DNA of 64,000 nucleotides, from contig NZ_KE386495.1 in assembly GCF_000427425.1 (NCBI RefSeq), positions 166,733-230,732 of the forward strand, given 5' to 3'. The first letter of the stretch is position 1. Each line of letters starts with the position of its first letter. A program made the position numbers and the translations under genes. Below, one piece after another: positions 1-64,000 of the stretch. The notes under the pieces are model-generated. The model ran no database searches and had not been told where the DNA came from. It was given only the letters and a program-made list of their open reading frames with translations. This DNA is from Caldanaerobius polysaccharolyticus DSM 13641. GTDB lineage: Bacteria; Bacillota; Thermoanaerobacteria; Thermoanaerobacterales; Caldanaerobiaceae.

Positions 1-26
1 CTAATAACGGAGCAGCAATGAGCTGG

Positions 27-1499
<1,473 letters not shown>

Positions 1500-1512
1500 T
1501 TATGGTTGAAGA

Positions 1513-1535
1513 GCCCCGGGCATAAAGCCCGGGCC
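1513..1535 (-). other. GC-rich intercistronic hairpin
   Basis: GCCCGGG arms separated by a short AT loop lie between the stop of the SSB-tailed gene and the start of the primase gene. There is no U-run on either side, so it is more likely an mRNA processing or stability element than a terminator. Confidence 0.5.
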
Positions 1536-1536
1536 A

Positions 1537-2271
1537 TTAAAACGGGAGGTCTTCGTCATTCATTTTGGGTTCTTCGACTATATATTCATCATTAGCAATA
1601 GCCGTCTGCCTTGTCGTTGCTTTGATACCTTGAGCATACATTCTCATCTTCTCTGCTGTGTCTTTGTCCAGAATTCCCTCTAGCGTGAATTGGGCCTGAC
1701 TGTATACTATACCTGAAGTGTTCGTAGCTTTTTTAAGGGTTATTTTAGTTACGACTTCATAAGACCTTAACCCCTTGGTTATAACCCTTTTTGCCAAATA
1801 ATCCGCAAATGGTTTTATGCTGGTCGGTGGCAGAGTAAGCAGTAGAGGAAATACGTCACCGTTTCTCAAAATGTACACCCTGTGCATGTTCTTGCAGGCT
1901 TTGCCCTTGCCATCGCTGCCGAATTGATTATATGGACATGTTTTGCAGTTACCTCCCGGGCTACCCACGCCGATTTTTCCGTCCAAGCTGGAACAGTCTG
2001 GAGGATTGTTTGCTCCGTCGTATTTGTTCTGCCAGAAGGCATTTATAGGATGATGATCTACTATGACGCCCACTATCTCTTTTGCCATGTCGGGATTGTT
2101 TGGATCGTCTCCAGGGACCTCAAAGGCCAATCCTCCACCGGTTGGTATCTTCACTCTATCAAAAGTGGTGGGAAGACCGTCCATCTCTTCGGCCATCGCT
2201 TCACTCATATTTGAATTTGTTTGTGGCAATTGAAAATCATTTACAACCGCTAAATTTTTTGTTTCTTCCAT
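1537..2271 (-). CDS. Phage DNA-replication accessory protein with zinc site and SSB-like C-terminal tip
   Basis: A 244-aa protein of no firmly recognised family. Four cysteines spaced C-x15-C-x2-C-x12-C (about residues 93-125) look like a metal site. The protein ends in acidic residues followed by LPF (NDEDLPF), which resembles the tip that bacterial and phage single-stranded-DNA-binding proteins use to recruit primase, helicase and repair partners. Position in the operon, directly before the primase and after the helicase, fits a single-stranded DNA binding or loader role; this is inference. The start is supported by a GAGAGGAGA sequence upstream. Confidence 0.6.
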   Translation of the reverse strand: MEETKNLAVVNDFQLPQTNSNMSEAMAEEMDGLPTTFDRVKIPTGGGLAFEVPGDDPNNPDMAKEIVGVIVDHHPINAFWQNKYDGANNPPDCSSLDGKIGVGSPGGNCKTCPYNQFGSDGKGKACKNMHRVYILRNGDVFPLLLTLPPTSIKPFADYLAKRVITKGLRSYEVVTKITLKKATNTSGIVYSQAQFTLEGILDKDTAEKMRMYAQGIKATTRQTAIANDEYIVEEPKMNDEDLPF

Positions 2272-2295
2272 CTCAAATTCTCCTCTCTTAAATTT

Positions 2296-2700
2296 TTATT
2301 TTGCTTTTCTCATACCAATAGTTACCTTGTCGTATACATTTACAAGTCCGTCAAGCCATTCAGGCAGCTTGTCCTCATTTTGCTCAATTTGTTCCTTTAC
2401 AAAAGCTGAAAGGCTATTGCTATTGACTGTCTCATAAACCAAGTCACCATAACCATTGTCTTTAAGTGCCTGAAATAATTGTTGTTTCTTCTCTGGTATC
2501 GGTGAAGCAAATACTTTTGTATTTAGATAGAATAATGTGCCTGCTTTCTGGAAGCTTTGCATTTCACTTTCAATCATCCGACTTGTCAATTCCGCTTCCG
2601 TCTCTTCAATTTCATGACTCAAATTTTTTGCTTCCTCTTCGAGTGCTTTCTTGCGCTCTCGAAGACTCTTTAACTTTTCCGCTAACTCAAATATTTCCAT
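2296..2700 (-). CDS. Phage coiled-coil protein of unknown function
   Basis: 134 aa, beginning with about 50 residues of strongly charged heptad-like helix (ELAEKLKSLRERKKALEEE), followed by a compact C-terminal half with aromatic residues. It lies between the helicase and the SSB-tailed protein and has its own AAAGGAG ribosome binding site. Similar small coiled-coil proteins occur beside replication genes in phages of Firmicutes (for example Gp157-like proteins), but I cannot assign the family with confidence. Confidence 0.6.
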   Translation of the reverse strand: MEIFELAEKLKSLRERKKALEEEAKNLSHEIEETEAELTSRMIESEMQSFQKAGTLFYLNTKVFASPIPEKKQQLFQALKDNGYGDLVYETVNSNSLSAFVKEQIEQNEDKLPEWLDGLVNVYDKVTIGMRKAK

Positions 2701-2714
2701 AAATCACATCTCCT

Positions 2715-4385
2715 TTACTCAAAGTACATCCTCCAGTTGTCCACCACCATCTTGGCCATATCCTCCTTCTTCTGAAGGGCCTTCATCACGTGTTCATCAA
2801 CGGTGTTTTTGGCCAAGAGGTGTATATATGTGCAGTTGTTACGCTGGCCGATACGATGTATCCTGGCTCTTGCCTGTTCGTAGTTCGCATAGCTGAAATC
2901 AACGCTGTAGAAGATTGCCGTATCGGCAGCATGAAGCGTAATGCCGAGCCCTGCTGTCTGGATCTGTGCTATAAACACCTTACAGTCTGGATCCTCCTGA
3001 AATTGTTTTACCTTCTTACCTCTTTCATTTATTGGTACTTCTCCAGTTATGAAACTGTATCCGATCTGCATCTCTTGTAGCATTTTGAGTATTGCGTGTA
3101 TTTCCGGGATGAATCTTGCGAATATTACAACCTTCTTGCCGGTCTCAACTATATCTTCAACAATTTCTTTGAGTGTTTCTAATTTCGCCTTTGAAACTTG
3201 TTTTTGTATTCCATCATCTGTGTTGACATAGCCTCCGGTTATTTGCTGTAATCTCAGAAGTCTTGTTAACACATTTCTAACTGTGATCTCACCATTTTCA
3301 AGCTCTGTATAGCTATCCTTCTTGATTTCTTCATAGATGCGCTTTGCTTTTGGCTCTAATTCACAGTATCTAAATTCATCTACTTGTTCCGGCAGGTCCA
3401 GTGCTTCTTCTTTCGTAACTCTAAAAGCTATAGAGTGCGCTTTTTGTATAAGCTCATCCAGTCTGTTATATCCGATTACCTGCTTGCCGCCATAGCCGCC
3501 CATGATTGCATATCTTGCTCTAAATGCGTAGTAGCTGGTTCCGAAAATTGAGTCATCGAGGAATTTGTATTGCGAGAAGAAGTCCAAAGGCGTGTTTTGC
3601 ACTGGAGTACCCGAAAGGATGAGTTTGTACTTTGCAATCTTGCCCAGCTTATGCATTGCTTTTGATTGCTGGGCAGTTGGATTTTTGATGCGTTGGCTTT
3701 CATCTGCGATGACCATATCTGGCTTCCAAGCGAGAAGTGCATCTATCATGCGCCATGTAGCTTCGTAGTTTATAACTGCAACTTGTAAAAAATCTGTCCA
3801 TTGTGATAAGTTTTCTAGCTCTTTTATCCTTCGCTGTATCGGACCTTCTAAAACTGCAATTTTGTACATTATTTTTGCTGCTAAAAATTCTTTTGGCCAC
3901 ACTGGGCAGACGCTCGTAGGTGCTACAATGAGAAGCTTCTTAACTTCGCCTCGCAAATACCTTCTTGCTGCAATAGCTACTGATGTAAGACTCTTGCCTG
4001 TACCCATTTCCATGAGCAGTGCAAAGTTCGGATTTAATAGTGCTAAATTATAGGCTTTTACCTGATGTTGAAAAGGCTTAACTTTAATTGGCATCGGTTC
4101 TATTGGCTTTACTTCTTCTGCTAATTTTATATTTGTTGTTTTTTCTCGCAGTCGTTTTAATTCTTCGTATTTATTTTTGATGCTAATATCGACGTTCCCC
4201 GGAATATATTTGAGATGGTCTATTGCCTCGAGCGTTGCTGGCAATATCCAGACTTTTTTCTTAGGATCCCATCGTCGGCCTGGAATGGTTTTTATAGCTT
4301 CTTTTACATCAAAACAATGGGTAACTTCGATATGATCTTCAACCAATGTGGCTTTCATTTTATCTCTACCCCATTCTTCTATCAT
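2715..4385 (-). CDS. Phage SNF2-family DNA helicase/translocase
   Basis: Superfamily 2 ATPase of 556 aa that probably moves along duplex DNA during phage replication or recombination. An N-terminal region with RWDPKKKVWILP (38-49) is typical of phage SNF2 proteins. The ATPase core shows Walker A MGTGKS (127-132), Walker B DESQ (228-231), motif III SGTP (258-261), a C-terminal RecA lobe with FITGE, and motif VI QARARIHRIGQ near residue 510. Length suits the small phage version with no chromatin domains. The start overlaps the preceding stop by four bases, so translation is coupled to the 100-aa gene upstream. Confidence 0.88.
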   Translation of the reverse strand: MIEEWGRDKMKATLVEDHIEVTHCFDVKEAIKTIPGRRWDPKKKVWILPATLEAIDHLKYIPGNVDISIKNKYEELKRLREKTTNIKLAEEVKPIEPMPIKVKPFQHQVKAYNLALLNPNFALLMEMGTGKSLTSVAIAARRYLRGEVKKLLIVAPTSVCPVWPKEFLAAKIMYKIAVLEGPIQRRIKELENLSQWTDFLQVAVINYEATWRMIDALLAWKPDMVIADESQRIKNPTAQQSKAMHKLGKIAKYKLILSGTPVQNTPLDFFSQYKFLDDSIFGTSYYAFRARYAIMGGYGGKQVIGYNRLDELIQKAHSIAFRVTKEEALDLPEQVDEFRYCELEPKAKRIYEEIKKDSYTELENGEITVRNVLTRLLRLQQITGGYVNTDDGIQKQVSKAKLETLKEIVEDIVETGKKVVIFARFIPEIHAILKMLQEMQIGYSFITGEVPINERGKKVKQFQEDPDCKVFIAQIQTAGLGITLHAADTAIFYSVDFSYANYEQARARIHRIGQRNNCTYIHLLAKNTVDEHVMKALQKKEDMAKMVVDNWRMYFE

Positions 4386-4684
4386 GCTATATCCTTTTTC
4401 CTAACGTAATCATCCGCTAATGTTGCGAGATATTCCCTGCATTTTGCTATCTCACCATCTATCCACTGTGCTTCATGCAATTTTTTCTCATATTTCTTCT
4501 TTACTTCTTCAACTTCTTTCCATACAGCTTTCCTTTCAACTTCCAAATCAAAAATCTTCTGCAGCGCTGACGCCATTTCAAACTCGATATCTTCCCTTGA
4601 CAAACCTTCTGTTGTTGCTATCAGTGAATCAACATACCTTTTGAACTCCTGTATATCGCCCTTGAATTCAGCTATCTTAAACAT
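4382..4684 (-). CDS. Small phage coiled-coil protein
   Basis: 100 aa, largely helical and charged, with a central stretch of E/K-rich heptads (EVERKAVWKEVEEVKKKYEKK). No family recognised. A GGGGAGGATTTG ribosome binding site precedes it, its ATG overlaps the stop of the gene upstream (TAATG), and its own stop overlaps the helicase start, so the three genes are translationally coupled. A structural or adaptor role in replication is possible but not shown. Confidence 0.6.
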   Translation of the reverse strand: MFKIAEFKGDIQEFKRYVDSLIATTEGLSREDIEFEMASALQKIFDLEVERKAVWKEVEEVKKKYEKKLHEAQWIDGEIAKCREYLATLADDYVRKKDIA

Positions 4685-4899
4685 TACAAATCCTCCCCTA
4701 TATCAAATTCTTCAAGATAATTCATAGCCGTATCCACAATAGACTTTAAATATATTACCATCTTAGGTTTATATTCTCCTGAAAGTTTCAACAATTCTTT
4801 TGCAAGTCCATAGAAACCTTCTATTAATTCGTCGCTTGTGTTATCATTATTGTCATATTCGATACAAGTCCGATCTTCGCCAAATTCAATCTTAATCAT
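4684..4899 (-). CDS. Small acidic phage protein, unknown
   Basis: 71 aa (MIKIEFGEDRT...), acidic, probably mixed alpha/beta. I chose ATG at 4899 rather than an upstream in-frame codon because AAGAAGGGGG lies 8 bases before it; the longer reading would place the ribosome binding site inside the gene. No recognisable family. Part of the coupled early operon. Confidence 0.55.
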   Translation of the reverse strand: MIKIEFGEDRTCIEYDNNDNTSDELIEGFYGLAKELLKLSGEYKPKMVIYLKSIVDTAMNYLEEFDIGEDL

Positions 4900-4915
4900 A
4901 ATAAAAACCCCCTTC

Positions 4916-5113
4916 TTAATACCACGCGCCAAACCTTTTGACGTGCAACCACATGTCGCTAAAATAAACTTTTAAATACTTTCCGTTATATTTATCTTTT
5001 ATAGCCTTAACTGCAATCGGCCTCTTATTTGAATACGTTGAATACCTCTTTAAAAAACTTTTAAATATAACTTTATCCTCATAGCTCAGATCCTGATATC
5101 CCGGTATGCACAT
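4916..5113 (-). CDS. Small basic phage protein, unknown
   Basis: 65 aa starting at MCIPGYQDLSYEDKV, basic and tyrosine-rich, ending HVKRFGAWY. The ATG at 5113 has AAAGGAA about nine bases upstream; longer in-frame starts lack a good site. Its 5' end overlaps the 3' end of the 58-aa gene upstream in another frame. No function recognised. Confidence 0.5.
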   Translation of the reverse strand: MCIPGYQDLSYEDKVIFKSFLKRYSTYSNKRPIAVKAIKDKYNGKYLKVYFSDMWLHVKRFGAWY

Positions 5114-5255
5114 TGTTTTCATTCCTTTCTTTTTCTTGAATATATACAAGCCCCGCCATAATCGCGTTTATATATTCTTTTTCAAAGTTCCAATTAACAT
5201 TGACGAATGTGTCTAAATGCTCTAAAATGATTTTTGCTTTCTGTTCTAATGTCAT
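5079..5255 (-). CDS. 58-aa phage protein, unknown
   Basis: A short reading frame starting MTLEQKAKIILEHLDTF and running to a TGA at 5079-5081. The start follows GGGGGAGACGATTTAA (ribosome binding site about nine bases away). It overlaps the next gene by 35 bases in a different frame, which is common in packed phage operons. Codon use is AT-rich like its neighbours. No family recognised. Confidence 0.45.
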   Translation of the reverse strand: MTLEQKAKIILEHLDTFVNVNWNFEKEYINAIMAGLVYIQEKERNENNVHTGISGSEL

Positions 5256-5271
5256 TTAAATCGTCTCCCCC

Positions 5272-5556
5272 TTATAACACTCTACCTTCTTCGGTAATTT
5301 TTCTAAGCCATTCTCTTAACATCTCGCGGTTAATTAAGAATTTCGATCCAACCCTAAAGCAAGGGAAATCAGAATTTGGATTATGAGCCAATTCCATGAG
5401 CTTATCTCTTCCAATGCCCGAATATTTTGCTGTTTCTTCTATTGTGAGTGTCAATTTGTGCTCGTAAGTTGCCTCTTTGATTGCATCTCTTATAATGTTC
5501 TTAAGTTGTTCTAAAATATCGTAGTTATTTTCTCTTTTAGCACTTGCTATGGCCAT
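5272..5556 (-). CDS. Excisionase-like winged-helix DNA-binding protein
   Basis: 94 aa. The central and C-terminal part (TIEETAKYSGIGRDKL, NSDFPCFRVGSKFLINREML, EWL) matches the Tn916 Xis/MerR-like excisionase fold: helix-turn-helix, then a beta wing. Such proteins bend attachment-site DNA and direct the tyrosine integrase towards excision. The N-terminal 35 residues form an extra helix. It is the first gene of the leftward operon, opposite the lysogeny module, consistent with expression on induction. Confidence 0.75.
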   Translation of the reverse strand: MAIASAKRENNYDILEQLKNIIRDAIKEATYEHKLTLTIEETAKYSGIGRDKLMELAHNPNSDFPCFRVGSKFLINREMLREWLRKITEEGRVL

Positions 5557-5627
5557 ATATTCTAACCCCCTTTTTTTGTTTCCCCTCTCTTCAAATGGTA
5601 CAATATTCTTGGAGAGGAGGTGATATT

Positions 5628-5951
5628 GTGGATTTTAAGATAGAAGGTCTAGATAAACTACAAAAGAAATTTGAACAAATACAAAAAGCCGCTAAAGAAC
5701 TTGAAAAAACAAAAACTGTATCATTTAATGAGTTGTTTACTAGCTCGTTTATGAATAAGTACACCAACTTTTCAACCATTGATGAATTTTTTGAAGCTGG
5801 TAAATTTGTTATAAACTCTCAAGAAGACTTTGAGGCCATACCTGATAAAGAGTTAGATGCTCACGTTAAAAATTCCACTGTATTTTCTAGTTGGAACGAT
5901 ATGCTTAGCAAAGCTACCGAAATTTATATTTCAAAGAATTTAGGATTCTAA
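5628..5951 (+). CDS. Prophage protein of unknown function
   Basis: 107 aa, start GTG at 5628 following GGAGAGGAGGTGATATT; the longer upstream reading has no such site. The protein is acidic, with an N-terminal helix (GLDKLQKKFEQIQKAAKEL), a middle region NELFTSSFMNKYTNFSTIDE and a C-terminal SSWNDMLSKATEIYISKNLGF. I recall similar proteins in phages and genomes of Firmicutes, always without known function. It is read rightward on its own, against the early operon, and ends at a terminator hairpin, so it may be expressed from the prophage state. Confidence 0.7.
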   Translation: MDFKIEGLDKLQKKFEQIQKAAKELEKTKTVSFNELFTSSFMNKYTNFSTIDEFFEAGKFVINSQEDFEAIPDKELDAHVKNSTVFSSWNDMLSKATEIYISKNLGF

Positions 5952-6101
5952 AACGTCAACTTCAACGCTTGTTCTTTTAGTGCAGGTAACCTTTATTTTT
6001 GGTTTATCGCCTGCACTAGTTTTTTTTAGTTTTTCTAAGCCTCTAAAAAGGATATTAACTTTTAAACTTTTGGCTATGTTAGTTTTGCGTTTTTCCTCCA
6101 T
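5940..6101 (-). CDS. 53-aa basic protein coupled to the repressor gene
   Basis: Reads MEEKRKTNIAKSLKVNILFR and ends with a TAA at 5940-5942. Its ribosome binding site (GGAGGTGAGAAGG) begins two bases after the repressor stop codon, so the two genes should be translated from one message. It is rich in lysine and arginine. It overlaps the end of the convergent 107-aa gene by 12 bases, and that gene's terminator hairpin lies inside it. No family recognised; may be a small regulator. Confidence 0.5.
   Translation of the reverse strand: MEEKRKTNIAKSLKVNILFRGLEKLKKTSAGDKPKIKVTCTKRTSVEVDVLES
5978..6027 (+). terminator. Rho-independent terminator of the 107-aa gene
   Basis: TAGTGCAGG (5978-5986) pairs with CCTGCACTA (6010-6018), with an inner AACC/GGTT pairing, followed by GTTTTTTTT. 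It lies 27 bases after the stop codon of the rightward gene. Confidence 0.8.
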
Positions 6102-6113
6102 CCTTCTCACCTC

Positions 6114-6353
6114 CTATGCTGATTGTTCGGATTGATTTCTGTTACCTGCTCGCGTAACGTGATGTTCTTTCCCAAAAAAAATTTCTTCTATTTTAACATT
6201 AAAGAATTTAGCTATCTTTTTTGCTTTAAATAGCGAAGGAATCCTATCTCCTGTTTCATACATAGCAATTGTACTTTCACTTACGCCTAATATATCAGCT
6301 AGTTCTTTTTGGGTTAATCCTTTCTTTTTTCTTAATTCAGCGAGTTTTATCAT
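6114..6353 (-). CDS. Phage XRE-family repressor (Cro/CI-like)
   Basis: 79-aa single-domain helix-turn-helix protein (LAELRKKKGLTQKELADILG with recognition helix SESTIAMYETGD at about 27-38). ATG at 6353 follows GGAGG at seven bases. It is transcribed divergently from the ImmR-like gene across an intergenic region with four matching operators, so it probably acts as the opposing (Cro-like) regulator of the lysis-lysogeny switch; which of the two is the maintenance repressor cannot be decided from sequence. The 3' end of the gene itself contains an operator-like dyad (6150-6162). Confidence 0.85.
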   Translation of the reverse strand: MIKLAELRKKKGLTQKELADILGVSESTIAMYETGDRIPSLFKAKKIAKFFNVKIEEIFFGKEHHVTRAGNRNQSEQSA

Positions 6354-6366
6354 CACAGCACCTCCT

Positions 6367-6483
6367 TCACGTTACGTGATTTATTTTCTGATTATATTAT
6401 ATCACGCAACGTGAGTATGTCAATAGTTTTTTAAAAAATTATCACTTTTCGTGTGTTATATTGTAATTCCTCACTTATTGTGA
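6367..6483. promoter_or_regulatory. Lysogeny-switch operator array, four 13-bp sites
   Basis: Four copies of TCAC-N5-GTGA or a one-base variant lie between the divergent repressors: 6367-6379 (TCACGTTACGTGA), 6402-6414 (TCACGCAACGTGA), 6442-6454 (TCACTTTTCGTGT), 6471-6483 (TCACTTATTGTGA). Centres are 35, 40 and 29 bases apart. The outer two flank the start regions of the two genes, as expected for a bidirectional switch. Confidence 0.8.
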
Positions 6484-6535
6484 TATTTTTAATATAAACG
6501 TGAGCAAGGAATAATATTAAGGAGGTGTCTTACAG

Positions 6536-6967
6536 ATGCTAAAAGATAGATTAAAAGAGTTACGAAGCGAAAGGCAATTAACTCAACGTGAACTGGCTGA
6601 TTTACTACAACTTTCTCCAAGTACAATTGCTATGTACGAAACAGGTCAACGCATGCCTGATCCAGAGATATTGCAAAAAATAGCAGATTTTTTTGGTGTA
6701 TCAGTAGACTACCTTTTAGGTAGAAGCGATATCCGAAATCCCGAGAAAATAACACAAGATAAGCTAACTGAAAAAGACAAAAAGGACATTGCAAAAGACC
6801 TCGAAAAAATGATGAACGATTTAGAACACGCAGATGGTTTGCTATTTTACAATGAGCCAATTACCGATGAAGATAGGGAATTGTTAAAACAAGCACTCGA
6901 ATTCGGTCTACGGTTAGCAAAGATCAAAAATAAAGAAAAATATACACCTAAAAAATACCGCAAATAG
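6536..6967 (+). CDS. ImmR-like XRE-family phage repressor
   Basis: 143 aa. The N-terminal 65 residues are an XRE helix-turn-helix (LKELRSERQLTQRELADLLQ, SPSTIAMYETGQRMP, ending VDYLLGRSD); the C-terminal half is charged and has no peptidase signature, so it is not a LexA/CI self-cleaving type. Instead it precedes an ImmA-type metalloprotease gene by about 11 bases, as in the ICEBs1 ImmR/ImmA pair, where the protease degrades the repressor on induction. ATG at 6536 follows AAGGAGGTG. Confidence 0.88.
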   Translation: MLKDRLKELRSERQLTQRELADLLQLSPSTIAMYETGQRMPDPEILQKIADFFGVSVDYLLGRSDIRNPEKITQDKLTEKDKKDIAKDLEKMMNDLEHADGLLFYNEPITDEDRELLKQALEFGLRLAKIKNKEKYTPKKYRK

Positions 6968-6978
6968 AGGTGAGTTCT

Positions 6979-7413
6979 TTGTACTCACGAGAACAGATAA
7001 TTTCAATGGCAAAAAAGCTTGTCAGGAAATATCATACAAATAATCCCTTTGAGCTGTCTGAATGGCTTAACATAGATGTTATCACACTCCCCTTGGGCCA
7101 GATATGGGGATTTTACAAATATGTTCATCGCAATAAACAAATATATATTAACAATGGCTTGAATTACGAAAATAAAATTATAGTATGTTCTCATGAACTT
7201 GGACATGCTGTCTTACATCCTCGAGAAAATTGTCCTTTTATGAGGGCATATACATATTTGTCTGAAAACAGATTGGAAATAGAAGCTAATTTATTCGGTA
7301 CATATTTATTATTTGAATCGATGGATATTGAGCTTATGACTTATGAACAAATTGTAAACGCTTTTAATGTAGCAGAAGAAATAGCAGCATATAAAACCAT
7401 GCAATATAGATAG
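6979..7413 (+). CDS. ImmA/IrrE-type metallopeptidase
   Basis: 144 aa with the zinc-protease motif HELGHAVLH (about residues 72-80) and a downstream conserved E (EIEANLFGTYLL). In ICEBs1-like elements the equivalent ImmA cleaves the adjacent repressor to release the element. I prefer the TTG at 6979 because GAGGTGA lies six bases before it; an upstream GTG at 6970 would itself be part of that site. The gene directly follows the ImmR-like repressor, so the pair probably forms the SOS-independent or ImmA-mediated induction module. Confidence 0.88.
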   Translation: MYSREQIISMAKKLVRKYHTNNPFELSEWLNIDVITLPLGQIWGFYKYVHRNKQIYINNGLNYENKIIVCSHELGHAVLHPRENCPFMRAYTYLSENRLEIEANLFGTYLLFESMDIELMTYEQIVNAFNVAEEIAAYKTMQYR

Positions 7414-7490
7414 TATATATATCGAATATAGACTTGAGTCTTATTAATTTTTATAAGAATTTGCTATGAATTAAAGGAAGGGTGAATTTC

Positions 7491-8660
7491 ATGGCCAAGA
7501 AAACAAACTACACAAAAAACGGTAATGAATATTATCGTGTAACAGTTACTATCGGAAGAGATTCAAATGGAAAGTTAATCCGTAAAGAATTCTACGGGAA
7601 AAGTAAAAAAGAGGCAGAAGCCAAAAGAGATGAATACCTAAATGGCATAAAGAGTGGGCTAAATATTGATTTCCAGAACGCGACATTAGGGCCCTTGATG
7701 AAAACTTGGTTATTTGAAGTGGTCAGGGTATCAAACAGAATCAAGCCATCCACGTTTGAACGATACGAGGGTATATATAGAAACTATATCGAGAATAGTC
7801 AAATATATGGTCTACGATTAAGTGCTATAAAGTCTATACAATTGCAACGATATTATAACGAATTATACGAGAGCGGTAAAACCAGCAGCCAGATAAAGAA
7901 CCTCAATAAGCTGCTCAAAAAGTTTTTCTTCTACGCTGTAGAAGAAGGATACATTTTAAAAAACCCATGCTCGAGCAAAAGTCTTGTTATCCCAGGGGAA
8001 GTTGAACAGGAAGAAACAGAAATTGAAATATTTAAGGATGACGAAATAGAGGCCATTAAAAAAGCTTTGGAAGGCCATAGACTAAAAGCACTAATCCTCT
8101 TAGCGCTTGGTACCGGATTGCGGCAGGGAGAGCTTTTGGGTCTAAAATGGGATCATGTAGACCTAGAAAACAAAAAAATAAAAGTAGAGCAGGCCATCAA
8201 AACCGTGACTATAATAGATGCCAATGGAAACAGAAAACTCGAAACCAGGGAGCAACCTCTTAAAACCAAAAACAGCGCACGAACAGTACCTATTCCATCA
8301 AGCCTTATACCTGTATTAAAAAAGCATGAATCGAATCAAAAAGAGGAAAAACTAAAAGCTGGCCCTCTTTATAATGATAATGGTTATGTTTTTGCAACTG
8401 CAACAGGTAATCCTATAGACGCCAGGAACTTACTTCGAGCCTATGAGAGACTCCTTAAAAAAGCAGGTGTGCCATATCGAAAATTCCACGCTTTGCGTCA
8501 TACTTATGCTACCAAATTGTTTCAAAGAGGCGTCCCATTAAAAACTGTCCAAATGCTCCTTGGACATTCTGATATATCTGTTACAGCTAATATATATGTA
8601 CATGTGATGCAGGAACAAAAAATAGACGCTGCCGAAGAAATTAGTGACCTTTTTAATTAG
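7491..8660 (+). CDS. int: Phage tyrosine integrase
   Basis: 389 aa. The N-terminus (NGNEYYRVTVTIGRDSNGK, about 8-26) is the AP2-like arm-binding domain of Tn916/phage integrases, followed by a SAM-like core-binding domain, then the catalytic domain with the first Arg in GTGLRQGELLGL (about 205-216), HALRHTYATKLF (about 330-341), LLGHSDI and the Tyr nucleophile in TANIYVHV (about 371). All catalytic residues appear present. ATG at 7491 follows AAAGGAAGG. It converges on the tRNA operon and stops 65 bases from tRNA-Gln, which is probably its attachment site. Confidence 0.93.
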   Translation: MAKKTNYTKNGNEYYRVTVTIGRDSNGKLIRKEFYGKSKKEAEAKRDEYLNGIKSGLNIDFQNATLGPLMKTWLFEVVRVSNRIKPSTFERYEGIYRNYIENSQIYGLRLSAIKSIQLQRYYNELYESGKTSSQIKNLNKLLKKFFFYAVEEGYILKNPCSSKSLVIPGEVEQEETEIEIFKDDEIEAIKKALEGHRLKALILLALGTGLRQGELLGLKWDHVDLENKKIKVEQAIKTVTIIDANGNRKLETREQPLKTKNSARTVPIPSSLIPVLKKHESNQKEEKLKAGPLYNDNGYVFATATGNPIDARNLLRAYERLLKKAGVPYRKFHALRHTYATKLFQRGVPLKTVQMLLGHSDISVTANIYVHVMQEQKIDAAEEISDLFN

Positions 8661-8725
8661 CGTCTTTTTGTATAGGTTTTTACTTTTACAACTTTTTACT
8701 GTGGGAAAAGTGTGGGAATAGATAG

Positions 8726-8797
8726 CTGGGATGGCAGGATTCGAACCTACGAATGCCAGAGTCAAAGTCTGGTGCCTTACCGCTTGGCTACATCCCA
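8726..8797 (-). tRNA. tRNA-Gln (TTG)
   Basis: 72-nt cloverleaf with acceptor TGGGATG/CATCCCA, anticodon loop CTTTGAC (anticodon TTG) and T-loop GGTTCGAATCC. The U1-A72 first pair and G73 discriminator are typical for tRNA-Gln. CCA is not encoded. Last gene of the tRNA operon and the likely attachment site of the prophage. Confidence 0.95.
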
Positions 8798-8817
8798 ATT
8801 TTTTTATCTCTTCCATG

Positions 8818-8891
8818 TGCGCCCTGTAGGATTCGAACCTACGACCTCCAGATTCGAAGTCTGTCACTCTGTCCAGCTGAGCTAAGGGCGC
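8818..8891 (-). tRNA. tRNA-Arg (TCG)
   Basis: 74-nt cloverleaf, acceptor GCGCCCT/AGGGCGC, anticodon loop CTTCGAA (anticodon TCG), T-loop GGTTCGAATCC, discriminator A. CCA not encoded. Confidence 0.95.
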
Positions 8892-8903
8892 ATATTAAAA
8901 TAG

Positions 8904-8977
8904 AGCGGACAACGAGGTTCGAACTCGCGACCTCCACCTTGGCAAGGTGGCGCTCTAGCCAGCTGAGCTATGTCCGC
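8904..8977 (-). tRNA. tRNA-Gly (GCC)
   Basis: 74-nt cloverleaf, acceptor starting GCGGACA, anticodon loop CTTGCCA (anticodon GCC), T-loop AGTTCGAACCT, discriminator U. CCA not encoded. Confidence 0.95.
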
Positions 8978-8985
8978 ATAAACAG

Positions 8986-9069
8986 TGCGGAAGAAGGGAC
9001 TTGAACCCCCATGGCCTCGCGGCCACTAGAACCTGAATCTAGCGCGTCTGCCAATTCCGCCACTTCCGC
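8986..9069 (-). tRNA. tRNA-Leu (CAG)
   Basis: 84-nt tRNA with a long variable arm (GGCCGCGAGGCC region), acceptor GCGGAAG, anticodon loop TTCAGGT (anticodon CAG), discriminator A. CCA not encoded. Confidence 0.95.
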
Positions 9070-9078
9070 ATGTTAAAC

Positions 9079-9156
9079 TGGGGTGGATAGTGGGACTTGA
9101 ACCCACGACCTCCAGAGCCACAATCTGGCGCTCTAGCCAACTGAACTATATCCACC
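9079..9156 (-). tRNA. tRNA-His (GTG)
   Basis: Acceptor GTGGATA with an extra 5' G (G-1) opposite discriminator C73, both hallmarks of tRNA-His. Anticodon loop TTGTGGC (anticodon GTG). It is the only one of the seven tRNAs that encodes its 3' CCA (9079-9081). Confidence 0.95.
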
Positions 9157-9162
9157 ACATAG

Positions 9163-9236
9163 TGCGCCTAGAGAGAGTCGAACTCCCGACACACGGATTA
9201 GAAGTCCGTTGCTCTATCCAACTGAGCTATAGGCGC
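9163..9236 (-). tRNA. tRNA-Arg (TCT)
   Basis: 74-nt cloverleaf, acceptor GCGCCTA/TAGGCGC, anticodon loop CTTCTAA (anticodon TCT), discriminator A. CCA not encoded. Confidence 0.95.
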
Positions 9237-9241
9237 ATTAG

Positions 9242-9312
9242 AGCGGGTGAAGGGAATCGAACCCTCGCGACCAGCTTGGAAGGCTGGGGCTCTACCATTG
9301 AGCTACACCCGC
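9242..9312 (-). tRNA. tRNA-Gly (TCC)
   Basis: 71-nt cloverleaf, acceptor GCGGGTG/CACCCGC, anticodon loop CTTCCAA (anticodon TCC), discriminator U. First gene of the seven-tRNA operon. CCA not encoded. Confidence 0.95.
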
Positions 9313-9354
9313 AATGCTAACCTGTCTTTCTTTCTATTCTCACCGACGACTTAT

Positions 9355-9383
9355 AGTATACTAAATAATAATAGGTTTGTCAA
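9355..9383 (-). promoter_or_regulatory. Sigma-A promoter of the tRNA operon
   Basis: TTGACA (9378-9383 on the minus strand), a 17-base spacer and TATACT (9355-9360), about 43 bases before the first tRNA. A near-consensus vegetative promoter. Confidence 0.85.
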
Positions 9384-9481
9384 TACCCTTTTCATTGATA
9401 GTGTTGTTATTGATTTTATAACCAGCCTTGCATTATACTATTATTATTAAACCATTATTAAACAGTGAAAAGGTGATGAAA

Positions 9482-10570
9482 ATGGACGAAATACAAAAGG
9501 CCATTGCTTTTTACCATGATGAGTATGAAGCCACAAAGCTATACTCTTATCTAGCCAAAATAGAGAGGGACGCAGAGGCCAAAAAGAATTACGAGGATTT
9601 ATCAAAAATAGAAGCTGAACATACTGCATTCTGGCACCAGTTCTTAATTGATAGGAACGTAAAGGTAAAGCCAAAAAAAGCCAATAGGATAAAGCTGCGG
9701 CTTTACAATGGAATCAAAAAAGTGTTAGGCAGCAGGCTATTTATAACACTGCTGGAAGCCAAAGAAGCCACAAGCACCAAATCATATTACAATTACCTCA
9801 AAGCGTCATCACTGACAGAAAAAGAAAAAAATATGCTGGCAAAGATCATTCAAGACGAGCTGGAGCACGAAAGCCACTTTGGCAACCAGAAAGGCGCTTT
9901 TGACATAGGTAATATCAGGGATTTTATATTAGGCATGAATGACGGCCTGGTGGAAATCTTAGGTACGGTCACGGGTCTTTCAGCCGTATACCCCTCTCAT
10001 CCTTTTACTGTTGGAATAAATGGCCTCATAGTAGGAGTAGCAGGTGCTCTTTCCATGGCTATTGGAGCATTTACATCCGTAAGGTCCCAGAGGCAAGTAA
10101 ACGAGGGAATAAAAAGCAAAATGGAACTACTCTTCAGCGTATCCAAACAGAGAGCACAAGACGAACTCTACAGCAAACTTACCCAATCAGGAATCCCCGA
10201 AGATATAAGCCGTGAAGTTGTGGGTAAATTGAGCGAAAATCAACAGGCTATGATAGGGCTTCTGACAGAGGAGGTGACTGAAAATGAGTTCAAATCAGCT
10301 GCATATACAGGGTTGTCCTACATACTAGGAGTGGTATTCCCTGTTCTGCCTTTCTTTATAATAAGCACGTCCTCACTGATGTCACTGATTCTCTCAATAA
10401 TTTTAGCAGCAATTGCTCTATCAATTGTGGGGTTTGTGGTGTCCATCGCTTCAGAAAGCCTCTCTATTAAAAACAAAGCCATGGAAATGGTGGCTACAGG
10501 CCTGGGGGCCGCTGCCATATCCTACATTTTTGGCACCATCATACAAACAGTCTTTGGCATACATATATAA
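9482..10570 (+). CDS. Erythrin-VIT family iron transporter (MbfA-like)
   Basis: 362 aa. Residues 1-140 form a rubrerythrin/ferritin-like four-helix domain with repeated E and E-x-x-H signatures (EYEATKLYSYLAKIERDAE, KIEAEHTAFWHQ, LLEAKEA, IIQDELEHESHFG). Residues about 150-362 are a VIT1/CCC1-like membrane domain (RDFILGMNDGLVEILGTVTGLS, then several hydrophobic spans). Membrane-bound ferritins of this architecture export or detoxify Fe(II) using the cytoplasmic ferritin domain as a sensor or collector. ATG at 9482 follows AAAAGGTG; an ATG six bases earlier is too close to that site. No partner gene is evident; it stands alone between the tRNA operon and a convergent gene. Confidence 0.88.
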   Translation: MDEIQKAIAFYHDEYEATKLYSYLAKIERDAEAKKNYEDLSKIEAEHTAFWHQFLIDRNVKVKPKKANRIKLRLYNGIKKVLGSRLFITLLEAKEATSTKSYYNYLKASSLTEKEKNMLAKIIQDELEHESHFGNQKGAFDIGNIRDFILGMNDGLVEILGTVTGLSAVYPSHPFTVGINGLIVGVAGALSMAIGAFTSVRSQRQVNEGIKSKMELLFSVSKQRAQDELYSKLTQSGIPEDISREVVGKLSENQQAMIGLLTEEVTENEFKSAAYTGLSYILGVVFPVLPFFIISTSSLMSLILSIILAAIALSIVGFVVSIASESLSIKNKAMEMVATGLGAAAISYIFGTIIQTVFGIHI

Positions 10571-10576
10571 AAAGCT

Positions 10577-11059
10577 TTAATCCTCCAGCACTACCATCCC
10601 GTAATCGATTTTCTTCTCGTCAATGAAAAGGACAGCGCACGTTTTATGAGCTCCGCACCGGGGCATAGAAACACTGCCCGGATTTATGATGTGAACATTG
10701 CCGATGCGCTCCATAAGAGGGCAATGGGTATGTCCAAACAGCGCCACATCCGCATTTAGCTCCTTTGCCCTCTCGTACAGCTCTTTATACCCGTACTTTA
10801 CGCCGTACCTATGGCCGTGGGTCATGAAGATCTTTTTACCACATATGTTGAGCAACTTTTCAGTGTTATCTCCGTATCCAAAATCACAATTGCCCATGAC
10901 GTACTCGAACTTTATATCAGGAAAAGCCTTGGCCAGAGCAATGGCATCGGTATAGTTATCTCCCAGGTGCAGCACCAAATCCACAGGTGACATCTGGCGT
11001 ATGGCCTCCTTGGCCAGCGAGAGCATCCTATGGGTATCGCTTATAACCCCTATCTTCAT
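10577..11059 (-). CDS. YfcE/MJ0936-type metallophosphoesterase
   Basis: 160-aa calcineurin-like phosphoesterase with all five metal motifs: ISDTH (6-10), LGDN (32-35), MGNCD (55-59), THGHR (79-83), FGHTH (107-111), then INPGSVSMPR. Family members are broad phosphodiesterases with cytoplasmic nucleotide substrates; the exact substrate is unknown. The start overlaps the end of rdgB by four bases, and this rph-rdgB-phosphoesterase order is common in Firmicutes, so it is the third gene of that operon. It ends six bases from the convergent erythrin-VIT gene. Confidence 0.92.
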   Translation of the reverse strand: MKIGVISDTHRMLSLAKEAIRQMSPVDLVLHLGDNYTDAIALAKAFPDIKFEYVMGNCDFGYGDNTEKLLNICGKKIFMTHGHRYGVKYGYKELYERAKELNADVALFGHTHCPLMERIGNVHIINPGSVSMPRCGAHKTCAVLFIDEKKIDYGMVVLED

Positions 11060-11655
11060 ACGATCACACCCAGTTTTTCCAAATACCTTTTCATCTTTGC
11101 CAACGCCTTTGCCCTGTGGCTTATGTGGTTTTTTACCTCCTCATCAAGCTCAGCAAACGTCTTTTTGTACTCAGGAACATAAAATACAGGATCATACCCG
11201 AAACCGCCATTGCCTCGCTCTTCAAAGGCGATAATCCCCTCACAGCTTGCTTTCGTTATTATAACCGTGCCGTCAGTTAGCACCAGCGCAATAGCGCACA
11301 CAAAACGAGCGCTTCTGTTTTCACGGGGAACTGATCTCATCTCATAAAGCAATTTTGCGATATTATCCTTATCTGTAGCTTTTTCACCAGCGTATCTCGC
11401 CGTATAAACCCCCGGTTCCCCGTTGAGGCAATCCACCTCCAGCCCTGAGTCGTCTGCCATACAAGGAAGACCTGTAGCCACATGATATGCGTAGGCTTTT
11501 TTGAGTGCGTTTTCCTCAAAAGTCTTGCCGTCTTCCGCAACGCTCACGTCCACATTCAAGCTTTTAATGTCGACAAGTTCAATCCCCGTATCCCTCAAAA
11601 TTTCTTTCACTTCTGTTATTTTGCCTTGATTTTTCGTCGCAAGAAGTACCTGCAT
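11056..11655 (-). CDS. rdgB: XTP/dITP diphosphatase (RdgB/HAM1)
   Basis: 199 aa. Hydrolyses non-canonical purine nucleotides (dITP, XTP) to monophosphates and so keeps them out of DNA and RNA. Characteristic signatures are the N-terminal [17 protein letters not shown], the [21 protein letters not shown] loop in the middle, and the C-terminal [11 protein letters not shown] and SHRAKAL. Standard length. Its ribosome binding site (AGGGGTGA) and first 77 bases lie inside the rph reading frame in another frame, so initiation happens within the rph message. Confidence 0.96.
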
Positions 11656-12397
11656 TGTATTTCACCCCTATTTTATCTGCAATATCCCCTAGAGATTCCC
11701 TTTGTTTATCTATGAGCTGCTTAATTCCTTTCTCAGCCAGCACCAAAAGGTCAAGCAAGTCTCCCTGGGAAAAGGGGCTTTCTTCCCCTGTGCCCTGTAA
11801 CTCTACAAATTCTCCTTTATCAGTCATTACTACATTCATATCCACTTTAGCACACGCGTCTTCCTGATAACACAAATCCAGCATCTGCACGCCGTTTACA
11901 ATCCCTACGCTAACCGCCGCCACGTAGCTGGTAAGGGGTATGTGATCCAATATCTTTTTCTTTACCATTTTGTCAAAGGCTTCTGCCAGCGCCACAAAAG
12001 AACCCGTAATAGATGCTGTCCTGGTACCACCGTCTGCCTGAATCACATCGCAATCGATCCATATAGTCCTCTCCCCTAACGCCTCCAGGTCCACCACCGA
12101 CCTCAGCGCCCTGCCAATCAGCCTTTGTATCTCCTGAGTCCTGCCATTAACCCTGCCCTTTGATATTTCTCTGGCATTTCTCACCTCAGTGGCCCGGGGA
12201 ATCATGGCGTACTCACTGGTAATCCACCCTTTGTTCTTGCCCTTTAAAAAAGGGGGCACTTTATCTTCTATAGTAGCCGTGCATATAACCTTGGTATTCC
12301 CCATCTCTATCAGCACAGAACCTTCGGGATACATAAGGTAATTCCTGATGATCTTTACCTCCCTCAGTTCATCCGCCGACCTTCTATCCCGTCTCAT
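11579..12397 (-). CDS. rph: Ribonuclease PH
   Basis: 272 aa with ATG at 12397 ([14 protein letters not shown]). Trims the 3' ends of tRNA precursors by phosphorolysis; acts as a hexameric ring. Recognisable blocks are [49 protein letters not shown] and [17 protein letters not shown]. The conserved core ends near residue 240; about 30 further residues ([14 protein letters not shown]...) are encoded in the region that overlaps rdgB by 77 bases. First gene of the rph-rdgB-phosphoesterase operon. Confidence 0.95.
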
Positions 12398-12453
12398 TAA
12401 ACAACGTACCCCTTTCAAATCCAGATGCAAATATTATAGCACAAAATTTTCTA

Positions 12454-12478
12454 TAAAAAAAATAGGCCGCGGCCTATT
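12454..12478 (-). terminator. Terminator of the amidase gene
   Basis: Perfect palindrome at 12461-12478 (arms AATAGGC and GCCTATT around a CGCG loop) followed by six U on the minus strand. The amidase stop codon lies inside the 5' arm. Confidence 0.85.
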
Positions 12479-14171
12479 GACTTAGAAACTTAACTATGCC
12501 ATTGTAAATTCCCCGGGCAAACCTCCACTGGTAATCATCCGAAGACAGCTTTTTAGCATCATCAGGGTTGCTTATAAAAGCTGTTTCTACCAGGATAGAA
12601 GGCATATTGGTGCTATTTAAAACTACCAGATGGGGCCTCTCCACAAGGCCTCTATCTATTGTATCCACCTGTTTCATAAGCTCATCGTGGACTATTTGAG
12701 CCAGCTTTATGTTATTAAAATAAAGCACTTCTGTACCTTTAGCAGACGAACTGGAATAGGAGTTGGCATGTATGCTCACAAAGACATCCGCATTTAATTG
12801 ATTGGCCAGCTGAGGCCTGTCGTACAAACCTACATAGCTATCGTCGGTTCTGGTCATGACCACATTGTATCCCCCTGCGGCCAACAGTGATTGCAGTTTT
12901 TTAGCTATTTGCAACACTACGTCAGACTCCCTCAAATTGTTGCCTACCGCCCCTGGGTCTGAACCGCCATGTCCTGCGTCCACCACGATGGTCTTTTTAG
13001 AATTGTCCACAGGAGTCAACGAAAGCACCAGAGCTCCATCCTGTTTTAATACTTGATAGGATACGTCGGCGTTTAAATAAACAGCCACGCGCACTGTATC
13101 CGCAGAATACTGTCCCACTTTTACGATGTCCACTATATTATCCTTTACCGAAACAGTACCGGGGACATTGTTTAGCCGAGCATTGTGTATGTCCATGTAC
13201 ACCCTGGAGGGGTTGTCCAACCTGTCTACATAAAAATCAGTGGCCTTTGTTGATATGGTCACATTAGCGCTTTTTCCCGACATCCCGTACTGCACGCTGT
13301 CCACAGTGTAATAATTAGATGCAGGTGGCTGTGGGCTTGGAGGATCGGCTGGCTGCTGCAGCTTATCAAATACAACCGACAGCGCCTTTTTATCGTCAGC
13401 AGTGGCTATTTCATAATTTACCATCTTGTCAAATTCTACTACAACCCTCACCGTATTGGGATCCGGGCTTGAGGTAAATTGAGAATAGCGGATCTGCCTT
13501 ATTCCATTGCTATTTACATCAATACTTTTACCTTTACTGCCATCAGGCAGGTTAAGTATAGCGTTGTTAAAGTCTAACACCAGCCTATCAGGTGATGTCA
13601 TATTAAACTTGTTAAAACTGATAGCACCATCGGCCTGAACCACAAGTTTGCCATCGGCGTAACTTACATTCTTGACGTTAACCACCGGGGTCGCTTTATT
13701 GTCGATGTAAACAGACCAATTGTCCCACCGTACATTTTTATTAAAAAACGTCTCCACTACAAACCTCAAAGGCACATACGTGTATCCTTTATTTACCAAT
13801 TTAACACTGGCATCTAGCTGCACCGGCGATCCATTGACATAAGCTACGTTTTTATTGTAATAGAAGGTTATGTTTTTGCCGTTATAACTCATCGACACTT
13901 TGCTGCTGTCGTAGCCTGTGATCTTTGCCCCAAATTGCTCTGCAATAAAGCGTATATGTACTAATACACGGCTATTTAGCATCAAAGGCTCCACGGCCGG
14001 TGCTTTTTTAACCCCATTTACGTAGATACTTATAGGAGGATAGTTATACGAGACCACACGCCCATCAATCACGTACTTCCTTACGCCAGCATATGCCACG
14101 CTGTATACCATGACAAACAGTACCATTAAGATAAACGCCCAACCTAATCTGCTCTTTATCGACACCTTCAC
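12474..14171 (-). CDS. Secreted N-acetylmuramoyl-L-alanine amidase (Amidase_3) with copper-amine-oxidase-like and AMIN domains
   Basis: About 565 aa from GTG at 14171 (AGAGGAAAGAC before it), which gives a normal signal peptide ending near VAYA; an ATG at 14222 would add 17 basic residues with a weaker site. After the signal come a copper-amine-oxidase N1-like substrate-binding domain (PPISIYVNGVKK, PLRFVVETF; about 25-150), two AMIN-like domains (about 165-375), and a zinc amidase domain from about 400 with VVDAGHGGSDPGAVG, RESDV, SIHAN and the catalytic E in ILVETAFISN. It cleaves the amide bond between peptide and MurNAc in peptidoglycan. Sporulation or cell-separation use is plausible; not decided by the sequence. 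Confidence 0.92.
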   Translation of the reverse strand: MKVSIKSRLGWAFILMVLFVMVYSVAYAGVRKYVIDGRVVSYNYPPISIYVNGVKKAPAVEPLMLNSRVLVHIRFIAEQFGAKITGYDSSKVSMSYNGKNITFYYNKNVAYVNGSPVQLDASVKLVNKGYTYVPLRFVVETFFNKNVRWDNWSVYIDNKATPVVNVKNVSYADGKLVVQADGAISFNKFNMTSPDRLVLDFNNAILNLPDGSKGKSIDVNSNGIRQIRYSQFTSSPDPNTVRVVVEFDKMVNYEIATADDKKALSVVFDKLQQPADPPSPQPPASNYYTVDSVQYGMSGKSANVTISTKATDFYVDRLDNPSRVYMDIHNARLNNVPGTVSVKDNIVDIVKVGQYSADTVRVAVYLNADVSYQVLKQDGALVLSLTPVDNSKKTIVVDAGHGGSDPGAVGNNLRESDVVLQIAKKLQSLLAAGGYNVVMTRTDDSYVGLYDRPQLANQLNADVFVSIHANSYSSSSAKGTEVLYFNNIKLAQIVHDELMKQVDTIDRGLVERPHLVVLNSTNMPSILVETAFISNPDDAKKLSSDDYQWRFARGIYNGIVKFLSQ

Positions 14172-14320
14172 GTCTTTCCTCTCTCCCCTCCTCTTACTAT
14201 ATAATTTAGCATTTATTTTCATTTTATCTCTACTTTATTACATAAATATTTCAGATCTATTACATTACCATTACTTATACTTTTGCTCTCTTTGGACATA
14301 TTAAGACGGGAGGGACTATA

Positions 14321-14494
14321 ATGATGAATATAAATTGTACTGAAAAGTGCATATACCAAGAAGACGGGAAGTGCACTTTAAACCACATAGAGCCCATCAA
14401 TTCCACCTACAATCCTACCAACTGTGCCTACTTTGTCGAGAAAAAAAAGAAAAGCGCTGAAAGCGCCACACAAAAAGGCGAAAATTCGCCATGA
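14321..14494 (+). CDS. Small cysteine-rich protein
   Basis: 57 aa (MMNINCTEKCIYQEDGKCTL...) with four cysteines (6, 10, 18, 35) that suggest a metal site, and a lysine-rich tail. A strong GGGAGGG site precedes the ATG by seven bases. I recall similar 45-60-aa proteins in many Clostridia, sometimes misnamed hydroxymyristoyl-ACP dehydratase; function unknown. Its last codons overlap the terminator hairpin of the convergent corrinoid-protein gene. Confidence 0.7.
   Translation: MMNINCTEKCIYQEDGKCTLNHIEPINSTYNPTNCAYFVEKKKKSAESATQKGENSP
14471..14490 (-). terminator. Terminator of the corrinoid operon
   Basis: On the minus strand GGCGAA-TT-TTCGCC is followed by six T, fourteen bases past the corrinoid-protein stop codon. 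A second hairpin (GCGCT-TTC-AGCGC, then a T-rich run) follows directly. Confidence 0.8.
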
Positions 14495-14503
14495 CAACCC
14501 TGC

Positions 14504-15139
14504 CTATGACAACACAAAGTTCTTTGCCATTTCTGCAGCAGAAGCAGCATCTTTGGCGTAACCATCTGCCCCTATCTCATCGGCGTAACTCTGGGTCACA
14601 GGAGCACCTCCAATCATAACCTTCACCTTATCCCTTATACCGGCATCCTTAAGGGCAGCTATTACGCCTCTCATAGCAGGCATCGTGGTAGTGAGAAGCG
14701 CTGATAACGCCACTATATCAGCGCCATTTTCTCGAGCAGCATTTACAAATTTTTCTGCCGGGACATCTACCCCTAAGTCTATCACCTCAAGGCCCACGCC
14801 CTGCATCATCATCTTCACCAGGTTTTTGCCTATATCGTGTAGGTCACCTTTGACAGTGCCTATTACCACTTTGCCAAAAGGCTTCACTCCTGACGCTGTG
14901 AGTACCGGCTTTAATATATCCATACCGGCGTGCATCGCCCTGGCCGCTATGAGCACTTCAGGGACGTACACCTCGTTGTTTTTAAATTTTGCGCCTATGA
15001 TGTTCATTCCATCGATAAGCCCTTTAGTCAGGATGTCACCAGCCGGTATGCCGTCGTCCAGAGCCTTTTGCACCAGTTCCTTAACCCTCTTAGCATTGCC
15101 AACCTGCAGCGCCTCCGATATCTCCTTTAAAATTTCCAT
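14504..15139 (-). CDS. Corrinoid protein (methyltransferase shuttle protein)
   Basis: 211 aa. N-terminal helical cap (1-85) and C-terminal B12-binding Rossmann domain with the base-off motif D99-x-H101-x-x-G104 (GDLHDIGKNLV); His101 should be the lower cobalt ligand. Such proteins accept a methyl group from a substrate-specific methyltransferase and pass it to a second one (MtaC/MtbC/MttC type, also vanillate and glycine-betaine systems). It is the last gene of a four-gene operon with its own activators, but no methyltransferase is adjacent, so the substrate is unknown. Confidence 0.93.
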   Translation of the reverse strand: MEILKEISEALQVGNAKRVKELVQKALDDGIPAGDILTKGLIDGMNIIGAKFKNNEVYVPEVLIAARAMHAGMDILKPVLTASGVKPFGKVVIGTVKGDLHDIGKNLVKMMMQGVGLEVIDLGVDVPAEKFVNAARENGADIVALSALLTTTMPAMRGVIAALKDAGIRDKVKVMIGGAPVTQSYADEIGADGYAKDAASAAEMAKNFVLS

Positions 15140-15161
15140 AATTTAAAACTCCCTCCTCACA

Positions 15162-16400
15162 TTATATATAGCCCCAGTTCATCTTTCTAAATTGACCGGG
15201 GGATACTCCCTCATATTTCTTAAACACCCTAGTAAAATAGCTTTGATCTTGAAAACCCACCATTAACGCTACATCCAGTATATTTAAATCCAGCTTAGCC
15301 AGATACTTTTTGCTCTCTTCAACCCTTAGTTTATTGAGGTAATCGGTGTAGCTCATGCCCATTTCTTCTTTAAATAACCTTGAAAGGTAATTAGGGCTCA
15401 GGTGAACATAATGGGCTACGTCTTCCAGGGATATGTTTTCTTTGTAATTATTCTTTATGTATTCGATGGCCTGATACACTGCCGCATTTCTGGCCTGGCC
15501 AATGCTGTATACGCTTTCCGTAAATCTATCCAGTACTTTTATAAGCCAGTAACACAGCTCTTCTACATCGGATATCCTGCCCGCATCCTGAAGGTATCTT
15601 AAGTTAAGGCCAAAGATCATCTCCAGGTCCGCACCCCCTTCTACCGCGGCCCTGGAGAGCACCACCACCAGCTCCAGAGCTCTGGCCTTCATGTACTCAA
15701 AGTTGCCACCGCTTTTAAAGAATATGTGACCTAAAAGTTCGTTTAAAATGGCTTTGGCGGCTATCTTCTCCCCTGCTTTTACAAGCCTTACCAGTTCTCT
15801 CTCTTTCTCCAGAGGATAACAAAAGGAATTGCCTCCTTCTTTAATCTCCTGTATCTCCTCCGCAATCTTAGATTGCGTCTCGTAAAATTCCCTCATAGAT
15901 CTAAACCTGGCCACTTCCTCAAAACTACCCTGCTCCGATACCATAAAGAGCAGTTCTGACAAATAGCGTATTCTGTCCGGCTTGATCACAGGTATATCTC
16001 TCAAGGACCTCTTTAAAAACTCCAGTTTCTCTGCTCTCAGGCCATACTTTTCCTTTATCTCATCTACCATCAAATCGTCAGGCTCAGTCATCAATACAGG
16101 CCCGGCAACCAATATCGCAACTACCACTCTGTTTACAACCACAGGAGCCGACCAGTGGACCATGCCAGCAGGGCAGCAAAATACATACCCTTCCCCCAGC
16201 TTCTCTGATGTAAAACCTGACTGTACGTGGACCTTTTTGCACAGCTCATTTCCTACAAATTTCCTGAAATAGCAGCAAAACCTGCGATCATCTCCGGACT
16301 GGCAAAGCACATCTCCCTGAGGGCTTAAAGCGCACAAGTCTATACCTGTGGAATTTTTATAAACGTCCACGATTCTCTGCAGCAGGTCTTTGGAAATCAT
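15162..16400 (-). CDS. PocR-domain AraC-family transcriptional regulator
   Basis: 412 aa from ATG at 16400 (GAGGA nine bases upstream). Residues 1-150 are a PocR sensory domain (TGIDLCALSPQGDVLCQSG, cysteine pairs, CPAGMVHWSAPVVVN, AILVAGPVLM), which in known cases binds small ligands; the middle is helical; the C-terminal 100 residues are an AraC double helix-turn-helix (NISLEDVAHYVHLSPNYLSRLFKEEMG and DVALMVGFQDQSYFTRVFKKYEGVSPGQFR). It sits inside the corrinoid operon, just upstream of the corrinoid protein gene, so it probably senses a methyl donor or cobalamin-pathway signal and controls this operon. Confidence 0.92.
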   Translation of the reverse strand: MISKDLLQRIVDVYKNSTGIDLCALSPQGDVLCQSGDDRRFCCYFRKFVGNELCKKVHVQSGFTSEKLGEGYVFCCPAGMVHWSAPVVVNRVVVAILVAGPVLMTEPDDLMVDEIKEKYGLRAEKLEFLKRSLRDIPVIKPDRIRYLSELLFMVSEQGSFEEVARFRSMREFYETQSKIAEEIQEIKEGGNSFCYPLEKERELVRLVKAGEKIAAKAILNELLGHIFFKSGGNFEYMKARALELVVVLSRAAVEGGADLEMIFGLNLRYLQDAGRISDVEELCYWLIKVLDRFTESVYSIGQARNAAVYQAIEYIKNNYKENISLEDVAHYVHLSPNYLSRLFKEEMGMSYTDYLNKLRVEESKKYLAKLDLNILDVALMVGFQDQSYFTRVFKKYEGVSPGQFRKMNWGYI

Positions 16401-16412
16401 AGGCAACAGTCC

Positions 16413-18215
16413 TCAAAAATACATTTGATCCATGAATTCAGTCTGGAATTCGGGAATACCGGACAGTTCCACGTACCCCACCTTGTCCTTGATCCTGGAT
16501 GCCAGTTTAAAGTATTCATCACAAATTAAAGCCATCCTGGCACCCATCCCAGCGCCATTCCCTAACTGAACGACCTTATCTTTTAAAACCTCTGGAATAA
16601 GGCCGATGTTTACCGCGCTGTCCACCCTGATATAATTCCCAAATCCCCCCGCTAGATAAACCCTGCGCACATCCTCCCACTGTAACCCTAGTTTTTTTGC
16701 TAATATGTTCATTCCTGCTGCTATAGCACCCTTTGCCAGCTGCAACTCCCTTATGTCTTTTTGAGTGACGAGAATTCCCGATTGTGGGTCCAACACAAAG
16801 GCCAATTGTCCGTTGTACTCCACTATCCTCTTAAGAAGCCTGGAATCCAGCTTGCCTTGCAGCTCCTCTGCTGTCTTCATCCTGCCCGTCTCATCTACAA
16901 TGCCTTTTTTGATTAGCTCAGAGGCAACATCCACAATCCCAGAACCACAAATGCCTAAAGGCTTTTCATCGCCTATCGTCTTATACACCTCTTGGCTGTC
17001 AAGGTCAACATAGCTTATGGCACCCACCACGCCGCCGGTGCCAAAGGTTATCCTGGCGCCTTCAAAAGCAGGACCAGCAGCGGCGGAACAGGAGACCATC
17101 CTCTCCCTGTTGCCCAGGACTATCTCGCCATTGGTACCTATATCTAATAGCAAACTCACCTCGCTGTTTTCATACATGCCGCTGGCCATGATTGCCGCCA
17201 CAGTATCTGCTCCTATATACCCCGATACCATAGGCAGCATCACCACATAGCCGTCGGGATTTATATCTATGCCCATCTCCCGGGCTTTGACCTCTAGCTC
17301 CCTGGTGTAAGCCGGTACATAAGGGGCATTGGCGATATGGTCGGCGGGAATGCCTGCCAGCATATGCATCATGGTTGTGTTGCCCACAACGGTGATCTCG
17401 TATATATCATCTCTGTTCACCTTGTTTCTCCGGCTGAAGTGAGATACCATTCGGTTAAACTCACCTACTATCAAATCGCGAAGTTCCTCACGGCCCCTAT
17501 CTGTTGTTATCTCGTGGTTTATCCTGCTGATCACATCAGCTCCCAATCGCCTCTGGGGGTTTAAGCTGGAGTACACGTCTACCTCCTTGCCTGTCTTTAA
17601 ATCCACAAGATAACCAGCTATGGTAGTTGTACCTATGTCAACCGCCATTCCGTAAAGGCCATCGCGATCTGGCCGTACCACATCCACAAGCTCATCCTTT
17701 CTTATAACGGCGTTTACAGTAAATGCGTTCTCCCTCAACACGCCAGGCAACTTGCATATGACATCGCGACCTGTTTTTAAACTTCCCAGGTTGTCTGTAA
17801 GCCGTTTTAGATCATCCCTTTGGTCGTCAAGATCAGGCTCTTTTAACCACAGCTTTACCTTTTTTACCCTGGGAGCCAGCGGGACTTCCCTGTAAAGAGC
17901 GGACAAAAGCACCACTGCCTCTCTATCCCTTTCAGGCACCGTCACCACCATGTCCTCATCCACCAAAACGGCACACGCCAACCTGTACCCTTTTTGCGCT
18001 TCCTCCTCAGATATAAAGTTTCTTTCCACCCCTGTAAGGCGATGGTGTTCCCTTGCTGGCTGTACAATTACTCTGCACTTGCCACAAGTCCCATGGCCAT
18101 TGCAGAAATTTTCCAGGAAGATTCCATGTTCCAGGAGCACATCCCACAGTTTCCTATTTTTCTCCACCTGTATGGATACCCTGCTTTGGCCCTTTACTAC
18201 GCTCACCCTATACAT
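16413..18215 (-). CDS. RACo-type reductive activator of corrinoid proteins ([2Fe-2S] ferredoxin plus ASKHA domain)
   Basis: 600 aa from ATG at 18215. Residues 1-90 are a plant-type ferredoxin domain with C38, C44, C47, C81 (C-x5-C-x2-C-x33-C). A linker leads to an ASKHA ATPase-like fold with GMAVDIGTTTIAGYLVDL (about 190-207), SLLLDIGTNGEIVLGN, GSGIVD and YLAGGFGNYI. RACo proteins use ATP to push an electron uphill and reduce inactive Co(II) corrinoid back to Co(I). The partner should be the corrinoid protein two genes downstream. The start overlaps the preceding gene by eight bases. Confidence 0.93.
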   Translation of the reverse strand: MYRVSVVKGQSRVSIQVEKNRKLWDVLLEHGIFLENFCNGHGTCGKCRVIVQPAREHHRLTGVERNFISEEEAQKGYRLACAVLVDEDMVVTVPERDREAVVLLSALYREVPLAPRVKKVKLWLKEPDLDDQRDDLKRLTDNLGSLKTGRDVICKLPGVLRENAFTVNAVIRKDELVDVVRPDRDGLYGMAVDIGTTTIAGYLVDLKTGKEVDVYSSLNPQRRLGADVISRINHEITTDRGREELRDLIVGEFNRMVSHFSRRNKVNRDDIYEITVVGNTTMMHMLAGIPADHIANAPYVPAYTRELEVKAREMGIDINPDGYVVMLPMVSGYIGADTVAAIMASGMYENSEVSLLLDIGTNGEIVLGNRERMVSCSAAAGPAFEGARITFGTGGVVGAISYVDLDSQEVYKTIGDEKPLGICGSGIVDVASELIKKGIVDETGRMKTAEELQGKLDSRLLKRIVEYNGQLAFVLDPQSGILVTQKDIRELQLAKGAIAAGMNILAKKLGLQWEDVRRVYLAGGFGNYIRVDSAVNIGLIPEVLKDKVVQLGNGAGMGARMALICDEYFKLASRIKDKVGYVELSGIPEFQTEFMDQMYF

Positions 18216-18909
18216 GGGATCCACCCCTGGGCATCATCCTGAAAGCACAACCTTCAAGCTCGCAATCCACACAGTCGTGATCAACCCTGGACACGGGTAT
18301 GCCCTTACCCATGCCGTATACCACAGTTAAGGATTTAGCGGGTTTCATCATATAATTTTCCGAAAGCTCAACGCCGATCAAACTGCCATCCAGGACGCTG
18401 AATACAGTCTCCTGGTCCTTTATATGCCAATCGTTATGGCCGGGGCTCAACCTGTGGGTTATGCCCATACCTTCTCCTTTCGCTTCGCTTACCAGCTTAA
18501 GCCAGAACCTTCTGTTCAAGTTGTTTAACGCTGCGGCTCCGATGGCATCGTATATCAATCCCTTAAAGTAATCTCCTTGCTCAAAACACCTGTCGCAAAG
18601 ATCGTCAATTCCCCTGCCAATGGTCGTTATCGCCACAACCATCCAATCAGCGCCTTCTAAATTTCTTACGATATAATCCCCTTTAAACCTATACCGGCCT
18701 TTGATCCAAACAGCCTTCTCCCGATGATCCACTTCAAAAGGCAATTTATCGTAAACTACCATAGGCTTAATAAAAGGCATACAAGAGGATATGGCTTCAT
18801 CTACCTCCTGCAGGGCGTCCTGAGAAACGCCTTCCCTCCCTACATACCCCATATTCCTCAGAACGACACTTCTCTTTATTTTAACCGCAATACTGCTTTC
18901 AACAGGCAT
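18208..18909 (-). CDS. Methionine-synthase activation-domain-like protein
   Basis: 233 aa. The central and C-terminal parts resemble the S-adenosylmethionine-binding activation domain of cobalamin-dependent MetH: a GxGI-like WMVVAITTIGRGIDDLCDR, the hinge GLIYDAIGAAALNN, and the signature HRLSPGHNDWHIKDQETVF. Four cysteines close together near the C-terminus (CVDCELEGCAF) may hold a metal. In corrinoid methyltransferase operons such proteins are thought to help reactivation or reductive methylation of the corrinoid; that role is inferred. It is the first gene of the operon. Confidence 0.85.
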   Translation of the reverse strand: MPVESSIAVKIKRSVVLRNMGYVGREGVSQDALQEVDEAISSCMPFIKPMVVYDKLPFEVDHREKAVWIKGRYRFKGDYIVRNLEGADWMVVAITTIGRGIDDLCDRCFEQGDYFKGLIYDAIGAAALNNLNRRFWLKLVSEAKGEGMGITHRLSPGHNDWHIKDQETVFSVLDGSLIGVELSENYMMKPAKSLTVVYGMGKGIPVSRVDHDCVDCELEGCAFRMMPRGGSHV

Positions 18910-19036
18910 GTTATTTATCTCTCCCCTACATTAATAATATCAATCCCGTGTAAGCATATCTTTTAATTTATTATGATTTTTTTCAATTTTTTATTTCGGC
19001 ATGAATTTTTAAAATCCTCTTGCGCTTTGATAGAAA

Positions 19037-19116
19037 TCGTGTTAATATCGTATTAGATTGCAACACGACGATAAAGCCACGGGAACGCAGGTACAATTGC
19101 TTGCCGTGGCTTTTTT
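19037..19116 (+). promoter_or_regulatory. Terminator-bearing leader of the ABC exporter genes
   Basis: Upstream of the first exporter gene there is a dyad TCGTGTT (19037-19043) / AACACGA (19062-19068), then a strong intrinsic terminator with stem AAAGCCACGG (19073-19082) against CCGTGGC plus U-run (19104-19116). The terminator ends 32 bases before the start codon, so the operon must be controlled by attenuation or the hairpin ends an upstream transcript. I do not recognise a known riboswitch class. Confidence 0.65.
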
Positions 19117-19148
19117 GTGCCCGACACATACAAGGGGGTCTACAATTT

Positions 19149-20891
19149 ATGCCTTATAAGAAAATGATATCCTACCTGCTTAAGCAAAAGTACGCTGTAT
19201 TGCTCCCCGTGCTTTCCATAGCTTTAACCGTGGGCCTGGACCTTTACAACCCATACTTTTCTGAAGTCCTAATAGATAAGGTTATCATGGGGCATAGGAT
19301 GGATTTGCTAAACAGGATACTGGCGACACTGATAGCCATCAACGTAGTCCGCGGCGTGCTGATGTACCTAAGGTCATATTGCCTGGAGGCTGTGTCAGAA
19401 AACACCATACTGGACTTAAAATACGACCTCTTTAAACACATACAGTCATTACCCTTTAATTTCTTTGACAACACAGAGACAGGAGAACTCATGTCCAGGA
19501 TGACTAATGACATGGACAACATCAAAGCAGTCATAGCCTATGGTGCCAGCATACTCATAGAATGCATCTTATACCTTATGTCAGCCTTTATAGTTTTGCT
19601 CCATATAAACGCAACGCTCACATTAATTTCTATAGCAGCACTCCCTTTTGTCGCCTATCTAGCCTTTCGCTTTGAAAAGCTCATAGACAGGGTGTACGGC
19701 AAAATCAGCGATCAGGCAGCAAAGCTCAACACCACCGCAGAGCAAAACATAGCAGGCATCAGGGTAGTTCACGCCTTTGGCAGGTGGAATTACGAAAGAG
19801 AAAAGTTCCGCAGGGAAAACCAAGCCTTTCTCCAGCTCAATATAGAGGAAACAGAGATTTGGGCCAGGTATCTTCCTGTAATAGATTTTCTAAGCGGGCT
19901 AAGCATCGTGTTAATGGTATACGCAGGTGGAATTATGGTAATGAGAAAGGTTATAACCATAGGTGAGCTGGTGGCGTTTTACGGCTATATATGGATGCTC
20001 ATATGGCCCGTGAGAAACATGGGATGGCTCATCAACCTGATGGCGCAGGCCAAGGCCTCTGCCGCCAAGATCATGGCTATATTTGACGTAAAACCCGAGG
20101 TAGTAGTGAACAGAGATTCGGTAATTTTGAAGGACGTCAAAGGGCATGTGGTCTTTAAAGATGTGTGTTATAAAAAAGATGGGAGAAATATATTGGAAGG
20201 GATAAACATCGATGCAAGGCCAGGAGCAAAAATAGCCATAATGGGAGCCACAGGTGCCGGGAAAACCACCATAATAAACCTCATAGGCAGGTACTATGAG
20301 CTCACATCAGGGGAAATAACCGTGGACGGCGTAAATATAAAGGATATGGACCTGAAAAACCTGAGGGAATCCATAGGTATTGTTATGCAGGATACATTTC
20401 TGTTCTCAGATACCGTCGCTGAAAATATCGCTTTTGGCAGGCCTGATGCCTCTATGGAGGAAATCGTAAAGGCAGCGAAAATAGCCGGTGCCCACGACTT
20501 CATCGTAAATATGCCCGAGGGATATAACACCGTGATAGGGGAAAGGGGTATAGGCTTATCAGGAGGACAGAAGCAGAGGATAGCCATCGCCAGGGCTATT
20601 CTCAAAGACCCTCGGATATTGATACTGGACGATGCCACATCGGCTGTGGATATGTACACAGAAAAGGAGATCATAGAGGCGTTAAAAGCCGCTATGAAGG
20701 GTCGGACCACATTTATGATCGCCCACAGGGTATCATCGGTAAAAGACGCAGATGAAATAATCGTACTAGATGGAGGCAGGATCGTAGAGCGAGGCAATCA
20801 CAAAGAGCTCATGGGCAAAAAGGGACGATACTTTTCTCTATACACCCAGCAATACAAGGCCTTTGACTTTATTGGCGGGGAGGTGATGTAA
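19149..20891 (+). CDS. ABC exporter half-transporter, degenerate-site subunit
   Basis: 580 aa from ATG at 19149 (AAGGGGG ten bases upstream). Six-helix exporter domain (about 10-310, with TETGELMSRMTNDMDNI), then an ATPase domain with Walker A GATGAGKTT, signature LSGGQKQR and H-loop MIAHRV. The residue after Walker B is D (ILILDDATSAVD) where the catalytic E is expected, so this half carries the inactive site of a heterodimer, as in TM287/288 and BmrCD. Substrate unknown: multidrug or peptide/lipid export. It joins the next gene with no gap. Confidence 0.9.
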   Translation: MPYKKMISYLLKQKYAVLLPVLSIALTVGLDLYNPYFSEVLIDKVIMGHRMDLLNRILATLIAINVVRGVLMYLRSYCLEAVSENTILDLKYDLFKHIQSLPFNFFDNTETGELMSRMTNDMDNIKAVIAYGASILIECILYLMSAFIVLLHINATLTLISIAALPFVAYLAFRFEKLIDRVYGKISDQAAKLNTTAEQNIAGIRVVHAFGRWNYEREKFRRENQAFLQLNIEETEIWARYLPVIDFLSGLSIVLMVYAGGIMVMRKVITIGELVAFYGYIWMLIWPVRNMGWLINLMAQAKASAAKIMAIFDVKPEVVVNRDSVILKDVKGHVVFKDVCYKKDGRNILEGINIDARPGAKIAIMGATGAGKTTIINLIGRYYELTSGEITVDGVNIKDMDLKNLRESIGIVMQDTFLFSDTVAENIAFGRPDASMEEIVKAAKIAGAHDFIVNMPEGYNTVIGERGIGLSGGQKQRIAIARAILKDPRILILDDATSAVDMYTEKEIIEALKAAMKGRTTFMIAHRVSSVKDADEIIVLDGGRIVERGNHKELMGKKGRYFSLYTQQYKAFDFIGGEVM

Positions 20892-22679
20892 ATGGCAAAA
20901 GATAGGCTGTTAGATGACGAGGTGCTGGAAAAACCCTTTAATCGAGAGACTTTTGTAAGGATAACAGGGTACTTAAGACCTTATTTAAAATCCATCGCTT
21001 TAATTCTATCACTAATAGGGATAACATCGGCTATAGGCCTTTTAAATCCGTACCTCATGAAGTTGTCTATAGACAATTATATATCAAAAGGCAATTTAAA
21101 GGGCCTTATGGTCCTCGTGTTAATTTTTCTCGGCTTAAACGGCATTTCCCTGCTTTGTTCCAGATACCGGATAAGCCTGATGTCAAAGGTAGCTAAAAAC
21201 ATCCTTTATCAGATAAGGCAGGACCTGTTTTCTCACCTCCAGGACCTATCCATCGACTTTTTTGAGAGCAGACCTGTTGGCAAAATCCTATCGAGGGTCA
21301 TAGGCGACGTCAATTCGTTAAACGACGTAATAATAAACACGATAACGAGTATCGTGCCCGATTCCATCACCCTCTTGGCCATTATAATCATCCTGGTTAA
21401 ACTGCACCCGCAACTGGCTATGGTAGGTCTTATCATCCTACCTTTTCTCGCCATAAGCCTTTTCTGTATACAGGTTATATCCAGGAAAAGGTGGCAACAG
21501 GTCAGAAAGAAGTTCTCTACGGCTAATGCCTACATCCACGAGACCTTTGCAGGGGCAAAGGTGGTAAAAGCCTTTGTACAGGAGAAAGCAACAGGCGGTA
21601 CTTTTCTGGACCTGCTAAAGGACATAAGAAGGGTATGGCTCAGCGCTATCAGAGTCAACGCCGCTTTATGGCCGGTGGTGGACGCATCGTGGGGCATAAG
21701 CATGGCGCTGGTCTACTGGTACGGCATAAGGCTTTTAAACACCGGTGGCATAACCATAGGCCTTCTGGTAGCCTTCACCGGCTACATAGGCATGCTGTGG
21801 CAGCCTATATTGAACCTGAGCAACTTTTACAATTCCTTGATATCGGCTATGGCAGGGGCAGAGCGCATATTCGAGATTATGGATATAAAGCCTGCTATTG
21901 TAGAAAAGCCCGACGCTGTGGACATAGGCGAGATAAAAGGGGAAGTAGAATTTAAAAATGTGACATTTTGCTACGACAATGAAAGGCCTGTGCTCAACGG
22001 CGTAAACTTCAAGGTAAGGCCAGGAGAGACCATAGCTCTGGTAGGCCCCACCGGAGCCGGTAAAACCACTATTATAAACCTCATCGCCCGGTTTTACGAT
22101 GTGACCGATGGAGCGGTGCTCATAGACGGCCGCGATATAAGGGATATTAAGCTAAAGTCATTAAGGTCCAAAATGGGAATAATGCTTCAGGACACGTTCC
22201 TTTTCAATGGAACCATAGCCGATAACATAAGGTATGGAAAGCCAGATGCCACCATGGATGAGATAATAAAGGCAGCAAAAACAGTAGGCGCCCACGACTT
22301 TATAATCCAAACAGAGAAAGGCTACGACACAGAGATCCTGGAAATGGGAAACAGGCTGTCCACAGGGCAGCGACAGCTTATAGCCCTGGCCAGAACCATA
22401 ATAGCCGATCCGCACATATTGATACTGGATGAAGCCACATCCAGCATAGATACCCATACCGAGGTAATTCTGCAAAAAGCCCTGGAAAAAGTCATGGAAA
22501 ACCGCACGTCCTTTGTCATAGCCCACAGGCTTTCCACCATCAGAAACGCTGACAGGATATTCGTGGTAGACGGCGGCAGGATCATAGAGATGGGATCCCA
22601 CAGCGAGCTTATAAACCGCAAAGGCCTTTATTACGACCTGTACAGGTCGCAGTACGAAGCCATGGAAAAGATATCGTAA
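20892..22679 (+). CDS. ABC exporter half-transporter, catalytic subunit
   Basis: 595 aa. Exporter membrane domain (about 30-320, ESRPVGKILSRVIGDVNSLND) and ATPase domain with Walker A GPTGAGKTT, signature LSTGQRQ, Walker B plus catalytic Glu ILILDEATSSID and H-loop VIAHRL. The signature motif deviates slightly from LSGGQ while the catalytic E is present, the mirror image of the first subunit. The start codon follows the preceding stop within a GGGGAGGTGATGTAA sequence, so the two halves are produced together as a heterodimer. Confidence 0.92.
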   Translation: MAKDRLLDDEVLEKPFNRETFVRITGYLRPYLKSIALILSLIGITSAIGLLNPYLMKLSIDNYISKGNLKGLMVLVLIFLGLNGISLLCSRYRISLMSKVAKNILYQIRQDLFSHLQDLSIDFFESRPVGKILSRVIGDVNSLNDVIINTITSIVPDSITLLAIIIILVKLHPQLAMVGLIILPFLAISLFCIQVISRKRWQQVRKKFSTANAYIHETFAGAKVVKAFVQEKATGGTFLDLLKDIRRVWLSAIRVNAALWPVVDASWGISMALVYWYGIRLLNTGGITIGLLVAFTGYIGMLWQPILNLSNFYNSLISAMAGAERIFEIMDIKPAIVEKPDAVDIGEIKGEVEFKNVTFCYDNERPVLNGVNFKVRPGETIALVGPTGAGKTTIINLIARFYDVTDGAVLIDGRDIRDIKLKSLRSKMGIMLQDTFLFNGTIADNIRYGKPDATMDEIIKAAKTVGAHDFIIQTEKGYDTEILEMGNRLSTGQRQLIALARTIIADPHILILDEATSSIDTHTEVILQKALEKVMENRTSFVIAHRLSTIRNADRIFVVDGGRIIEMGSHSELINRKGLYYDLYRSQYEAMEKIS

Positions 22680-22720
22680 GCCTCATCCTATCCTGTGGGC
22701 GGGTTGAGGCTGTACATTAA

Positions 22721-23509
22721 CTAAAGCTCCAATCGCCTGTGCACCATATGCGATGTGATCACATATAAAAGCACCAGAATCAACACACTAAAGATATCCC
22801 CTGCAATATTTATCGGCACATCAAATCTAAAACCCCACATCGCATGCTCATAGGCCATAGTCAAATTGTACGTCCACGGAAAAACCGCAATAACGACATA
22901 ATAAAGTCTACCTATAAGCCAGGCTATAGCTATAAATATACCCAATGCCATAAGACCGCCGAACCTTTTTTTATAGAAAAACACCCTGCTTAAAATAGTA
23001 GACAAATAGCTCAACAACCACAGGCCAATCATAAAAAGCAATACCGAAATGTAGGTGTACATTATGATACCTGAATTCTTGATTAAAGCATCGTTTAAAA
23101 TATTACCGGGAATTACCATGGATACCGAACGCTTAAACCTGTCATCATTTAGGGTAAGTAAGAAAATAGCCCACGAAAATAAACCAGCCAGTAAAGTATA
23201 TACCACATATATCACCGTGGCCATCAACAATTTTGCCCCTGTTATGTCATAACCGCTGACAGGCAGTGAATACAAAAGATACCCTGTGTCGTCGTTTAGC
23301 TCCTTCCTGAACACCCCTACCCCATAAATCAGCACCAAAAACCCCACGCCGATAAAGGTTATTGTTGATAGCATAAATGCCATTCCATCTTTCCAGACGC
23401 CTATCCTTGTCATCAAAAAAATTTCCCATATAGCCAGTATACTAGCAAAGAGAGCCATTAACCTTACATTGCCCTTTAACTCATACTTCAGGAGCTTTAA
23501 CAGATTCAT
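22721..23509 (-). CDS. ABC transporter membrane protein (ABC-2-like)
   Basis: 262 aa with six hydrophobic segments (around 18-38, 45-68, 95-120, 150-172, 180-205 and 233-255). Contains LNDDTGYLLYSLPVSGYDITGAKLL, typical of ABC-2 permeases near GntR regulators. Its start overlaps the upstream ATPase by four bases, so both form one transporter. Probably exports a peptide, antibiotic or envelope-stress substrate, as in the Bacillus YtrBC/BcrAB type; inference. Confidence 0.85.
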   Translation of the reverse strand: MNLLKLLKYELKGNVRLMALFASILAIWEIFLMTRIGVWKDGMAFMLSTITFIGVGFLVLIYGVGVFRKELNDDTGYLLYSLPVSGYDITGAKLLMATVIYVVYTLLAGLFSWAIFLLTLNDDRFKRSVSMVIPGNILNDALIKNSGIIMYTYISVLLFMIGLWLLSYLSTILSRVFFYKKRFGGLMALGIFIAIAWLIGRLYYVVIAVFPWTYNLTMAYEHAMWGFRFDVPINIAGDIFSVLILVLLYVITSHMVHRRLEL

Positions 23510-24201
23510 GCAAACACCTCCTTGAATATCTCTTCAATTGACATGGACCTCTCAGCCCGCAACTCCTCCGCATTCCCTTTTATAACTATGTTTCCGTTGG
23601 ATATCATCACCACATCGTCAAATACCTTCTCTATATCCTTTATCAGATGAGTGGATATAATCATGGCTCCTTCCGACCTGTAGTTGCTTATAATGGCATC
23701 AATTATCCTGTCCCTGGAGTTAGGATCTATCCCCGCCAACGGCTCATCAAGGATATACAGCTTAGCCTCCCTGGCCAGAACCAGTGACAGATTTAACCTC
23801 TCCATCATACCTTTAGACAAAGAGGAGATGCTGTCATCGGGATTTAAATTCATGAATTTCAGAAGCTCTTCGGCCTTATCAACGTTGAAATCAGCGTAGA
23901 AATCCCTGAAAAAATCTACAGCGTCTCTTACCTTCATCCACCTGTAAAGGAAGTTTACATCGGGAAGATATGACACAAATGATTTAGTATACATCCCCGG
24001 TTGTTTTCCCATAATAGTGATCTCCCCTGACGTAGGCTTTAAAAGACCTGTCGCTATTTTAATAAAAGTGGTTTTTCCACTGCCATTAGGACCCAATAAG
24101 CCTAAAATTTTGCCCTCCTCCAGCTCTATATTCACTTTATTCAAAGCTGTCTTGCGGTAATATTTTTTCGTGAGATCTGTAGCTTTAAGTACAGTACTCA
24201 T
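23506..24201 (-). CDS. ABC transporter ATP-binding protein
   Basis: 231 aa. Walker A GPNGSGKTT (36-44), signature SLSKGMMERL, Walker B YILDEPLAGID, H-loop ISTHL. The short C-terminus matches ABC-2 type ATPases paired with GntR/YtrA regulators. ATG overlaps the stop of the GntR gene (TTTAATGA) and the gene overlaps the permease downstream, giving a compact three-gene operon. Confidence 0.93.
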   Translation of the reverse strand: MSTVLKATDLTKKYYRKTALNKVNIELEEGKILGLLGPNGSGKTTFIKIATGLLKPTSGEITIMGKQPGMYTKSFVSYLPDVNFLYRWMKVRDAVDFFRDFYADFNVDKAEELLKFMNLNPDDSISSLSKGMMERLNLSLVLAREAKLYILDEPLAGIDPNSRDRIIDAIISNYRSEGAMIISTHLIKDIEKVFDDVVMISNGNIVIKGNAEELRAERSMSIEEIFKEVFA

Positions 24202-24572
24202 TAAACCCCCTCCTCTAAATACTTTTTCAATGCATCCAACATTTCTTCTTTGTTATAACCGATGCTCTCCATCCCTTTGATAAATGAAGCAATTATTTCT
24301 CTGGCCATCTTTGCCTTTATACCCCTTATCATAGTTTCATCCTCGGTGACAAAAGAGCCAAGCCCCCTTTGAGTATACGTGATGCCCTCTTTTTCCAGCT
24401 CCTGATAGGCTCTCTGAGCCGTATTAGGATTGACCTTGAGCCTTTCAGCGATTTCCCTTACTGATGGCAATTTATCTCCGCCTTTCAATCTACCTGTTAC
24501 GATATCCCGTTTTATGATGTCCATAATCTGTACGTAAATGGGTGCCCTATCGTCAAATTCTGATGTGCTCAC
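24201..24572 (-). CDS. GntR-family (YtrA-like) transcriptional regulator
   Basis: 123 aa; winged helix-turn-helix at residues 8-75 (APIYVQIMDIIKRDIVTGRLKGG, LPSVREIAERLKVNPNTAQRAYQELEKEG, GLGSFV) and only a short C-terminal helical dimerisation tail, as in the YtrA subgroup. Start GTG at 24572 with AGGAGGTG upstream. It probably represses its own operon through the palindrome 26 bases before the gene. Confidence 0.93.
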   Translation of the reverse strand: MSTSEFDDRAPIYVQIMDIIKRDIVTGRLKGGDKLPSVREIAERLKVNPNTAQRAYQELEKEGITYTQRGLGSFVTEDETMIRGIKAKMAREIIASFIKGMESIGYNKEEMLDALKKYLEEGV

Positions 24573-24598
24573 AATCTCAAATCACCTCCTACATAAAT

Positions 24599-24638
24599 AC
24601 AGTAATAGTGTACTATTAATATAGTACACTATTACTGT
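24599..24638. promoter_or_regulatory. GntR/YtrA operator palindrome
   Basis: Perfect inverted repeat with 18-base arms: ACAGTAATAGTGTACTAT (24599-24616) and its complement (24621-24638) around TAAT. The inner AGTGTACTA core is what YtrA-type regulators recognise (GTGTA...TACAC-like). It lies immediately upstream of the gntR gene and overlaps the likely promoter. Confidence 0.85.
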
Positions 24639-24654
24639 ACATTTGTCAATAAGC

Positions 24655-25833
24655 CTACATTGGCAAATGGGATTTTTCACTTTTTATGCTTATAAACGAC
24701 GTAGATATAAGGTTCAATGCGGCGATTACCGCTGCACCCAAAAACACGTACTTGTAGCCAAACAAGGTCCATACCAACCCCCCAACAGTAGGTATGCTCA
24801 TGGAAACCACGTGATCCAGGCTGACGCCAGTGGATAGCGTGGCCGTAAGGTCCTCAGGGTCATTTATTATTTTCTTTATGTACGTGGATCTGGCCATGCC
24901 CACAGCCATAAGCATCTGATCGATTATGTAACAGCCAAAAGCCACATAAAGCGCAATTCCTTCCTCTTTCCATTGGCCCAGATATGCATAGCCTAGGCTT
25001 ATAAATATAAGGGCAAATGCCTCGCCCATAAGGATGTATTTTTCGCCTATGCTGTCAATAAGCTTTCCTACTAAGGGCTTAAAGAAGACTCCTATAACCG
25101 CGCCTACAATGCCCAATACGGCAAACACCTCCACCTTTTGATCAAAAACCTTTATGAGCACCCACGGGGCAAAGGTTATAAATACCTGTTTTCTGGCTCC
25201 AAACAATACGTTAAGCCAGTAAAACAATCCGTACTCCCTTTTAAACACAAATCTTGGCTTTGCGACTCTGGGCTTCTCCAGGTGCATTCTAAAAGTCAAG
25301 ATGGCTGCCACGGCAAATGCCATGGCGGCGACGAAGAAGCCTATCCTGTAATTTATCCTGAAGAGGCCAAAACCCAACAAAACGGCCAAACAGCCTATAA
25401 CTGTCCCAACGGTATTCACCGAATTTAAGGCCCCCAGTCGCCTCCCCATGTCTTCATCTCGAGACAAACTCATCCCTATACTGGAAGATACCGGTAGGTA
25501 CAGGTGAAGCCCCACGCTGTACAGCACCAGCCAAAACAATAGAATGTTAAATGATTTAGAAAAAAAGCCGATACCCAATAGTCCCAATGCGCCGACTATG
25601 TTAGCCACAACCGCAATCTTCACATCGCCTAAAAAGGATAAAAATCCAGCCATAAATACAACTAAAAGGCCGGGCAATTCCCTGGGAAATTCAATCCACC
25701 CCCTTTGCAATGGAGAAACCTTAAAAACCTCGTTCAAGTAGTTGTTTAGCGTAGAATCAGAAATACCTGATGCAAAGCCCAGAAAAGCCCCTGCCACCAT
25801 AAAAAACATGAAATCCTTTTCACGATTAGACAA
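24655..25833 (-). CDS. Major facilitator superfamily transporter
   Basis: 392 aa with twelve predicted hydrophobic segments. MFS-like loops are visible (SLSRDEDMGRRLGALNSVNTVG after helix 4, PLVGKLIDSIGEKYILMG in the second half). Substrate cannot be inferred; related proteins in Clostridia are unassigned. TTG start at 25833 with GGGGGAGG seven bases before. Monocistronic, between the GntR operator and DUF190. Confidence 0.85.
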   Translation of the reverse strand: MSNREKDFMFFMVAGAFLGFASGISDSTLNNYLNEVFKVSPLQRGWIEFPRELPGLLVVFMAGFLSFLGDVKIAVVANIVGALGLLGIGFFSKSFNILLFWLVLYSVGLHLYLPVSSSIGMSLSRDEDMGRRLGALNSVNTVGTVIGCLAVLLGFGLFRINYRIGFFVAAMAFAVAAILTFRMHLEKPRVAKPRFVFKREYGLFYWLNVLFGARKQVFITFAPWVLIKVFDQKVEVFAVLGIVGAVIGVFFKPLVGKLIDSIGEKYILMGEAFALIFISLGYAYLGQWKEEGIALYVAFGCYIIDQMLMAVGMARSTYIKKIINDPEDLTATLSTGVSLDHVVSMSIPTVGGLVWTLFGYKYVFLGAAVIAALNLISTSFISIKSEKSHLPM

Positions 25834-25868
25834 AAAAATACCTCCCCCATCATGATACCTATGATCTT

Positions 25869-26216
25869 TTAATTGCGCTTTTTATTTCCGGCGTATTTGT
25901 ATATCTCCACGTCCTGTATGACGATCATAAGCCCTTCCTTTATCATCCCATCCAGCACACTCAATATACTGTTTATCCTATCCTCCACATCCACCACTTC
26001 AATAACTATCGGCAGATCCTCCGAAAGCCTCAATAGCCTGGCACTGTGCAATCTGCTGTTGGCACCATAACCCTCTATCCCCCGTATAACCGTTGCACCT
26101 GCAAGGCCGTTTTCTTTTATTTTTTTTATTATAGCGTGATAGAGAGGCTCACCGTGCCATTGATCTGATTCCCCGATAAAAATTTTCAACAATTTCCCTT
26201 TGCCCTTGATATTCAC
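25869..26216 (-). CDS. DUF190-family protein
   Basis: 115 aa with the DUF190 pattern LLKIFIGESDQWHGEPLYHAI, GLAGATVIRGIEGYG, LPIVIEVVD and a ferredoxin-like beta-alpha-beta layout similar to PII proteins. DUF190 genes are often next to crcB fluoride channel genes and under fluoride riboswitches, as here. Start GTG at 26216 with GGGAGGGG six bases upstream, which overlaps the stop of the crcB fragment. A ligand-sensing or regulatory role for fluoride export is inferred. Confidence 0.9.
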   Translation of the reverse strand: MNIKGKGKLLKIFIGESDQWHGEPLYHAIIKKIKENGLAGATVIRGIEGYGANSRLHSARLLRLSEDLPIVIEVVDVEDRINSILSVLDGMIKEGLMIVIQDVEIYKYAGNKKRN

Positions 26217-26335
26217 CTAGATCCCCTCCCATAGGGAAATGCATCCCCAAAAACTTTTACGCATAAACCCGAGATAATATACCTCAATGATGCTCCGATA
26301 AAGCCTCCAGCACCTACTAATATTATTCTATACAA
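26213..26335 (-). pseudogene. crcB: Truncated crcB (fluoride channel) fragment
   Basis: 40 codons from a TTG at 26335 (GGAGGGGG eight bases upstream) encode LYRIILVGAGGFIGASLRY...VFGDAFPYG, the first transmembrane helix and following loop of CrcB/Fluc. A full subunit needs about 115-125 residues and four helices; here the frame closes after four unrelated codons (RGSR) and DUF190 begins. Fluc requires the missing TM2-TM4 for the pore, so this copy cannot make a channel. It lies directly under an intact-looking fluoride riboswitch. Confidence 0.8.
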
Positions 26336-26361
26336 ATCAAAATCCCCCTCCTATTCCCAAA

Positions 26362-26402
26362 AATAAAATGGCTCCTGCTTTTAATTTTGTAAAGCAGGAG
26401 CC
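26362..26402 (-). terminator. Expression-platform terminator of the fluoride riboswitch
   Basis: GGCTCCTGCTTT pairs with AAAGCAGGAGCC, followed by ATTTTATTTTT on the minus strand. The 5' arm is also the 3' part of the aptamer, the standard arrangement in which fluoride binding prevents termination. Confidence 0.9.
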
Positions 26403-26440
26403 ATCAGCACACAGCATTTACGGCGAGCTCCATCGCCTAT
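26385..26440 (-). ncRNA. Fluoride riboswitch aptamer (crcB motif)
   Basis: The minus strand reads GGCGATGGAGCTCGCC then GTAAATGCTG and finally GCTGATGGCTCCTGC, the conserved core of the crcB-motif RNA: first helix, the short conserved joint, and the pseudoknot partner. Promoter, aptamer, terminator and gene follow each other in order. Confidence 0.92.
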
Positions 26441-26460
26441 AATCGATTGCGTACACAAAT

Positions 26461-26489
26461 ATAATATCATATGCGTATGCAAAAAACAA
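26461..26489 (-). promoter_or_regulatory. Promoter of the fluoride riboswitch transcript
   Basis: On the minus strand TTGTTT (26484-26489), 17-base spacer, TATTAT (26461-26466). Transcription would begin about 10-15 bases before the aptamer. Confidence 0.6.
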
Positions 26490-26510
26490 GATAGAAAACC
26501 TTCAGTACAC

Positions 26511-26539
26511 TTGTCTGGCGCTCAAAAAAAATGTATACT
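26511..26539 (+). promoter_or_regulatory. Promoter of the esterase gene
   Basis: TTGTCT (26511-26516), 17-base spacer, TATACT (26534-26539), 34 bases before the ATG. Confidence 0.65.
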
Positions 26540-26573
26540 ATGAGTAAAATCTTATGGGAGAGAGGGTATATAT

Positions 26574-27353
26574 ATGGCACTGATACATTGTGACTTTTTT
26601 TCTGAAGTATTAGGCGTCTCTACATCTATGTATGTGATTTTACCTCAGGCTACCAGCAATCAAATAGGCATGAAAGGCCGCACCGTATCTTCAAAGCATC
26701 CGACTCTGTACCTGCTTCACGGGCTTTCCGATGACCATACCATATGGTTGAGAAGAACCTCTATAGAAAGGTATGTGGCGCCATTAGGATTAGCCGTGGT
26801 CATGCCCGCTGTAGGCAGGAGCTTTTACACAGACATGAAAAACGGTTACCGCTACTGGACATTCATAAGCGAAGAGCTGCCGGCACTGGCCCGATCGTTT
26901 TTCCCTCTGTCAGACAGGAGGGAAGACAATTTCGTAGCAGGCCTGTCTATGGGTGGTTACGGCGCTTTTAAATTAGCCTTAAGGTGTCCTGACAGGTACG
27001 CCGCCGCTGCCAGTTTATCTGGGGTAATGGACATCGTCTCTCACGCAAAAAACGCCTCAGCCCCTATGTTTGCTGAAGAGATGTACAATATATTCGGCGA
27101 TCCCCAGTCCATAGAAGGCAGCGACAACGACCTTTTTTACCTGGCCGCAAAAGTGGCAAACTCAGGAGGGCCAAAGCCCAAGCTCTACCAGTGCTGCGGC
27201 ACGGAAGATTTCCTCTATAACGAAAACATAGCGTTTAGGGATTACTGTAAAAAGTTAAACCTCGACATCACTTACGAGGAAGGCCCCGGCCAGCACGAAT
27301 GGGGTTTCTGGGATGAGTACATACAGCGCGTTTTAAAATGGCTTCCATTATAA
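26574..27353 (+). CDS. Alpha/beta-hydrolase esterase (tributyrin esterase/FrmB-like)
   Basis: 259 aa. Esterase D/FrmB family: [21 protein letters not shown] (oxyanion region), nucleophile Ser in [14 protein letters not shown] (about residue 124), and the catalytic His in [12 protein letters not shown] near the C-terminus. Cytoplasmic, no signal peptide. Such enzymes hydrolyse short-chain acyl esters, including acetylated sugars. GGGAGAGAGGG precedes the ATG. The AEC transporter follows after about ten bases, probably in the same message. Confidence 0.9.
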
Positions 27354-27365
27354 GGTGGCAAAGTG

Positions 27366-28304
27366 ATGGCAGCTCTAAGTGCCGCACAGGGCATACTCAC
27401 AATACTCATAATGATCATTACAGGTTATATCCTCACAGCAAAGGGCTGGTTTGACGATAAAGCCGCCGCTCTTTTCTCCAGGATAGTAGTAAACGTATCT
27501 CTACCAGCCCTTATGATCTCCAATCTCATGAGCACCTTTACGCGGGATAAGCTGCTGCACTATGGGCTTGGTTCTCTAGCAGCGTTTATCAGCATATTCA
27601 TCGCATACATACTGGCTTTAGCGGTATCGTATATTTTCAAAATAGGGAACCATGAACGGGGCTTGTTCGCAGCGCTATTCGCTTTTTCTAACACCATCTT
27701 CATCGGCATACCTGTAAACCAGTCTCTGTTTGGCGATAAAGCCATACCCTATGTCTTGCTGTATTATGTAGCCAATACCAGCTTGTTCTGGACCATAGGC
27801 ATATACGGCATTATACGGGATGGAAATAGAGACGAGAAGATGCCTCTGTTTTCTCCGGAGACCGTAAAAAAAATTTTATCCCCTGCCCTTATGGGGTTTA
27901 TTACAGGGGTGCTGCTCATACTTATAGGTATAAAGCTACCTCGCTTTGCCATGGACACCTTTAAATACATAGGCGACCTTACCACGCCCTTATCCATGCT
28001 TTTCACAGGTATCGTAATACATAACACGGGTATAGAACACATAAAATTTGACAAAAAAATCTTCCTGATATTTATCGGACGCTTTATCGTATCGCCGTTG
28101 CTGGCATTTACCGCACTGCATTTTTTTCCTCTTAATCCCCTTATGAAAAAGGTGTTTGTAATACAATCGTCACTTCCCGTGATGACTCAAATCGCTATCG
28201 TATCCAGAGCTTACAACGGTGACCATAGATTTGCCGCCATGATGGTCACCCTCACCACCGCGCTGAGCCTTTTGGTCATACCTATTTATATGTCCATTAT
28301 GTAA
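27366..28304 (+). CDS. AEC-family (auxin efflux carrier-like) transporter
   Basis: 312 aa with about ten hydrophobic helices. Family features: GYILTAKGWFDDKAAALFSRIVVNVSLPALMISNL at the N-terminus, ALFAFSNTIFIGIPVNQSLFGD in the middle and SSLPVMTQIAIVSRAYNGD near the end. Prokaryotic members carry malate, malonate or amino acids out or in; substrate unknown. ATG at 27366 preceded by AAGGTGG. Confidence 0.9.
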   Translation: MAALSAAQGILTILIMIITGYILTAKGWFDDKAAALFSRIVVNVSLPALMISNLMSTFTRDKLLHYGLGSLAAFISIFIAYILALAVSYIFKIGNHERGLFAALFAFSNTIFIGIPVNQSLFGDKAIPYVLLYYVANTSLFWTIGIYGIIRDGNRDEKMPLFSPETVKKILSPALMGFITGVLLILIGIKLPRFAMDTFKYIGDLTTPLSMLFTGIVIHNTGIEHIKFDKKIFLIFIGRFIVSPLLAFTALHFFPLNPLMKKVFVIQSSLPVMTQIAIVSRAYNGDHRFAAMMVTLTTALSLLVIPIYMSIM

Positions 28305-28305
28305 T

Positions 28306-28335
28306 AAAGGGGGACTGATCGCTCAGTTCCCCTTT
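28306..28335. terminator. Bidirectional terminator between convergent genes
   Basis: AAAGGGGGACTGA pairs with TCAGTTCCCCTTT (one G-U); AT-rich flanks on both sides. It separates the rightward AEC gene from the leftward glycosidase-like gene, whose stop codon lies within the stem. Confidence 0.7.
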
Positions 28336-29429
28336 AGAAAGAGTGTGCTCATGCGATTTCTCTCTAGCGCTGTCATCAGGTACGATACCAGGCTTTCTGC
28401 CCCTTCATTTAAATTCAACCCCTTTTGAGTTATACCATCGTAACATCCACCGGTATCCTGGTCAATGAGCTTTACTCTAAGGGAGTTTTCACCGTGGTAC
28501 CAATTAAACGTTTGAAGCCCTCTGTCAAGGTAATAGCTGTCGCCAAGCAACTTAAAGGCGCTAAAATACATCAACGCGGTCTCACCGGCCTCAATGGGTT
28601 GCTCGTCAAAATCAGCCGGCTTATCCCCTTTTATAAACCATCCCTTGCAACCTATAGGCTTAAAATAGCCATTTCTAAAGTATATATCCTCCAAAAATTT
28701 TAAGCTTTCCTGAGCTACATCAAGGTACTCTTTGTTTTGGATCTCTTTGTAAGCCTCAAAAAGCGCCCAAGGCAACATAGAGTTGCCGTAAGTCAGCATA
28801 TCCTCGTACCAATACCAGCCATTCTCCCTGTTGTCTTTATACTTAGCTACCAGCCTATCCGCCAGAGTCCTCATCAGCCCTTTTATATCCCATCTATTAA
28901 TCCAAGGCACATCACTTGTGCCATCGTCACCGCCGCCAAATACATTTTTCTGAGCATACGAACTCACATAGCTTAAGCCGATAAGGGTATATGCCATACC
29001 CCTGATGTACTTTAGGTCCAGTACGTTGGGCAATGCTTTTGCCATCATATGACCACATGCATTTTTTACCCCTGACGGAATGCTTTCTCCTGCCAAAGTA
29101 TACCCTATGGCCCATATAGTCCGCCCAAAGCAATCCTCGGTACCCTCTTTGTCTATAAAATTCCTCTCACAATCCATGAAATTTCTGAACCTGCCGCTGT
29201 CGTTTTGCGCATGAAGCAAAAAAGATGTATACCTATAAATCAGTTCCAGATACTCTTTTTTTCTGTAAATCTCGTAAAGGGCTACAGCCACAATCAACGC
29301 CCTGGCATTGTCATCGGTAGTGTACCCGTGTTTGGGATCTGGAACTGAATACCTGGAATGCTGATAAATACCTATGCTGTCAGTTAAGTTAAAAAGGTGG
29401 TCGGTATTTACTGCAACCATATCTTCCAT
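28323..29429 (-). CDS. (Alpha/alpha)6-barrel glycoside-processing-like protein
   Basis: 368 aa with repeated aromatic-rich helical hairpins (SVPDPKHGYTTDDNARALIVAVALYEI, GRFRNFMDCERNF, GRTIWAIGYTLAGE, GWYWYEDMLTYGNSMLPWALFEAY, PIEAGETALMYFSAF), the layout of six-hairpin glycosidases and related phosphorylase partners. No catalytic assignment is possible from sequence alone. It follows a GT4 glycosyltransferase by eight bases and a sugar-1-phosphate nucleotidyltransferase before that, so it may trim or phosphorolyse an intracellular polysaccharide made by them. Confidence 0.75.
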   Translation of the reverse strand: MEDMVAVNTDHLFNLTDSIGIYQHSRYSVPDPKHGYTTDDNARALIVAVALYEIYRKKEYLELIYRYTSFLLHAQNDSGRFRNFMDCERNFIDKEGTEDCFGRTIWAIGYTLAGESIPSGVKNACGHMMAKALPNVLDLKYIRGMAYTLIGLSYVSSYAQKNVFGGGDDGTSDVPWINRWDIKGLMRTLADRLVAKYKDNRENGWYWYEDMLTYGNSMLPWALFEAYKEIQNKEYLDVAQESLKFLEDIYFRNGYFKPIGCKGWFIKGDKPADFDEQPIEAGETALMYFSAFKLLGDSYYLDRGLQTFNWYHGENSLRVKLIDQDTGGCYDGITQKGLNLNEGAESLVSYLMTALERNRMSTLFLKGN

Positions 29430-29437
29430 CAGCAGAA

Positions 29438-30604
29438 CTACACCTCCTTTGCTTCACGGGCTACCTCCATAAAAAGCTCATTATATCGCTCGGCTACCTT
29501 ATCCCATGTCATCTCTTTCCCCAGCTCTATAACTTTCTCTTCCATTTCCTTCTTTTTCTCAGGATTGTCGAGCACATACAGTATACATTTTGCCAGGGAT
29601 TCCGAATCCTTAAAATCGGCCAGCATACCCCTCCCTTCTGCCAGCATCTCCTCGGCATACCTGTAAGGAGTGGAAACCACAACCCTACCGTATCCAATAG
29701 CATAAGCTAGCGTCCCGCTCACAGCCTGTTCTCTGCCAAGATAAGGTGTCATGTAGATGTCTGATAGCTGAAGGTATTCTATTATCTCATCTTTAGTCAG
29801 GTATTTGTTTATGAACTTTACATTGTCCTCCAGCTTCAGCTCCTTTACCAGCGCAATCAATTTCTCCCTATAGCTTTCCCCTTGCTCTTTCTTTATATTG
29901 GGATGGGTCTGCCCCAAGATCAAATAGAGCACATCTCTGTGCCTTTCAACTACTTTACTTATAGCCTGTATACCGTACTCCAAACCCTTACCGGGACTTA
30001 TCAGCCCAAAGGTACTGATTACAGGCCGTCCTCCGTATCCGTGTTTTTGTTTTAATCTTTCTCTTGGCTCCACATCCCTCATGGGAACACCGTGGTGTAT
30101 TATCTCTATTTTGTCCCTAGGTATCCCGTAAATTCCCGTAAGCAACTCCACGGTGTTGCGTGCCATGGTGACTACCTTTGCGCTCTTTTCACCGATTTTG
30201 GCCAATATCTCTTTGGGCTTTTCTGAAGGACTGGATAAAACCGTGTGTAAACACGTGACAATGGGGATTTTAACGCCTTCAATTAAATCAAGAACGTATT
30301 CTCCCCAATCTCCTCCGAATATACCGTATTCATGCTCTATCACTAATACGTCTATGTCAGATCCATTAATCTTATCAGCCAGTTGGATGTAGTCACTTCT
30401 CCTGTGCTGGTCGATCTCATACACCACATCCTCTTTATAATCGTAATGGCCATCGTTTACGGCGATAACCTCTAGGCTACAGTTGGAACAGGCTTTTTTT
30501 AAAGCCTTTATCAAATCCTGAGAGAATGTGGCTATCCCACACTCCCTCGGCGGATACGTAGTCAGGAAAGCGACTTTAAGGCCTTTTTCAATGTTCTTAA
30601 CCAT
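29438..30604 (-). CDS. GT4-family glycosyltransferase
   Basis: 388 aa, GT-B fold. N-terminal Rossmann half with TTYPPRECGIATFSQDL and EHEYGIFGGDWGEY; C-terminal half with ISTFGLISPGKGLEYGI, QTHPN and the donor-binding E-x7-E region (SDIYMTPYLGREQAVSGTLAYAIG). This sub-group is typical of mannosyl- or glucosyltransferases in operons with (alpha/alpha)6 proteins. A small hairpin lies between the strong Shine-Dalgarno sequence and the start codon. Donor is probably the nucleotide sugar from the upstream gene. Confidence 0.9.
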   Translation of the reverse strand: MVKNIEKGLKVAFLTTYPPRECGIATFSQDLIKALKKACSNCSLEVIAVNDGHYDYKEDVVYEIDQHRRSDYIQLADKINGSDIDVLVIEHEYGIFGGDWGEYVLDLIEGVKIPIVTCLHTVLSSPSEKPKEILAKIGEKSAKVVTMARNTVELLTGIYGIPRDKIEIIHHGVPMRDVEPRERLKQKHGYGGRPVISTFGLISPGKGLEYGIQAISKVVERHRDVLYLILGQTHPNIKKEQGESYREKLIALVKELKLEDNVKFINKYLTKDEIIEYLQLSDIYMTPYLGREQAVSGTLAYAIGYGRVVVSTPYRYAEEMLAEGRGMLADFKDSESLAKCILYVLDNPEKKKEMEEKVIELGKEMTWDKVAERYNELFMEVAREAKEV

Positions 30605-30670
30605 CTTAACGCCTGGCTAATTAAACCAGGATCCCTCCTCTCTCATATGGTATATTTTTATGAGCTATTT

Positions 30671-31735
30671 TTATATCAATTGCAGTCCTTCTGTATAAAC
30701 ATCGTTTGTATAAGCGGTGTGGAAAATGCGGCTATTTGAATCTATACAGCAATCGGATACCACCACGGAGCTCACCACTTCAGCCCCTTCGCTTACTATG
30801 ACGTTATCCCACAGTATACTGCCTATCACCTTGCTGTTCTCGCTCACAATGCTATTATTACCTATCACCGTGTAAGGACCCACTCTAGCGCCGGACTTCA
30901 CCACGGCATTCTCCCCTATATAAACAGGGCCAATGATTTCTGCCTGGGGGTGAACTTCTGCTCCTTTTTCCACGATCACCCTATCACCGCTCTCTTTTAT
31001 TTTATCACTAAACCGGCAGAAATTGCACTTTCCGCTCAATACGTCTTTATGGGCTTTTGTGTACTTCTCCAATGTACCTATATCCAGCCAATATCCGTAA
31101 AACTGATACGCAGCCATCTTATAGCCCTTCTGCAAAAGTGCCGGGTAAGTATCCCTCTCCACAGACACCACTTTTTTGCCTGGGATTTCGCCGAATATCT
31201 CTGGCTCAAAGACATACACACCAGCATTTATCCAGTGCGAGTCTGTCTCGCCGGGTTTTGGTTTTTCTTTAAAGGATTTAATATAATTGTCTTTATCAAA
31301 TTCTATCACGCCGTACTGAGAGGGGTTATCCACGGATGTCATGGAAATGGTAGCTATAGCGTTCTTGCTTCTGTGGTACTCAATTAAATCCCTATAATTC
31401 ACATCACTTACTATATCAGAATTCAGCACAACAAACGTATCGTCAAAGAACTTCTCCGCGTTTTTTATCGCGCCACCGGTACCCAGAGGAGTCGCCTCTG
31501 ATACATAGTGAATTTTTACCCCTAGGTCCTGACCTTCCTTAAAGTAATTTTTGATGTACTGAGACTTATAACAAGTACTTATGACTACCTCTTCAATGCC
31601 GCTGGACTTTAAATTCAATATGATCCTCTCCAAAAGAGGTCTGCCCACAATAGGGACCATAGGTTTTGGCAATTTATAAGTCAGCGGTTGCAACCTCGTG
31701 CCCTTGCCTCCTGCAAGTAGAAGCGCCTTCACCAT
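30671..31735 (-). CDS. Sugar-1-phosphate nucleotidyltransferase (GDP-mannose pyrophosphorylase-like)
   Basis: 354 aa from ATG at 31735 (GGAGGTG upstream). N-terminal nucleotidyltransferase domain with the signature LLAGGKGTRLQPLTYKLPKPMVP (pyrophosphorylase loop), SDIVSDVNY metal site and GTGGAI; C-terminal left-handed beta-helix (hexapeptide repeats IIGPVYIGENAVVKSGARVGPY). Makes an activated sugar (GDP-mannose or NDP-glucose) from the 1-phosphate. First gene of the glycan operon with the GT4 and the six-hairpin protein. Confidence 0.92.
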   Translation of the reverse strand: MVKALLLAGGKGTRLQPLTYKLPKPMVPIVGRPLLERIILNLKSSGIEEVVISTCYKSQYIKNYFKEGQDLGVKIHYVSEATPLGTGGAIKNAEKFFDDTFVVLNSDIVSDVNYRDLIEYHRSKNAIATISMTSVDNPSQYGVIEFDKDNYIKSFKEKPKPGETDSHWINAGVYVFEPEIFGEIPGKKVVSVERDTYPALLQKGYKMAAYQFYGYWLDIGTLEKYTKAHKDVLSGKCNFCRFSDKIKESGDRVIVEKGAEVHPQAEIIGPVYIGENAVVKSGARVGPYTVIGNNSIVSENSKVIGSILWDNVIVSEGAEVVSSVVVSDCCIDSNSRIFHTAYTNDVYTEGLQLI

Positions 31736-31859
31736 ATGTAAATTCACCTCCCTAAATTTTATTAAGTTTATATAAAGTATTTATATATAAATCGATATAT
31801 ACACCAGGCTTTTAGAAGACATGTGGTTTAATAGCATAAAATTAGATCATAATAAGCTA

Positions 31860-31886
31860 TCAGCACTCAACATTAATGAGTGCTAA
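31860..31886. promoter_or_regulatory. CIRCE-like HrcA operator
   Basis: TCAGCACTC (31860-31868), nine bases, GAGTGCTAA (31878-31886): a one-mismatch match to CIRCE (TTAGCACTC-N9-GAGTGCTAA). It lies between the nucleotidyltransferase operon and the GH35 gene, 119 bases before the latter. In Clostridia CIRCE normally precedes hrcA or groESL, so this place is unusual. Confidence 0.7.
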
Positions 31887-32004
31887 CAATTTTATTTTAT
31901 ATAAAATTATCCAGTTTGTCAATAATAAAAATTTGCTTTTCTTTTAAATCATTAAGTGTTAAACTCATATTATGTAAAAACGATGGATGAAAGAAGGTAT
32001 AAAG

Positions 32005-34359
32005 ATGAGCTGGACGTTAAAACTAAAGGTCGACAAAAGGGAAAACGCAATCACGTACTTGCCATTTAGCTGTGAAAATAAAGGACTTAAAATCAGAGTA
32101 AACCAGAAATTTATAGAGAAAAACGACAAGCCATGGCTGCCAATAATGGGCGAATTCCATTTTTCGCGCTGCGACGAAGACCTGTGGGAAAGAGAACTGC
32201 TTAAAATTAAAGCGTGCAACGTGGATATTGTGGCTACATACGTTTTGTGGATATACCACGAGGAGATCGAAAATCACTTTGACTGGAGCGGCAATAAGAA
32301 TTTAAGGAAATTTGTTGAGCTGTGCCATAAATACAACATGTTTGTATTTTTAAGGCCCGGGCCATGGGCTCACGCCGAGTGCAGAAACGGCGGATTCCCC
32401 GACTGGCTCTTAAAAAAAGGATGCAAGCTGAGGACAAATGACCCCACATACCTATATTACGCCAGGAGGTGGTATGAACAAATAGCTCTTCAGATTAAGG
32501 GGTTGTATTTTAAGGATGGTGGCCCTATAATAGGCATACAGTTAGAAAACGAGCTTTACGATGATAAGAAGCACATAAAAGCGCTAAAAGAAATAGCCCA
32601 GCAGCTGGACATGCATGTACCTATTTATACCGTAACCGGTTGGGGAGCCAACGGCGGGGCCAAATTTCCCTCCGGCGAGGTCATCCCTTCATTTGGGGGC
32701 TATCCTGAAGCCCCATGGGAACAGCACACCCATGAGCTTTTGCCCAATCCCAATTTCTTTTTTACAGACATTAGAAATGACTCGTCCATCGGAAATGACC
32801 TTTTTAAAAAAGAGGGTGCTGGAATAAAAGACAATAGTAAGGATACTGATTACAGCGACTATCCTTATATAACCTGTGAGTTAGGTGGAGGAAATCAAAA
32901 AACTTATCACAGGCGACCTGTGATAAATTCTGATGACGTGGCATCAATGGCAACAATAAAACTGGGCTGTGGCTGCAACCTGCTAGGTTATTATATGTTC
33001 CACGGCGGCAAACATTCCATCGGTAAACTGACGACTTTACAGGAGAGCAAAGAAACCGGCTATCCCAACGATTATCCCGTGATTTCCTACGACTTTCAGG
33101 CACCTATTGGTCAATACGGCCAGGTGCGGCCACATTATCATAAGCTCAGAAACCTGCATATGTTTGCCCATGACTTTGGTGAGACTATTGCGCCCATGGG
33201 CGTGTATTTTCCTGATGTATTGCCAGCTAACAGGTATGACACCACGACACCCAGGATGGCCGTTCGTTCAGATGGTAAAAAAGGCTTTGTGTTTTTCGCA
33301 AATCATCAGAGGTACCCCGGCATACAAGACATACCTAAAATCCAGGTAACGATAGACCTCATGGACGGAGAAAAAATTGTCATACCTTCACAGCCCTTTG
33401 ACTTGCCAAAAGGCGCATACTTTTTCTGGCCCTTTAACCTTGACATTGGAGGAATTACGCTAGAATCAGCTACCGTTCAGCCCCTTTGCAAAGTAGAGGA
33501 TAGAGAAAAGAACAAATCAACTTACTTCTTTAAGGTCTGCGATGGCGTAAATCCTGAGTATGTATTTAAAAAGGATATATCAGGACATGTAACTTGTGAT
33601 ACAAAAGGGGTCAACATAGAGGTAAGAGGAAACAGGACTATAATATCCAATATCCCCCTAGGCATCGAGTATCCCCTTAGCTTTACTGCGCCAGAAACCG
33701 GAAAACAGATACTAATCTACACACTAACCCAGCAACAGGCGGAAAGCTGCTGGAAAGCAAAGCTACTAAATAGAGAAGTGATAATAATAAGCGAAAGTCA
33801 CAACCTTCGCTTTGAAGGCAATAAGATAATTGTATATGGAGAAAAAAACCATGGCAGTCTTGTCTTTTATCCAAAGCTTGATAAAAGCGTTCATTTCAAC
33901 GGGCATATAATAGAACAGACAGCGTCAGGCAGATTCTGTAAGGTAAATTTTTCTTTTGTCCAATCAAAAAGCCGTATTGAAATCAAAGAACAAGGGTTTC
34001 AAACAGATTTATACGACAAGTACATGTTCATGGATGAAAGTGAAAGGTATTGCGCAAAGCAGTATAACATCTCCTGGGATGTAACAAATTTACAAGAACT
34101 GGATGACGCCATCCTTGAACTCGAATACATCGGAGACGTCATTCAGGCGTATTATAAAGGCCAGATCTTAAACGATGATTTTTACGACGGGGTAAATACA
34201 TTCCAGATAAGCGTAAAAAAACTGGAAGACAGGAATTTAAAATTAAAGATTTCCCCTCTCAATAAGAACAAAAGGATTTACATTCAACAATGGCCGGAGT
34301 TTACTTCGAAACTAACGTGTAATATAACACAGGCTAAAGTAAGACCTATATTTAATTGA
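32005..34359 (+). CDS. GH35-family beta-galactosidase-like enzyme
   Basis: 784 aa from ATG at 32005 (AGAAGG before it). TIM barrel: MGEFHFSRCDEDLWERELLKIKACNVDIVATYVLWIYHEE, FLRPGPWAHAECRNGGFPDWLL, acid/base E in IGIQLENELY (about residue 188) and probable nucleophile E in PYITCELGGGNQ (about 290). The C-terminal 350 residues contain beta-sandwich domains. No signal peptide, so it acts on imported oligosaccharides. Substrate probably a beta-galactoside; exact specificity unknown. A terminator follows 8 bases later. Confidence 0.9.
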   Translation: MSWTLKLKVDKRENAITYLPFSCENKGLKIRVNQKFIEKNDKPWLPIMGEFHFSRCDEDLWERELLKIKACNVDIVATYVLWIYHEEIENHFDWSGNKNLRKFVELCHKYNMFVFLRPGPWAHAECRNGGFPDWLLKKGCKLRTNDPTYLYYARRWYEQIALQIKGLYFKDGGPIIGIQLENELYDDKKHIKALKEIAQQLDMHVPIYTVTGWGANGGAKFPSGEVIPSFGGYPEAPWEQHTHELLPNPNFFFTDIRNDSSIGNDLFKKEGAGIKDNSKDTDYSDYPYITCELGGGNQKTYHRRPVINSDDVASMATIKLGCGCNLLGYYMFHGGKHSIGKLTTLQESKETGYPNDYPVISYDFQAPIGQYGQVRPHYHKLRNLHMFAHDFGETIAPMGVYFPDVLPANRYDTTTPRMAVRSDGKKGFVFFANHQRYPGIQDIPKIQVTIDLMDGEKIVIPSQPFDLPKGAYFFWPFNLDIGGITLESATVQPLCKVEDREKNKSTYFFKVCDGVNPEYVFKKDISGHVTCDTKGVNIEVRGNRTIISNIPLGIEYPLSFTAPETGKQILIYTLTQQQAESCWKAKLLNREVIIISESHNLRFEGNKIIVYGEKNHGSLVFYPKLDKSVHFNGHIIEQTASGRFCKVNFSFVQSKSRIEIKEQGFQTDLYDKYMFMDESERYCAKQYNISWDVTNLQELDDAILELEYIGDVIQAYYKGQILNDDFYDGVNTFQISVKKLEDRNLKLKISPLNKNKRIYIQQWPEFTSKLTCNITQAKVRPIFN

Positions 34360-34366
34360 AAGAACA

Positions 34367-34394
34367 AAGGGTTGGCGATTAATTGCCAACCCTT
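34367..34394. terminator. Bidirectional terminator
   Basis: AAGGGTTGGC pairs with GCCAACCCTT around an eight-base AT loop. It lies between the GH35 stop and the convergent URO-D-family gene. Confidence 0.75.
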
Positions 34395-34407
34395 ATAACA
34401 TCAGCGG

Positions 34408-35412
34408 CTAATTGCAATAATCCATAAACACTTCCCTGGCCCACTGTGCCCATTCCTCTTTGACGTTTATGGCATCCCACTGGGGATAGTCCTTGGCTAT
34501 AAACCCTCCGTTAAATTTCCCAAACTGCTCTATCATTTTCCTGGCCTCACTCTGTATCAGCTCTTTGTCCCCTGTCTGCATCACTTTCTGTATGTCCACA
34601 GGGCTGTAAAAGGCTACTTTGCCTCCAAACTCTTCCGCTAACCTCTCTACTCCCATAAGCTCCGGTTGGTCCAGCTGCAACGCGTCTACTCCTACTTCTA
34701 TCAGGTCAGGTATTATCTCGTATATGTACCCACACGAATGCATCAATACGTGCATGTCCCTGCTGTGCGCCCTCTCTATCAGGTACTTAAACGACGGCTT
34801 AAACAGCTTCCTCCACGTCTTGGGGTTTATTAGCAATGCCTCCTGCGTACCCCAGTCCTCGGCAAACCCTATCCCATCTGCGCCTATCTCTCCGTATATG
34901 TCTATCATCTTCGCCAGCATATCCACAACCATTTCGTTTAGCTTTAATACCTCTTCTTCGTTTAACATTATGTCTACAAAGAAATTCTCCATGCGGCGCA
35001 AATACCTCATGATGGCAAAGGGAAAGCCAGGTAACCCTCCAACTATATACTTATCCCTGTTGTCTTCTATCACGGCTTTAGCCTTCTCGTAGTACGCTAT
35101 ATCGGTGTAAAATTCCGGAAGCTTATAGCTTTTTAAAAGCTCCCAGTCATCTTCCAGTGCTCCTTTTATCACTTCCCCTTTTGACAGCCCTTCTAATCTG
35201 CCCCATATGTTGCCAAACTCATCCTTCCTCAATTGACCTTTAAAGTCCGGCACCAGCTTTCTGAGCTCTGGATAATCTCCCCACTCCCACCTATGGGGTG
35301 ACGTGGGACCTACCCATTTAAAATCACTGGGATATGGAGAGTTGAAATCTCAACCTACGCGCTCGGGCCCAGAAAATTCCAGTGCCCTGATTATAATCTC
35401 TTTACTCGTCAT
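34408..35412 (-). pseudogene. URO-D-family methyltransferase-like gene with in-frame TGA at codon 21
   Basis: Reading from ATG at 35412 (AAAGGTGGG before it) gives a continuous 334-codon uroporphyrinogen-decarboxylase-family protein (MTSKEIIIRALEFSGPERVG ... DFNSPYPSDFKWVG) broken only by TGA at 35350-35352. After the stop the frame stays open for 314 codons. Family features: barrel fold, HSCG motif (VLMHSCGYIYEI) where zinc binds in corrinoid methyltransferases of this family, DALQLDQPE. The family includes methylcobamide:coenzyme M type methyltransferases as well as heme enzymes. Selenocysteine is unlikely here. The intact part could be expressed only by an internal start. Confidence 0.75.
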
Positions 35413-35454
35413 TTAAGACCCACCTTTCTAACAGCTTTTTATAAATTATAACTC

Positions 35455-36368
35455 TTATTTAAGCCATCCTGTTAATTTGGCCAGCAATTTTGCGTATTCA
35501 ATGTAATCAGGCCATGAAATATCCGGTGGAACCCCATGGTCACAACCAGGTACGTACCCACCTTCTTCGAGCAAAGGAGGTACAACTCGCATGACTTCTT
35601 CTTCCATTACCTTGCCTCCTTTTGCTATGGCCCTTTTATCAATACCACCCATAAAAGCCATTTTTCTCCCATACGTCTTTCTATACTGCACAATATCATT
35701 GCCTGCTGCTACTTCCACTGGCTCTGTACAGTTTATACCTACTTCTATCCATATCGGTATTAATTCCGCTATGTAACCGTCGCTATCCACTGATATAATC
35801 TGGCATCCGTTATCTCTAAATTTTGATATCCATTTGTCATAAACAGGTACCAAATACTCATATATCATCTTAGGCGATATCATGCTATGGCCTTTGTACG
35901 CCATGTCCTCAGCAATTGTGACTTTATCTATCGTAACATACGCAAGTACCCTATCGAGCATTTTATAAACAAAATCTCCCCAGAAATTAGCCATTTCTTT
36001 CACAAAATCCGGATCATCGATCATAAGCATGCATAACTTTTCAAAACCACACCACTCTCTTAGCTGCCAAAATGGTCCATTTATACTTAAAATTAAAGGG
36101 TAATCTCTATAGTTTAACTCTTTACATCTCTGAAAAAAGTCCTCTGGAAAGCGACCAGGTGTATCTACATCATATCTTTTTTGCATGTCTTCCCAATCTT
36201 TGTGATCTTCTACCGGGAATTTATGCCATTTTCGAGTTACAAAATCCTTTGCCTCTCGAATACATGCCAGGCTTTCAGCGTAGATTCTCTGGGATACCCA
36301 GGCATCAAGGGTACTTTATCAGTAGAGTCAAATGTCAATGCTTTTATAAACATATCCTTTACAGTCAT
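35455..36368 (-). pseudogene. URO-D-family gene with frameshift after codon 35
   Basis: From ATG at 36368 (GGGGGAAG upstream) the frame reads MTVKDMFIKALTFDSTDKVP and on through LMPGYPRESTLKAWHV, then closes at codon 44. The adjacent frame picks up REAKDFVTRKWHKFPVEDHK and continues as MQKRYDVDTPGRFPEDFF to the natural end, with URO-D-family features (CEKLCMLMIDDPDFVKE-like core, FMGGID, GCDHGVPPDISWPDY). Total length 914 bases is not divisible by three, consistent with a one-base loss near 36262. The downstream frame of 243 codons has no well-placed start. It follows the first URO-D gene's neighbour by 42 bases, so both were probably one operon. Confidence 0.75.
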
Positions 36369-36399
36369 AAATCAACTTCCCCCTTTTTTTACAAAACAT

Positions 36400-36429
36400 A
36401 GGCTAGAGAACATATGAGACCTCTAGCCT
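36400..36429 (-). terminator. Hairpin after the LplA-type binding-protein gene
   Basis: AGGCTAGAG pairs with CTCTAGCCT around a 12-base loop, 21 bases past the stop codon of the binding-protein gene; a short T-rich run follows, then the Shine-Dalgarno of the URO-D-family gene. It may partly terminate transcription or protect the message 3' end. Confidence 0.5.
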
Positions 36430-36450
36430 GCATTCATTACTATCCTATAT

Positions 36451-38115
36451 TTATGGCCTCTTGTTATATCTTTCTAATGCTGCGTTTTGGATCTTTATAG
36501 CCTCATCTATACCCATGCCCTTTATTGTATCTACATATTTATTCCATGTGCTGTCACTAAGCGGCTCTCTTCCCATTATAAATTTACCCATCATCTCCTG
36601 TTGGTACGTATTGATCTGATTCATTATAGAGGCCAATCTCTGACTTTCCTCTTCCGTCGGCGTTATAAGTGGTACAGTAAGGGAAGGATCAGCCTTTAAC
36701 CACGTGGTAAACCCTGCTTCTTTTTGCTCCGGTAACTGCAAAATCTGTTCATAATAGCGCTTATCCTGATCCATAGGAGCACTAGAAATAGCAGGAGCCC
36801 ATTGTGCTAATGCCTGATCGTATGACAAGCCATTAGGATTTTTAAAAATTATATCCGTATACTTGGGATAACCGTCTACCATATTATAACTCTGGCCCTC
36901 TATGCCAAAATTGAGGAGCATATGCCCTTCTGGACTATACTGATAATCAAGCCACTGTATAGTCTCTTTTAGATGTTTATTTTTTGAGCTAATAGCCGCC
37001 CCCACATTCATAACCTTAAGGTTTAAGGTCGAAGTAGTATATGATTTTCCTGCCGGTCCAATGGGCCAGGGAGCACCTACCAGATCAAAAGTGGGCTGCT
37101 TCGGTTTCATTAAATTCAGATATCTCCCCATATTGCCAGCCAGTAGGCCAAAATACGAACCTGCAAGATTATTTGTAATCTTATAATCAAAGGCCTTATT
37201 GTCATTGGTAGCTATATCCTGATCTATTAGCTTTTCCTTATACCACTGAGCCATGGTCCTTAAAAAATCTTTATATGCCGGTTGCATGGGCCCGTAATTT
37301 ATCTTGCCATTGTCCACGTAAAAGCCATTTAATATACCCCACGCCGGCGTAAAGTTGCCTAAATCTAATATACCCTGACCATTAGAGCCTTTGCCTGTAA
37401 ATGGTATTTCGTCCTTTTTGCCATTACCGTTAGGATCCTTATCCCTGAACGCCACCAGCGTATTGTGCCAATCGTCTACAGTTTTGGGAACCTGCAAACC
37501 CAATTTATCCAACCAGTCTTTTCTCAATTGCGGTCCCCAGTTGGCATTTATCAAAGCACCCACACTGCGTATAAAGGGAAAACAGAATATAGTTCCATCA
37601 TCTAATTCCGCCTGTTTTTTTATATCAGGATTTTCTTCGAGCAGTTTTTTAAAATTAGGAGCGTACTTGTCAATCAAGTCATTTAATTTTATAATTGAAC
37701 CATCGTTAAGATATTTCCCTGGGCCACCTGGAGCTGTCCACCAACTGTGATAAATAATATCAGGTAAATCATTGGACGCCATCATCAGGTTAAACTGATC
37801 GCTTTCCTGCCCCATTGGTGGGTGTAAAAACTTAATGTGAATACCTGTGCGCTTTTCTATCTCTTGATAAGCTTTTATCTCACCAAAATCTTTCATAGTC
37901 GCCGCCATTTTAGGATCCATCGCTCTCCAGAACGTAAGCGTAAGCGGCTCTTTAACTATGGGAAGCTTTATCTCCGTTATCTTGTCGCTCTGACTGCCCC
38001 TAGAGCTGGAAGAACTCTTCCCTCTGCTTGAAGATTGCTTACTGCCACACGCCGTGAGCACTGAAAACGTGAAAATTGCACACAACGCTATAATTAGCGC
38101 TCTTTTAATCTTCAT
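36451..38115 (-). CDS. Sugar ABC transporter substrate-binding lipoprotein (LplA-type)
   Basis: 554 aa. Lipoprotein signal with lipobox LTAC (Cys23), a Ser-rich linker, then family 1 binding-protein fold (LTLTFWRAMDPKMAAT, KRTGIHIKFLHPPMGQESDQFNLMMASNDLPDII) of the long LplA/YtcQ type that binds oligosaccharides and is normally paired with two permeases. No permease gene is adjacent: downstream are the broken URO-D-family genes. Own sigma-A promoter about 200 bases upstream. Confidence 0.9.
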   Translation of the reverse strand: MKIKRALIIALCAIFTFSVLTACGSKQSSSRGKSSSSSRGSQSDKITEIKLPIVKEPLTLTFWRAMDPKMAATMKDFGEIKAYQEIEKRTGIHIKFLHPPMGQESDQFNLMMASNDLPDIIYHSWWTAPGGPGKYLNDGSIIKLNDLIDKYAPNFKKLLEENPDIKKQAELDDGTIFCFPFIRSVGALINANWGPQLRKDWLDKLGLQVPKTVDDWHNTLVAFRDKDPNGNGKKDEIPFTGKGSNGQGILDLGNFTPAWGILNGFYVDNGKINYGPMQPAYKDFLRTMAQWYKEKLIDQDIATNDNKAFDYKITNNLAGSYFGLLAGNMGRYLNLMKPKQPTFDLVGAPWPIGPAGKSYTTSTLNLKVMNVGAAISSKNKHLKETIQWLDYQYSPEGHMLLNFGIEGQSYNMVDGYPKYTDIIFKNPNGLSYDQALAQWAPAISSAPMDQDKRYYEQILQLPEQKEAGFTTWLKADPSLTVPLITPTEEESQRLASIMNQINTYQQEMMGKFIMGREPLSDSTWNKYVDTIKGMGIDEAIKIQNAALERYNKRP

Positions 38116-38307
38116 TATACATGACTCCCCCTTTTTTACTTTTTACTTTTTATTACGCTTATCATTACTTTCACCATGTTCAGGCTCTTTACCGGCAATT
38201 TTGTTTTGAGGAATTTCAGGCATCGGATTTCGGAAATCGTTTATCTGATGGATAATCCCTCCCCTCTTAAAATATATTAATTTTAGATAGGTATTATGCT
38301 TAATTCA

Positions 38308-38336
38308 ATTATAATTTTTTGCAAAAACATTTTCAA
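38308..38336 (-). promoter_or_regulatory. Promoter of the LplA-type binding-protein gene
   Basis: TTGAAA (38331-38336), 17-base spacer, TATAAT (38308-38313) on the minus strand. The -35 box and first spacer bases belong to a 16-base motif (38323-38338) that recurs at the other binding-protein promoter. Between it and the gene (about 190 bases) I see no gene I can support. Confidence 0.8.
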
Positions 38337-38388
38337 AGTTCAAATTCGCTCAATCATGTGCCCGTCACATTACATACCGGGCACAGAA

Positions 38389-38417
38389 CAAAAACAGTCC
38401 ACAATTTCAGTGGACTG
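38389..38417 (-). terminator. Terminator of the GH2 gene
   Basis: CAGTCCAC-TGAAATT-GTGGACTG followed by TTTTTG on the minus strand, just after the GH2 stop. A second GC-rich hairpin (38357-38383) follows without a U-run. Confidence 0.8.
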
Positions 38418-38418
38418 C

Positions 38419-40167
38419 TTATCTCCCTTCATTAATTGCCTTAATCTTTTCAGGCTGAATCTTGGGTTTTCTGTCGTACGTCAACAGGCCGTTAACTTCT
38501 TGCTGTACATCAGTAAGTTGTGTATAACAAAAACCGCAAATATAATCTGTTGACATTATAGCATGGGTAATCTTTTTGAATCGCTCCAAAAACTCTTCTT
38601 CATCAGCCACTCCTTTGCCATACCCCCAACCTTTATCAGACTCAAACGCTATTCCACCGTATTCTGTAATCAATACAGGCTGACCTTTATAACTGTAACC
38701 GCTGGCAAAAATGAACCTGCCTGCCGGCGCTCCATTCAACATTTTTTCTTTATCGGCATATGCTTTGATAAAATCATCGCCATCTGCCCTGTAGTCGTGT
38801 ATGGTGCAAAGGTCTGTATCTGTATGTTCCCATCCATCGTTGGATATAACCAGCCTCGTGGAATCCAGGGAGCGTATCATATTTACCACTGCTACTGTAT
38901 AATCCTGCTGTGCTTTATCTACTAATATATCGGGCACACCCCAGGATTCGTTAAAAGGCGTCCACGCTATGATGCAAGGATGGTTATAATCCCTTTCAAT
39001 TATTTCCTGCCATTCCTTGATATAAGTGTTAGCGGCTTCAGCGCTAAACTCGTAAAACGATGCCATCTCGCCCCAAACCAAAAGTCCCAGCCTGTCACAC
39101 CAATATAGATATACAGGATCTTCTACTTTCTGGTGCTTTCTTACGCCATTATATCCAAAGGCTTTTGTCATCTTTATATCGTTGATTAAAGCCTCCTCAT
39201 CAGGGGCTGTAAGATTTGATTTAGGGAAATAACCTTGATCTAAAATAAGCTTCTGATAGTAAGGATGATTATTCAGAAGCACCCTGCCATCTTTTACAGA
39301 TACCTTGCGCATACCAAAATAGCTAGACACTTTATCGATTACAAGTCCGCTATTGTCTATTAAGGCAAACTCTATATCATATAGATTGGGACTTTCAGGA
39401 CTCCATAGCCTAATTCCCCATTCAAAATCCTTGCTTTCTACATTCATGGAGAATTTTAAGTTGGCGCCTATGCACTTTAATGTGCTCGAGGATATCGATA
39501 TACCTTGGAAGGATATATCGGTCTTCACGCTGCATCCAATGGCCTTTTCGCTTACTCTTATCTCTATATCGATTTCTCGACGATCGATATCAGGTGTTAT
39601 ATGCACACCTTTTATATGCCTCTCGTCAACTGGCTCTAACCAAACTGTCTGCCATATACCGGAGGTCCTGGTATACCAGCACCCGAAAGGCTCGTCCATC
39701 CATGTCTGTTTACCCCTGGCCTGCTTTTTATCCGCCGAGATATCATCGGCTTTTACCACCAACATCTCGTTTCCATCCCATTTCAGGGCATCTGTTATAT
39801 CAAAGCTGAAAGGTGTATGACCGCCTTTATGGCTGCCAACATAAATCCCATTTATCCATACTTTTGCAATATAGTCCACCGCCCCGAAATGAAGAAATAC
39901 CCTTTTTGATTTCCACGCCGCAGGCACGCTAAAAGCGCGTTTGTACCATATGTGATCGTGTCGTGATGTATCCCCTATACCGCTCAACTCGCTTTCAAAA
40001 CAGAAAGGAACCACGATTTTCTCCGCAAAATTGTGATTTAAATACCATTTCTGGCTCTCCCCTACGTTGTCATCGTCAAAATCAAAGTCCCATGTACCGT
40101 TTAAATTTAGCCAGTCCTTTCTCACAAAATCGGGTCTAGGATATTCTGGCCTTGGTATATCGCTCAT
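38419..40167 (-). CDS. GH2-family beta-glycosidase (short form)
   Basis: 582 aa from ATG at 40167 (AGGAGG eight bases upstream). N-terminal jelly-roll sugar-binding domain (RPDFVRKDWLNLNGTWDF, GHTPFSFDITD), Ig-like domain, TIM barrel with acid/base E in WTPFNESWG (about residue 413) and nucleophile E in PVLITEYGG (about 505). No signal peptide. Could be beta-galactosidase, beta-glucuronidase or beta-mannosidase-like; the sequence does not decide. Located directly downstream of the permease pair, so it likely degrades the sugar that they import. Confidence 0.9.
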   Translation of the reverse strand: MSDIPRPEYPRPDFVRKDWLNLNGTWDFDFDDDNVGESQKWYLNHNFAEKIVVPFCFESELSGIGDTSRHDHIWYKRAFSVPAAWKSKRVFLHFGAVDYIAKVWINGIYVGSHKGGHTPFSFDITDALKWDGNEMLVVKADDISADKKQARGKQTWMDEPFGCWYTRTSGIWQTVWLEPVDERHIKGVHITPDIDRREIDIEIRVSEKAIGCSVKTDISFQGISISSSTLKCIGANLKFSMNVESKDFEWGIRLWSPESPNLYDIEFALIDNSGLVIDKVSSYFGMRKVSVKDGRVLLNNHPYYQKLILDQGYFPKSNLTAPDEEALINDIKMTKAFGYNGVRKHQKVEDPVYLYWCDRLGLLVWGEMASFYEFSAEAANTYIKEWQEIIERDYNHPCIIAWTPFNESWGVPDILVDKAQQDYTVAVVNMIRSLDSTRLVISNDGWEHTDTDLCTIHDYRADGDDFIKAYADKEKMLNGAPAGRFIFASGYSYKGQPVLITEYGGIAFESDKGWGYGKGVADEEEFLERFKKITHAIMSTDYICGFCYTQLTDVQQEVNGLLTYDRKPKIQPEKIKAINEGR

Positions 40168-40224
40168 GAACACAACCTCCTCTAACACAATATTCTCTTT
40201 ATTAATTTTCGACTTGAAAAGCTT

Positions 40225-41067
40225 TTATCCTTTCAAACCTGACAAAGTTATGCCTTTTATAATGTTTTTTTGGAAAAATAGAAATACTATAATAACAGGT
40301 AAAGAAGCAAAAGCATTCGCCGCCATGGGCCTTACATAATCCTGGGAGTATGAACTCATAAAATTAGGTAAACCTACAGGCAATGTCATTATTTTATCTG
40401 AAGTAATTGATAAAAACGGCCATAGGAAATTATTCCACGAGCCTAAAAACGTGAATATCGCCAAAGATGATAATGACGCCTTTGACAGCGGCAAGAAAAT
40501 CCTCCACCATATCCCAAACATACTGCAACCATCTATTGTAGCAGCCTCCATTAATTCGTTTGGTATTCCATCAAAAAACTCCTTTAATACTAAAACACCT
40601 AAGGGCCCGGCAAGCGATGGCAAAATTAATGCCCAATAGCTATTTAGCAGATTCATACTATTAATTTCCATATATAAAGGTATAATCACAGCTTCGCCTG
40701 GTACCATCATACCACTTAGAATCAGCCAAAAGGCAACATCTTTATATCTAAAATTAATCTTAGATAAAGCAAATGCAGCTAATGACGCAAAAAGCAAACT
40801 AAAAGCAGTAACAACAATAGCCACAAATGCGCTATTAAATGTCCATCTAAGGATAGGTGCGTTTTCAAATACATAAACATAATTTTCAAATGTGTAAGGC
40901 AATTTAAACCATTCAGCTACATCAGTTACAGGGCTTCCTTGCGGCTTTAAAGATGTAATTATCATCCAAATAAGAGGGATCATCCATAATATAGCTAATA
41001 TATAAACTACAAAGTATAAAGCAATTCTACCTATAGTCAACTTTTTAGTACCAACATATTCTACCAT
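40225..41067 (-). CDS. Sugar ABC transporter permease (MalG-type)
   Basis: 280 aa with six hydrophobic helices and the EAA loop ELMEAATIDGCSMFGIWWRIFLPLSKA (about 190-215) that docks the ATPase. C-terminal NIIKGITLSGLKG is typical of MalG-type permeases. ATG at 41067 follows AGAGGTGA. It starts 15 bases after its MalF-type partner. No ATPase gene is nearby, so a shared MsmX-like ATPase is expected. Confidence 0.93.
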   Translation of the reverse strand: MVEYVGTKKLTIGRIALYFVVYILAILWMIPLIWMIITSLKPQGSPVTDVAEWFKLPYTFENYVYVFENAPILRWTFNSAFVAIVVTAFSLLFASLAAFALSKINFRYKDVAFWLILSGMMVPGEAVIIPLYMEINSMNLLNSYWALILPSLAGPLGVLVLKEFFDGIPNELMEAATIDGCSMFGIWWRIFLPLSKASLSSLAIFTFLGSWNNFLWPFLSITSDKIMTLPVGLPNFMSSYSQDYVRPMAANAFASLPVIIVFLFFQKNIIKGITLSGLKG

Positions 41068-41082
41068 CAAATATCACCTCTT

Positions 41083-42000
41083 TTAATCGTTACTGTTTTT
41101 ACCGAAATATTTGACCTGCAAAAATGAAAGCACCACTAACACAATAAAGAACAAAAACGACATAGCACTTGCTAAACCCAGTTCATTACTGGTAAAGCCT
41201 GTTTCATATATATATTGTATAATAGGCCTTGTTGCATTACCCGGACCACCACGAGTTACCAACCATATTTGCCCAAAGACTTTGAATGAAGCAATAATTT
41301 GTAAAATTGTTATCAAAAGTATTAAACCTCTCAAAGCAGGTAACGTTATATATCTTATCATCTGCCATGGACTTGCACCATCTATGGCAGCAGCTTCATA
41401 ATGTTCCTGCGGTATATCCTGTAACCCCGCTAAAAACAAAATCATATTAAAGCCTATCGTCCACCACGTAGTAATAAGTACAATAGAAAACCAGGCAAGT
41501 TTAGGATCATTTAACCAAAATGGTTCAGACTTAATGCCTAATTGGTGCAATTGATAATTTAAAAATCCTGTATATGGTTGTAGCATAAATACCCATGCAC
41601 TACTAATAACCGCTACAGAAAGAATATTGGGTATAAAGAAAATCGCCCGCAAAGCAGTTTTTCCCTTAAGATTTTGGTCCAAGATCAAAGCTAATAACAA
41701 AGGTAAAATCACTAATACAGGTGTTGAAATAATAGTAAAAAAAGTTGTATGCCATAATGACAACCAAAAATCCACATCCTTAATAGTTGTTAGATAATTA
41801 TCAAATCCAACATAACTCTCTCTCCCCGTTAAACTCCATTTGTTAAAGCTTACCCATAAACCATAAAAAATAGGAGCTAATGTAAATACGATAAAAAATA
41901 CAAAATAAGGAGCCAAAAATCCTGCAGCTAACAAATCATTGTAAATTCTCTTTGTTTTTCCATATCTCGTACTTGTATTACGAGCTATAGCAATATTCAT
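41083..42000 (-). CDS. Sugar ABC transporter permease (MalF-type)
   Basis: 305 aa with six helices; EAA loop QEHYEAAAIDGASPWQMIRYITLPALRG (about 205-232), and the N-terminal APYFVFFIVFTLAPIFYGLWVSF first span typical of UgpA/MalF-type sugar permeases. Second gene of the binding protein-permease-permease operon; a strong hairpin lies before it in the intergenic region. Confidence 0.93.
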   Translation of the reverse strand: MNIAIARNTSTRYGKTKRIYNDLLAAGFLAPYFVFFIVFTLAPIFYGLWVSFNKWSLTGRESYVGFDNYLTTIKDVDFWLSLWHTTFFTIISTPVLVILPLLLALILDQNLKGKTALRAIFFIPNILSVAVISSAWVFMLQPYTGFLNYQLHQLGIKSEPFWLNDPKLAWFSIVLITTWWTIGFNMILFLAGLQDIPQEHYEAAAIDGASPWQMIRYITLPALRGLILLITILQIIASFKVFGQIWLVTRGGPGNATRPIIQYIYETGFTSNELGLASAMSFLFFIVLVVLSFLQVKYFGKNSND

Positions 42001-42028
42001 ACTTTATTTCCTCCCATTAACGAGAATT

Positions 42029-42052
42029 GTATCTAGGGTTACCCCTAGATAC
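42029..42052 (-). other. Intercistronic hairpin between binding protein and permeases
   Basis: Perfect 10-bp stem GTATCTAGGG/CCCTAGATAC with a four-base loop, no U-run. Such hairpins often stabilise the abundant binding-protein message relative to the permease part. Confidence 0.7.
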
Positions 42053-42059
42053 ACATATA

Positions 42060-43379
42060 TTATCTATTAAGTATTTTTTCCATGTCTTGTACCGCTTTTT
42101 CCAAGCCTTTATCAACAGGGATCTTTTTTGCCCAAATTAAATCCAAATCTTGTACTAATGCATCTTTAATAGGCCATGTCTTAGTCGATTGAGGTAAAAA
42201 TACTGCTTCGCTAGCCGCTTTTGCATAATCTGATCTATAAGGTAATTTTTTGAATTCTTCTGAGTCTGTTACAGAAGTAACGCTCGGAATATGCCCTGCT
42301 TTTGACCACATCCATCCATGCTGTACTACCCAATTAGCAAACGTTAATGCAGCTTTAATTTTTTTATCATCTTTACCTTTTTTCTGTACCGGTATTATAA
42401 AAGTATGTGAATCGGCCCAAGTAGCAGGCTTATCAAATATTTGTGGAAATGACATAGCTCCAAAATCTAAATTTTTTGTTGTTTCAAACTGTGCTGTAGC
42501 CCAAACACCTGTCGGTAAAAGAACTGCTTTACCACCTTGGAAAAGTTGATAAGTATTCTGAAGATTAATTGGCACTAAACCACTCTTAAAAAAGTTTAAA
42601 ATATATTCCGCAGCCTTTCTCCCTTGTTCATTGTTAATTATAACCTTTTTACCGGTTTGATCTAAAAGCCCAGGACCTCCTAGTTGGTTATATAAAGCCC
42701 ACCAAGTACGATAAGCATCTTCTCCTGACGAAGGAAGTGCCATCGTAATAACACCTTTGGGAGCCTTTTGTTTAATTTGCGTTAAAAATTTAATAAAACC
42801 ATCGGGACCCGGCTCTATTATTGGCTTACCATCTTGACCTAATAACCCCACATCTTTTAATAATTTTTTATTATAATACAAGATATGCGGATGAGCATCT
42901 AATGGAATTGCATAATGTTGGCCATTAAATATAGTGGAATCCAGTATATTTTGATTAAAAGCAGACCAATCAATGTTAAGAAGTTTCGCATATTCATCAA
43001 GTGAATAAACGATTTTTTTATCTACTAATTCCGGCAATCTAGATGAATGCGAAATAGCTATATCAGGAGCATTTCCACCTGCTATCGCAGCTTGAAGTTT
43101 CGTATAATAAGTTCCCCATTCCTGAATGCGCGCTATAACTTCTATATCAGGATGCTCTTTATTAAATTCTTTTACAATTTCATTCATTGTATCGCCATCG
43201 CCACCAGTAAATAAATTCCAATATACTACTTGTATTTTGCTCGATGACGAACTCGCCGAACTCGTCTTTGATTGTGACTTACTTGCTGTTACCGAAGATT
43301 TATTGGAACAACCACTTAATGTAAACATAAAAGTGACCACAAAAACTAATACTAATGATAAATTTTTAAATTTTTTCAC
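42060..43379 (-). CDS. Sugar ABC transporter substrate-binding lipoprotein
   Basis: 439 aa from GTG at 43379 (AAAGGAGG eight bases upstream; the longer ATG reading lacks a site). Lipobox LSGC (Cys24), Ser-rich linker, family 1 binding-protein fold (IQVVYWNLFTGGDGDTMNEIVKEFNKEHPDIEV-like start). First gene of the operon binding protein - MalF-type - MalG-type - GH2. Substrate probably a plant oligosaccharide. Confidence 0.93.
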   Translation of the reverse strand: MKKFKNLSLVLVFVVTFMFTLSGCSNKSSVTASKSQSKTSSASSSSSKIQVVYWNLFTGGDGDTMNEIVKEFNKEHPDIEVIARIQEWGTYYTKLQAAIAGGNAPDIAISHSSRLPELVDKKIVYSLDEYAKLLNIDWSAFNQNILDSTIFNGQHYAIPLDAHPHILYYNKKLLKDVGLLGQDGKPIIEPGPDGFIKFLTQIKQKAPKGVITMALPSSGEDAYRTWWALYNQLGGPGLLDQTGKKVIINNEQGRKAAEYILNFFKSGLVPINLQNTYQLFQGGKAVLLPTGVWATAQFETTKNLDFGAMSFPQIFDKPATWADSHTFIIPVQKKGKDDKKIKAALTFANWVVQHGWMWSKAGHIPSVTSVTDSEEFKKLPYRSDYAKAASEAVFLPQSTKTWPIKDALVQDLDLIWAKKIPVDKGLEKAVQDMEKILNR

Positions 43380-43492
43380 AAAACCATCCTCCTTTATTTT
43401 CAAAAATAAATTAAACACTTTCTTACAGTTATCTCCCCTCTCTTTTAAATCACCCCTTCTTTTTTCAAATCTTTAATAAACTTTCTAAGCTT

Positions 43493-43521
43493 ATAATAAC
43501 CTTCCATAAAAACATTTTCAA
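43493..43521 (-). promoter_or_regulatory. Promoter of the sugar importer operon
   Basis: TTGAAA (43516-43521), 17-base spacer, TATTAT (43493-43498). The same 16 bases AAAAACATTTTCAAAG (plus strand, 43508-43523) surround the -35 box as at 38323-38338. Upstream lies a palindrome ATTTGATCAAAT. Confidence 0.75.
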
Positions 43522-43618
43522 AGCCTAAATTTGATCAAATTAGCCGAATATTCTCCGTTTTTTTTTTCAGAATTTTACTCTCGTTTTCTTATTTTTTCTC
43601 CGTTTTTCTCCTCTATAT

Positions 43619-43648
43619 AAAAAAGGCCTGTACTTTTAAAAGTACAGG
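43619..43648 (-). terminator. Terminator of the hyd operon
   Basis: Perfect 11-bp stem CCTGTACTTTT/AAAAGTACAGG followed by CCTTTTTT on the minus strand; the hydG stop codon lies within it. Confidence 0.85.
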
Positions 43649-45054
43649 TCTCTTTGTCCTTGCTCTATCTTTTTTAAACGCTCCACCGTTATCTGCCTCA
43701 CCCTATCGCTCTTTATCTCTTTAAGCCCTTCCTGGATGACCTTTTCGCCAACCCTCTTTGTCTCATCTGACGCGTAATCCTCTAGGTATTCTTTAAATGT
43801 AAGGAGGGCATTGGGCTGACAACAATTCTGTATATTGCCCGTTTTGGCCAATGCCATAAACCTCTCACCAGTCCTGCCGCTTCTATAGCAAGCGGTACAG
43901 TAACTAGGCACATAACCAGACTCACATAGCATCCTTATGATTTCCTCAGGGCTCCTGTTATCGCCTACCTCAAACTGAGCTGTTTTCTCCATTTCCCCTT
44001 TCTTTTCGTATTCCTCCGCATACCCTCCTACGCCGGTACAAGAGCCAGCGCTTATTTGGGATATACCCACAGAAATCACTTCATCTCTAAAGCCAGGAGC
44101 TTCCCTTGTAGACAGTATCATCCCCGTGTAAGGCACCGCCAAACGGATAATAGCTACCAGCTTTTTAAAATCACGGTCAGAAACCATATACGGATAATTT
44201 TTAAAGGACACGCCTTCCGCAGGCCTCAACCTGGGAACCGATATGGTATGGGGCCCTACCCCAAAGGTTTCATCCAGATGCTTGGAGTGAAATATCAAGC
44301 CCATTACCTCAAACTTGTAGTCATATAGCCCAAATAAAACGCCCAATCCCACATCGTCTATCCCCGCCTTCATAGCCCTATCCATAGCTGTGGTATGCCA
44401 ATCATAATCGGATTTAGGCCCCATGGGATGTACCTTTTTGTACGTTTCTCTGTGATATGTCTCCTGGAACAGCACATATGTGCCTATGCCGGCTTCTTTA
44501 AGCTTTTTGAATTCATCGATGGTAGTCGCCGCTATATTTACATTTACTCTCCTTATATTCCCCCTGTCTTTCTGCGTAGCGTATATGGTCTTTATAGCAT
44601 CAACCACGTATTCTATAGGGTTATTAACAGGGTCTTCTCCCAGTTCAAGGGCAATCCTTTTATGTCCAAGGGTTTCTAAAATCCTCACCTCTTCAGCTAT
44701 CTCTTCCATGGTGAGCTTTCTCCTCTTGATCTTGTCATTAGTCCTATGATAGGCGCAATACGCGCAGTTATTAATACAGTAATTGCTTATATAAAGCGGT
44801 GCAAACAACACTATGCGCTTTCCGTATATCTTCTCTTTTATAATACGGGCCGCCTTATACACCTTCTCCAGTTCGCCCTCGTCTTCCACCTGCAACAGGG
44901 TCGCTACCTCAAGGGGCGTCAGCCCTTTAGCTTCAAGGGACTTTTCGATTATCCTGTCCACATCAAACTGGCGCTTCTTGCCCTCCTCCAGAAGCCTGTA
45001 TATCAGGTCTTCATCTATAAAATCCGCCCTTTCCCATTCTTCCACCTTTATCAT
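43636..45054 (-). CDS. hydG: [FeFe] hydrogenase H-cluster maturase HydG
   Basis: 472 aa from ATG at 45054 (GAGAGGAG nine bases upstream). Radical-SAM tyrosine lyase that makes the CO and CN ligands of the H-cluster 2Fe subunit. The SAM cluster motif is C-x3-C-x2-C (C93, C97, C100; CINNCAYCAYHR), and the C-terminal auxiliary cluster is seen in CTACYRSGRTGERFM followed by NCCQPNALLTFKEYLEDY. Close relative of ThiH but longer and with the extra C-terminal cluster, which marks it as HydG. Last gene of the TM1266-hydE-hydG operon. Confidence 0.96.
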   Translation of the reverse strand: MIKVEEWERADFIDEDLIYRLLEEGKKRQFDVDRIIEKSLEAKGLTPLEVATLLQVEDEGELEKVYKAARIIKEKIYGKRIVLFAPLYISNYCINNCAYCAYHRTNDKIKRRKLTMEEIAEEVRILETLGHKRIALELGEDPVNNPIEYVVDAIKTIYATQKDRGNIRRVNVNIAATTIDEFKKLKEAGIGTYVLFQETYHRETYKKVHPMGPKSDYDWHTTAMDRAMKAGIDDVGLGVLFGLYDYKFEVMGLIFHSKHLDETFGVGPHTISVPRLRPAEGVSFKNYPYMVSDRDFKKLVAIIRLAVPYTGMILSTREAPGFRDEVISVGISQISAGSCTGVGGYAEEYEKKGEMEKTAQFEVGDNRSPEEIIRMLCESGYVPSYCTACYRSGRTGERFMALAKTGNIQNCCQPNALLTFKEYLEDYASDETKRVGEKVIQEGLKEIKSDRVRQITVERLKKIEQGQRDLYF

Positions 45055-45104
45055 ATACGACATCTCCTCTCATGATAATTGAGCGACTTGTTAAAAAGTA
45101 CGCT

Positions 45105-46145
45105 TCACCTGCCCCTATAGCTTCCGTAATCCTGGCCGACTTCCCTTCCCAATGACCTTATAATCCCCTCAATACACAGGCGGCAGTGGGAAGGCTTCTC
45201 TCCTATGCATATCTTGGATGGATATATTTCGTATCTGGGCCTGTACTCAGGAGGCATCACATTGGGCATCACCACATTAGCCCCTGCCATCAGCGCTTTC
45301 TGCCTACCCTGAGGGTGAATGGTGCCCACCGCTGTGGTGGCAGGGATATTGGCATAAGGCAGCATAAGCCTTGTAATAGCCACCATCCTCAACGTCATCT
45401 CCAGCGTTCCTCTGGCTTCATCTCTAAAGGGGGTGCTATGATGGGGTATAAAAGGACCTATACCAGCCATTTCCACATCCAATTCCTTTAAAAGCATAAT
45501 GTCCTCAGCCAAATGTTCTACCGTCTGACCAGGCAAACCTACTATATCCCCTGATCCCACCTCGTAACCCAAATCCTTTAGTGCCATAAGGCAGTCGATT
45601 CTGTCTTTATAACTCATATCAGGGTGCATTTCCCTGTAATGACCAGGATTAGCGGTCTCGAACTTTAAAAGATACCTATCAGCACCCGCTTCCTTCATGA
45701 TCTTGTACTCTTCATAGCTTCTTTCTCCAATGCACAGGGTTATAGCTACATCGGCTATTTTCTTTATTTCCTTTATAATATACGCCATAACATCCGCTGT
45801 ATAAAATTCGTCCTCGCCCGATTGCAGCACAATGGTTTTATATCCCAGCAATGCCGCATTGTGCGCGATCTTCACAATGTCCTCAGGAGACAGCCTGTAT
45901 CGCTCTAGGGACACATTATCGCGCCTCAAGCCGCAATACTTGCAATTTCTCCTGCAGTGACTGGAAAACTCTATCAACCCTCTCAAATGCACACAGTCGC
46001 CCACGCACTCATGCCTCAATTGATCCGCCTTTTTAAAAAGGTACGCCTCCTCTTCCACCCCTTTGGGCTCCAACAGCCTCATCACTTCGCCTTTCGCAAG
46101 ATTATGTTCCTTATAGGCCTTGTCTACCAGCTCAAAGTAATCCAT
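45105..46145 (-). CDS. hydE: [FeFe] hydrogenase H-cluster maturase HydE
   Basis: 346 aa. Radical-SAM enzyme that acts on the HydG product during assembly of the 2Fe subcluster. Motif C64-x3-C68-x2-C71 (HCRRNCKYCGLRRDN), then LQSGEDEFYTADV, LKFETANPGHYREMHP, GDIVGLPGQT and GIGPFIPHHSTPF, all HydE-like. GAGGTGATTAT precedes the ATG at 46145. HydF, the GTPase scaffold, is not in the window. Confidence 0.96.
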   Translation of the reverse strand: MDYFELVDKAYKEHNLAKGEVMRLLEPKGVEEEAYLFKKADQLRHECVGDCVHLRGLIEFSSHCRRNCKYCGLRRDNVSLERYRLSPEDIVKIAHNAALLGYKTIVLQSGEDEFYTADVMAYIIKEIKKIADVAITLCIGERSYEEYKIMKEAGADRYLLKFETANPGHYREMHPDMSYKDRIDCLMALKDLGYEVGSGDIVGLPGQTVEHLAEDIMLLKELDVEMAGIGPFIPHHSTPFRDEARGTLEMTLRMVAITRLMLPYANIPATTAVGTIHPQGRQKALMAGANVVMPNVMPPEYRPRYEIYPSKICIGEKPSHCRLCIEGIIRSLGREVGQDYGSYRGR

Positions 46146-46149
46146 ATAA

Positions 46150-46395
46150 TCACCTCGTAAGTGCCGTCTTTACCCGAACACCGGCTAAATTTCCCAATTT
46201 TCCCGTAAGAGCCCCTATCTCATCGGTGGTTCCGTCTACTATAAGGGATATAACCGAAAGCCCCCTATCTCTATAAGGTATACCCATCCTTCCCACGATT
46301 ATATCCCCGTACTCGCTCAATATCCTGTTTAGGCTATCCGCCACCTGCTCCCTATGCTCTACCACTATGCCGATAACGCCAATACGCTTTTCCAT
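46150..46395 (-). CDS. TM1266-family iron-only hydrogenase system regulator
   Basis: 81-aa ACT/ferredoxin-like protein (RIGVIGIVVEHREQVADSLNRIL, DIIVGRMGIPY, GLSVISLIVDGTTDEIGALTGKLG), a family found almost exclusively with hydE/hydG/hydF. Thought to be a putative regulator or metal/ligand sensor; no experiment is assumed. First gene of the operon, four bases from hydE. It lies behind the long leader with a terminator. Confidence 0.92.
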   Translation of the reverse strand: MEKRIGVIGIVVEHREQVADSLNRILSEYGDIIVGRMGIPYRDRGLSVISLIVDGTTDEIGALTGKLGNLAGVRVKTALTR

Positions 46396-46410
46396 TGTCT
46401 CACCCCAACT

Positions 46411-46532
46411 AAAAAAGCCTACCTTAAAAAGGTAGACCTAATTCGCTTATTTGCTCAAAATATAAGTAAATTACGCCTCCCTTCTTATCAGGTACTACCC
46501 CTCTAAGTCAGGATGAATATTAAACTTTGTTT
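46411..46532 (-). promoter_or_regulatory. Structured leader of the hyd operon with terminator and antiterminator
   Basis: On the minus strand the leader (about 137 bases from predicted start to ATG) ends in an intrinsic terminator: GTCTACCTT/AAGGTAGGC with TTTTTT (46411-46437). The 5' arm AGGTCTACC (46431-46439) is also complementary to GGTAGTACCT (46490-46499, one bulge), so an antiterminator can form. Between them ATAAG, CTTAT and ATAAG again can pair in two exclusive ways. This is attenuator or riboswitch architecture; I recognise no known class. Confidence 0.65.
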
Positions 46533-46538
46533 GTTATA

Positions 46539-46567
46539 ATATTAACATATTTTTACCTGTAAGTCAA
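46539..46567 (-). promoter_or_regulatory. Promoter of the hyd operon
   Basis: TTGACT (46562-46567), 17-base spacer, TAATAT (46539-46544) with an extended TG at the -10 box. It overlaps the end of the convergent-on-same-strand gerKB-like gene. Confidence 0.8.
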
Positions 46568-47688
46568 GTTCCAGGTGTCCTCTTAAATTTATAGCCTTTT
46601 AAAAAAGACACTATGAACAGCAAAAGGGGAATACCTGCGCTTATAAAAAGAGAATAAGGATAGGACCTCATAAGGTAATAATAGACATCCGAGACGTTGT
46701 CAAAAAATAACTCCGACAGAGATAAAACCAGAAGCCCCAATGGAATTATAGTAGGTTTAGGATCCTTTAGCCCTCCTAGCTGACATACACACGCATTGGC
46801 TGTATTCAACAACAGCAAAAGCTTTAACATAATGCCAACTACCCATAGAGCCAGTATAATAGCGTCAAGCCTCTGAAAATACTCAGCGTAGTTTATCATC
46901 CTCACCAGCTGAAGAGCCGGAAATAAGATCTTGGACGTGGCTATAGGTCCAAATACGGCAATGGCAATGGTCCCCGACTCTAATATCAACCCCAAAAGTA
47001 AGACAGCCAATAAGCCAGCGGGCATCGCCTTATCTTTGTTGCTTATAGCAGGATATATCATCAGAATCAACGCACTTTCTCCAAAATAGGACAACAAAAC
47101 TAGAGCTCCTTTTAAAGAAGGCATGATCCCATTTTCAAAAGCAGGCAGGTATTCATAGAAATCCGCCATAGGAATAGAAAATATTATAACAAATGCCAGA
47201 AGGCCCATCCCCATGAAAAATCCTAGTTCGATAACCCTCGTTATAGCCTCAAAGCCGCAATAGACTCCATAACACATCACGATAGAAGCAGTAATTAAAA
47301 TCACAGTTATAGGCGTCTTAATTAAAAAAGCTGATTTCAGCATCTCCCCCAGCTCCCGCAGTGCGATGGAGTTGAGGTATATAAAATAACCTGCGTATAG
47401 TAAACCTGTTAACCTACCCAAAACGCGGCCTAAAAGGTCTACGGCATACTCCATTAAAGTCTTGTCCTTATGCATGTCTCCTAATTTTATAAACACGTAT
47501 ATCATAAAAAGTGCAATCACAGTAGATATCAATACAGCCGCCCAGGCATCCCTACCCGATAAAACAGCTACTATTGACGGTGGGAACATATCCGCCGTTG
47601 TAACAATTAAAACCACTATTATGTACATAAACTGCACACTTGATATCTTTTCACTGGACATGCTATAGCCTCGCCCGTTTTTTGACAC
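46564..47688 (-). CDS. Spore germination protein, GerAB/GerKB family
   Basis: 374 aa with ten hydrophobic helices, amino-acid permease-like (IIVVLIVTTADMFPPSIVAVLSGRDAWAAVLIST, LILESGTIAIAVFGP). GerAB-type membrane subunit of nutrient germinant receptors. Start either GTG at 47688 (GAGGGGTA upstream) or ATG at 47661. Transcribed divergently from the A- and C-type genes, an unusual separation since gerA operons are normally A-B-C in one direction. Confidence 0.88.
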   Translation of the reverse strand: MSKNGRGYSMSSEKISSVQFMYIIVVLIVTTADMFPPSIVAVLSGRDAWAAVLISTVIALFMIYVFIKLGDMHKDKTLMEYAVDLLGRVLGRLTGLLYAGYFIYLNSIALRELGEMLKSAFLIKTPITVILITASIVMCYGVYCGFEAITRVIELGFFMGMGLLAFVIIFSIPMADFYEYLPAFENGIMPSLKGALVLLSYFGESALILMIYPAISNKDKAMPAGLLAVLLLGLILESGTIAIAVFGPIATSKILFPALQLVRMINYAEYFQRLDAIILALWVVGIMLKLLLLLNTANACVCQLGGLKDPKPTIIPLGLLVLSLSELFFDNVSDVYYYLMRSYPYSLFISAGIPLLLFIVSFLKGYKFKRTPGT

Positions 47689-47768
47689 AAATACCCCTCA
47701 TTTGAATCTAAAATTATTCAATTATATTATTTCAAAGCAGTGCAAATAATATTTACGAGGTGAGACAA

Positions 47769-49355
47769 ATGGCGAAAAAAATCGTCAAACCCATACCGGC
47801 AAGGGACTACAGCGCGAGAAAATCAAGCAATGCCCAGTTGTGGCAAAATTCACAGTACCTGTCTAAAAACCTCGACATGAATATAAGCTATTTCAAAAAT
47901 TCATTTAATCAGGATACGGACATCGTATATAGGTATTTTACATTATACGACAAAAAAGTAAGAGCTGCCATTATATTGGTCGATAGCCTGGTAAACAAAG
48001 AGTCAATTCAAAAAAACCTCCTCCGACCTTTAATGAACGGGGACTATCCCAACGGAGGTATTAAAGACCTGTTCGCCGTTATAAAAAACAACCTGCTGGC
48101 AATGGAGGATATAAGAGAAGAAAACCAACTGGATCAACTGAAAGACAGTATACTAAACGGCAATGTGGTGCTGCTAATCGACGGATATGACACCGCTATA
48201 ATCGTGAGCGCTCAAAGATGGGACATGAGAGTCGTGGAAGAGCCTATATCCGAAGCCGCGGTAAGAGGATCCCGCGAGGGATTTAACGAAAATCTCAAGA
48301 CCAACATCGCTCTTATACGCCGCAGGCTTAGAACACCTCAGCTTAAGATAGAAAACCTTAAAGTAGGCACCCTGTCAAAAACCAATATAGCCATAGCGTA
48401 TATCCAGGGCGTTGCCAGCGAAGACATGGTAAACGAAGTGAAAAGCAGGATCAAGCGAATTCAAATAGACGGCGTTTTAGAGAGCAAATACATTGAAGAA
48501 TTAATAGAAGACGCACCCACCTCCCCTTTCCCTACAGTGGAGTATACCGAAAGGCCCGACAAAGTGGCAGCAAGCCTTTTGGAGGGGAGAATAGCCATAA
48601 TTACCGACAACACTCCTTTTGTGTTAATAGTGCCTGCCGTATTGTTCCAATTCCTCCAGTCCACTGAGGATTACTACCAGCACTATATTGTAATAACCCC
48701 TTTGCGGTGGATAAGGATTTTTGCGTTGTTCATAAGCCTTTTCTTGCCTTCCATATACATCGCGGCTACCACCTTTCATCCTGAGATGATTCCCCCACCT
48801 CTAGCCATAGCTATAGCTGCCCAAAGGGAAGGCGTGCCGTTTCCTGCCTTGATTGAGGCATTGCTTATGGAGATAAGCTTTGAATTCTTAAGGGAAGCAG
48901 GTATAAGGCTGCCAAAAGTCATCGGTCAGGCCGTTTCCATTGTAGGCGCTCTGATCATAGGCGATGCAGCCGTATCCGCCAGTATCGTCTCTCCTGCTAT
49001 GGTCATAGTGGTGGCATTTACAGGTATAGCGTCATTTATCGCGCCTTCTTTTGCTTTTGGTTTTACCATCAGGCTACTGCGATTCCCTATCATGCTAATA
49101 GCCGGCATTTTTGGCTTTTACGGCATCATGCTATCAGCAATAGCGTTAATGCTGCACCTGGCGTCCTTAAGGTCCTTTGGCGTCCCTTACCTCTCACCTA
49201 TAGCGCCTACGAATGTGTCAGACCTCAAAGACACCTTAGTCAGGGCGCCGTGGTGGGACATGAAGTCCCGCCCTACCCATATAAGCGAAAAAAACGTAAA
49301 GCGGCAAGCCGACCACATGAAACCTCAGCCTGACCATGGAGATGATCATCAATGA
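47769..49355 (+). CDS. Spore germination protein, GerAA/GerKA family
   Basis: 528 aa from ATG at 47769 (GAGGTGA upstream). N-terminal soluble half with DIVYRYFTLYDKKVRAAIILVDSL, C-terminal membrane half with LLEGRIAIITDNTPFVLIVPAVLFQFLQSTEDYY and four to five helices ending near SFGVPYLSPIAP. Pore-forming subunit of a germinant receptor in the spore inner membrane. Its stop overlaps the start of the C-type gene by four bases. Confidence 0.93.
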   Translation: MAKKIVKPIPARDYSARKSSNAQLWQNSQYLSKNLDMNISYFKNSFNQDTDIVYRYFTLYDKKVRAAIILVDSLVNKESIQKNLLRPLMNGDYPNGGIKDLFAVIKNNLLAMEDIREENQLDQLKDSILNGNVVLLIDGYDTAIIVSAQRWDMRVVEEPISEAAVRGSREGFNENLKTNIALIRRRLRTPQLKIENLKVGTLSKTNIAIAYIQGVASEDMVNEVKSRIKRIQIDGVLESKYIEELIEDAPTSPFPTVEYTERPDKVAASLLEGRIAIITDNTPFVLIVPAVLFQFLQSTEDYYQHYIVITPLRWIRIFALFISLFLPSIYIAATTFHPEMIPPPLAIAIAAQREGVPFPALIEALLMEISFEFLREAGIRLPKVIGQAVSIVGALIIGDAAVSASIVSPAMVIVVAFTGIASFIAPSFAFGFTIRLLRFPIMLIAGIFGFYGIMLSAIALMLHLASLRSFGVPYLSPIAPTNVSDLKDTLVRAPWWDMKSRPTHISEKNVKRQADHMKPQPDHGDDHQ

Positions 49356-50548
49356 AAAAGACGTCTTTTCGCTTTTTTATAACTTTATTATTATCTCTAT
49401 CGTTTTCGCTTGCTCTCACAGGCTGCTGGGATAAGAGGGAAATAAATGAGCTGGCTTTTGTGCAAGGGGTGATAATAGACAAAGACGCAAATAACATAAA
49501 GCTCATACTGCATATCTTAAAACCCTCGGTGCTAGCCCAATCAAAAGGAGGCGGGCGAATGGGCGGTGGGGGTGGGGGCGAATCATCAAAACCCTACCTT
49601 ATAATGTCTGAGGAAGGCCCCACTTTATCCAAAGCCCTATCAAAATTCAACAACAGCCTATCGCGAGAGCTTTTTATTCAGCAAAATGATATATTTTTCA
49701 TATCTGAAAAACTGGCAAGAAGTGGCTTAAACGAGATACTGGACGCCCTCACCAGGCAAAACGAGTTCAGGAGGACAAGCTATCTCATGGTCCTCAAGGG
49801 CAAACCAGAGGATATAATGCAGGCACCTGCAGGACTTGAGCAAATCCCCTATAAGGAGGTCCTCGGAGCTATAAAAAGATCTATGAAGACATCCACAGCT
49901 TATGTAACTAATATAAATGATTTTTTTAAAGCGCTGACAGCAGGAGAAGGAAGGCAACCTATCATGGGGGTGATCAGCGTCACCAAAAAAAACGGCAAAC
50001 CTTCTGGAATATCGGTAGAAAACGCTGCGATATTTAACAAAGACAAGTTCATAGGCTACACCAATGCCTTAGAGACCTCCGGGCTTTTGTTCATAAACGG
50101 CAAGATACAGAACGGTACCATAGAACTGAACCGCGGTCCTGACCAACAAAAGGGAAAGGTCACGTTGGAAATCATAAAGTCCAAAACCAGCGTAAGGCCT
50201 GTGCTAAAGGACAATAAGCTATCCATGCAGATATCTGTCACCGCTGAAACCACCCTTGATGAACAAGAAACCTCCATAGACCTGTCCAATCCTCAAAGGA
50301 TAAGTGAACTAGAGCAGCTGCAAAACGCAGCGATAAAGCACCGGATACAATTGGCCCTCAACAAAATACAAAAGGAATACAAATCAGATGTATTCGGCTT
50401 TGGTGAAAAAATACATCAGCATTATCCTAAAATATGGAACCAGATTAAAGGAGATTGGAAGGACCTCTTCCCCCATTTACCTGTAGAAATAAAAGTAAAA
50501 TCATGGCTGGCACGCACCGGCATAACCAGCAAACCACCCAAATATTAA
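49352..50548 (+). CDS. Spore germination lipoprotein, Ger(x)C family
   Basis: 398 aa. Lipobox LTGC (Cys25) followed by WDKREINELAFVQGVIIDKD, the family start; a Gly-rich stretch (GGGRMGGGGGGE) replaces part of the usual loop after about 70; C-terminal domain with TLEIIKSKTSVRPV and AETTLDEQ. Third subunit of the receptor. Overlaps the A gene by four bases; a 68-aa membrane protein follows. Confidence 0.92.
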   Translation: MKKTSFRFFITLLLSLSFSLALTGCWDKREINELAFVQGVIIDKDANNIKLILHILKPSVLAQSKGGGRMGGGGGGESSKPYLIMSEEGPTLSKALSKFNNSLSRELFIQQNDIFFISEKLARSGLNEILDALTRQNEFRRTSYLMVLKGKPEDIMQAPAGLEQIPYKEVLGAIKRSMKTSTAYVTNINDFFKALTAGEGRQPIMGVISVTKKNGKPSGISVENAAIFNKDKFIGYTNALETSGLLFINGKIQNGTIELNRGPDQQKGKVTLEIIKSKTSVRPVLKDNKLSMQISVTAETTLDEQETSIDLSNPQRISELEQLQNAAIKHRIQLALNKIQKEYKSDVFGFGEKIHQHYPKIWNQIKGDWKDLFPHLPVEIKVKSWLARTGITSKPPKY

Positions 50549-50568
50549 AGAGGAAGGTGTCAATAAAC

Positions 50569-50775
50569 ATGTTCAATGCTCTGCTCATAACCGCTTTGTT
50601 CGTCATTATAGGGGCAATTCAGATTACTCCCCTTGTAAAGGGCAAAAAAAATAGAGAACTAATAGTATATATAATAGTTCTCTCACTGGCGTATTTTTTT
50701 AGCATCATCCAGGTATTTGGAATAAGGTTAAAAAAACCTAATGACTTCCTTACCTGGATCAATAAAATCTTTTAA
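50569..50775 (+). CDS. Small two-helix membrane protein in the ger operon
   Basis: 68 aa (MFNALLITALFVIIGAIQIT...) with two transmembrane segments (about 3-21 and 31-52). AGGAAGG lies 11 bases before the ATG at 50569, 20 bases after the GerC-type stop. Short membrane proteins at the end of ger operons occur in Bacillales and Clostridia (GerD/GerQ-like small proteins exist but are different). Function unknown; likely germination-linked through position. Confidence 0.65.
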   Translation: MFNALLITALFVIIGAIQITPLVKGKKNRELIVYIIVLSLAYFFSIIQVFGIRLKKPNDFLTWINKIF

Positions 50776-50886
50776 TTTTATGTAGGTCGGTTGCACTATT
50801 GACTCCATATGGCCCAAGTGCCCATATACAGGCCATATATCATCATCCCCTACACTTTAATAAATTATACCATATATGCCAATCTG

Positions 50887-53031
50887 TCAAGAGTTAAAAT
50901 TTTTTGTCTTTATCAATTGATAAAAACTATCCAACATCTCCACATCTACCTTTTGCGGCTCCCTGCCATACCTCACCCTGTTAAAAGCAAAGGCCACATC
51001 GCGAAAATTTATCTCACATTCCAGGTGTTTTGATATCCTATCGGCAAATTCCAGTATTGTCTCCCCTGAATACATTTTAAACCCACAACTTGATAAATGT
51101 GCTAACACCTCTTCAAACTGCCACAGAGCCCTTTGCTTGGGATCTAATGGTACCACAGGCTTTTTCTTTCTGTACCTAAAAGCCCATACGGCAAAAATAA
51201 CTAAGGCAAAAAGTCCAGCTGTTAAAATAGCCACTCCTCTTGCCCATTCTGGCCCTTTGTTGAGCTTGTCGCTCTCTGATTTTGAAGTGCCGCTATAGGT
51301 TTTATTTTCACCGCTGCTATCCTTTTGTGTTTCATTTCCTTTATTATTTGTGCCCTGAGTATAATCAGGCGTAAATGTTTCATGGCTGTAACCGCTATAA
51401 TACCCGTTGGCAATGCCATAAGGTGTCGCGCCCCCAGCCGAATAACTCCTTCCATAATAAAGGGGGAGATAAAAAGGCGTAGGCTCAAAGTTAACCCATC
51501 CATAACCCGGGAAATAAGCCTCCACCCACGCATGAGCAGCAGCGTCGGTAACGGCCTTGTAGCCTCCTTGCGCGCTTTCACCGCTGTCCGAAGCCCTATA
51601 TATAAAGCCTGTCACATACCTTGCAGGTATTCCTACACATCTAAGCATTACAGCCATAGCCGAGGCGTAGTAAGTGCAATAGCCCTTTTTTAATTCAAAG
51701 AGAAAATAGTCCGTAAAATCCCTGGAAGCAGGCGTTGAAGGGACATCTAAATTGTACTCGTATTGCCTCAGATACGCTTCTATTGCCAGCGCCTTATCAA
51801 AAGGCGTCTTATAACCCTCGGTTATCTTTAAAGCCAGGTCTTTTACTCTCTGGGGAAGTTCATCAGGAAGCTGCAAATACCTTTTCATGCTATCAGGCAC
51901 TTCCATGGATGTATAAGCCCTCATCGCATTGGGGTCTACATCAGGTTGAAAAGCCGTAAAGGTGTACTTAAAACCACTGCTTACGCGACGGCTATAGCGC
52001 AACTGAAGGTCTTCATCGGATTCAATTGCGCCGCCGGGCGTCTTCACGTATACAGGCTGTAAAACAGTGAACAACACCCTGGTGCTCCACGGCCCCTGCA
52101 TAATATCCACAGTAATATTTCTGCCTTTGACGCCTTTACTATAGGCTTTGGGTATAAATCCATCCTGGACATCTACCCATCGCTCACCGCTTTTCGCCCA
52201 CCTTTTGCCGTCATACATATCATACACACCACCTCTCAAATACAGTGTATCTGCGGTGGTTTTCACATAAAGCGCCACTCCATTATCAGAAACAGCAGGA
52301 CCTCCTAACCACTGAGCTCCTTCTGTAAACCCCGTAAAACCAACACCCGCAGTGTCATTCCACCCTCTCCATGTCCTGACCACGGGGAATGTATCCTGTA
52401 CCCATTGGCTGAGCCTCTCCCAGGAAACAGGCTGTATCTTCACAGGCATGTAATGCACTGCACCCATCACAATCGCACAGGCCATAAAACCCCATCCCAT
52501 CACCCTTATATCGGCGTTATCAAAAGGGTAATTAAATACAGCGCAGTACACTAAAGATGCGGCCACAAAATACAGCATATAGGTATATGCCCTGTCTACA
52601 AAGCCATACCACTGCACGGCAAATATTCCAATCCCTATGGCAAAGGCTACGTAAAACAGCCTAAACCTCACCGCCAACGCGTACATGGCCAGAGAAATGC
52701 CGGCGTACATCAACAGCGAAAGGGGGACTACGTAGCCGTTTGCCCTCTCGTTGCCACTAATGTATTGCACTGACCACCCGATGAAATCTCCGAGGTGTAC
52801 CGCCTTCTCTCCATGCCAATGCGCAAAAGCCCAGAGCAAAATCCCACAGCCAATAAAAACAGCGCTATGCCATGGATACTTAAATATAAAAGCAGAGGCC
52901 AGCATGAAGAGGACTGTAAGCGCCAATACAGCGCTTTGAGAATAAGGGGATGCAAGCCCTCTGGATACAGACTCATTTATTGTAAAAGCCATGAACGCTG
53001 AAATCGCGAATAACACCCATTTTTTACCCAA
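50887..53031 (-). CDS. Transglutaminase-like membrane protein (TgpA-type)
   Basis: 714 aa. N-terminal six to eight transmembrane helices (about 1-205), then an extracellular transglutaminase-like core with catalytic Cys in KKGYCTYYASAMAVMLR (about 465), His in DAAAHAWVEAYFPGYG and the acidic residue in WVNFEPTP; last helix about 625-645 and a C-terminal DUF4129-like tail. Third gene of the MoxR-DUF58-transglutaminase operon, in which the ATPase is thought to act on the other two proteins in an envelope-related process. Confidence 0.9.
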   Translation of the reverse strand: MGKKWVLFAISAFMAFTINESVSRGLASPYSQSAVLALTVLFMLASAFIFKYPWHSAVFIGCGILLWAFAHWHGEKAVHLGDFIGWSVQYISGNERANGYVVPLSLLMYAGISLAMYALAVRFRLFYVAFAIGIGIFAVQWYGFVDRAYTYMLYFVAASLVYCAVFNYPFDNADIRVMGWGFMACAIVMGAVHYMPVKIQPVSWERLSQWVQDTFPVVRTWRGWNDTAGVGFTGFTEGAQWLGGPAVSDNGVALYVKTTADTLYLRGGVYDMYDGKRWAKSGERWVDVQDGFIPKAYSKGVKGRNITVDIMQGPWSTRVLFTVLQPVYVKTPGGAIESDEDLQLRYSRRVSSGFKYTFTAFQPDVDPNAMRAYTSMEVPDSMKRYLQLPDELPQRVKDLALKITEGYKTPFDKALAIEAYLRQYEYNLDVPSTPASRDFTDYFLFELKKGYCTYYASAMAVMLRCVGIPARYVTGFIYRASDSGESAQGGYKAVTDAAAHAWVEAYFPGYGWVNFEPTPFYLPLYYGRSYSAGGATPYGIANGYYSGYSHETFTPDYTQGTNNKGNETQKDSSGENKTYSGTSKSESDKLNKGPEWARGVAILTAGLFALVIFAVWAFRYRKKKPVVPLDPKQRALWQFEEVLAHLSSCGFKMYSGETILEFADRISKHLECEINFRDVAFAFNRVRYGREPQKVDVEMLDSFYQLIKTKNFNS

Positions 53032-53055
53032 TTCCCCACAACCCCTTTTTCAAGT

Positions 53056-54198
53056 TCATGCGCTTATACACCTGGCGTAAATGCCGTTATCATTTAAAAA
53101 TGTCAAAACGTCGGAGTACTTAATTACATCCTTTTCCCTCGTTACGACAAACACCACGACCCCACAGCCCTTTGCCTTGCACGCCGACAGCCGGTCCACC
53201 AGCTCAAAATCCGCATAAGGGGTGATCACCGTCAGTGAATCCCCGTATTGGGATGTTTCCACAAAGTCCTTAAGCACAGCGGAAACCTTGATCTCTTCCT
53301 TAGGTTCCAGCAGTATAAGCTTATCCAATAACTCTGTAAACTGATGTATATTTCTGCCCTCCACCACCGCCGTGGCCGTGACAACCTTTGTGGGTATGTT
53401 TAACTCAAGGTAGTACTTGAAAAGGGATACGCAGTACTCCATAGCTTTTTCATCTACCAGCGCATCGCCGTAATTCCCCTCGAACCTGTCCAAGAAAATA
53501 GTCATGGTGTTATCAGCCAGCTGCTCGTAGTTCTTTACGTAAAGTTCCCCTTTTTTAGCAGACGTCTTCCAGTGAATCCTTTTCAAATTGTCACCATACC
53601 TGTACTTTCTCGTATCCGATATACTGGTGTAATCCTCGTATATCCTGTCATTTACTGGAATTGTACCAAATTGCTGGCGGGCCTCAAGGTGCAGGCTTTG
53701 AATCGGTATAAGCTTAGGATAAGCCCTTATCTCTGCGCATTTTCCGGTATCCCTTGAATAAGAAAAGAGCTGAAAGCCATCCCTTATCTCTATATTCAAA
53801 GGGCCCAGCCTGTATACGCCGTAGCGTCGCAGAGATAGTTCTTTTACCAATACCTTGCTTTCTGCCGGGGCAAAAGAAGATCTCAGTATATTTCCGAAAT
53901 TTATTTCCGATAAGGATACATAAGGGTAAAACAGCGGATATGTATTTCTTACAACGATTTCAACAGCGGCGGTTTCGCCTACAAAAATCCTCTCATTTCT
54001 TGCTTTCAAATCGCAAGATATGCCTCTAGAAGAGGCAAAACACCACACTATAGAGAGCATTACTGTAAACAGGTAAACGTAAAACAGCGTATAAGTAAAA
54101 GGACCGCCCGTAAAAAGGGCGATTAAAAAAAGCGCTATCAACAAACCAAATACAACAACGTATTTAAACTTAAACCAGGGCCACAGGCGATCAAGCAT
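53056..54198 (-). CDS. DUF58-family membrane-associated protein (von Willebrand-like)
   Basis: 380 aa with two N-terminal transmembrane segments (about 14-52), a beta-rich middle, and the DUF58 signature YEDYTSISDTRKYRYGDNLKRIHWKTSAKKGELYVKNYE. Rest of the chain resembles a vWA-like fold. Usual partner of MoxR AAA+ ATPases. Its start overlaps the MoxR gene by eight bases. Confidence 0.92.
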   Translation of the reverse strand: MLDRLWPWFKFKYVVVFGLLIALFLIALFTGGPFTYTLFYVYLFTVMLSIVWCFASSRGISCDLKARNERIFVGETAAVEIVVRNTYPLFYPYVSLSEINFGNILRSSFAPAESKVLVKELSLRRYGVYRLGPLNIEIRDGFQLFSYSRDTGKCAEIRAYPKLIPIQSLHLEARQQFGTIPVNDRIYEDYTSISDTRKYRYGDNLKRIHWKTSAKKGELYVKNYEQLADNTMTIFLDRFEGNYGDALVDEKAMEYCVSLFKYYLELNIPTKVVTATAVVEGRNIHQFTELLDKLILLEPKEEIKVSAVLKDFVETSQYGDSLTVITPYADFELVDRLSACKAKGCGVVVFVVTREKDVIKYSDVLTFLNDNGIYARCISA

Positions 54199-55138
54199 AA
54201 TCTCTCACCACGGGCACATTGACTTCATTTAAAATGCCCTTTATAAATTCTTCGTTGCTCATACCTTTTAACCTGTACTCAGGCTTAATTACCAACCGAT
54301 GAGAAAGCACCGGCACTGCCAGCATTTTTACATCATCAGGTATTACATAATTGCGATCGTTTACAATGGCATTGGCCTGAGCCCCTCGGGCCAGCATAAG
54401 AGATGCCCTGGGGCTGGCACCTAAATACACATACCGATTGTCCCTGGTCCTCTGCACGATGTTCACGATATACGTCATAATGCTGTCGTCTATGTATACG
54501 TACCTTACGCTCCTCTTTATCTCCAGAAGTTCCTCTTTGGTCATAATTGGAGTAAGTTCTTTCAATACCTCATGCTCTATAAACCTTTTAATAATGGCCT
54601 TCTCCTCCCAATGGTCGGGATAACCCATGGATATCTTCATCATAAACCTGTCCAGCTGGGATTCGGGCAGCGGATACGTCCCCTCGTATTCTACGGGGTT
54701 TTGTGTGGCCAGCACCATAAAAGGCTCTTCTACAGGATAAGTGTTGCCATCCACGGTCACATGGCCTTCTTCCATCACTTCCAGCAAACTGGATTGGGTT
54801 TTAGGCGATGTCCTGTTGATCTCGTCAGCAAGGACAATTTGGCTGAAAACAGGACCTTTTTTAAACTCAAATTCGTTGGTTTTTTGGTTGAATACCGACA
54901 CACCCGTTATATCCGATGGGAGAAGATCAGGGGTAAATTGTATCCTCCTAAAAGAACAATTTAAAGACCTGGCAAGGGACTTTACCAGCGTGGTTTTTCC
55001 CACTCCTGGCATATCCTCTATTAGCACGTGACCACCGGACAGAAGCGCTATGATCATAAGCCTTATGGTCAATTCTTTGCCTACAATAACCTTTTGGATG
55101 TTATTGATCAGTTTCTCTATGTTAAACCTGTACCCTAT
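54191..55138 (-). CDS. MoxR-family AAA+ ATPase, apparently starting at AUA
   Basis: About 315 aa if translation begins at ATA 55138-55136. Walker A GVGKTT, Walker B VLADEINRTSPKTQSSLLEVMEE, then GASPRASLMLARGAQA, features of the MoxR family, which probably acts as a chaperone for the DUF58/transglutaminase partners. The family has about 40 residues before Walker A; reading upstream gives YRFNIEKLINNIQKVIVGKEL, the conserved N-terminus, with no ATG, GTG or TTG before a TAG at 55151-55149 region. GGAGGG sits seven bases upstream of the ATA. The next usable codon (TTG 55072) would remove this conserved region. Confidence 0.85.
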   Translation of the reverse strand: MGYRFNIEKLINNIQKVIVGKELTIRLMIIALLSGGHVLIEDMPGVGKTTLVKSLARSLNCSFRRIQFTPDLLPSDITGVSVFNQKTNEFEFKKGPVFSQIVLADEINRTSPKTQSSLLEVMEEGHVTVDGNTYPVEEPFMVLATQNPVEYEGTYPLPESQLDRFMMKISMGYPDHWEEKAIIKRFIEHEVLKELTPIMTKEELLEIKRSVRYVYIDDSIMTYIVNIVQRTRDNRYVYLGASPRASLMLARGAQANAIVNDRNYVIPDDVKMLAVPVLSHRLVIKPEYRLKGMSNEEFIKGILNEVNVPVVRDYA

Positions 55139-55238
55139 TGTTCTTCCCTCCTATGTGACGATTCGCAATTGTACTACTATTTTAAATTATAACACATGAA
55201 GGTGCAAAAAGCAAAAGTGCCCCTCCTACGCCGCCTTT

Positions 55239-55775
55239 TTAAAATCCGCCCGGAAACTCCACCTTATACCGCTCAATAGCCTTCCTTATGATCTCTACAG
55301 CCTCTTTTTTCCCACAAACCTCTTTGACGCTGGTTTCTTTATGCTCCAGTTCCTTGTAAACCTCAAAAAAATGGGATATTTCCGCCATCACATGGGAGGG
55401 CAAATCGTACACATCTTTATACCCGTTAAAGGCCGGATCCCTCACAGGTACCGCTATGATCTTTTCATCTACATCCTCATCGTCTATCATCTTGATAGCA
55501 CCTATAGCATAACATTCTACCAAAACCAGGGGATCCAGCTCTTCCTGGCACAGCACCAGGACATCAAGGGGATCCCCATCTTCTGAATAAGTTCTGGGAA
55601 TAAAGCCGTAATTAGCTGGGTAATGGGTTGAGGTGTACAATATCCTGTCCAGTTTTATATACCCTGTTTCTTTGTCCAGTTCGTACTTTTTTTTGCTGCC
55701 TGCAGGTATCTCTATTACAGCCATAAACCTCTCAGGAGTTACCCTATCCATGGACACGTTATGCCATATGCTCAT
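55239..55775 (-). CDS. ppa: Inorganic pyrophosphatase, family I
   Basis: 178 aa. Hydrolyses PPi to phosphate and drives biosynthesis. Signature blocks: [41 protein letters not shown] with the metal-binding aspartates, and [12 protein letters not shown]. Start overlaps the PepF gene by 17 bases (GGAGGTTGGGCTAA before the ATG). Soluble Family I enzyme, standard length. Confidence 0.95.
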
Positions 55776-57564
55776 TTAGCCCAACCTCCATCTGGTTAAG
55801 CAGGTCTTCAAAGGTGCTTAATGCATCCTGAACTGGCTCAGGAGTGGTCATGTCCACACCTGCCTTTTTCAAAAGCTCGATGGGATAATCGGAGCTGCCG
55901 CTTTTGAGAAATTCTATATACCTGTCCACAGCGGGTTTGCCTTCCTGCAGGATGCGCTGAGATATGGCAATAGCTGCAGAAAAGCTGGTGGCGTATTTGT
56001 AAACGTAAAAGCTCCTATAAAAATGAGGTATCCTGGCCCATTCCATGGCAATCCTATGGTCTGTCTCCACATCAGGCCCGAAGTACCTGGCATTTAAATC
56101 CCTGTACACATCGCATAGCAAATCAGCGGTTAAAGGAATACCTGATTCCGCTTTTTCGTGGACTACCTTTTCAAATTCAGCAAACATGGTCTGCCTGAAC
56201 ACAGTACCCCTAAACTCCTCTAAATAATGGTTTATAAGGTAAAGCCTCTGGCTTTGGTCTTTAATGTTGGACAGTAAATAATGCATCAAGAGAGCTTCGT
56301 TTAATGTAGATGCTACCTCTGCCACAAATATCCTGTAATGAGAGTATATATAAGGCTGATGAGCGTTGGAATAATAGGTATGCAAGGCGTGGCCCATTTC
56401 GTGTGCTAAGGTAAAAACGTCGTCAAGGCTCTCTTGGTAATTCAACAGCACATAAGGATGAACCCCATAGCATCCCCAGGAATAAGCGCCGCTGGTCTTG
56501 CCTTGATTCTCAAATACATCTATCCAGTGGCCTTTAAAGCCCTTATCCAGCAGATCTACGTACTCCTCTCCTAAAGGGGTAAGGGCATTTTTAACCGTAT
56601 CCACGGCCTCTTCGTAAGGTATCCTCTTTTTTACGCCTTCTACAAGGGGCACATACACATCATACATCTGAAGTTTATCAAGCTTTAAAGCCCTTTTTTT
56701 CAAAGCCATATACCTGTGCAAAAGCCCTAGATTGCTGTTTACCGCATCTATAAGACCGTTATAGACGCTCACAGGCACGTTGTCGTCATCCAAAGAGGCC
56801 TCCAGGGAAGAATTGTACTTTCTCGCCCTGGCGTAAAACACATCTTTTTTAACATTGTAATTATAAGTAGTAGCCAGGGTATTCCTCAGCCTGCCGTATG
56901 TATCGTATAGGGCTTCATAGGCGTCTTTTCTAACCCTTCTATTATAGCTTTTTAAAAGCTGTATGTACCTCCCCTTGGTTAATTCCACATCCTCGCCGTT
57001 TTCGCCTTTTATCACAGGAAACCTCAGATCGGCGTCATTTATCATGGTAAACACGGCATCAGGGGCATCGGCGACCTCACCCATCATGGCCAACAGCCGC
57101 TCTTCCTGGGCCGATAATACATGTGCCTTCTGCCTTATAAGTTCCTCAATGTACCTCCTGTACAGCTCAAGTCTTTTGTCCTCCTGCAAAAAACCATACA
57201 AAACCTCATAAGGCTTTGACAGCAGTTCAGGGACTATAAAAGACAGACAGCTCTGCACTTCGGTGATAATGGCCGCAGCCCTATCAGCCAGCGCCTGATA
57301 CACGGAATTGCCATTGTCCTCATCTCTTCTCATGCGGGCATAGGTAAAAAGCTTCTCGGCTATCATGTTTATCTCGTCTTTCAGGTTAAGGACCTCGTAT
57401 ACAGTCCCAGCCGAATCCATCTTACCGCTGTAGCTTTTTATAACAGGCAGCATGTCCTTCAACCTTTTATAGTCCTGCTCCCACAGATCGTCAGTAGCGT
57501 ATATGTCCTCAAGCCGCCAACGGTACTCTGGGCTGATTTGCTCTCTCTTGGGTAGCATATTCAT
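55759..57564 (-). CDS. pepF: Oligoendopeptidase F (M3 family)
   Basis: 601 aa zinc metallopeptidase with HEMGHALH at about residue 389-396 and the third ligand E in the following helix ([11 protein letters not shown]). The N-terminal half is helical ([35 protein letters not shown]), as in PepF. Cytoplasmic, degrades oligopeptides of 7-17 residues. ATG at 57564 follows GGAGTGA. Operon with ppa. Confidence 0.95.
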
Positions 57565-57569
57565 CTAAA

Positions 57570-58613
57570 TCACTCCTTGTATAAATTTAAATCGGTTTCG
57601 CTTAAACCCTGCTTTGCGTACGCCTCTTTCATGGCATTGATTTCTTCCACTATGGAGCAAGCTAATTCCCGAGGCTCTATCACCACTGCTTCGCTGCCAT
57701 AACCCAGTATCCATCGCATTATCTCCTCATACGAAGATACCTTTTTTTCAAAAACCACGCTACCGTCTTCGTTTTCCACAATGCTATCAGCTCTATGCCT
57801 CTCATACTCCTTCACGAGCCTGGCAGCGTTGCCCTTAAAAAGGACCTTAACAGTAGCGAGTCCTCCCCCTTTTAATATATTCCAAGCGTATTTGTTGTAT
57901 TTATTCCTGTCAAAATCCTTTGATACCACAAAGCTTTTATCCAGTATAGCCACATCCATTATCCTGGAAACCCTGAAATCCCTTATGTCATTATGCACCC
58001 TGCAAAATCCTGCCAGGTAATAGTAGCCGTCTTTGTAATAAATGATGTAAGGGTCAACCTCTCTATAAGTCACTTTATCAGAGCTAAAAGAATAATACTT
58101 CATCCTTACAGTCTTCTTTTCGCTAATGGCTTTGTACAGTGTATCTATCACGTCCATGGAAACCTGATCAGACTTTTTATTGCTTTCCACCATAAAACCT
58201 CTATAAAGCCTCTCAATAAAATCCTGGTAAACAGCCGGCAGATACTTTATTATCTTATCTATAAGCTGGTACGCGGTTTTGCCCAGTTCATCACGGTGGT
58301 TTTTTAAGTTCTCCCTGAGGAAATAAAGTGAAACCAGTTCGTTAAAGCTCATCATGATGTTGTCCATCTTAAGCGAATCCAAAGCATAAACCGTACCCTT
58401 GGAACCTTGCTGCTCCGAAATAGGAAATACGAGAGACAGTGCATCAATATCTCTTTGCACAGTCCTCCTGTTTACTTTCTCGCCAAACTGCACTTCAAGC
58501 TTTTCGCATATATCCGAGATGGAAAGCCAATTTTTCTCCCAGGAGAGTATGGTGAGAATTTTCCATTGTCTTTCTACCTGTGTACTGTCAACGGACTTAG
58601 GCAAACTCTCCAC
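57570..58613 (-). CDS. WYL-domain transcriptional regulator
   Basis: About 347 aa from GTG at 58613; the start is uncertain (an ATG at 58646 or further upstream also possible). N-terminal winged helix-turn-helix (ERQWKILTILSWEKNWLSISDICEKLE, NRRTVQRDIDALS), then a WYL domain (ISEKKTVRMKYYSFSSDKVTYREVDPYIIYYKDGYYYLAGFCR) and a WCX-like C-terminal region (LKGGGLATVKVLFKGNAARLVKEYE, MRWILGYGSEAVVIEPREL). Ligand unknown. Lies five bases from pepF on the same strand and is divergent from the PFOR gene. Confidence 0.88.
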   Translation of the reverse strand: MESLPKSVDSTQVERQWKILTILSWEKNWLSISDICEKLEVQFGEKVNRRTVQRDIDALSLVFPISEQQGSKGTVYALDSLKMDNIMMSFNELVSLYFLRENLKNHRDELGKTAYQLIDKIIKYLPAVYQDFIERLYRGFMVESNKKSDQVSMDVIDTLYKAISEKKTVRMKYYSFSSDKVTYREVDPYIIYYKDGYYYLAGFCRVHNDIRDFRVSRIMDVAILDKSFVVSKDFDRNKYNKYAWNILKGGGLATVKVLFKGNAARLVKEYERHRADSIVENEDGSVVFEKKVSSYEEIMRWILGYGSEAVVIEPRELACSIVEEINAMKEAYAKQGLSETDLNLYKE

Positions 58614-58739
58614 CCCTACTTTAAAAATGCAATTACATTTTACCATTAAAAAAAATATTTTACAATAACAGCTCATACATGTTTTACCTTACTTAAACAA
58701 AAAATAATAAATACCAAATCAAGATGAGGAGGTTTGACG

Positions 58740-61700
58740 ATGACGACAAACAATATGAAGGCGATGGACGGAAACACTGCCGCAGCCTATGTGGCTTACG
58801 CCTTTACAGAAGTTGCAGCTATATACCCCATAACGCCATCATCGCCTATGGCGGAAATGGTAGACGAGTGGAGCTCCAAAGGCAGAAAAAACCTCTTTGG
58901 CCAGCCTGTTAAAGTAGTGGAGATGCAATCAGAAGCAGGAGCTGCTGCGGCCCTGCACGGTTCCCTACAGGCAGGGGCATTAGCCACCACTTTTACCGCA
59001 TCCCAGGGCCTTCTCCTTATGATACCCAATATGTACAAAATAGCCGGCGAGCTGCTCCCAGCTGTATTGCACGTCAGCGCCAGGGCGGTAGCTACCCATG
59101 CCCTGTCCATCTTTGGCGACCACTCAGACGTGATGGCATGTAGGCAGACGGGCTTTGCTATGCTGTGCTCATCCAGCGTACAGGAAGTTATGGATTTAGC
59201 CGGAATTGCCCACCTGGCCGCTATCAAGAGCAGAATACCTTTTTTACACTTCTTTGACGGATTCAGGACATCCCATGAGATACAGAAAATCCACGTAATA
59301 GATTACCAGGACTTCGCAACACTGCTGGACTACGGCAAAGTCAATGAATTCAGGAGCAGGTCTTTAAATCCCGAACACCCTGTAATAAGAGGAACGGCCC
59401 AAAATCCCGATATATTCTTCCAGGGGCGGGAAGCCTCCAACAAGTTTTACGCTGCCGTACCTGACGTCGTCGAACACTACATGAAGGAAATGGCCAAAAT
59501 CACAGGGCGAGCATACAGGCTTTTTGACTATTACGGCGCCCCTGACGCCGAAGACGTGATAGTAGCCATGGGCTCGGTATGCGATACCATTGAAGAAACC
59601 GTAGACTACCTTATATCAAAGGGAGAAAAGGTAGGAGTTTTAAAAGTAAGGCTTTACAGGCCGTTTTCGCTTAAACACTTTTTTGAAGCCATGCCTAAAA
59701 CGGCAAAGAGGATAGCTGTGCTGGACAGGACAAAAGAACCCGGTTCACTGGGAGAGCCGTTATACCAGGATGTAGTTCACGCATACAACAGCGCACCCAA
59801 TAAACCCCTTATAATAGGCGGAAGGTATGGCCTTGGTTCCAAAGATACGCGGCCTTCTCATATAGCAGCTGTCTTTGACAACCTTAAAGCGCCAAATCCA
59901 AAAGACCGCTTTACTATAGGTATTGTAGACGATGTAACCTATACCTCTTTGCCTGAAGGAAATATAAGTGTAGCCCAAGAGGGCATAAGCTGTAAATTCT
60001 GGGGTTTGGGCTCTGATGGAACCGTCGGCGCCAACAAAGCGGCCATAAAGATCATAGGCGATAATACCGATCTGTACGTGCAAGGATATTTCTCATACGA
60101 CAGCAAAAAATCCGGTGGAACCACCGTATCCCACCTGAGGATAAGTCCTAAGCCCATAAAATCCCCATACTTTGTGCACCAGGCCGATTACATAGCGTGC
60201 CATAACAAGTCTTTTTTATACCAGTACGATCTATTAAAAGGCCTCAAGCCCAATGGGATATTTGTCCTCAACTGTCCGTGGAACATTCAAGAGCTGGAAG
60301 AAAAGCTGCCAGCCTCTATTAAAAGGTACATCGCCCAAAACAACATTCAGTTTTACATCATCGACGCGGTCTCCATAGCAAAGGAAATCGGGCTTGGAGG
60401 CAGGATCAATATGATTATGCAGGCAGCCTTCTTCAAGTTAACAAATATCATTCCACTGGACGCCGCGGTAAAATACCTTAAAGATTCTGTAGTGGCAAAT
60501 TACGGTAAAAAAGGCCAGAATATTGTGGAAATGAACTGGAAAGCTGTTGATCGCGGCATAAGCTCACTGGTAAAAGTAAACGTACCCGACAGCTGGAAAA
60601 ACGCCCAGGAAAATCAGGAAATTTTAGAGGACGAGCCGCCTTTTGTAAAAAACATTCAGCGGCCTATGGCCAGAATGGAAGGGGATAACCTGCCCGTCAG
60701 CGCTTTTTCAGGTATGGAAGATGGCACTTTTCCACCAGGTACCACGGCTTATGAAAAGAGGGGCATAGCTATTATGATACCCGAATGGCAGATTGACAAA
60801 TGCATACAATGCAACCAGTGCTCTTTTATCTGCCCTCACAGCGTAATAAGGCCTTTCCTGCTAAACGAGCAAGAGCTGGCAAAGGCACCACAGACCTTCA
60901 CAACAAAGCCTGCCGTAGGCCGCAACCTCGCAGGGCTTCATTACCGCATACAGGTGAGCCCGCTGGACTGCACTGGGTGTGGTAACTGCGCTGACATATG
61001 CCCTGCTCCAGGTAAAGCCCTGGTGATGGTAGACGCTGAAAAGCAAACTGAAAGGGAAGCAGCCAACTGGGAATTCGCCATCACCCTTTCGATAAAAGAC
61101 AATCTCATGGACGTGCACACCTTAAAAGGCAGCCAGTTCGCAAAGCCCCTCTTCGAGTTCCACGGCGCATGCCCTGGCTGCGGCGAAACACCTTATATAA
61201 AGCTCATAACCCAACTGTACGGCGACAGGATGATGATAGCCAACGCTACAGGTTGTTCTTCCATATACGGAGCCAGTGCGCCCTCCATCCCTTATACCAT
61301 CAACGCCCAGGGCAAGGGGCCGACGTGGGCCAACTCGCTGTTTGAAGACAACGCCGAATACGGCTACGGTATGTTTCTGGCCGTAAACCACATAAGGGAG
61401 AAGCTTAAAGGCCTGGTAAAACAAGCTCTAGACATGCCAATCAGTCAGCGACTAAAAGAAGCGCTGGAAGAATGGCTTGAGGCCATGGACGACGGCAATG
61501 CCTCTAAAACGGCATCAGCCAGATTACTCGATGAATTAAAAAATTTTAACTACAAGGGCAATAAAGTGCTGGAAGAGATCGTATCATACAAAGACTTCCT
61601 CGTAAAAAAATCCCACTGGATAATAGGCGGCGACGGGTGGGCTTACGATATAGGCTATAGCGGGCTTGACCACGTACTGGCTTCAGGAGCCGACGTCAAC

Positions 61701-62264
61701 GTCCTGGTATTGGATACAGAGGTGTATTCCAACACTGGAGGTCAGTCCTCCAAATCAACACCTACAGCAGCGGTAGCTAAATTCGCCTCAGCAGGCAAAA
61801 GGATAACCAAAAAGGACCTGGGCCTTATATTCATGAGCTATGGGTATATATACGTAGCACAAATATCCATGGGAGCGGATATGAATCAAACCGTAAAAGC
61901 CATTACAGAAGCCGAGAAGTACAAAGGCCCTTCCCTTATCATCGCTTATGCGCCTTGCATAAATCATGGCATAAAGATGGGTATGGGTACAAGCATAGCA
62001 GAAGAGAAAAAAGCCGTACAAAGCGGATACTGGCACCTGTACAGATACAATCCTGAGCTCAAAAAGCAAGGCAAAAATCCCTTTATACTGGATTCAAAGG
62101 CTCCTACTCAGTCATTTAAGGATTTCCTGCAAGGAGAAATACGCTACTCATCGCTTATGAATGTAGCACCCGACATAGCTCAGCAGCTGTTTGAGCAAGC
62201 AGAAAAGCACGCCAGAGCGCGTTATGAAACGTACAAAAAGTTATCAGAACAATCATACATTTGA
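58740..62264 (+). CDS. nifJ: Pyruvate:ferredoxin oxidoreductase (homodimeric)
   Basis: 1174 aa from ATG at 58740 (GAGGAGG seven bases upstream). Converts pyruvate and CoA to acetyl-CoA, CO2 and reduced ferredoxin. Domains: pyruvate-binding N-terminal (1-250, AAIYPITPSSPMAEMVDEW), CoA-binding domain, gamma domain (about 400-600), two [4Fe-4S] clusters (CIQCNQCSFICPHS about 687 and CTGCGNCADICPAPGK about 744), TPP domain from about 800 with a further Cys motif (CPGCGETP) and GDGWAYDIGYSGLDHV with SNTGGQ. Central catabolic enzyme. Followed by two terminators. Confidence 0.97.
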   Translation: MTTNNMKAMDGNTAAAYVAYAFTEVAAIYPITPSSPMAEMVDEWSSKGRKNLFGQPVKVVEMQSEAGAAAALHGSLQAGALATTFTASQGLLLMIPNMYKIAGELLPAVLHVSARAVATHALSIFGDHSDVMACRQTGFAMLCSSSVQEVMDLAGIAHLAAIKSRIPFLHFFDGFRTSHEIQKIHVIDYQDFATLLDYGKVNEFRSRSLNPEHPVIRGTAQNPDIFFQGREASNKFYAAVPDVVEHYMKEMAKITGRAYRLFDYYGAPDAEDVIVAMGSVCDTIEETVDYLISKGEKVGVLKVRLYRPFSLKHFFEAMPKTAKRIAVLDRTKEPGSLGEPLYQDVVHAYNSAPNKPLIIGGRYGLGSKDTRPSHIAAVFDNLKAPNPKDRFTIGIVDDVTYTSLPEGNISVAQEGISCKFWGLGSDGTVGANKAAIKIIGDNTDLYVQGYFSYDSKKSGGTTVSHLRISPKPIKSPYFVHQADYIACHNKSFLYQYDLLKGLKPNGIFVLNCPWNIQELEEKLPASIKRYIAQNNIQFYIIDAVSIAKEIGLGGRINMIMQAAFFKLTNIIPLDAAVKYLKDSVVANYGKKGQNIVEMNWKAVDRGISSLVKVNVPDSWKNAQENQEILEDEPPFVKNIQRPMARMEGDNLPVSAFSGMEDGTFPPGTTAYEKRGIAIMIPEWQIDKCIQCNQCSFICPHSVIRPFLLNEQELAKAPQTFTTKPAVGRNLAGLHYRIQVSPLDCTGCGNCADICPAPGKALVMVDAEKQTEREAANWEFAITLSIKDNLMDVHTLKGSQFAKPLFEFHGACPGCGETPYIKLITQLYGDRMMIANATGCSSIYGASAPSIPYTINAQGKGPTWANSLFEDNAEYGYGMFLAVNHIREKLKGLVKQALDMPISQRLKEALEEWLEAMDDGNASKTASARLLDELKNFNYKGNKVLEEIVSYKDFLVKKSHWIIGGDGWAYDIGYSGLDHVLASGADVNVLVLDTEVYSNTGGQSSKSTPTAAVAKFASAGKRITKKDLGLIFMSYGYIYVAQISMGADMNQTVKAITEAEKYKGPSLIIAYAPCINHGIKMGMGTSIAEEKKAVQSGYWHLYRYNPELKKQGKNPFILDSKAPTQSFKDFLQGEIRYSSLMNVAPDIAQQLFEQAEKHARARYETYKKLSEQSYI

Positions 62265-62267
62265 TAT

Positions 62268-62295
62268 AAAAAGTGGGCTATACAGCTCACTTTTT
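62268..62295 (+). terminator. Terminator of the PFOR gene
   Basis: AAAAAGTGGGCT pairs with AGCTCACTTTTT (one G-U) with a four-base loop, four bases after the stop. Confidence 0.8.
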
Positions 62296-62307
62296 ATATA
62301 CAGATTA

Positions 62308-62345
62308 ATACCGCTAAGACTTAATAAGTCAAAGCGGTATTTTTA
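62308..62345 (+). terminator. Second hairpin/terminator after PFOR
   Basis: ATACCGCT (62308-62315) pairs with AGCGGTAT (62333-62340), inner GACTT/AAGTC pairing, followed by TTTTATTTT. Confidence 0.75.
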
Positions 62346-62396
62346 TTTTCTAAGTAAGACTATCTAAAACATTTTAAAAAACACTTAACGAGATAT

Positions 62397-63160
62397 GTTT
62401 CAACCCCTCATAGGTAGACTCAAAACTTATTATTTTCTTTATATCTTCAGCTTTTTGGCTTATGTTTCAATCCCTCATAGGTAGACTCAAAACGCTCAAT
62501 TCTCAAGGCGGTGTATATTTCAATATTCTGAGTTTCAATCCCTCATAGGTAGACTCAAAACGCACCTTCTCTGCCATCTCCATCCATTTTTGAAGTGAGT
62601 TTCAATCCCTCATAGGTAGACTCAAAACTCAGCTTCAATAGGCGTAATAGGGTGAATGTTATTATGTTTCAATCCCTCATAGGTAGACTCAAAACTGACG
62701 GCTGCTAGTACCGTTCATCATATCGTTGAGAGTTTCAATCCCTCATAGGTAGACTCAAAACTGCTGGTACTATCGCCTCTCAACTCTGCTGTCATGTGTT
62801 TCAATCCCTCATAGGTAGACTCAAAACAAACGGAGTCATTATGTTTGACGACATTGGCATGTGTTTCAATCCCTCATAGGTAGACTCAAAACGTTCATTT
62901 AACGCTTTATCTATGTCCCAACCTCTTAAGTTTCAATCCCTCATAGGTAGACTCAAAACCATTTTATACACTCCTTTTTTATTTTTTTGTTTTGCTGGTT
63001 TCAATCCCTCATAGGTAGACTCAAAACCAGCACAAGTTATGGACGTTGAAAAGATAGCAAGTCAGTTTCAATCCCTCATAGGTAGACTCAAAACTTATAT
63101 TTATTCCTGGTATCCTGTTTATGGCTCGGAGTTTCAATCCCTCATAGGTAGACTCAAAAC
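62397..63160 (-). CRISPR. CRISPR array, 12 repeats and 11 spacers
   Basis: Twelve 30-base repeats starting with GTTTCAATCCCTC and ending AGACTCAAAAC on the plus strand, spaced by 35-38 bases (spacers 37, 38, 37, 37, 36, 36, 35, 37, 38, 37, 36). Starts: 62397, 62464, 62532, 62599, 62666, 62732, 62798, 62863, 62930, 62998, 63065, 63131. Eleven are identical; the first (62397) has C for T at position 8. Read on the minus strand the repeat ends ATTGAAAC, the crRNA handle typical of type I-B systems of Clostridia. No cas genes are within the window. I saw no spacer matching the prophage by eye. Confidence 0.97.
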
Positions 63161-63400
63161 CCGTACAGAGCACTTAAAGCGGTATTTTTACGCCAACGCA
63201 ATAATAATAATCAAACATCCCAATTATCATTTGCAATTCAATGATATTATAATTTTTCTTTTAAATCAAGGTTTTTGATATAAAAAAATGTGTCGTCTAA
63301 CCCCCGCTGTTTTTACGCTACCGCAGGTCGACGACATTGAAAACTTAAAATCTATATGATTATGTCATCTCCAATTTTACTCCCACAGCATTTCCTATTT
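63161..63400 (-). promoter_or_regulatory. CRISPR leader region
   Basis: AT-rich sequence next to the intact-repeat end, containing the dyad TGTCGTC (63291-63297) / GACGACA (63330-63336) with a G-rich centre on the minus strand. I recall similar motifs (GTCGTCGACCT, GGGGG, GACGAC) in leaders of clostridial I-B arrays. A TATAAT is present near 63250 on the minus strand. Leader on the right agrees with the degenerate repeat on the left. Confidence 0.7.
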
Positions 63401-63656
63401 TCCCACTGTACTCAAGTCTAATCTTAAGAAACCAATTAAGTATTCCCTCGCCTCATCTCATCTTATATAACTCTCTAGATAAGCACCGATTATAATAACA
63501 AGAGAAATTATTTATCACGCGCACCAGGCGCCTAGGATTTGAGAGTCGAGGCGATCATCAGTTAGATATCAAAAGGCTACTGGAGAATATCCAATAGCCA
63601 GATTTTATTCACTGCCAAGGCCAATGAATACTTAAAAGAACAGTGCGTTGTTTTAA
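63401..63656. other. Gene-free stretch with an unexplained hairpin
   Basis: No protein gene or known RNA is supported here. A TATAAT-like box lies near 63495, followed by a GC-rich segment (63519-63560, with GGCGCC) and a hairpin GGCTA...TAGCC (63575-63599) followed by AGATTTT on the plus strand. It may be a small structured RNA with a terminator; not assigned. Confidence 0.35.
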
Positions 63657-63827
63657 TTATTTTTGATTAGCATCTACCCAGTCTTTTGCATCTCTTACAG
63701 CAGCCTCAGAAGGTATAGCCACATTGGAGACAGGTTTCACCTTGTGTATGTCGGCCCATGCGGCTGTTTCATGTTTTTCAATCACTTTATAAGGATGGAC
63801 TCGCTTATCTTTCTCTTTTTTGCCCAT
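63657..63827 (-). CDS. DUF3787 family small protein (spore-surface type)
   Basis: 56 aa with the family core KHETAAWADIHKVKPVSNV followed by AIPSEAAVRDAKDWVDANQK. Proteins of this family are short, lysine-rich and found in endospore-forming Clostridia, where they are described as spore-surface-associated. ATG at 63827 follows AGGAGG at ten bases. A possible 11-codon upstream reading frame (MKYGVSEDNIL) with its own AGGAG lies just before and its stop overlaps this Shine-Dalgarno sequence. Upstream TATAAT near 63903 on the minus strand. The remaining 100 bases to the right edge hold nothing I can support. Confidence 0.85.
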   Translation of the reverse strand: MGKKEKDKRVHPYKVIEKHETAAWADIHKVKPVSNVAIPSEAAVRDAKDWVDANQK

Positions 63828-64000
63828 AAGAATTCAACCTCCTCAAAGAATATTATCTTCAGATACACCATATTTCATCCGCATATCTCCTGTCAGAATT
63901 ATACTGGAGTTCTGCTCCCATAAATAACTTTAAATTTAAAAATTTTTGGTTATAATCTCCCAGCATTTTACCTGACAGGGATTTTTTCTCATAAACTACT

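Follow-up and report, generated by a model that had tools for sequence, protein, structure and literature searches.

A conserved tandem-GA hairpin in the leader of an [FeFe]-hydrogenase maturation operon: a probable attenuator, possibly sensed through TM1266

The [FeFe]-hydrogenase maturation operon of Caldanaerobius polysaccharolyticus DSM 13641 raises the question of whether its leader is a regulatory RNA switch, and what such a switch would sense. The operon lies on the minus strand of a 64,000-nucleotide stretch of DNA, called the window here, in the order TM1266, hydE, hydG (NCBIfam equivalogs). The radical-SAM pathway for the [FeFe]-hydrogenase cofactor is chemically well studied, and RNA control of it was not found described. 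TM1266 is labelled a putative hydrogenase regulator, with no mechanism given. The genes, the promoter, and the leader are as follows.

43636 to 45063, minus strand: hydG (TIGR03955, 6e-203)
45105 to 46145, minus strand: hydE (TIGR03956, 4e-123)
46150 to 46395, minus strand: TM1266 family gene (TIGR03959, 3e-35), start codon at 46395
46401 to 46406, minus strand: Shine-Dalgarno-like GGGGTG of TM1266, from sequence
46410 to 46439, minus strand: intrinsic terminator, an 11-bp stem (46439-46415) followed by T-rich DNA, −12.3 kcal/mol
46396 to 46532, minus strand: leader RNA of 137 nucleotides from its predicted start
46539 to 46567, minus strand: promoter TTGACT-17-TAATAT with extended −10 (TG before the −10), from sequence

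The leader (46532-46396) folds at −47.0 kcal/mol, compared with −26.7 ± 3.5 for shuffled sequences (z −5.8, with 0 of 200 shuffles as good), and its terminator ends about 16 nucleotides upstream of the TM1266 start codon. The promoter, the leader of about 137 bases with its strong terminator 16 bases before the gene, and the TM1266-family gene with the hydrogenase maturation operon downstream all agree with a preliminary description of this locus. The promoter hexamers and their spacing are identical in the leader of a congener. The full-length minimum-energy fold pairs CAUCCUGACU (46504-46516, minus strand), in the 5’ strand of the hairpin described below, with AGUUGGGGUG (46401-46416, minus strand) at the TM1266 ribosome site, Shine-Dalgarno-like sequence included. 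This modelled pairing is a possible extra translational layer in the window species.

No known RNA family was matched at the leader when the whole window was scanned against Rfam 15 (4227 models). With the leader alone and E ≤ 10, the best match was to a microRNA model (E 0.058; 19.6 bits against a cut-off of 56), and 29 related loci gave nothing better than E 0.6. The covariance models for TPP, SAM, T-box, preQ1, and cobalamin are unmatched at the leader, as had been claimed for these classes. At other places in the window, that scan did pick up riboswitches of the c-di-GMP-II and fluoride classes. A 2017 survey reportedly lists 224 candidate RNA motifs, one of them under the name ‘GA-cis’; many of the 224 are contained in Rfam 15, in which the leader is unmatched. 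No described RNA at hydE, hydG, or TM1266 was found in the literature searched, and an earlier description elsewhere is possible. The leader works like known attenuators and riboswitches yet matches none of the families tested, and it looks like a previously uncatalogued element.

The part of the leader that is conserved is a short hairpin.

46478 to 46513, minus strand: conserved tandem-GA hairpin (putative sensor element), 36 nucleotides, supported by conservation and covariation; the sole model match in the window genome at E ≤ 0.05

Along the minus strand (46513-46478) it reads UCCU-GA-CUUA-GA-GGG-loop-CCU-GA-UAAG-AA-GGGA. It is composed of three short helices with two 2x2 internal loops of the tandem-GA type between them. 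Both strands follow the pattern CCUGA-NNNN-RAGGG, which gives the duplex a pseudo-two-fold symmetry. The TM1266 upstream regions of the congener and of 12 further genomes, which appear to be Caldicellulosiruptor, share UCCUGACUU..GGG....CCUGA..AG.AGGG nearly letter for letter, with the common fold UCCU-GA-CUUA-GA-GGG(C)-loop-(G)CCU-GA-UAAG-(G/A)A-GGGR. The tandem G-A/A-G pairs between helices and the CUGA-type strands recall kink-turns and other tandem-GA motifs. Unlike a kink-turn, which has a three-nucleotide bulge beside tandem G-A pairs, the window and most units lack this bulge and contain symmetric 2x2 loops, with the two loops in pseudo-two-fold relation.

The preliminary description had read the leader as attenuator- or riboswitch-like. 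Conservation and covariation support this outline, while the helices it named are only partly the conserved ones. Its pairing of AGGTCTACC with GGTAGTACCT, with one bulge, can form but is not kept in the Caldicellulosiruptor-like leaders. The conserved elements are instead the hairpin and the helix that its 3’ strand (AAGAAGGGAGGC) can form with the 5’ arm of the terminator (GUCUACCUUUUU). As for the ATAAG-CTTAT-ATAAG trio, its first ATAAG supplies the 3’ strand of the hairpin’s conserved middle helix, and the CTTAT/ATAAG helix lengthens the antiterminator in a species-specific way.

Conservation and covariation in homologous leaders had been set beforehand as the test of this reading, and both are strong. 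A descriptor that fixes the loops and their flanking pairs and leaves the middle helix free was run on 110 sequences lying upstream of TM1266 in many families of Firmicutes. It matches 42 of them, whereas dinucleotide shuffles gave on average 0.04 matches and the reverse complements none. Although the descriptor did not demand it, nearly all matches have a complementary middle helix, with the variants UUA/UAA, GAC/GUC, AAC/GUU, AAA/UUU, CCA/UGG, GGU/ACC, AGU/AUU, and others. A first model built from 11 near-identical leaders was too narrow and was superseded by a 22-unit model, for which the seed hairpin loops were trimmed to 4 nucleotides before alignment. The covariation score of the 22 units is 0.562, compared with 0.145 ± 0.029 for shuffled units and at most 0.153 when the partners are slid. 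A second set of 38 sites, mostly at hydG, hydE, hydF, and transporter loci, scores 0.537 against 0.129 shuffled; 35 of these sites were not used in the model, three rows are seed units, and the alignment was fitted to the model. A search of 300 genomes with the 22-unit model gave sites in 71. Together, these comparisons of sequence establish the hairpin as conserved, with compensatory base changes, across the Firmicutes.

The loop nucleotides are conserved more than the helices, and some leaders contain tandem copies of the hairpin (for example L165, L021, L023, and L142). In six TM1266 leaders from other families (L170, L173, L194, L202, L211, and L214), the sequence CUGA...AAGG..UUCGU..CC.GA...AAGGCG is scored weakly by the model and may be a variant hairpin. 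A pattern scan of genome contigs returned 64 scattered records from unrelated organisms, which were read as chance; that collection seems to be without near relatives.

A DNA regulator site, or a chance palindrome beside an ordinary upstream terminator, would also place a symmetric sequence here, and a candidate Rex site does lie just upstream. Such a reading is very improbable given the compensatory changes in helices of three to four pairs, the gene-facing orientation, the tandem copies, and the terminators. Opposed internal GA mismatches would moreover be needless in a DNA site.

The hairpin stands before an expression platform. The alternative structure in the window is listed here.

46425 to 46487, minus strand, approximate ends: antiterminator, in which the hairpin 3’ strand with AGGC-G-UAAUU pairs with AAUUA-G-GUCU-A-CCUUUUU

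By a strict rule, 29 of 40 leaders have a terminator after the hairpin, and most of the others show a long-loop terminator by eye. Pairing between the terminator 5’ arm and the hairpin 3’ strand, extended by the next bases, is stronger than in shuffles, with a mean z of −1.16 over 28 leaders and a z of −3.4 in the window leader. Cognate terminator arms pair better than non-cognate ones (4 of 300 permutations were as good). Just before the terminator 3’ arm, the hairpin form of the window leader (105 nucleotides, −24.4) and the antiterminator form (109 nucleotides, −25.2) are nearly isoenergetic. The computed hairpin and antiterminator are mutually exclusive, as in protein-binding attenuators. 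The conserved covarying element also precedes functionally linked genes and carries an expression platform, as riboswitches do, ligand binding being a separate matter.

As long as the hairpin stays folded, its 3’ strand would be tied up, the terminator would form, and the operon would be off. When it opens, the antiterminator would form and the operon would be on. A second version is seen in four leaders of ECF-type transporter genes (L248-L251), where the hairpin 3’ strand GAAGGGGG lies about 8 nucleotides before the start codon and is the Shine-Dalgarno sequence; folding would block translation directly. Since the 3’ strand either can pair with the terminator 5’ arm or is the ribosome site, the folded hairpin is predicted to mean off in both versions. 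The leader is thus very probably a cis-regulatory attenuator, a conserved termination or translation switch, whatever its signal.

Ribonucleic antiterminator (RAT) hairpins, of the LicT/SacY/BglG type, are short pseudo-symmetric leader hairpins with two internal loops that are exclusive with a terminator and bound by a protein dimer. The window hairpin is likewise short and pseudo-symmetric, with two internal loops and an exclusive relation at the terminator. RAT differs in having its own consensus and asymmetric loops and in preventing termination when bound, whereas the window hairpin has symmetric tandem-GA loops, predicts termination when folded, and has no gene for a LicT/SacY/BglG-type protein beside it. 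Small or tandem-aptamer riboswitches such as guanidine-II and glycine consist of repeated small hairpins that precede genes of biosynthesis and transport and act through a terminator or the ribosome site. The element shares its small size, its repetition, the kinds of gene, and the platforms with them, but it matches no Rfam family.

The genes under the element can be sorted into maturation genes and two kinds of transporter, and the element is oriented toward the gene throughout. It occurs before hydG in 11 loci, before hydE followed by hydG in five, before hydE in one, and before TM1266-hydF in two. In four loci (L282-L285) it is found both before TM1266 and between TM1266 and hydG. Five loci (L248-L251 and L259) have it before a gene for an ECF-type S component (PF12822), which in L232 and L236 follows TM1266. 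It also lies before an SsuA/NMT1-type ABC transporter (L247 and L243/L278), which follows TM1266 in L270 and L272. By these gene neighbourhoods, H-cluster maturation genes and two transporter kinds with a common element constitute a regulon.

Three members of the S component group are 44-72% identical to the first, and a PDB search found no relative. This uncharacterised component may have as its substrate a compound with a link to H-cluster assembly. The SsuA/NMT1-type genes under the element (L243, L247, L270, L272, and L278) are in the same operon as TM1266 in some genomes. Two genomes with such genes (G149 and G318) are without a HydG match, perhaps because of assembly gaps. Model matches away from hyd and transporter genes (L237/L276, L264, L265, L268, L269, and L273) are probably chance, and those at contig ends (L224/L281 and L253) were set aside.

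SAM, tyrosine, iron-sulfur status, and the TM1266 protein itself had been suggested as the signal. Across 159 HydG genomes, the element is present in 62 of the 132 with TM1266 and in 2 of the 27 without, with neither of these two sites near hydG (Fisher 7e-5; counting both as false gives 4e-7; kinship among the genomes is ignored). At the hyd and transporter genes themselves, it occurs in 0 of the 27 genomes lacking TM1266. For 20 of these 27, the sequence upstream of hydG yielded no match (best E 0.32), and a comparable amount of TM1266-upstream sequence gave 45 matches at E ≤ 0.1, of which 18 are seeds. Within one family (f70), one genus (g94) lacks both TM1266 and the element, and two genera (g175 and g258) have both. 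Among the four suggested signals, this co-occurrence in genomes favours TM1266; the co-occurrence may also be shared ancestry.

TM1266 (structure 2NZC) is similar to the ligand-binding C domain of NikR and lacks a DNA-binding part, and an RNA-binding, ligand-responsive role is plausible by this analogy. No report of TM1266 binding RNA was found in the literature searched. The protein would bind the two-fold-symmetric hairpin, probably with a dependence on a small ligand or metal, and would repress the maturases and the transporters together with the gene that encodes it. Counting against this chain are the many genomes with TM1266 and no detectable element, including a sister family in the same order, and the transporter genes in the regulon, which are what a metabolite riboswitch predicts. 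The full chain, a hairpin attenuator switch with TM1266 as its sensor, is given a probability of roughly 0.5. A broader proposal is somewhat more tentative. The element would belong to a new class of regulatory RNA that monitors H-cluster biosynthesis by way of TM1266, and TM1266, a small NikR-C/ACT-like protein, would itself represent a new kind of RNA-binding regulator. The element would also single out an ECF S component and an SsuA-like ABC system, both uncharacterised, as importers for a compound connected to the assembly of the H-cluster.

In a metabolite- or ion-binding riboswitch, the hairpin would be an aptamer, often in tandem, for a product, precursor, or by-product of H-cluster assembly; the ligand would fold it and turn maturases and importers off, and TM1266 would merely be regulated. 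Biosynthesis genes and importers under one element form the classic pattern for this, and the strongly conserved loops, the tandem copies, and the choice of terminator or ribosome-site platforms suit it. The element is nonetheless very small, simple, and near-symmetric, and apart from the GA loops nothing in it suggests a pocket. A riboswitch for the pathway would be expected also in the HydG genomes without TM1266, where it is not seen. As the main rival to the TM1266 reading, a riboswitch is credible, with the odds against it.

Another protein, such as a general RNA-binding or antitermination factor, could bind the hairpin instead, or the attenuator could be passive, constitutive, or temperature-dependent, with TM1266 a bystander. 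Tandem-GA helices are common protein-docking sites, some of the hosts are thermophiles, and the pre-terminator RNA is weak at 60 °C (−5.5 kcal/mol). The confinement of the element to the genes of one pathway and to TM1266-bearing genomes, which points to a pathway-specific signal, and its spread over many Firmicutes families make this unlikely.

The element supplies a mechanism that is concrete and testable, and it brings transporters into the maturation regulon; knowing what they carry could disclose a compound linked to H-cluster assembly. It could also offer a way to influence how thermophilic fermenters produce hydrogen.

A separate layer of control may act at the promoter.

46531 to 46548, either strand: Rex operator-like palindrome over the −10, 12 of 14 consensus positions, in the same place in 14 relatives

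With this candidate operator at its promoter, the window leader resembles members of the Rex regulon, and the operator would add NADH-responsive control of initiation. According to the available passages of a study of Caldicellulosiruptor bescii, Rex bound in vitro to an operator in the promoter, 181 bp upstream of the Athe_0168 start codon, in the orthologous operon of Athe_0168 and hydG (PMC6391272). These passages describe a DNA operator, label the first gene ‘CopG family’, and do not mention a leader RNA. They also report that deletion of rex did not raise Athe_0168 expression (log2 −0.21 to −0.27), which fits a second control layer; as other Rex targets likewise showed no rise, these data support a further layer weakly (PMC6391272).

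Other RNA features and repeats were identified in the window. The c-di-GMP-II riboswitch (50776-50859, minus strand, 79.8 bits) is directly 3’ of a long minus-strand ORF (50887-53031). It faces the end of a plus-strand spore-germination cluster, with no obvious minus-strand gene directly after it. The fluoride riboswitch is at 26388-26446 (minus strand, 47 bits). A CRISPR array with DR2-type repeats (62464-63160, plus strand) contains at least 11 repeats, and seven tRNA genes (Gln, Arg, Gly, Leu, His, Arg, and Gly) are clustered at 8725-9312 on the minus strand.
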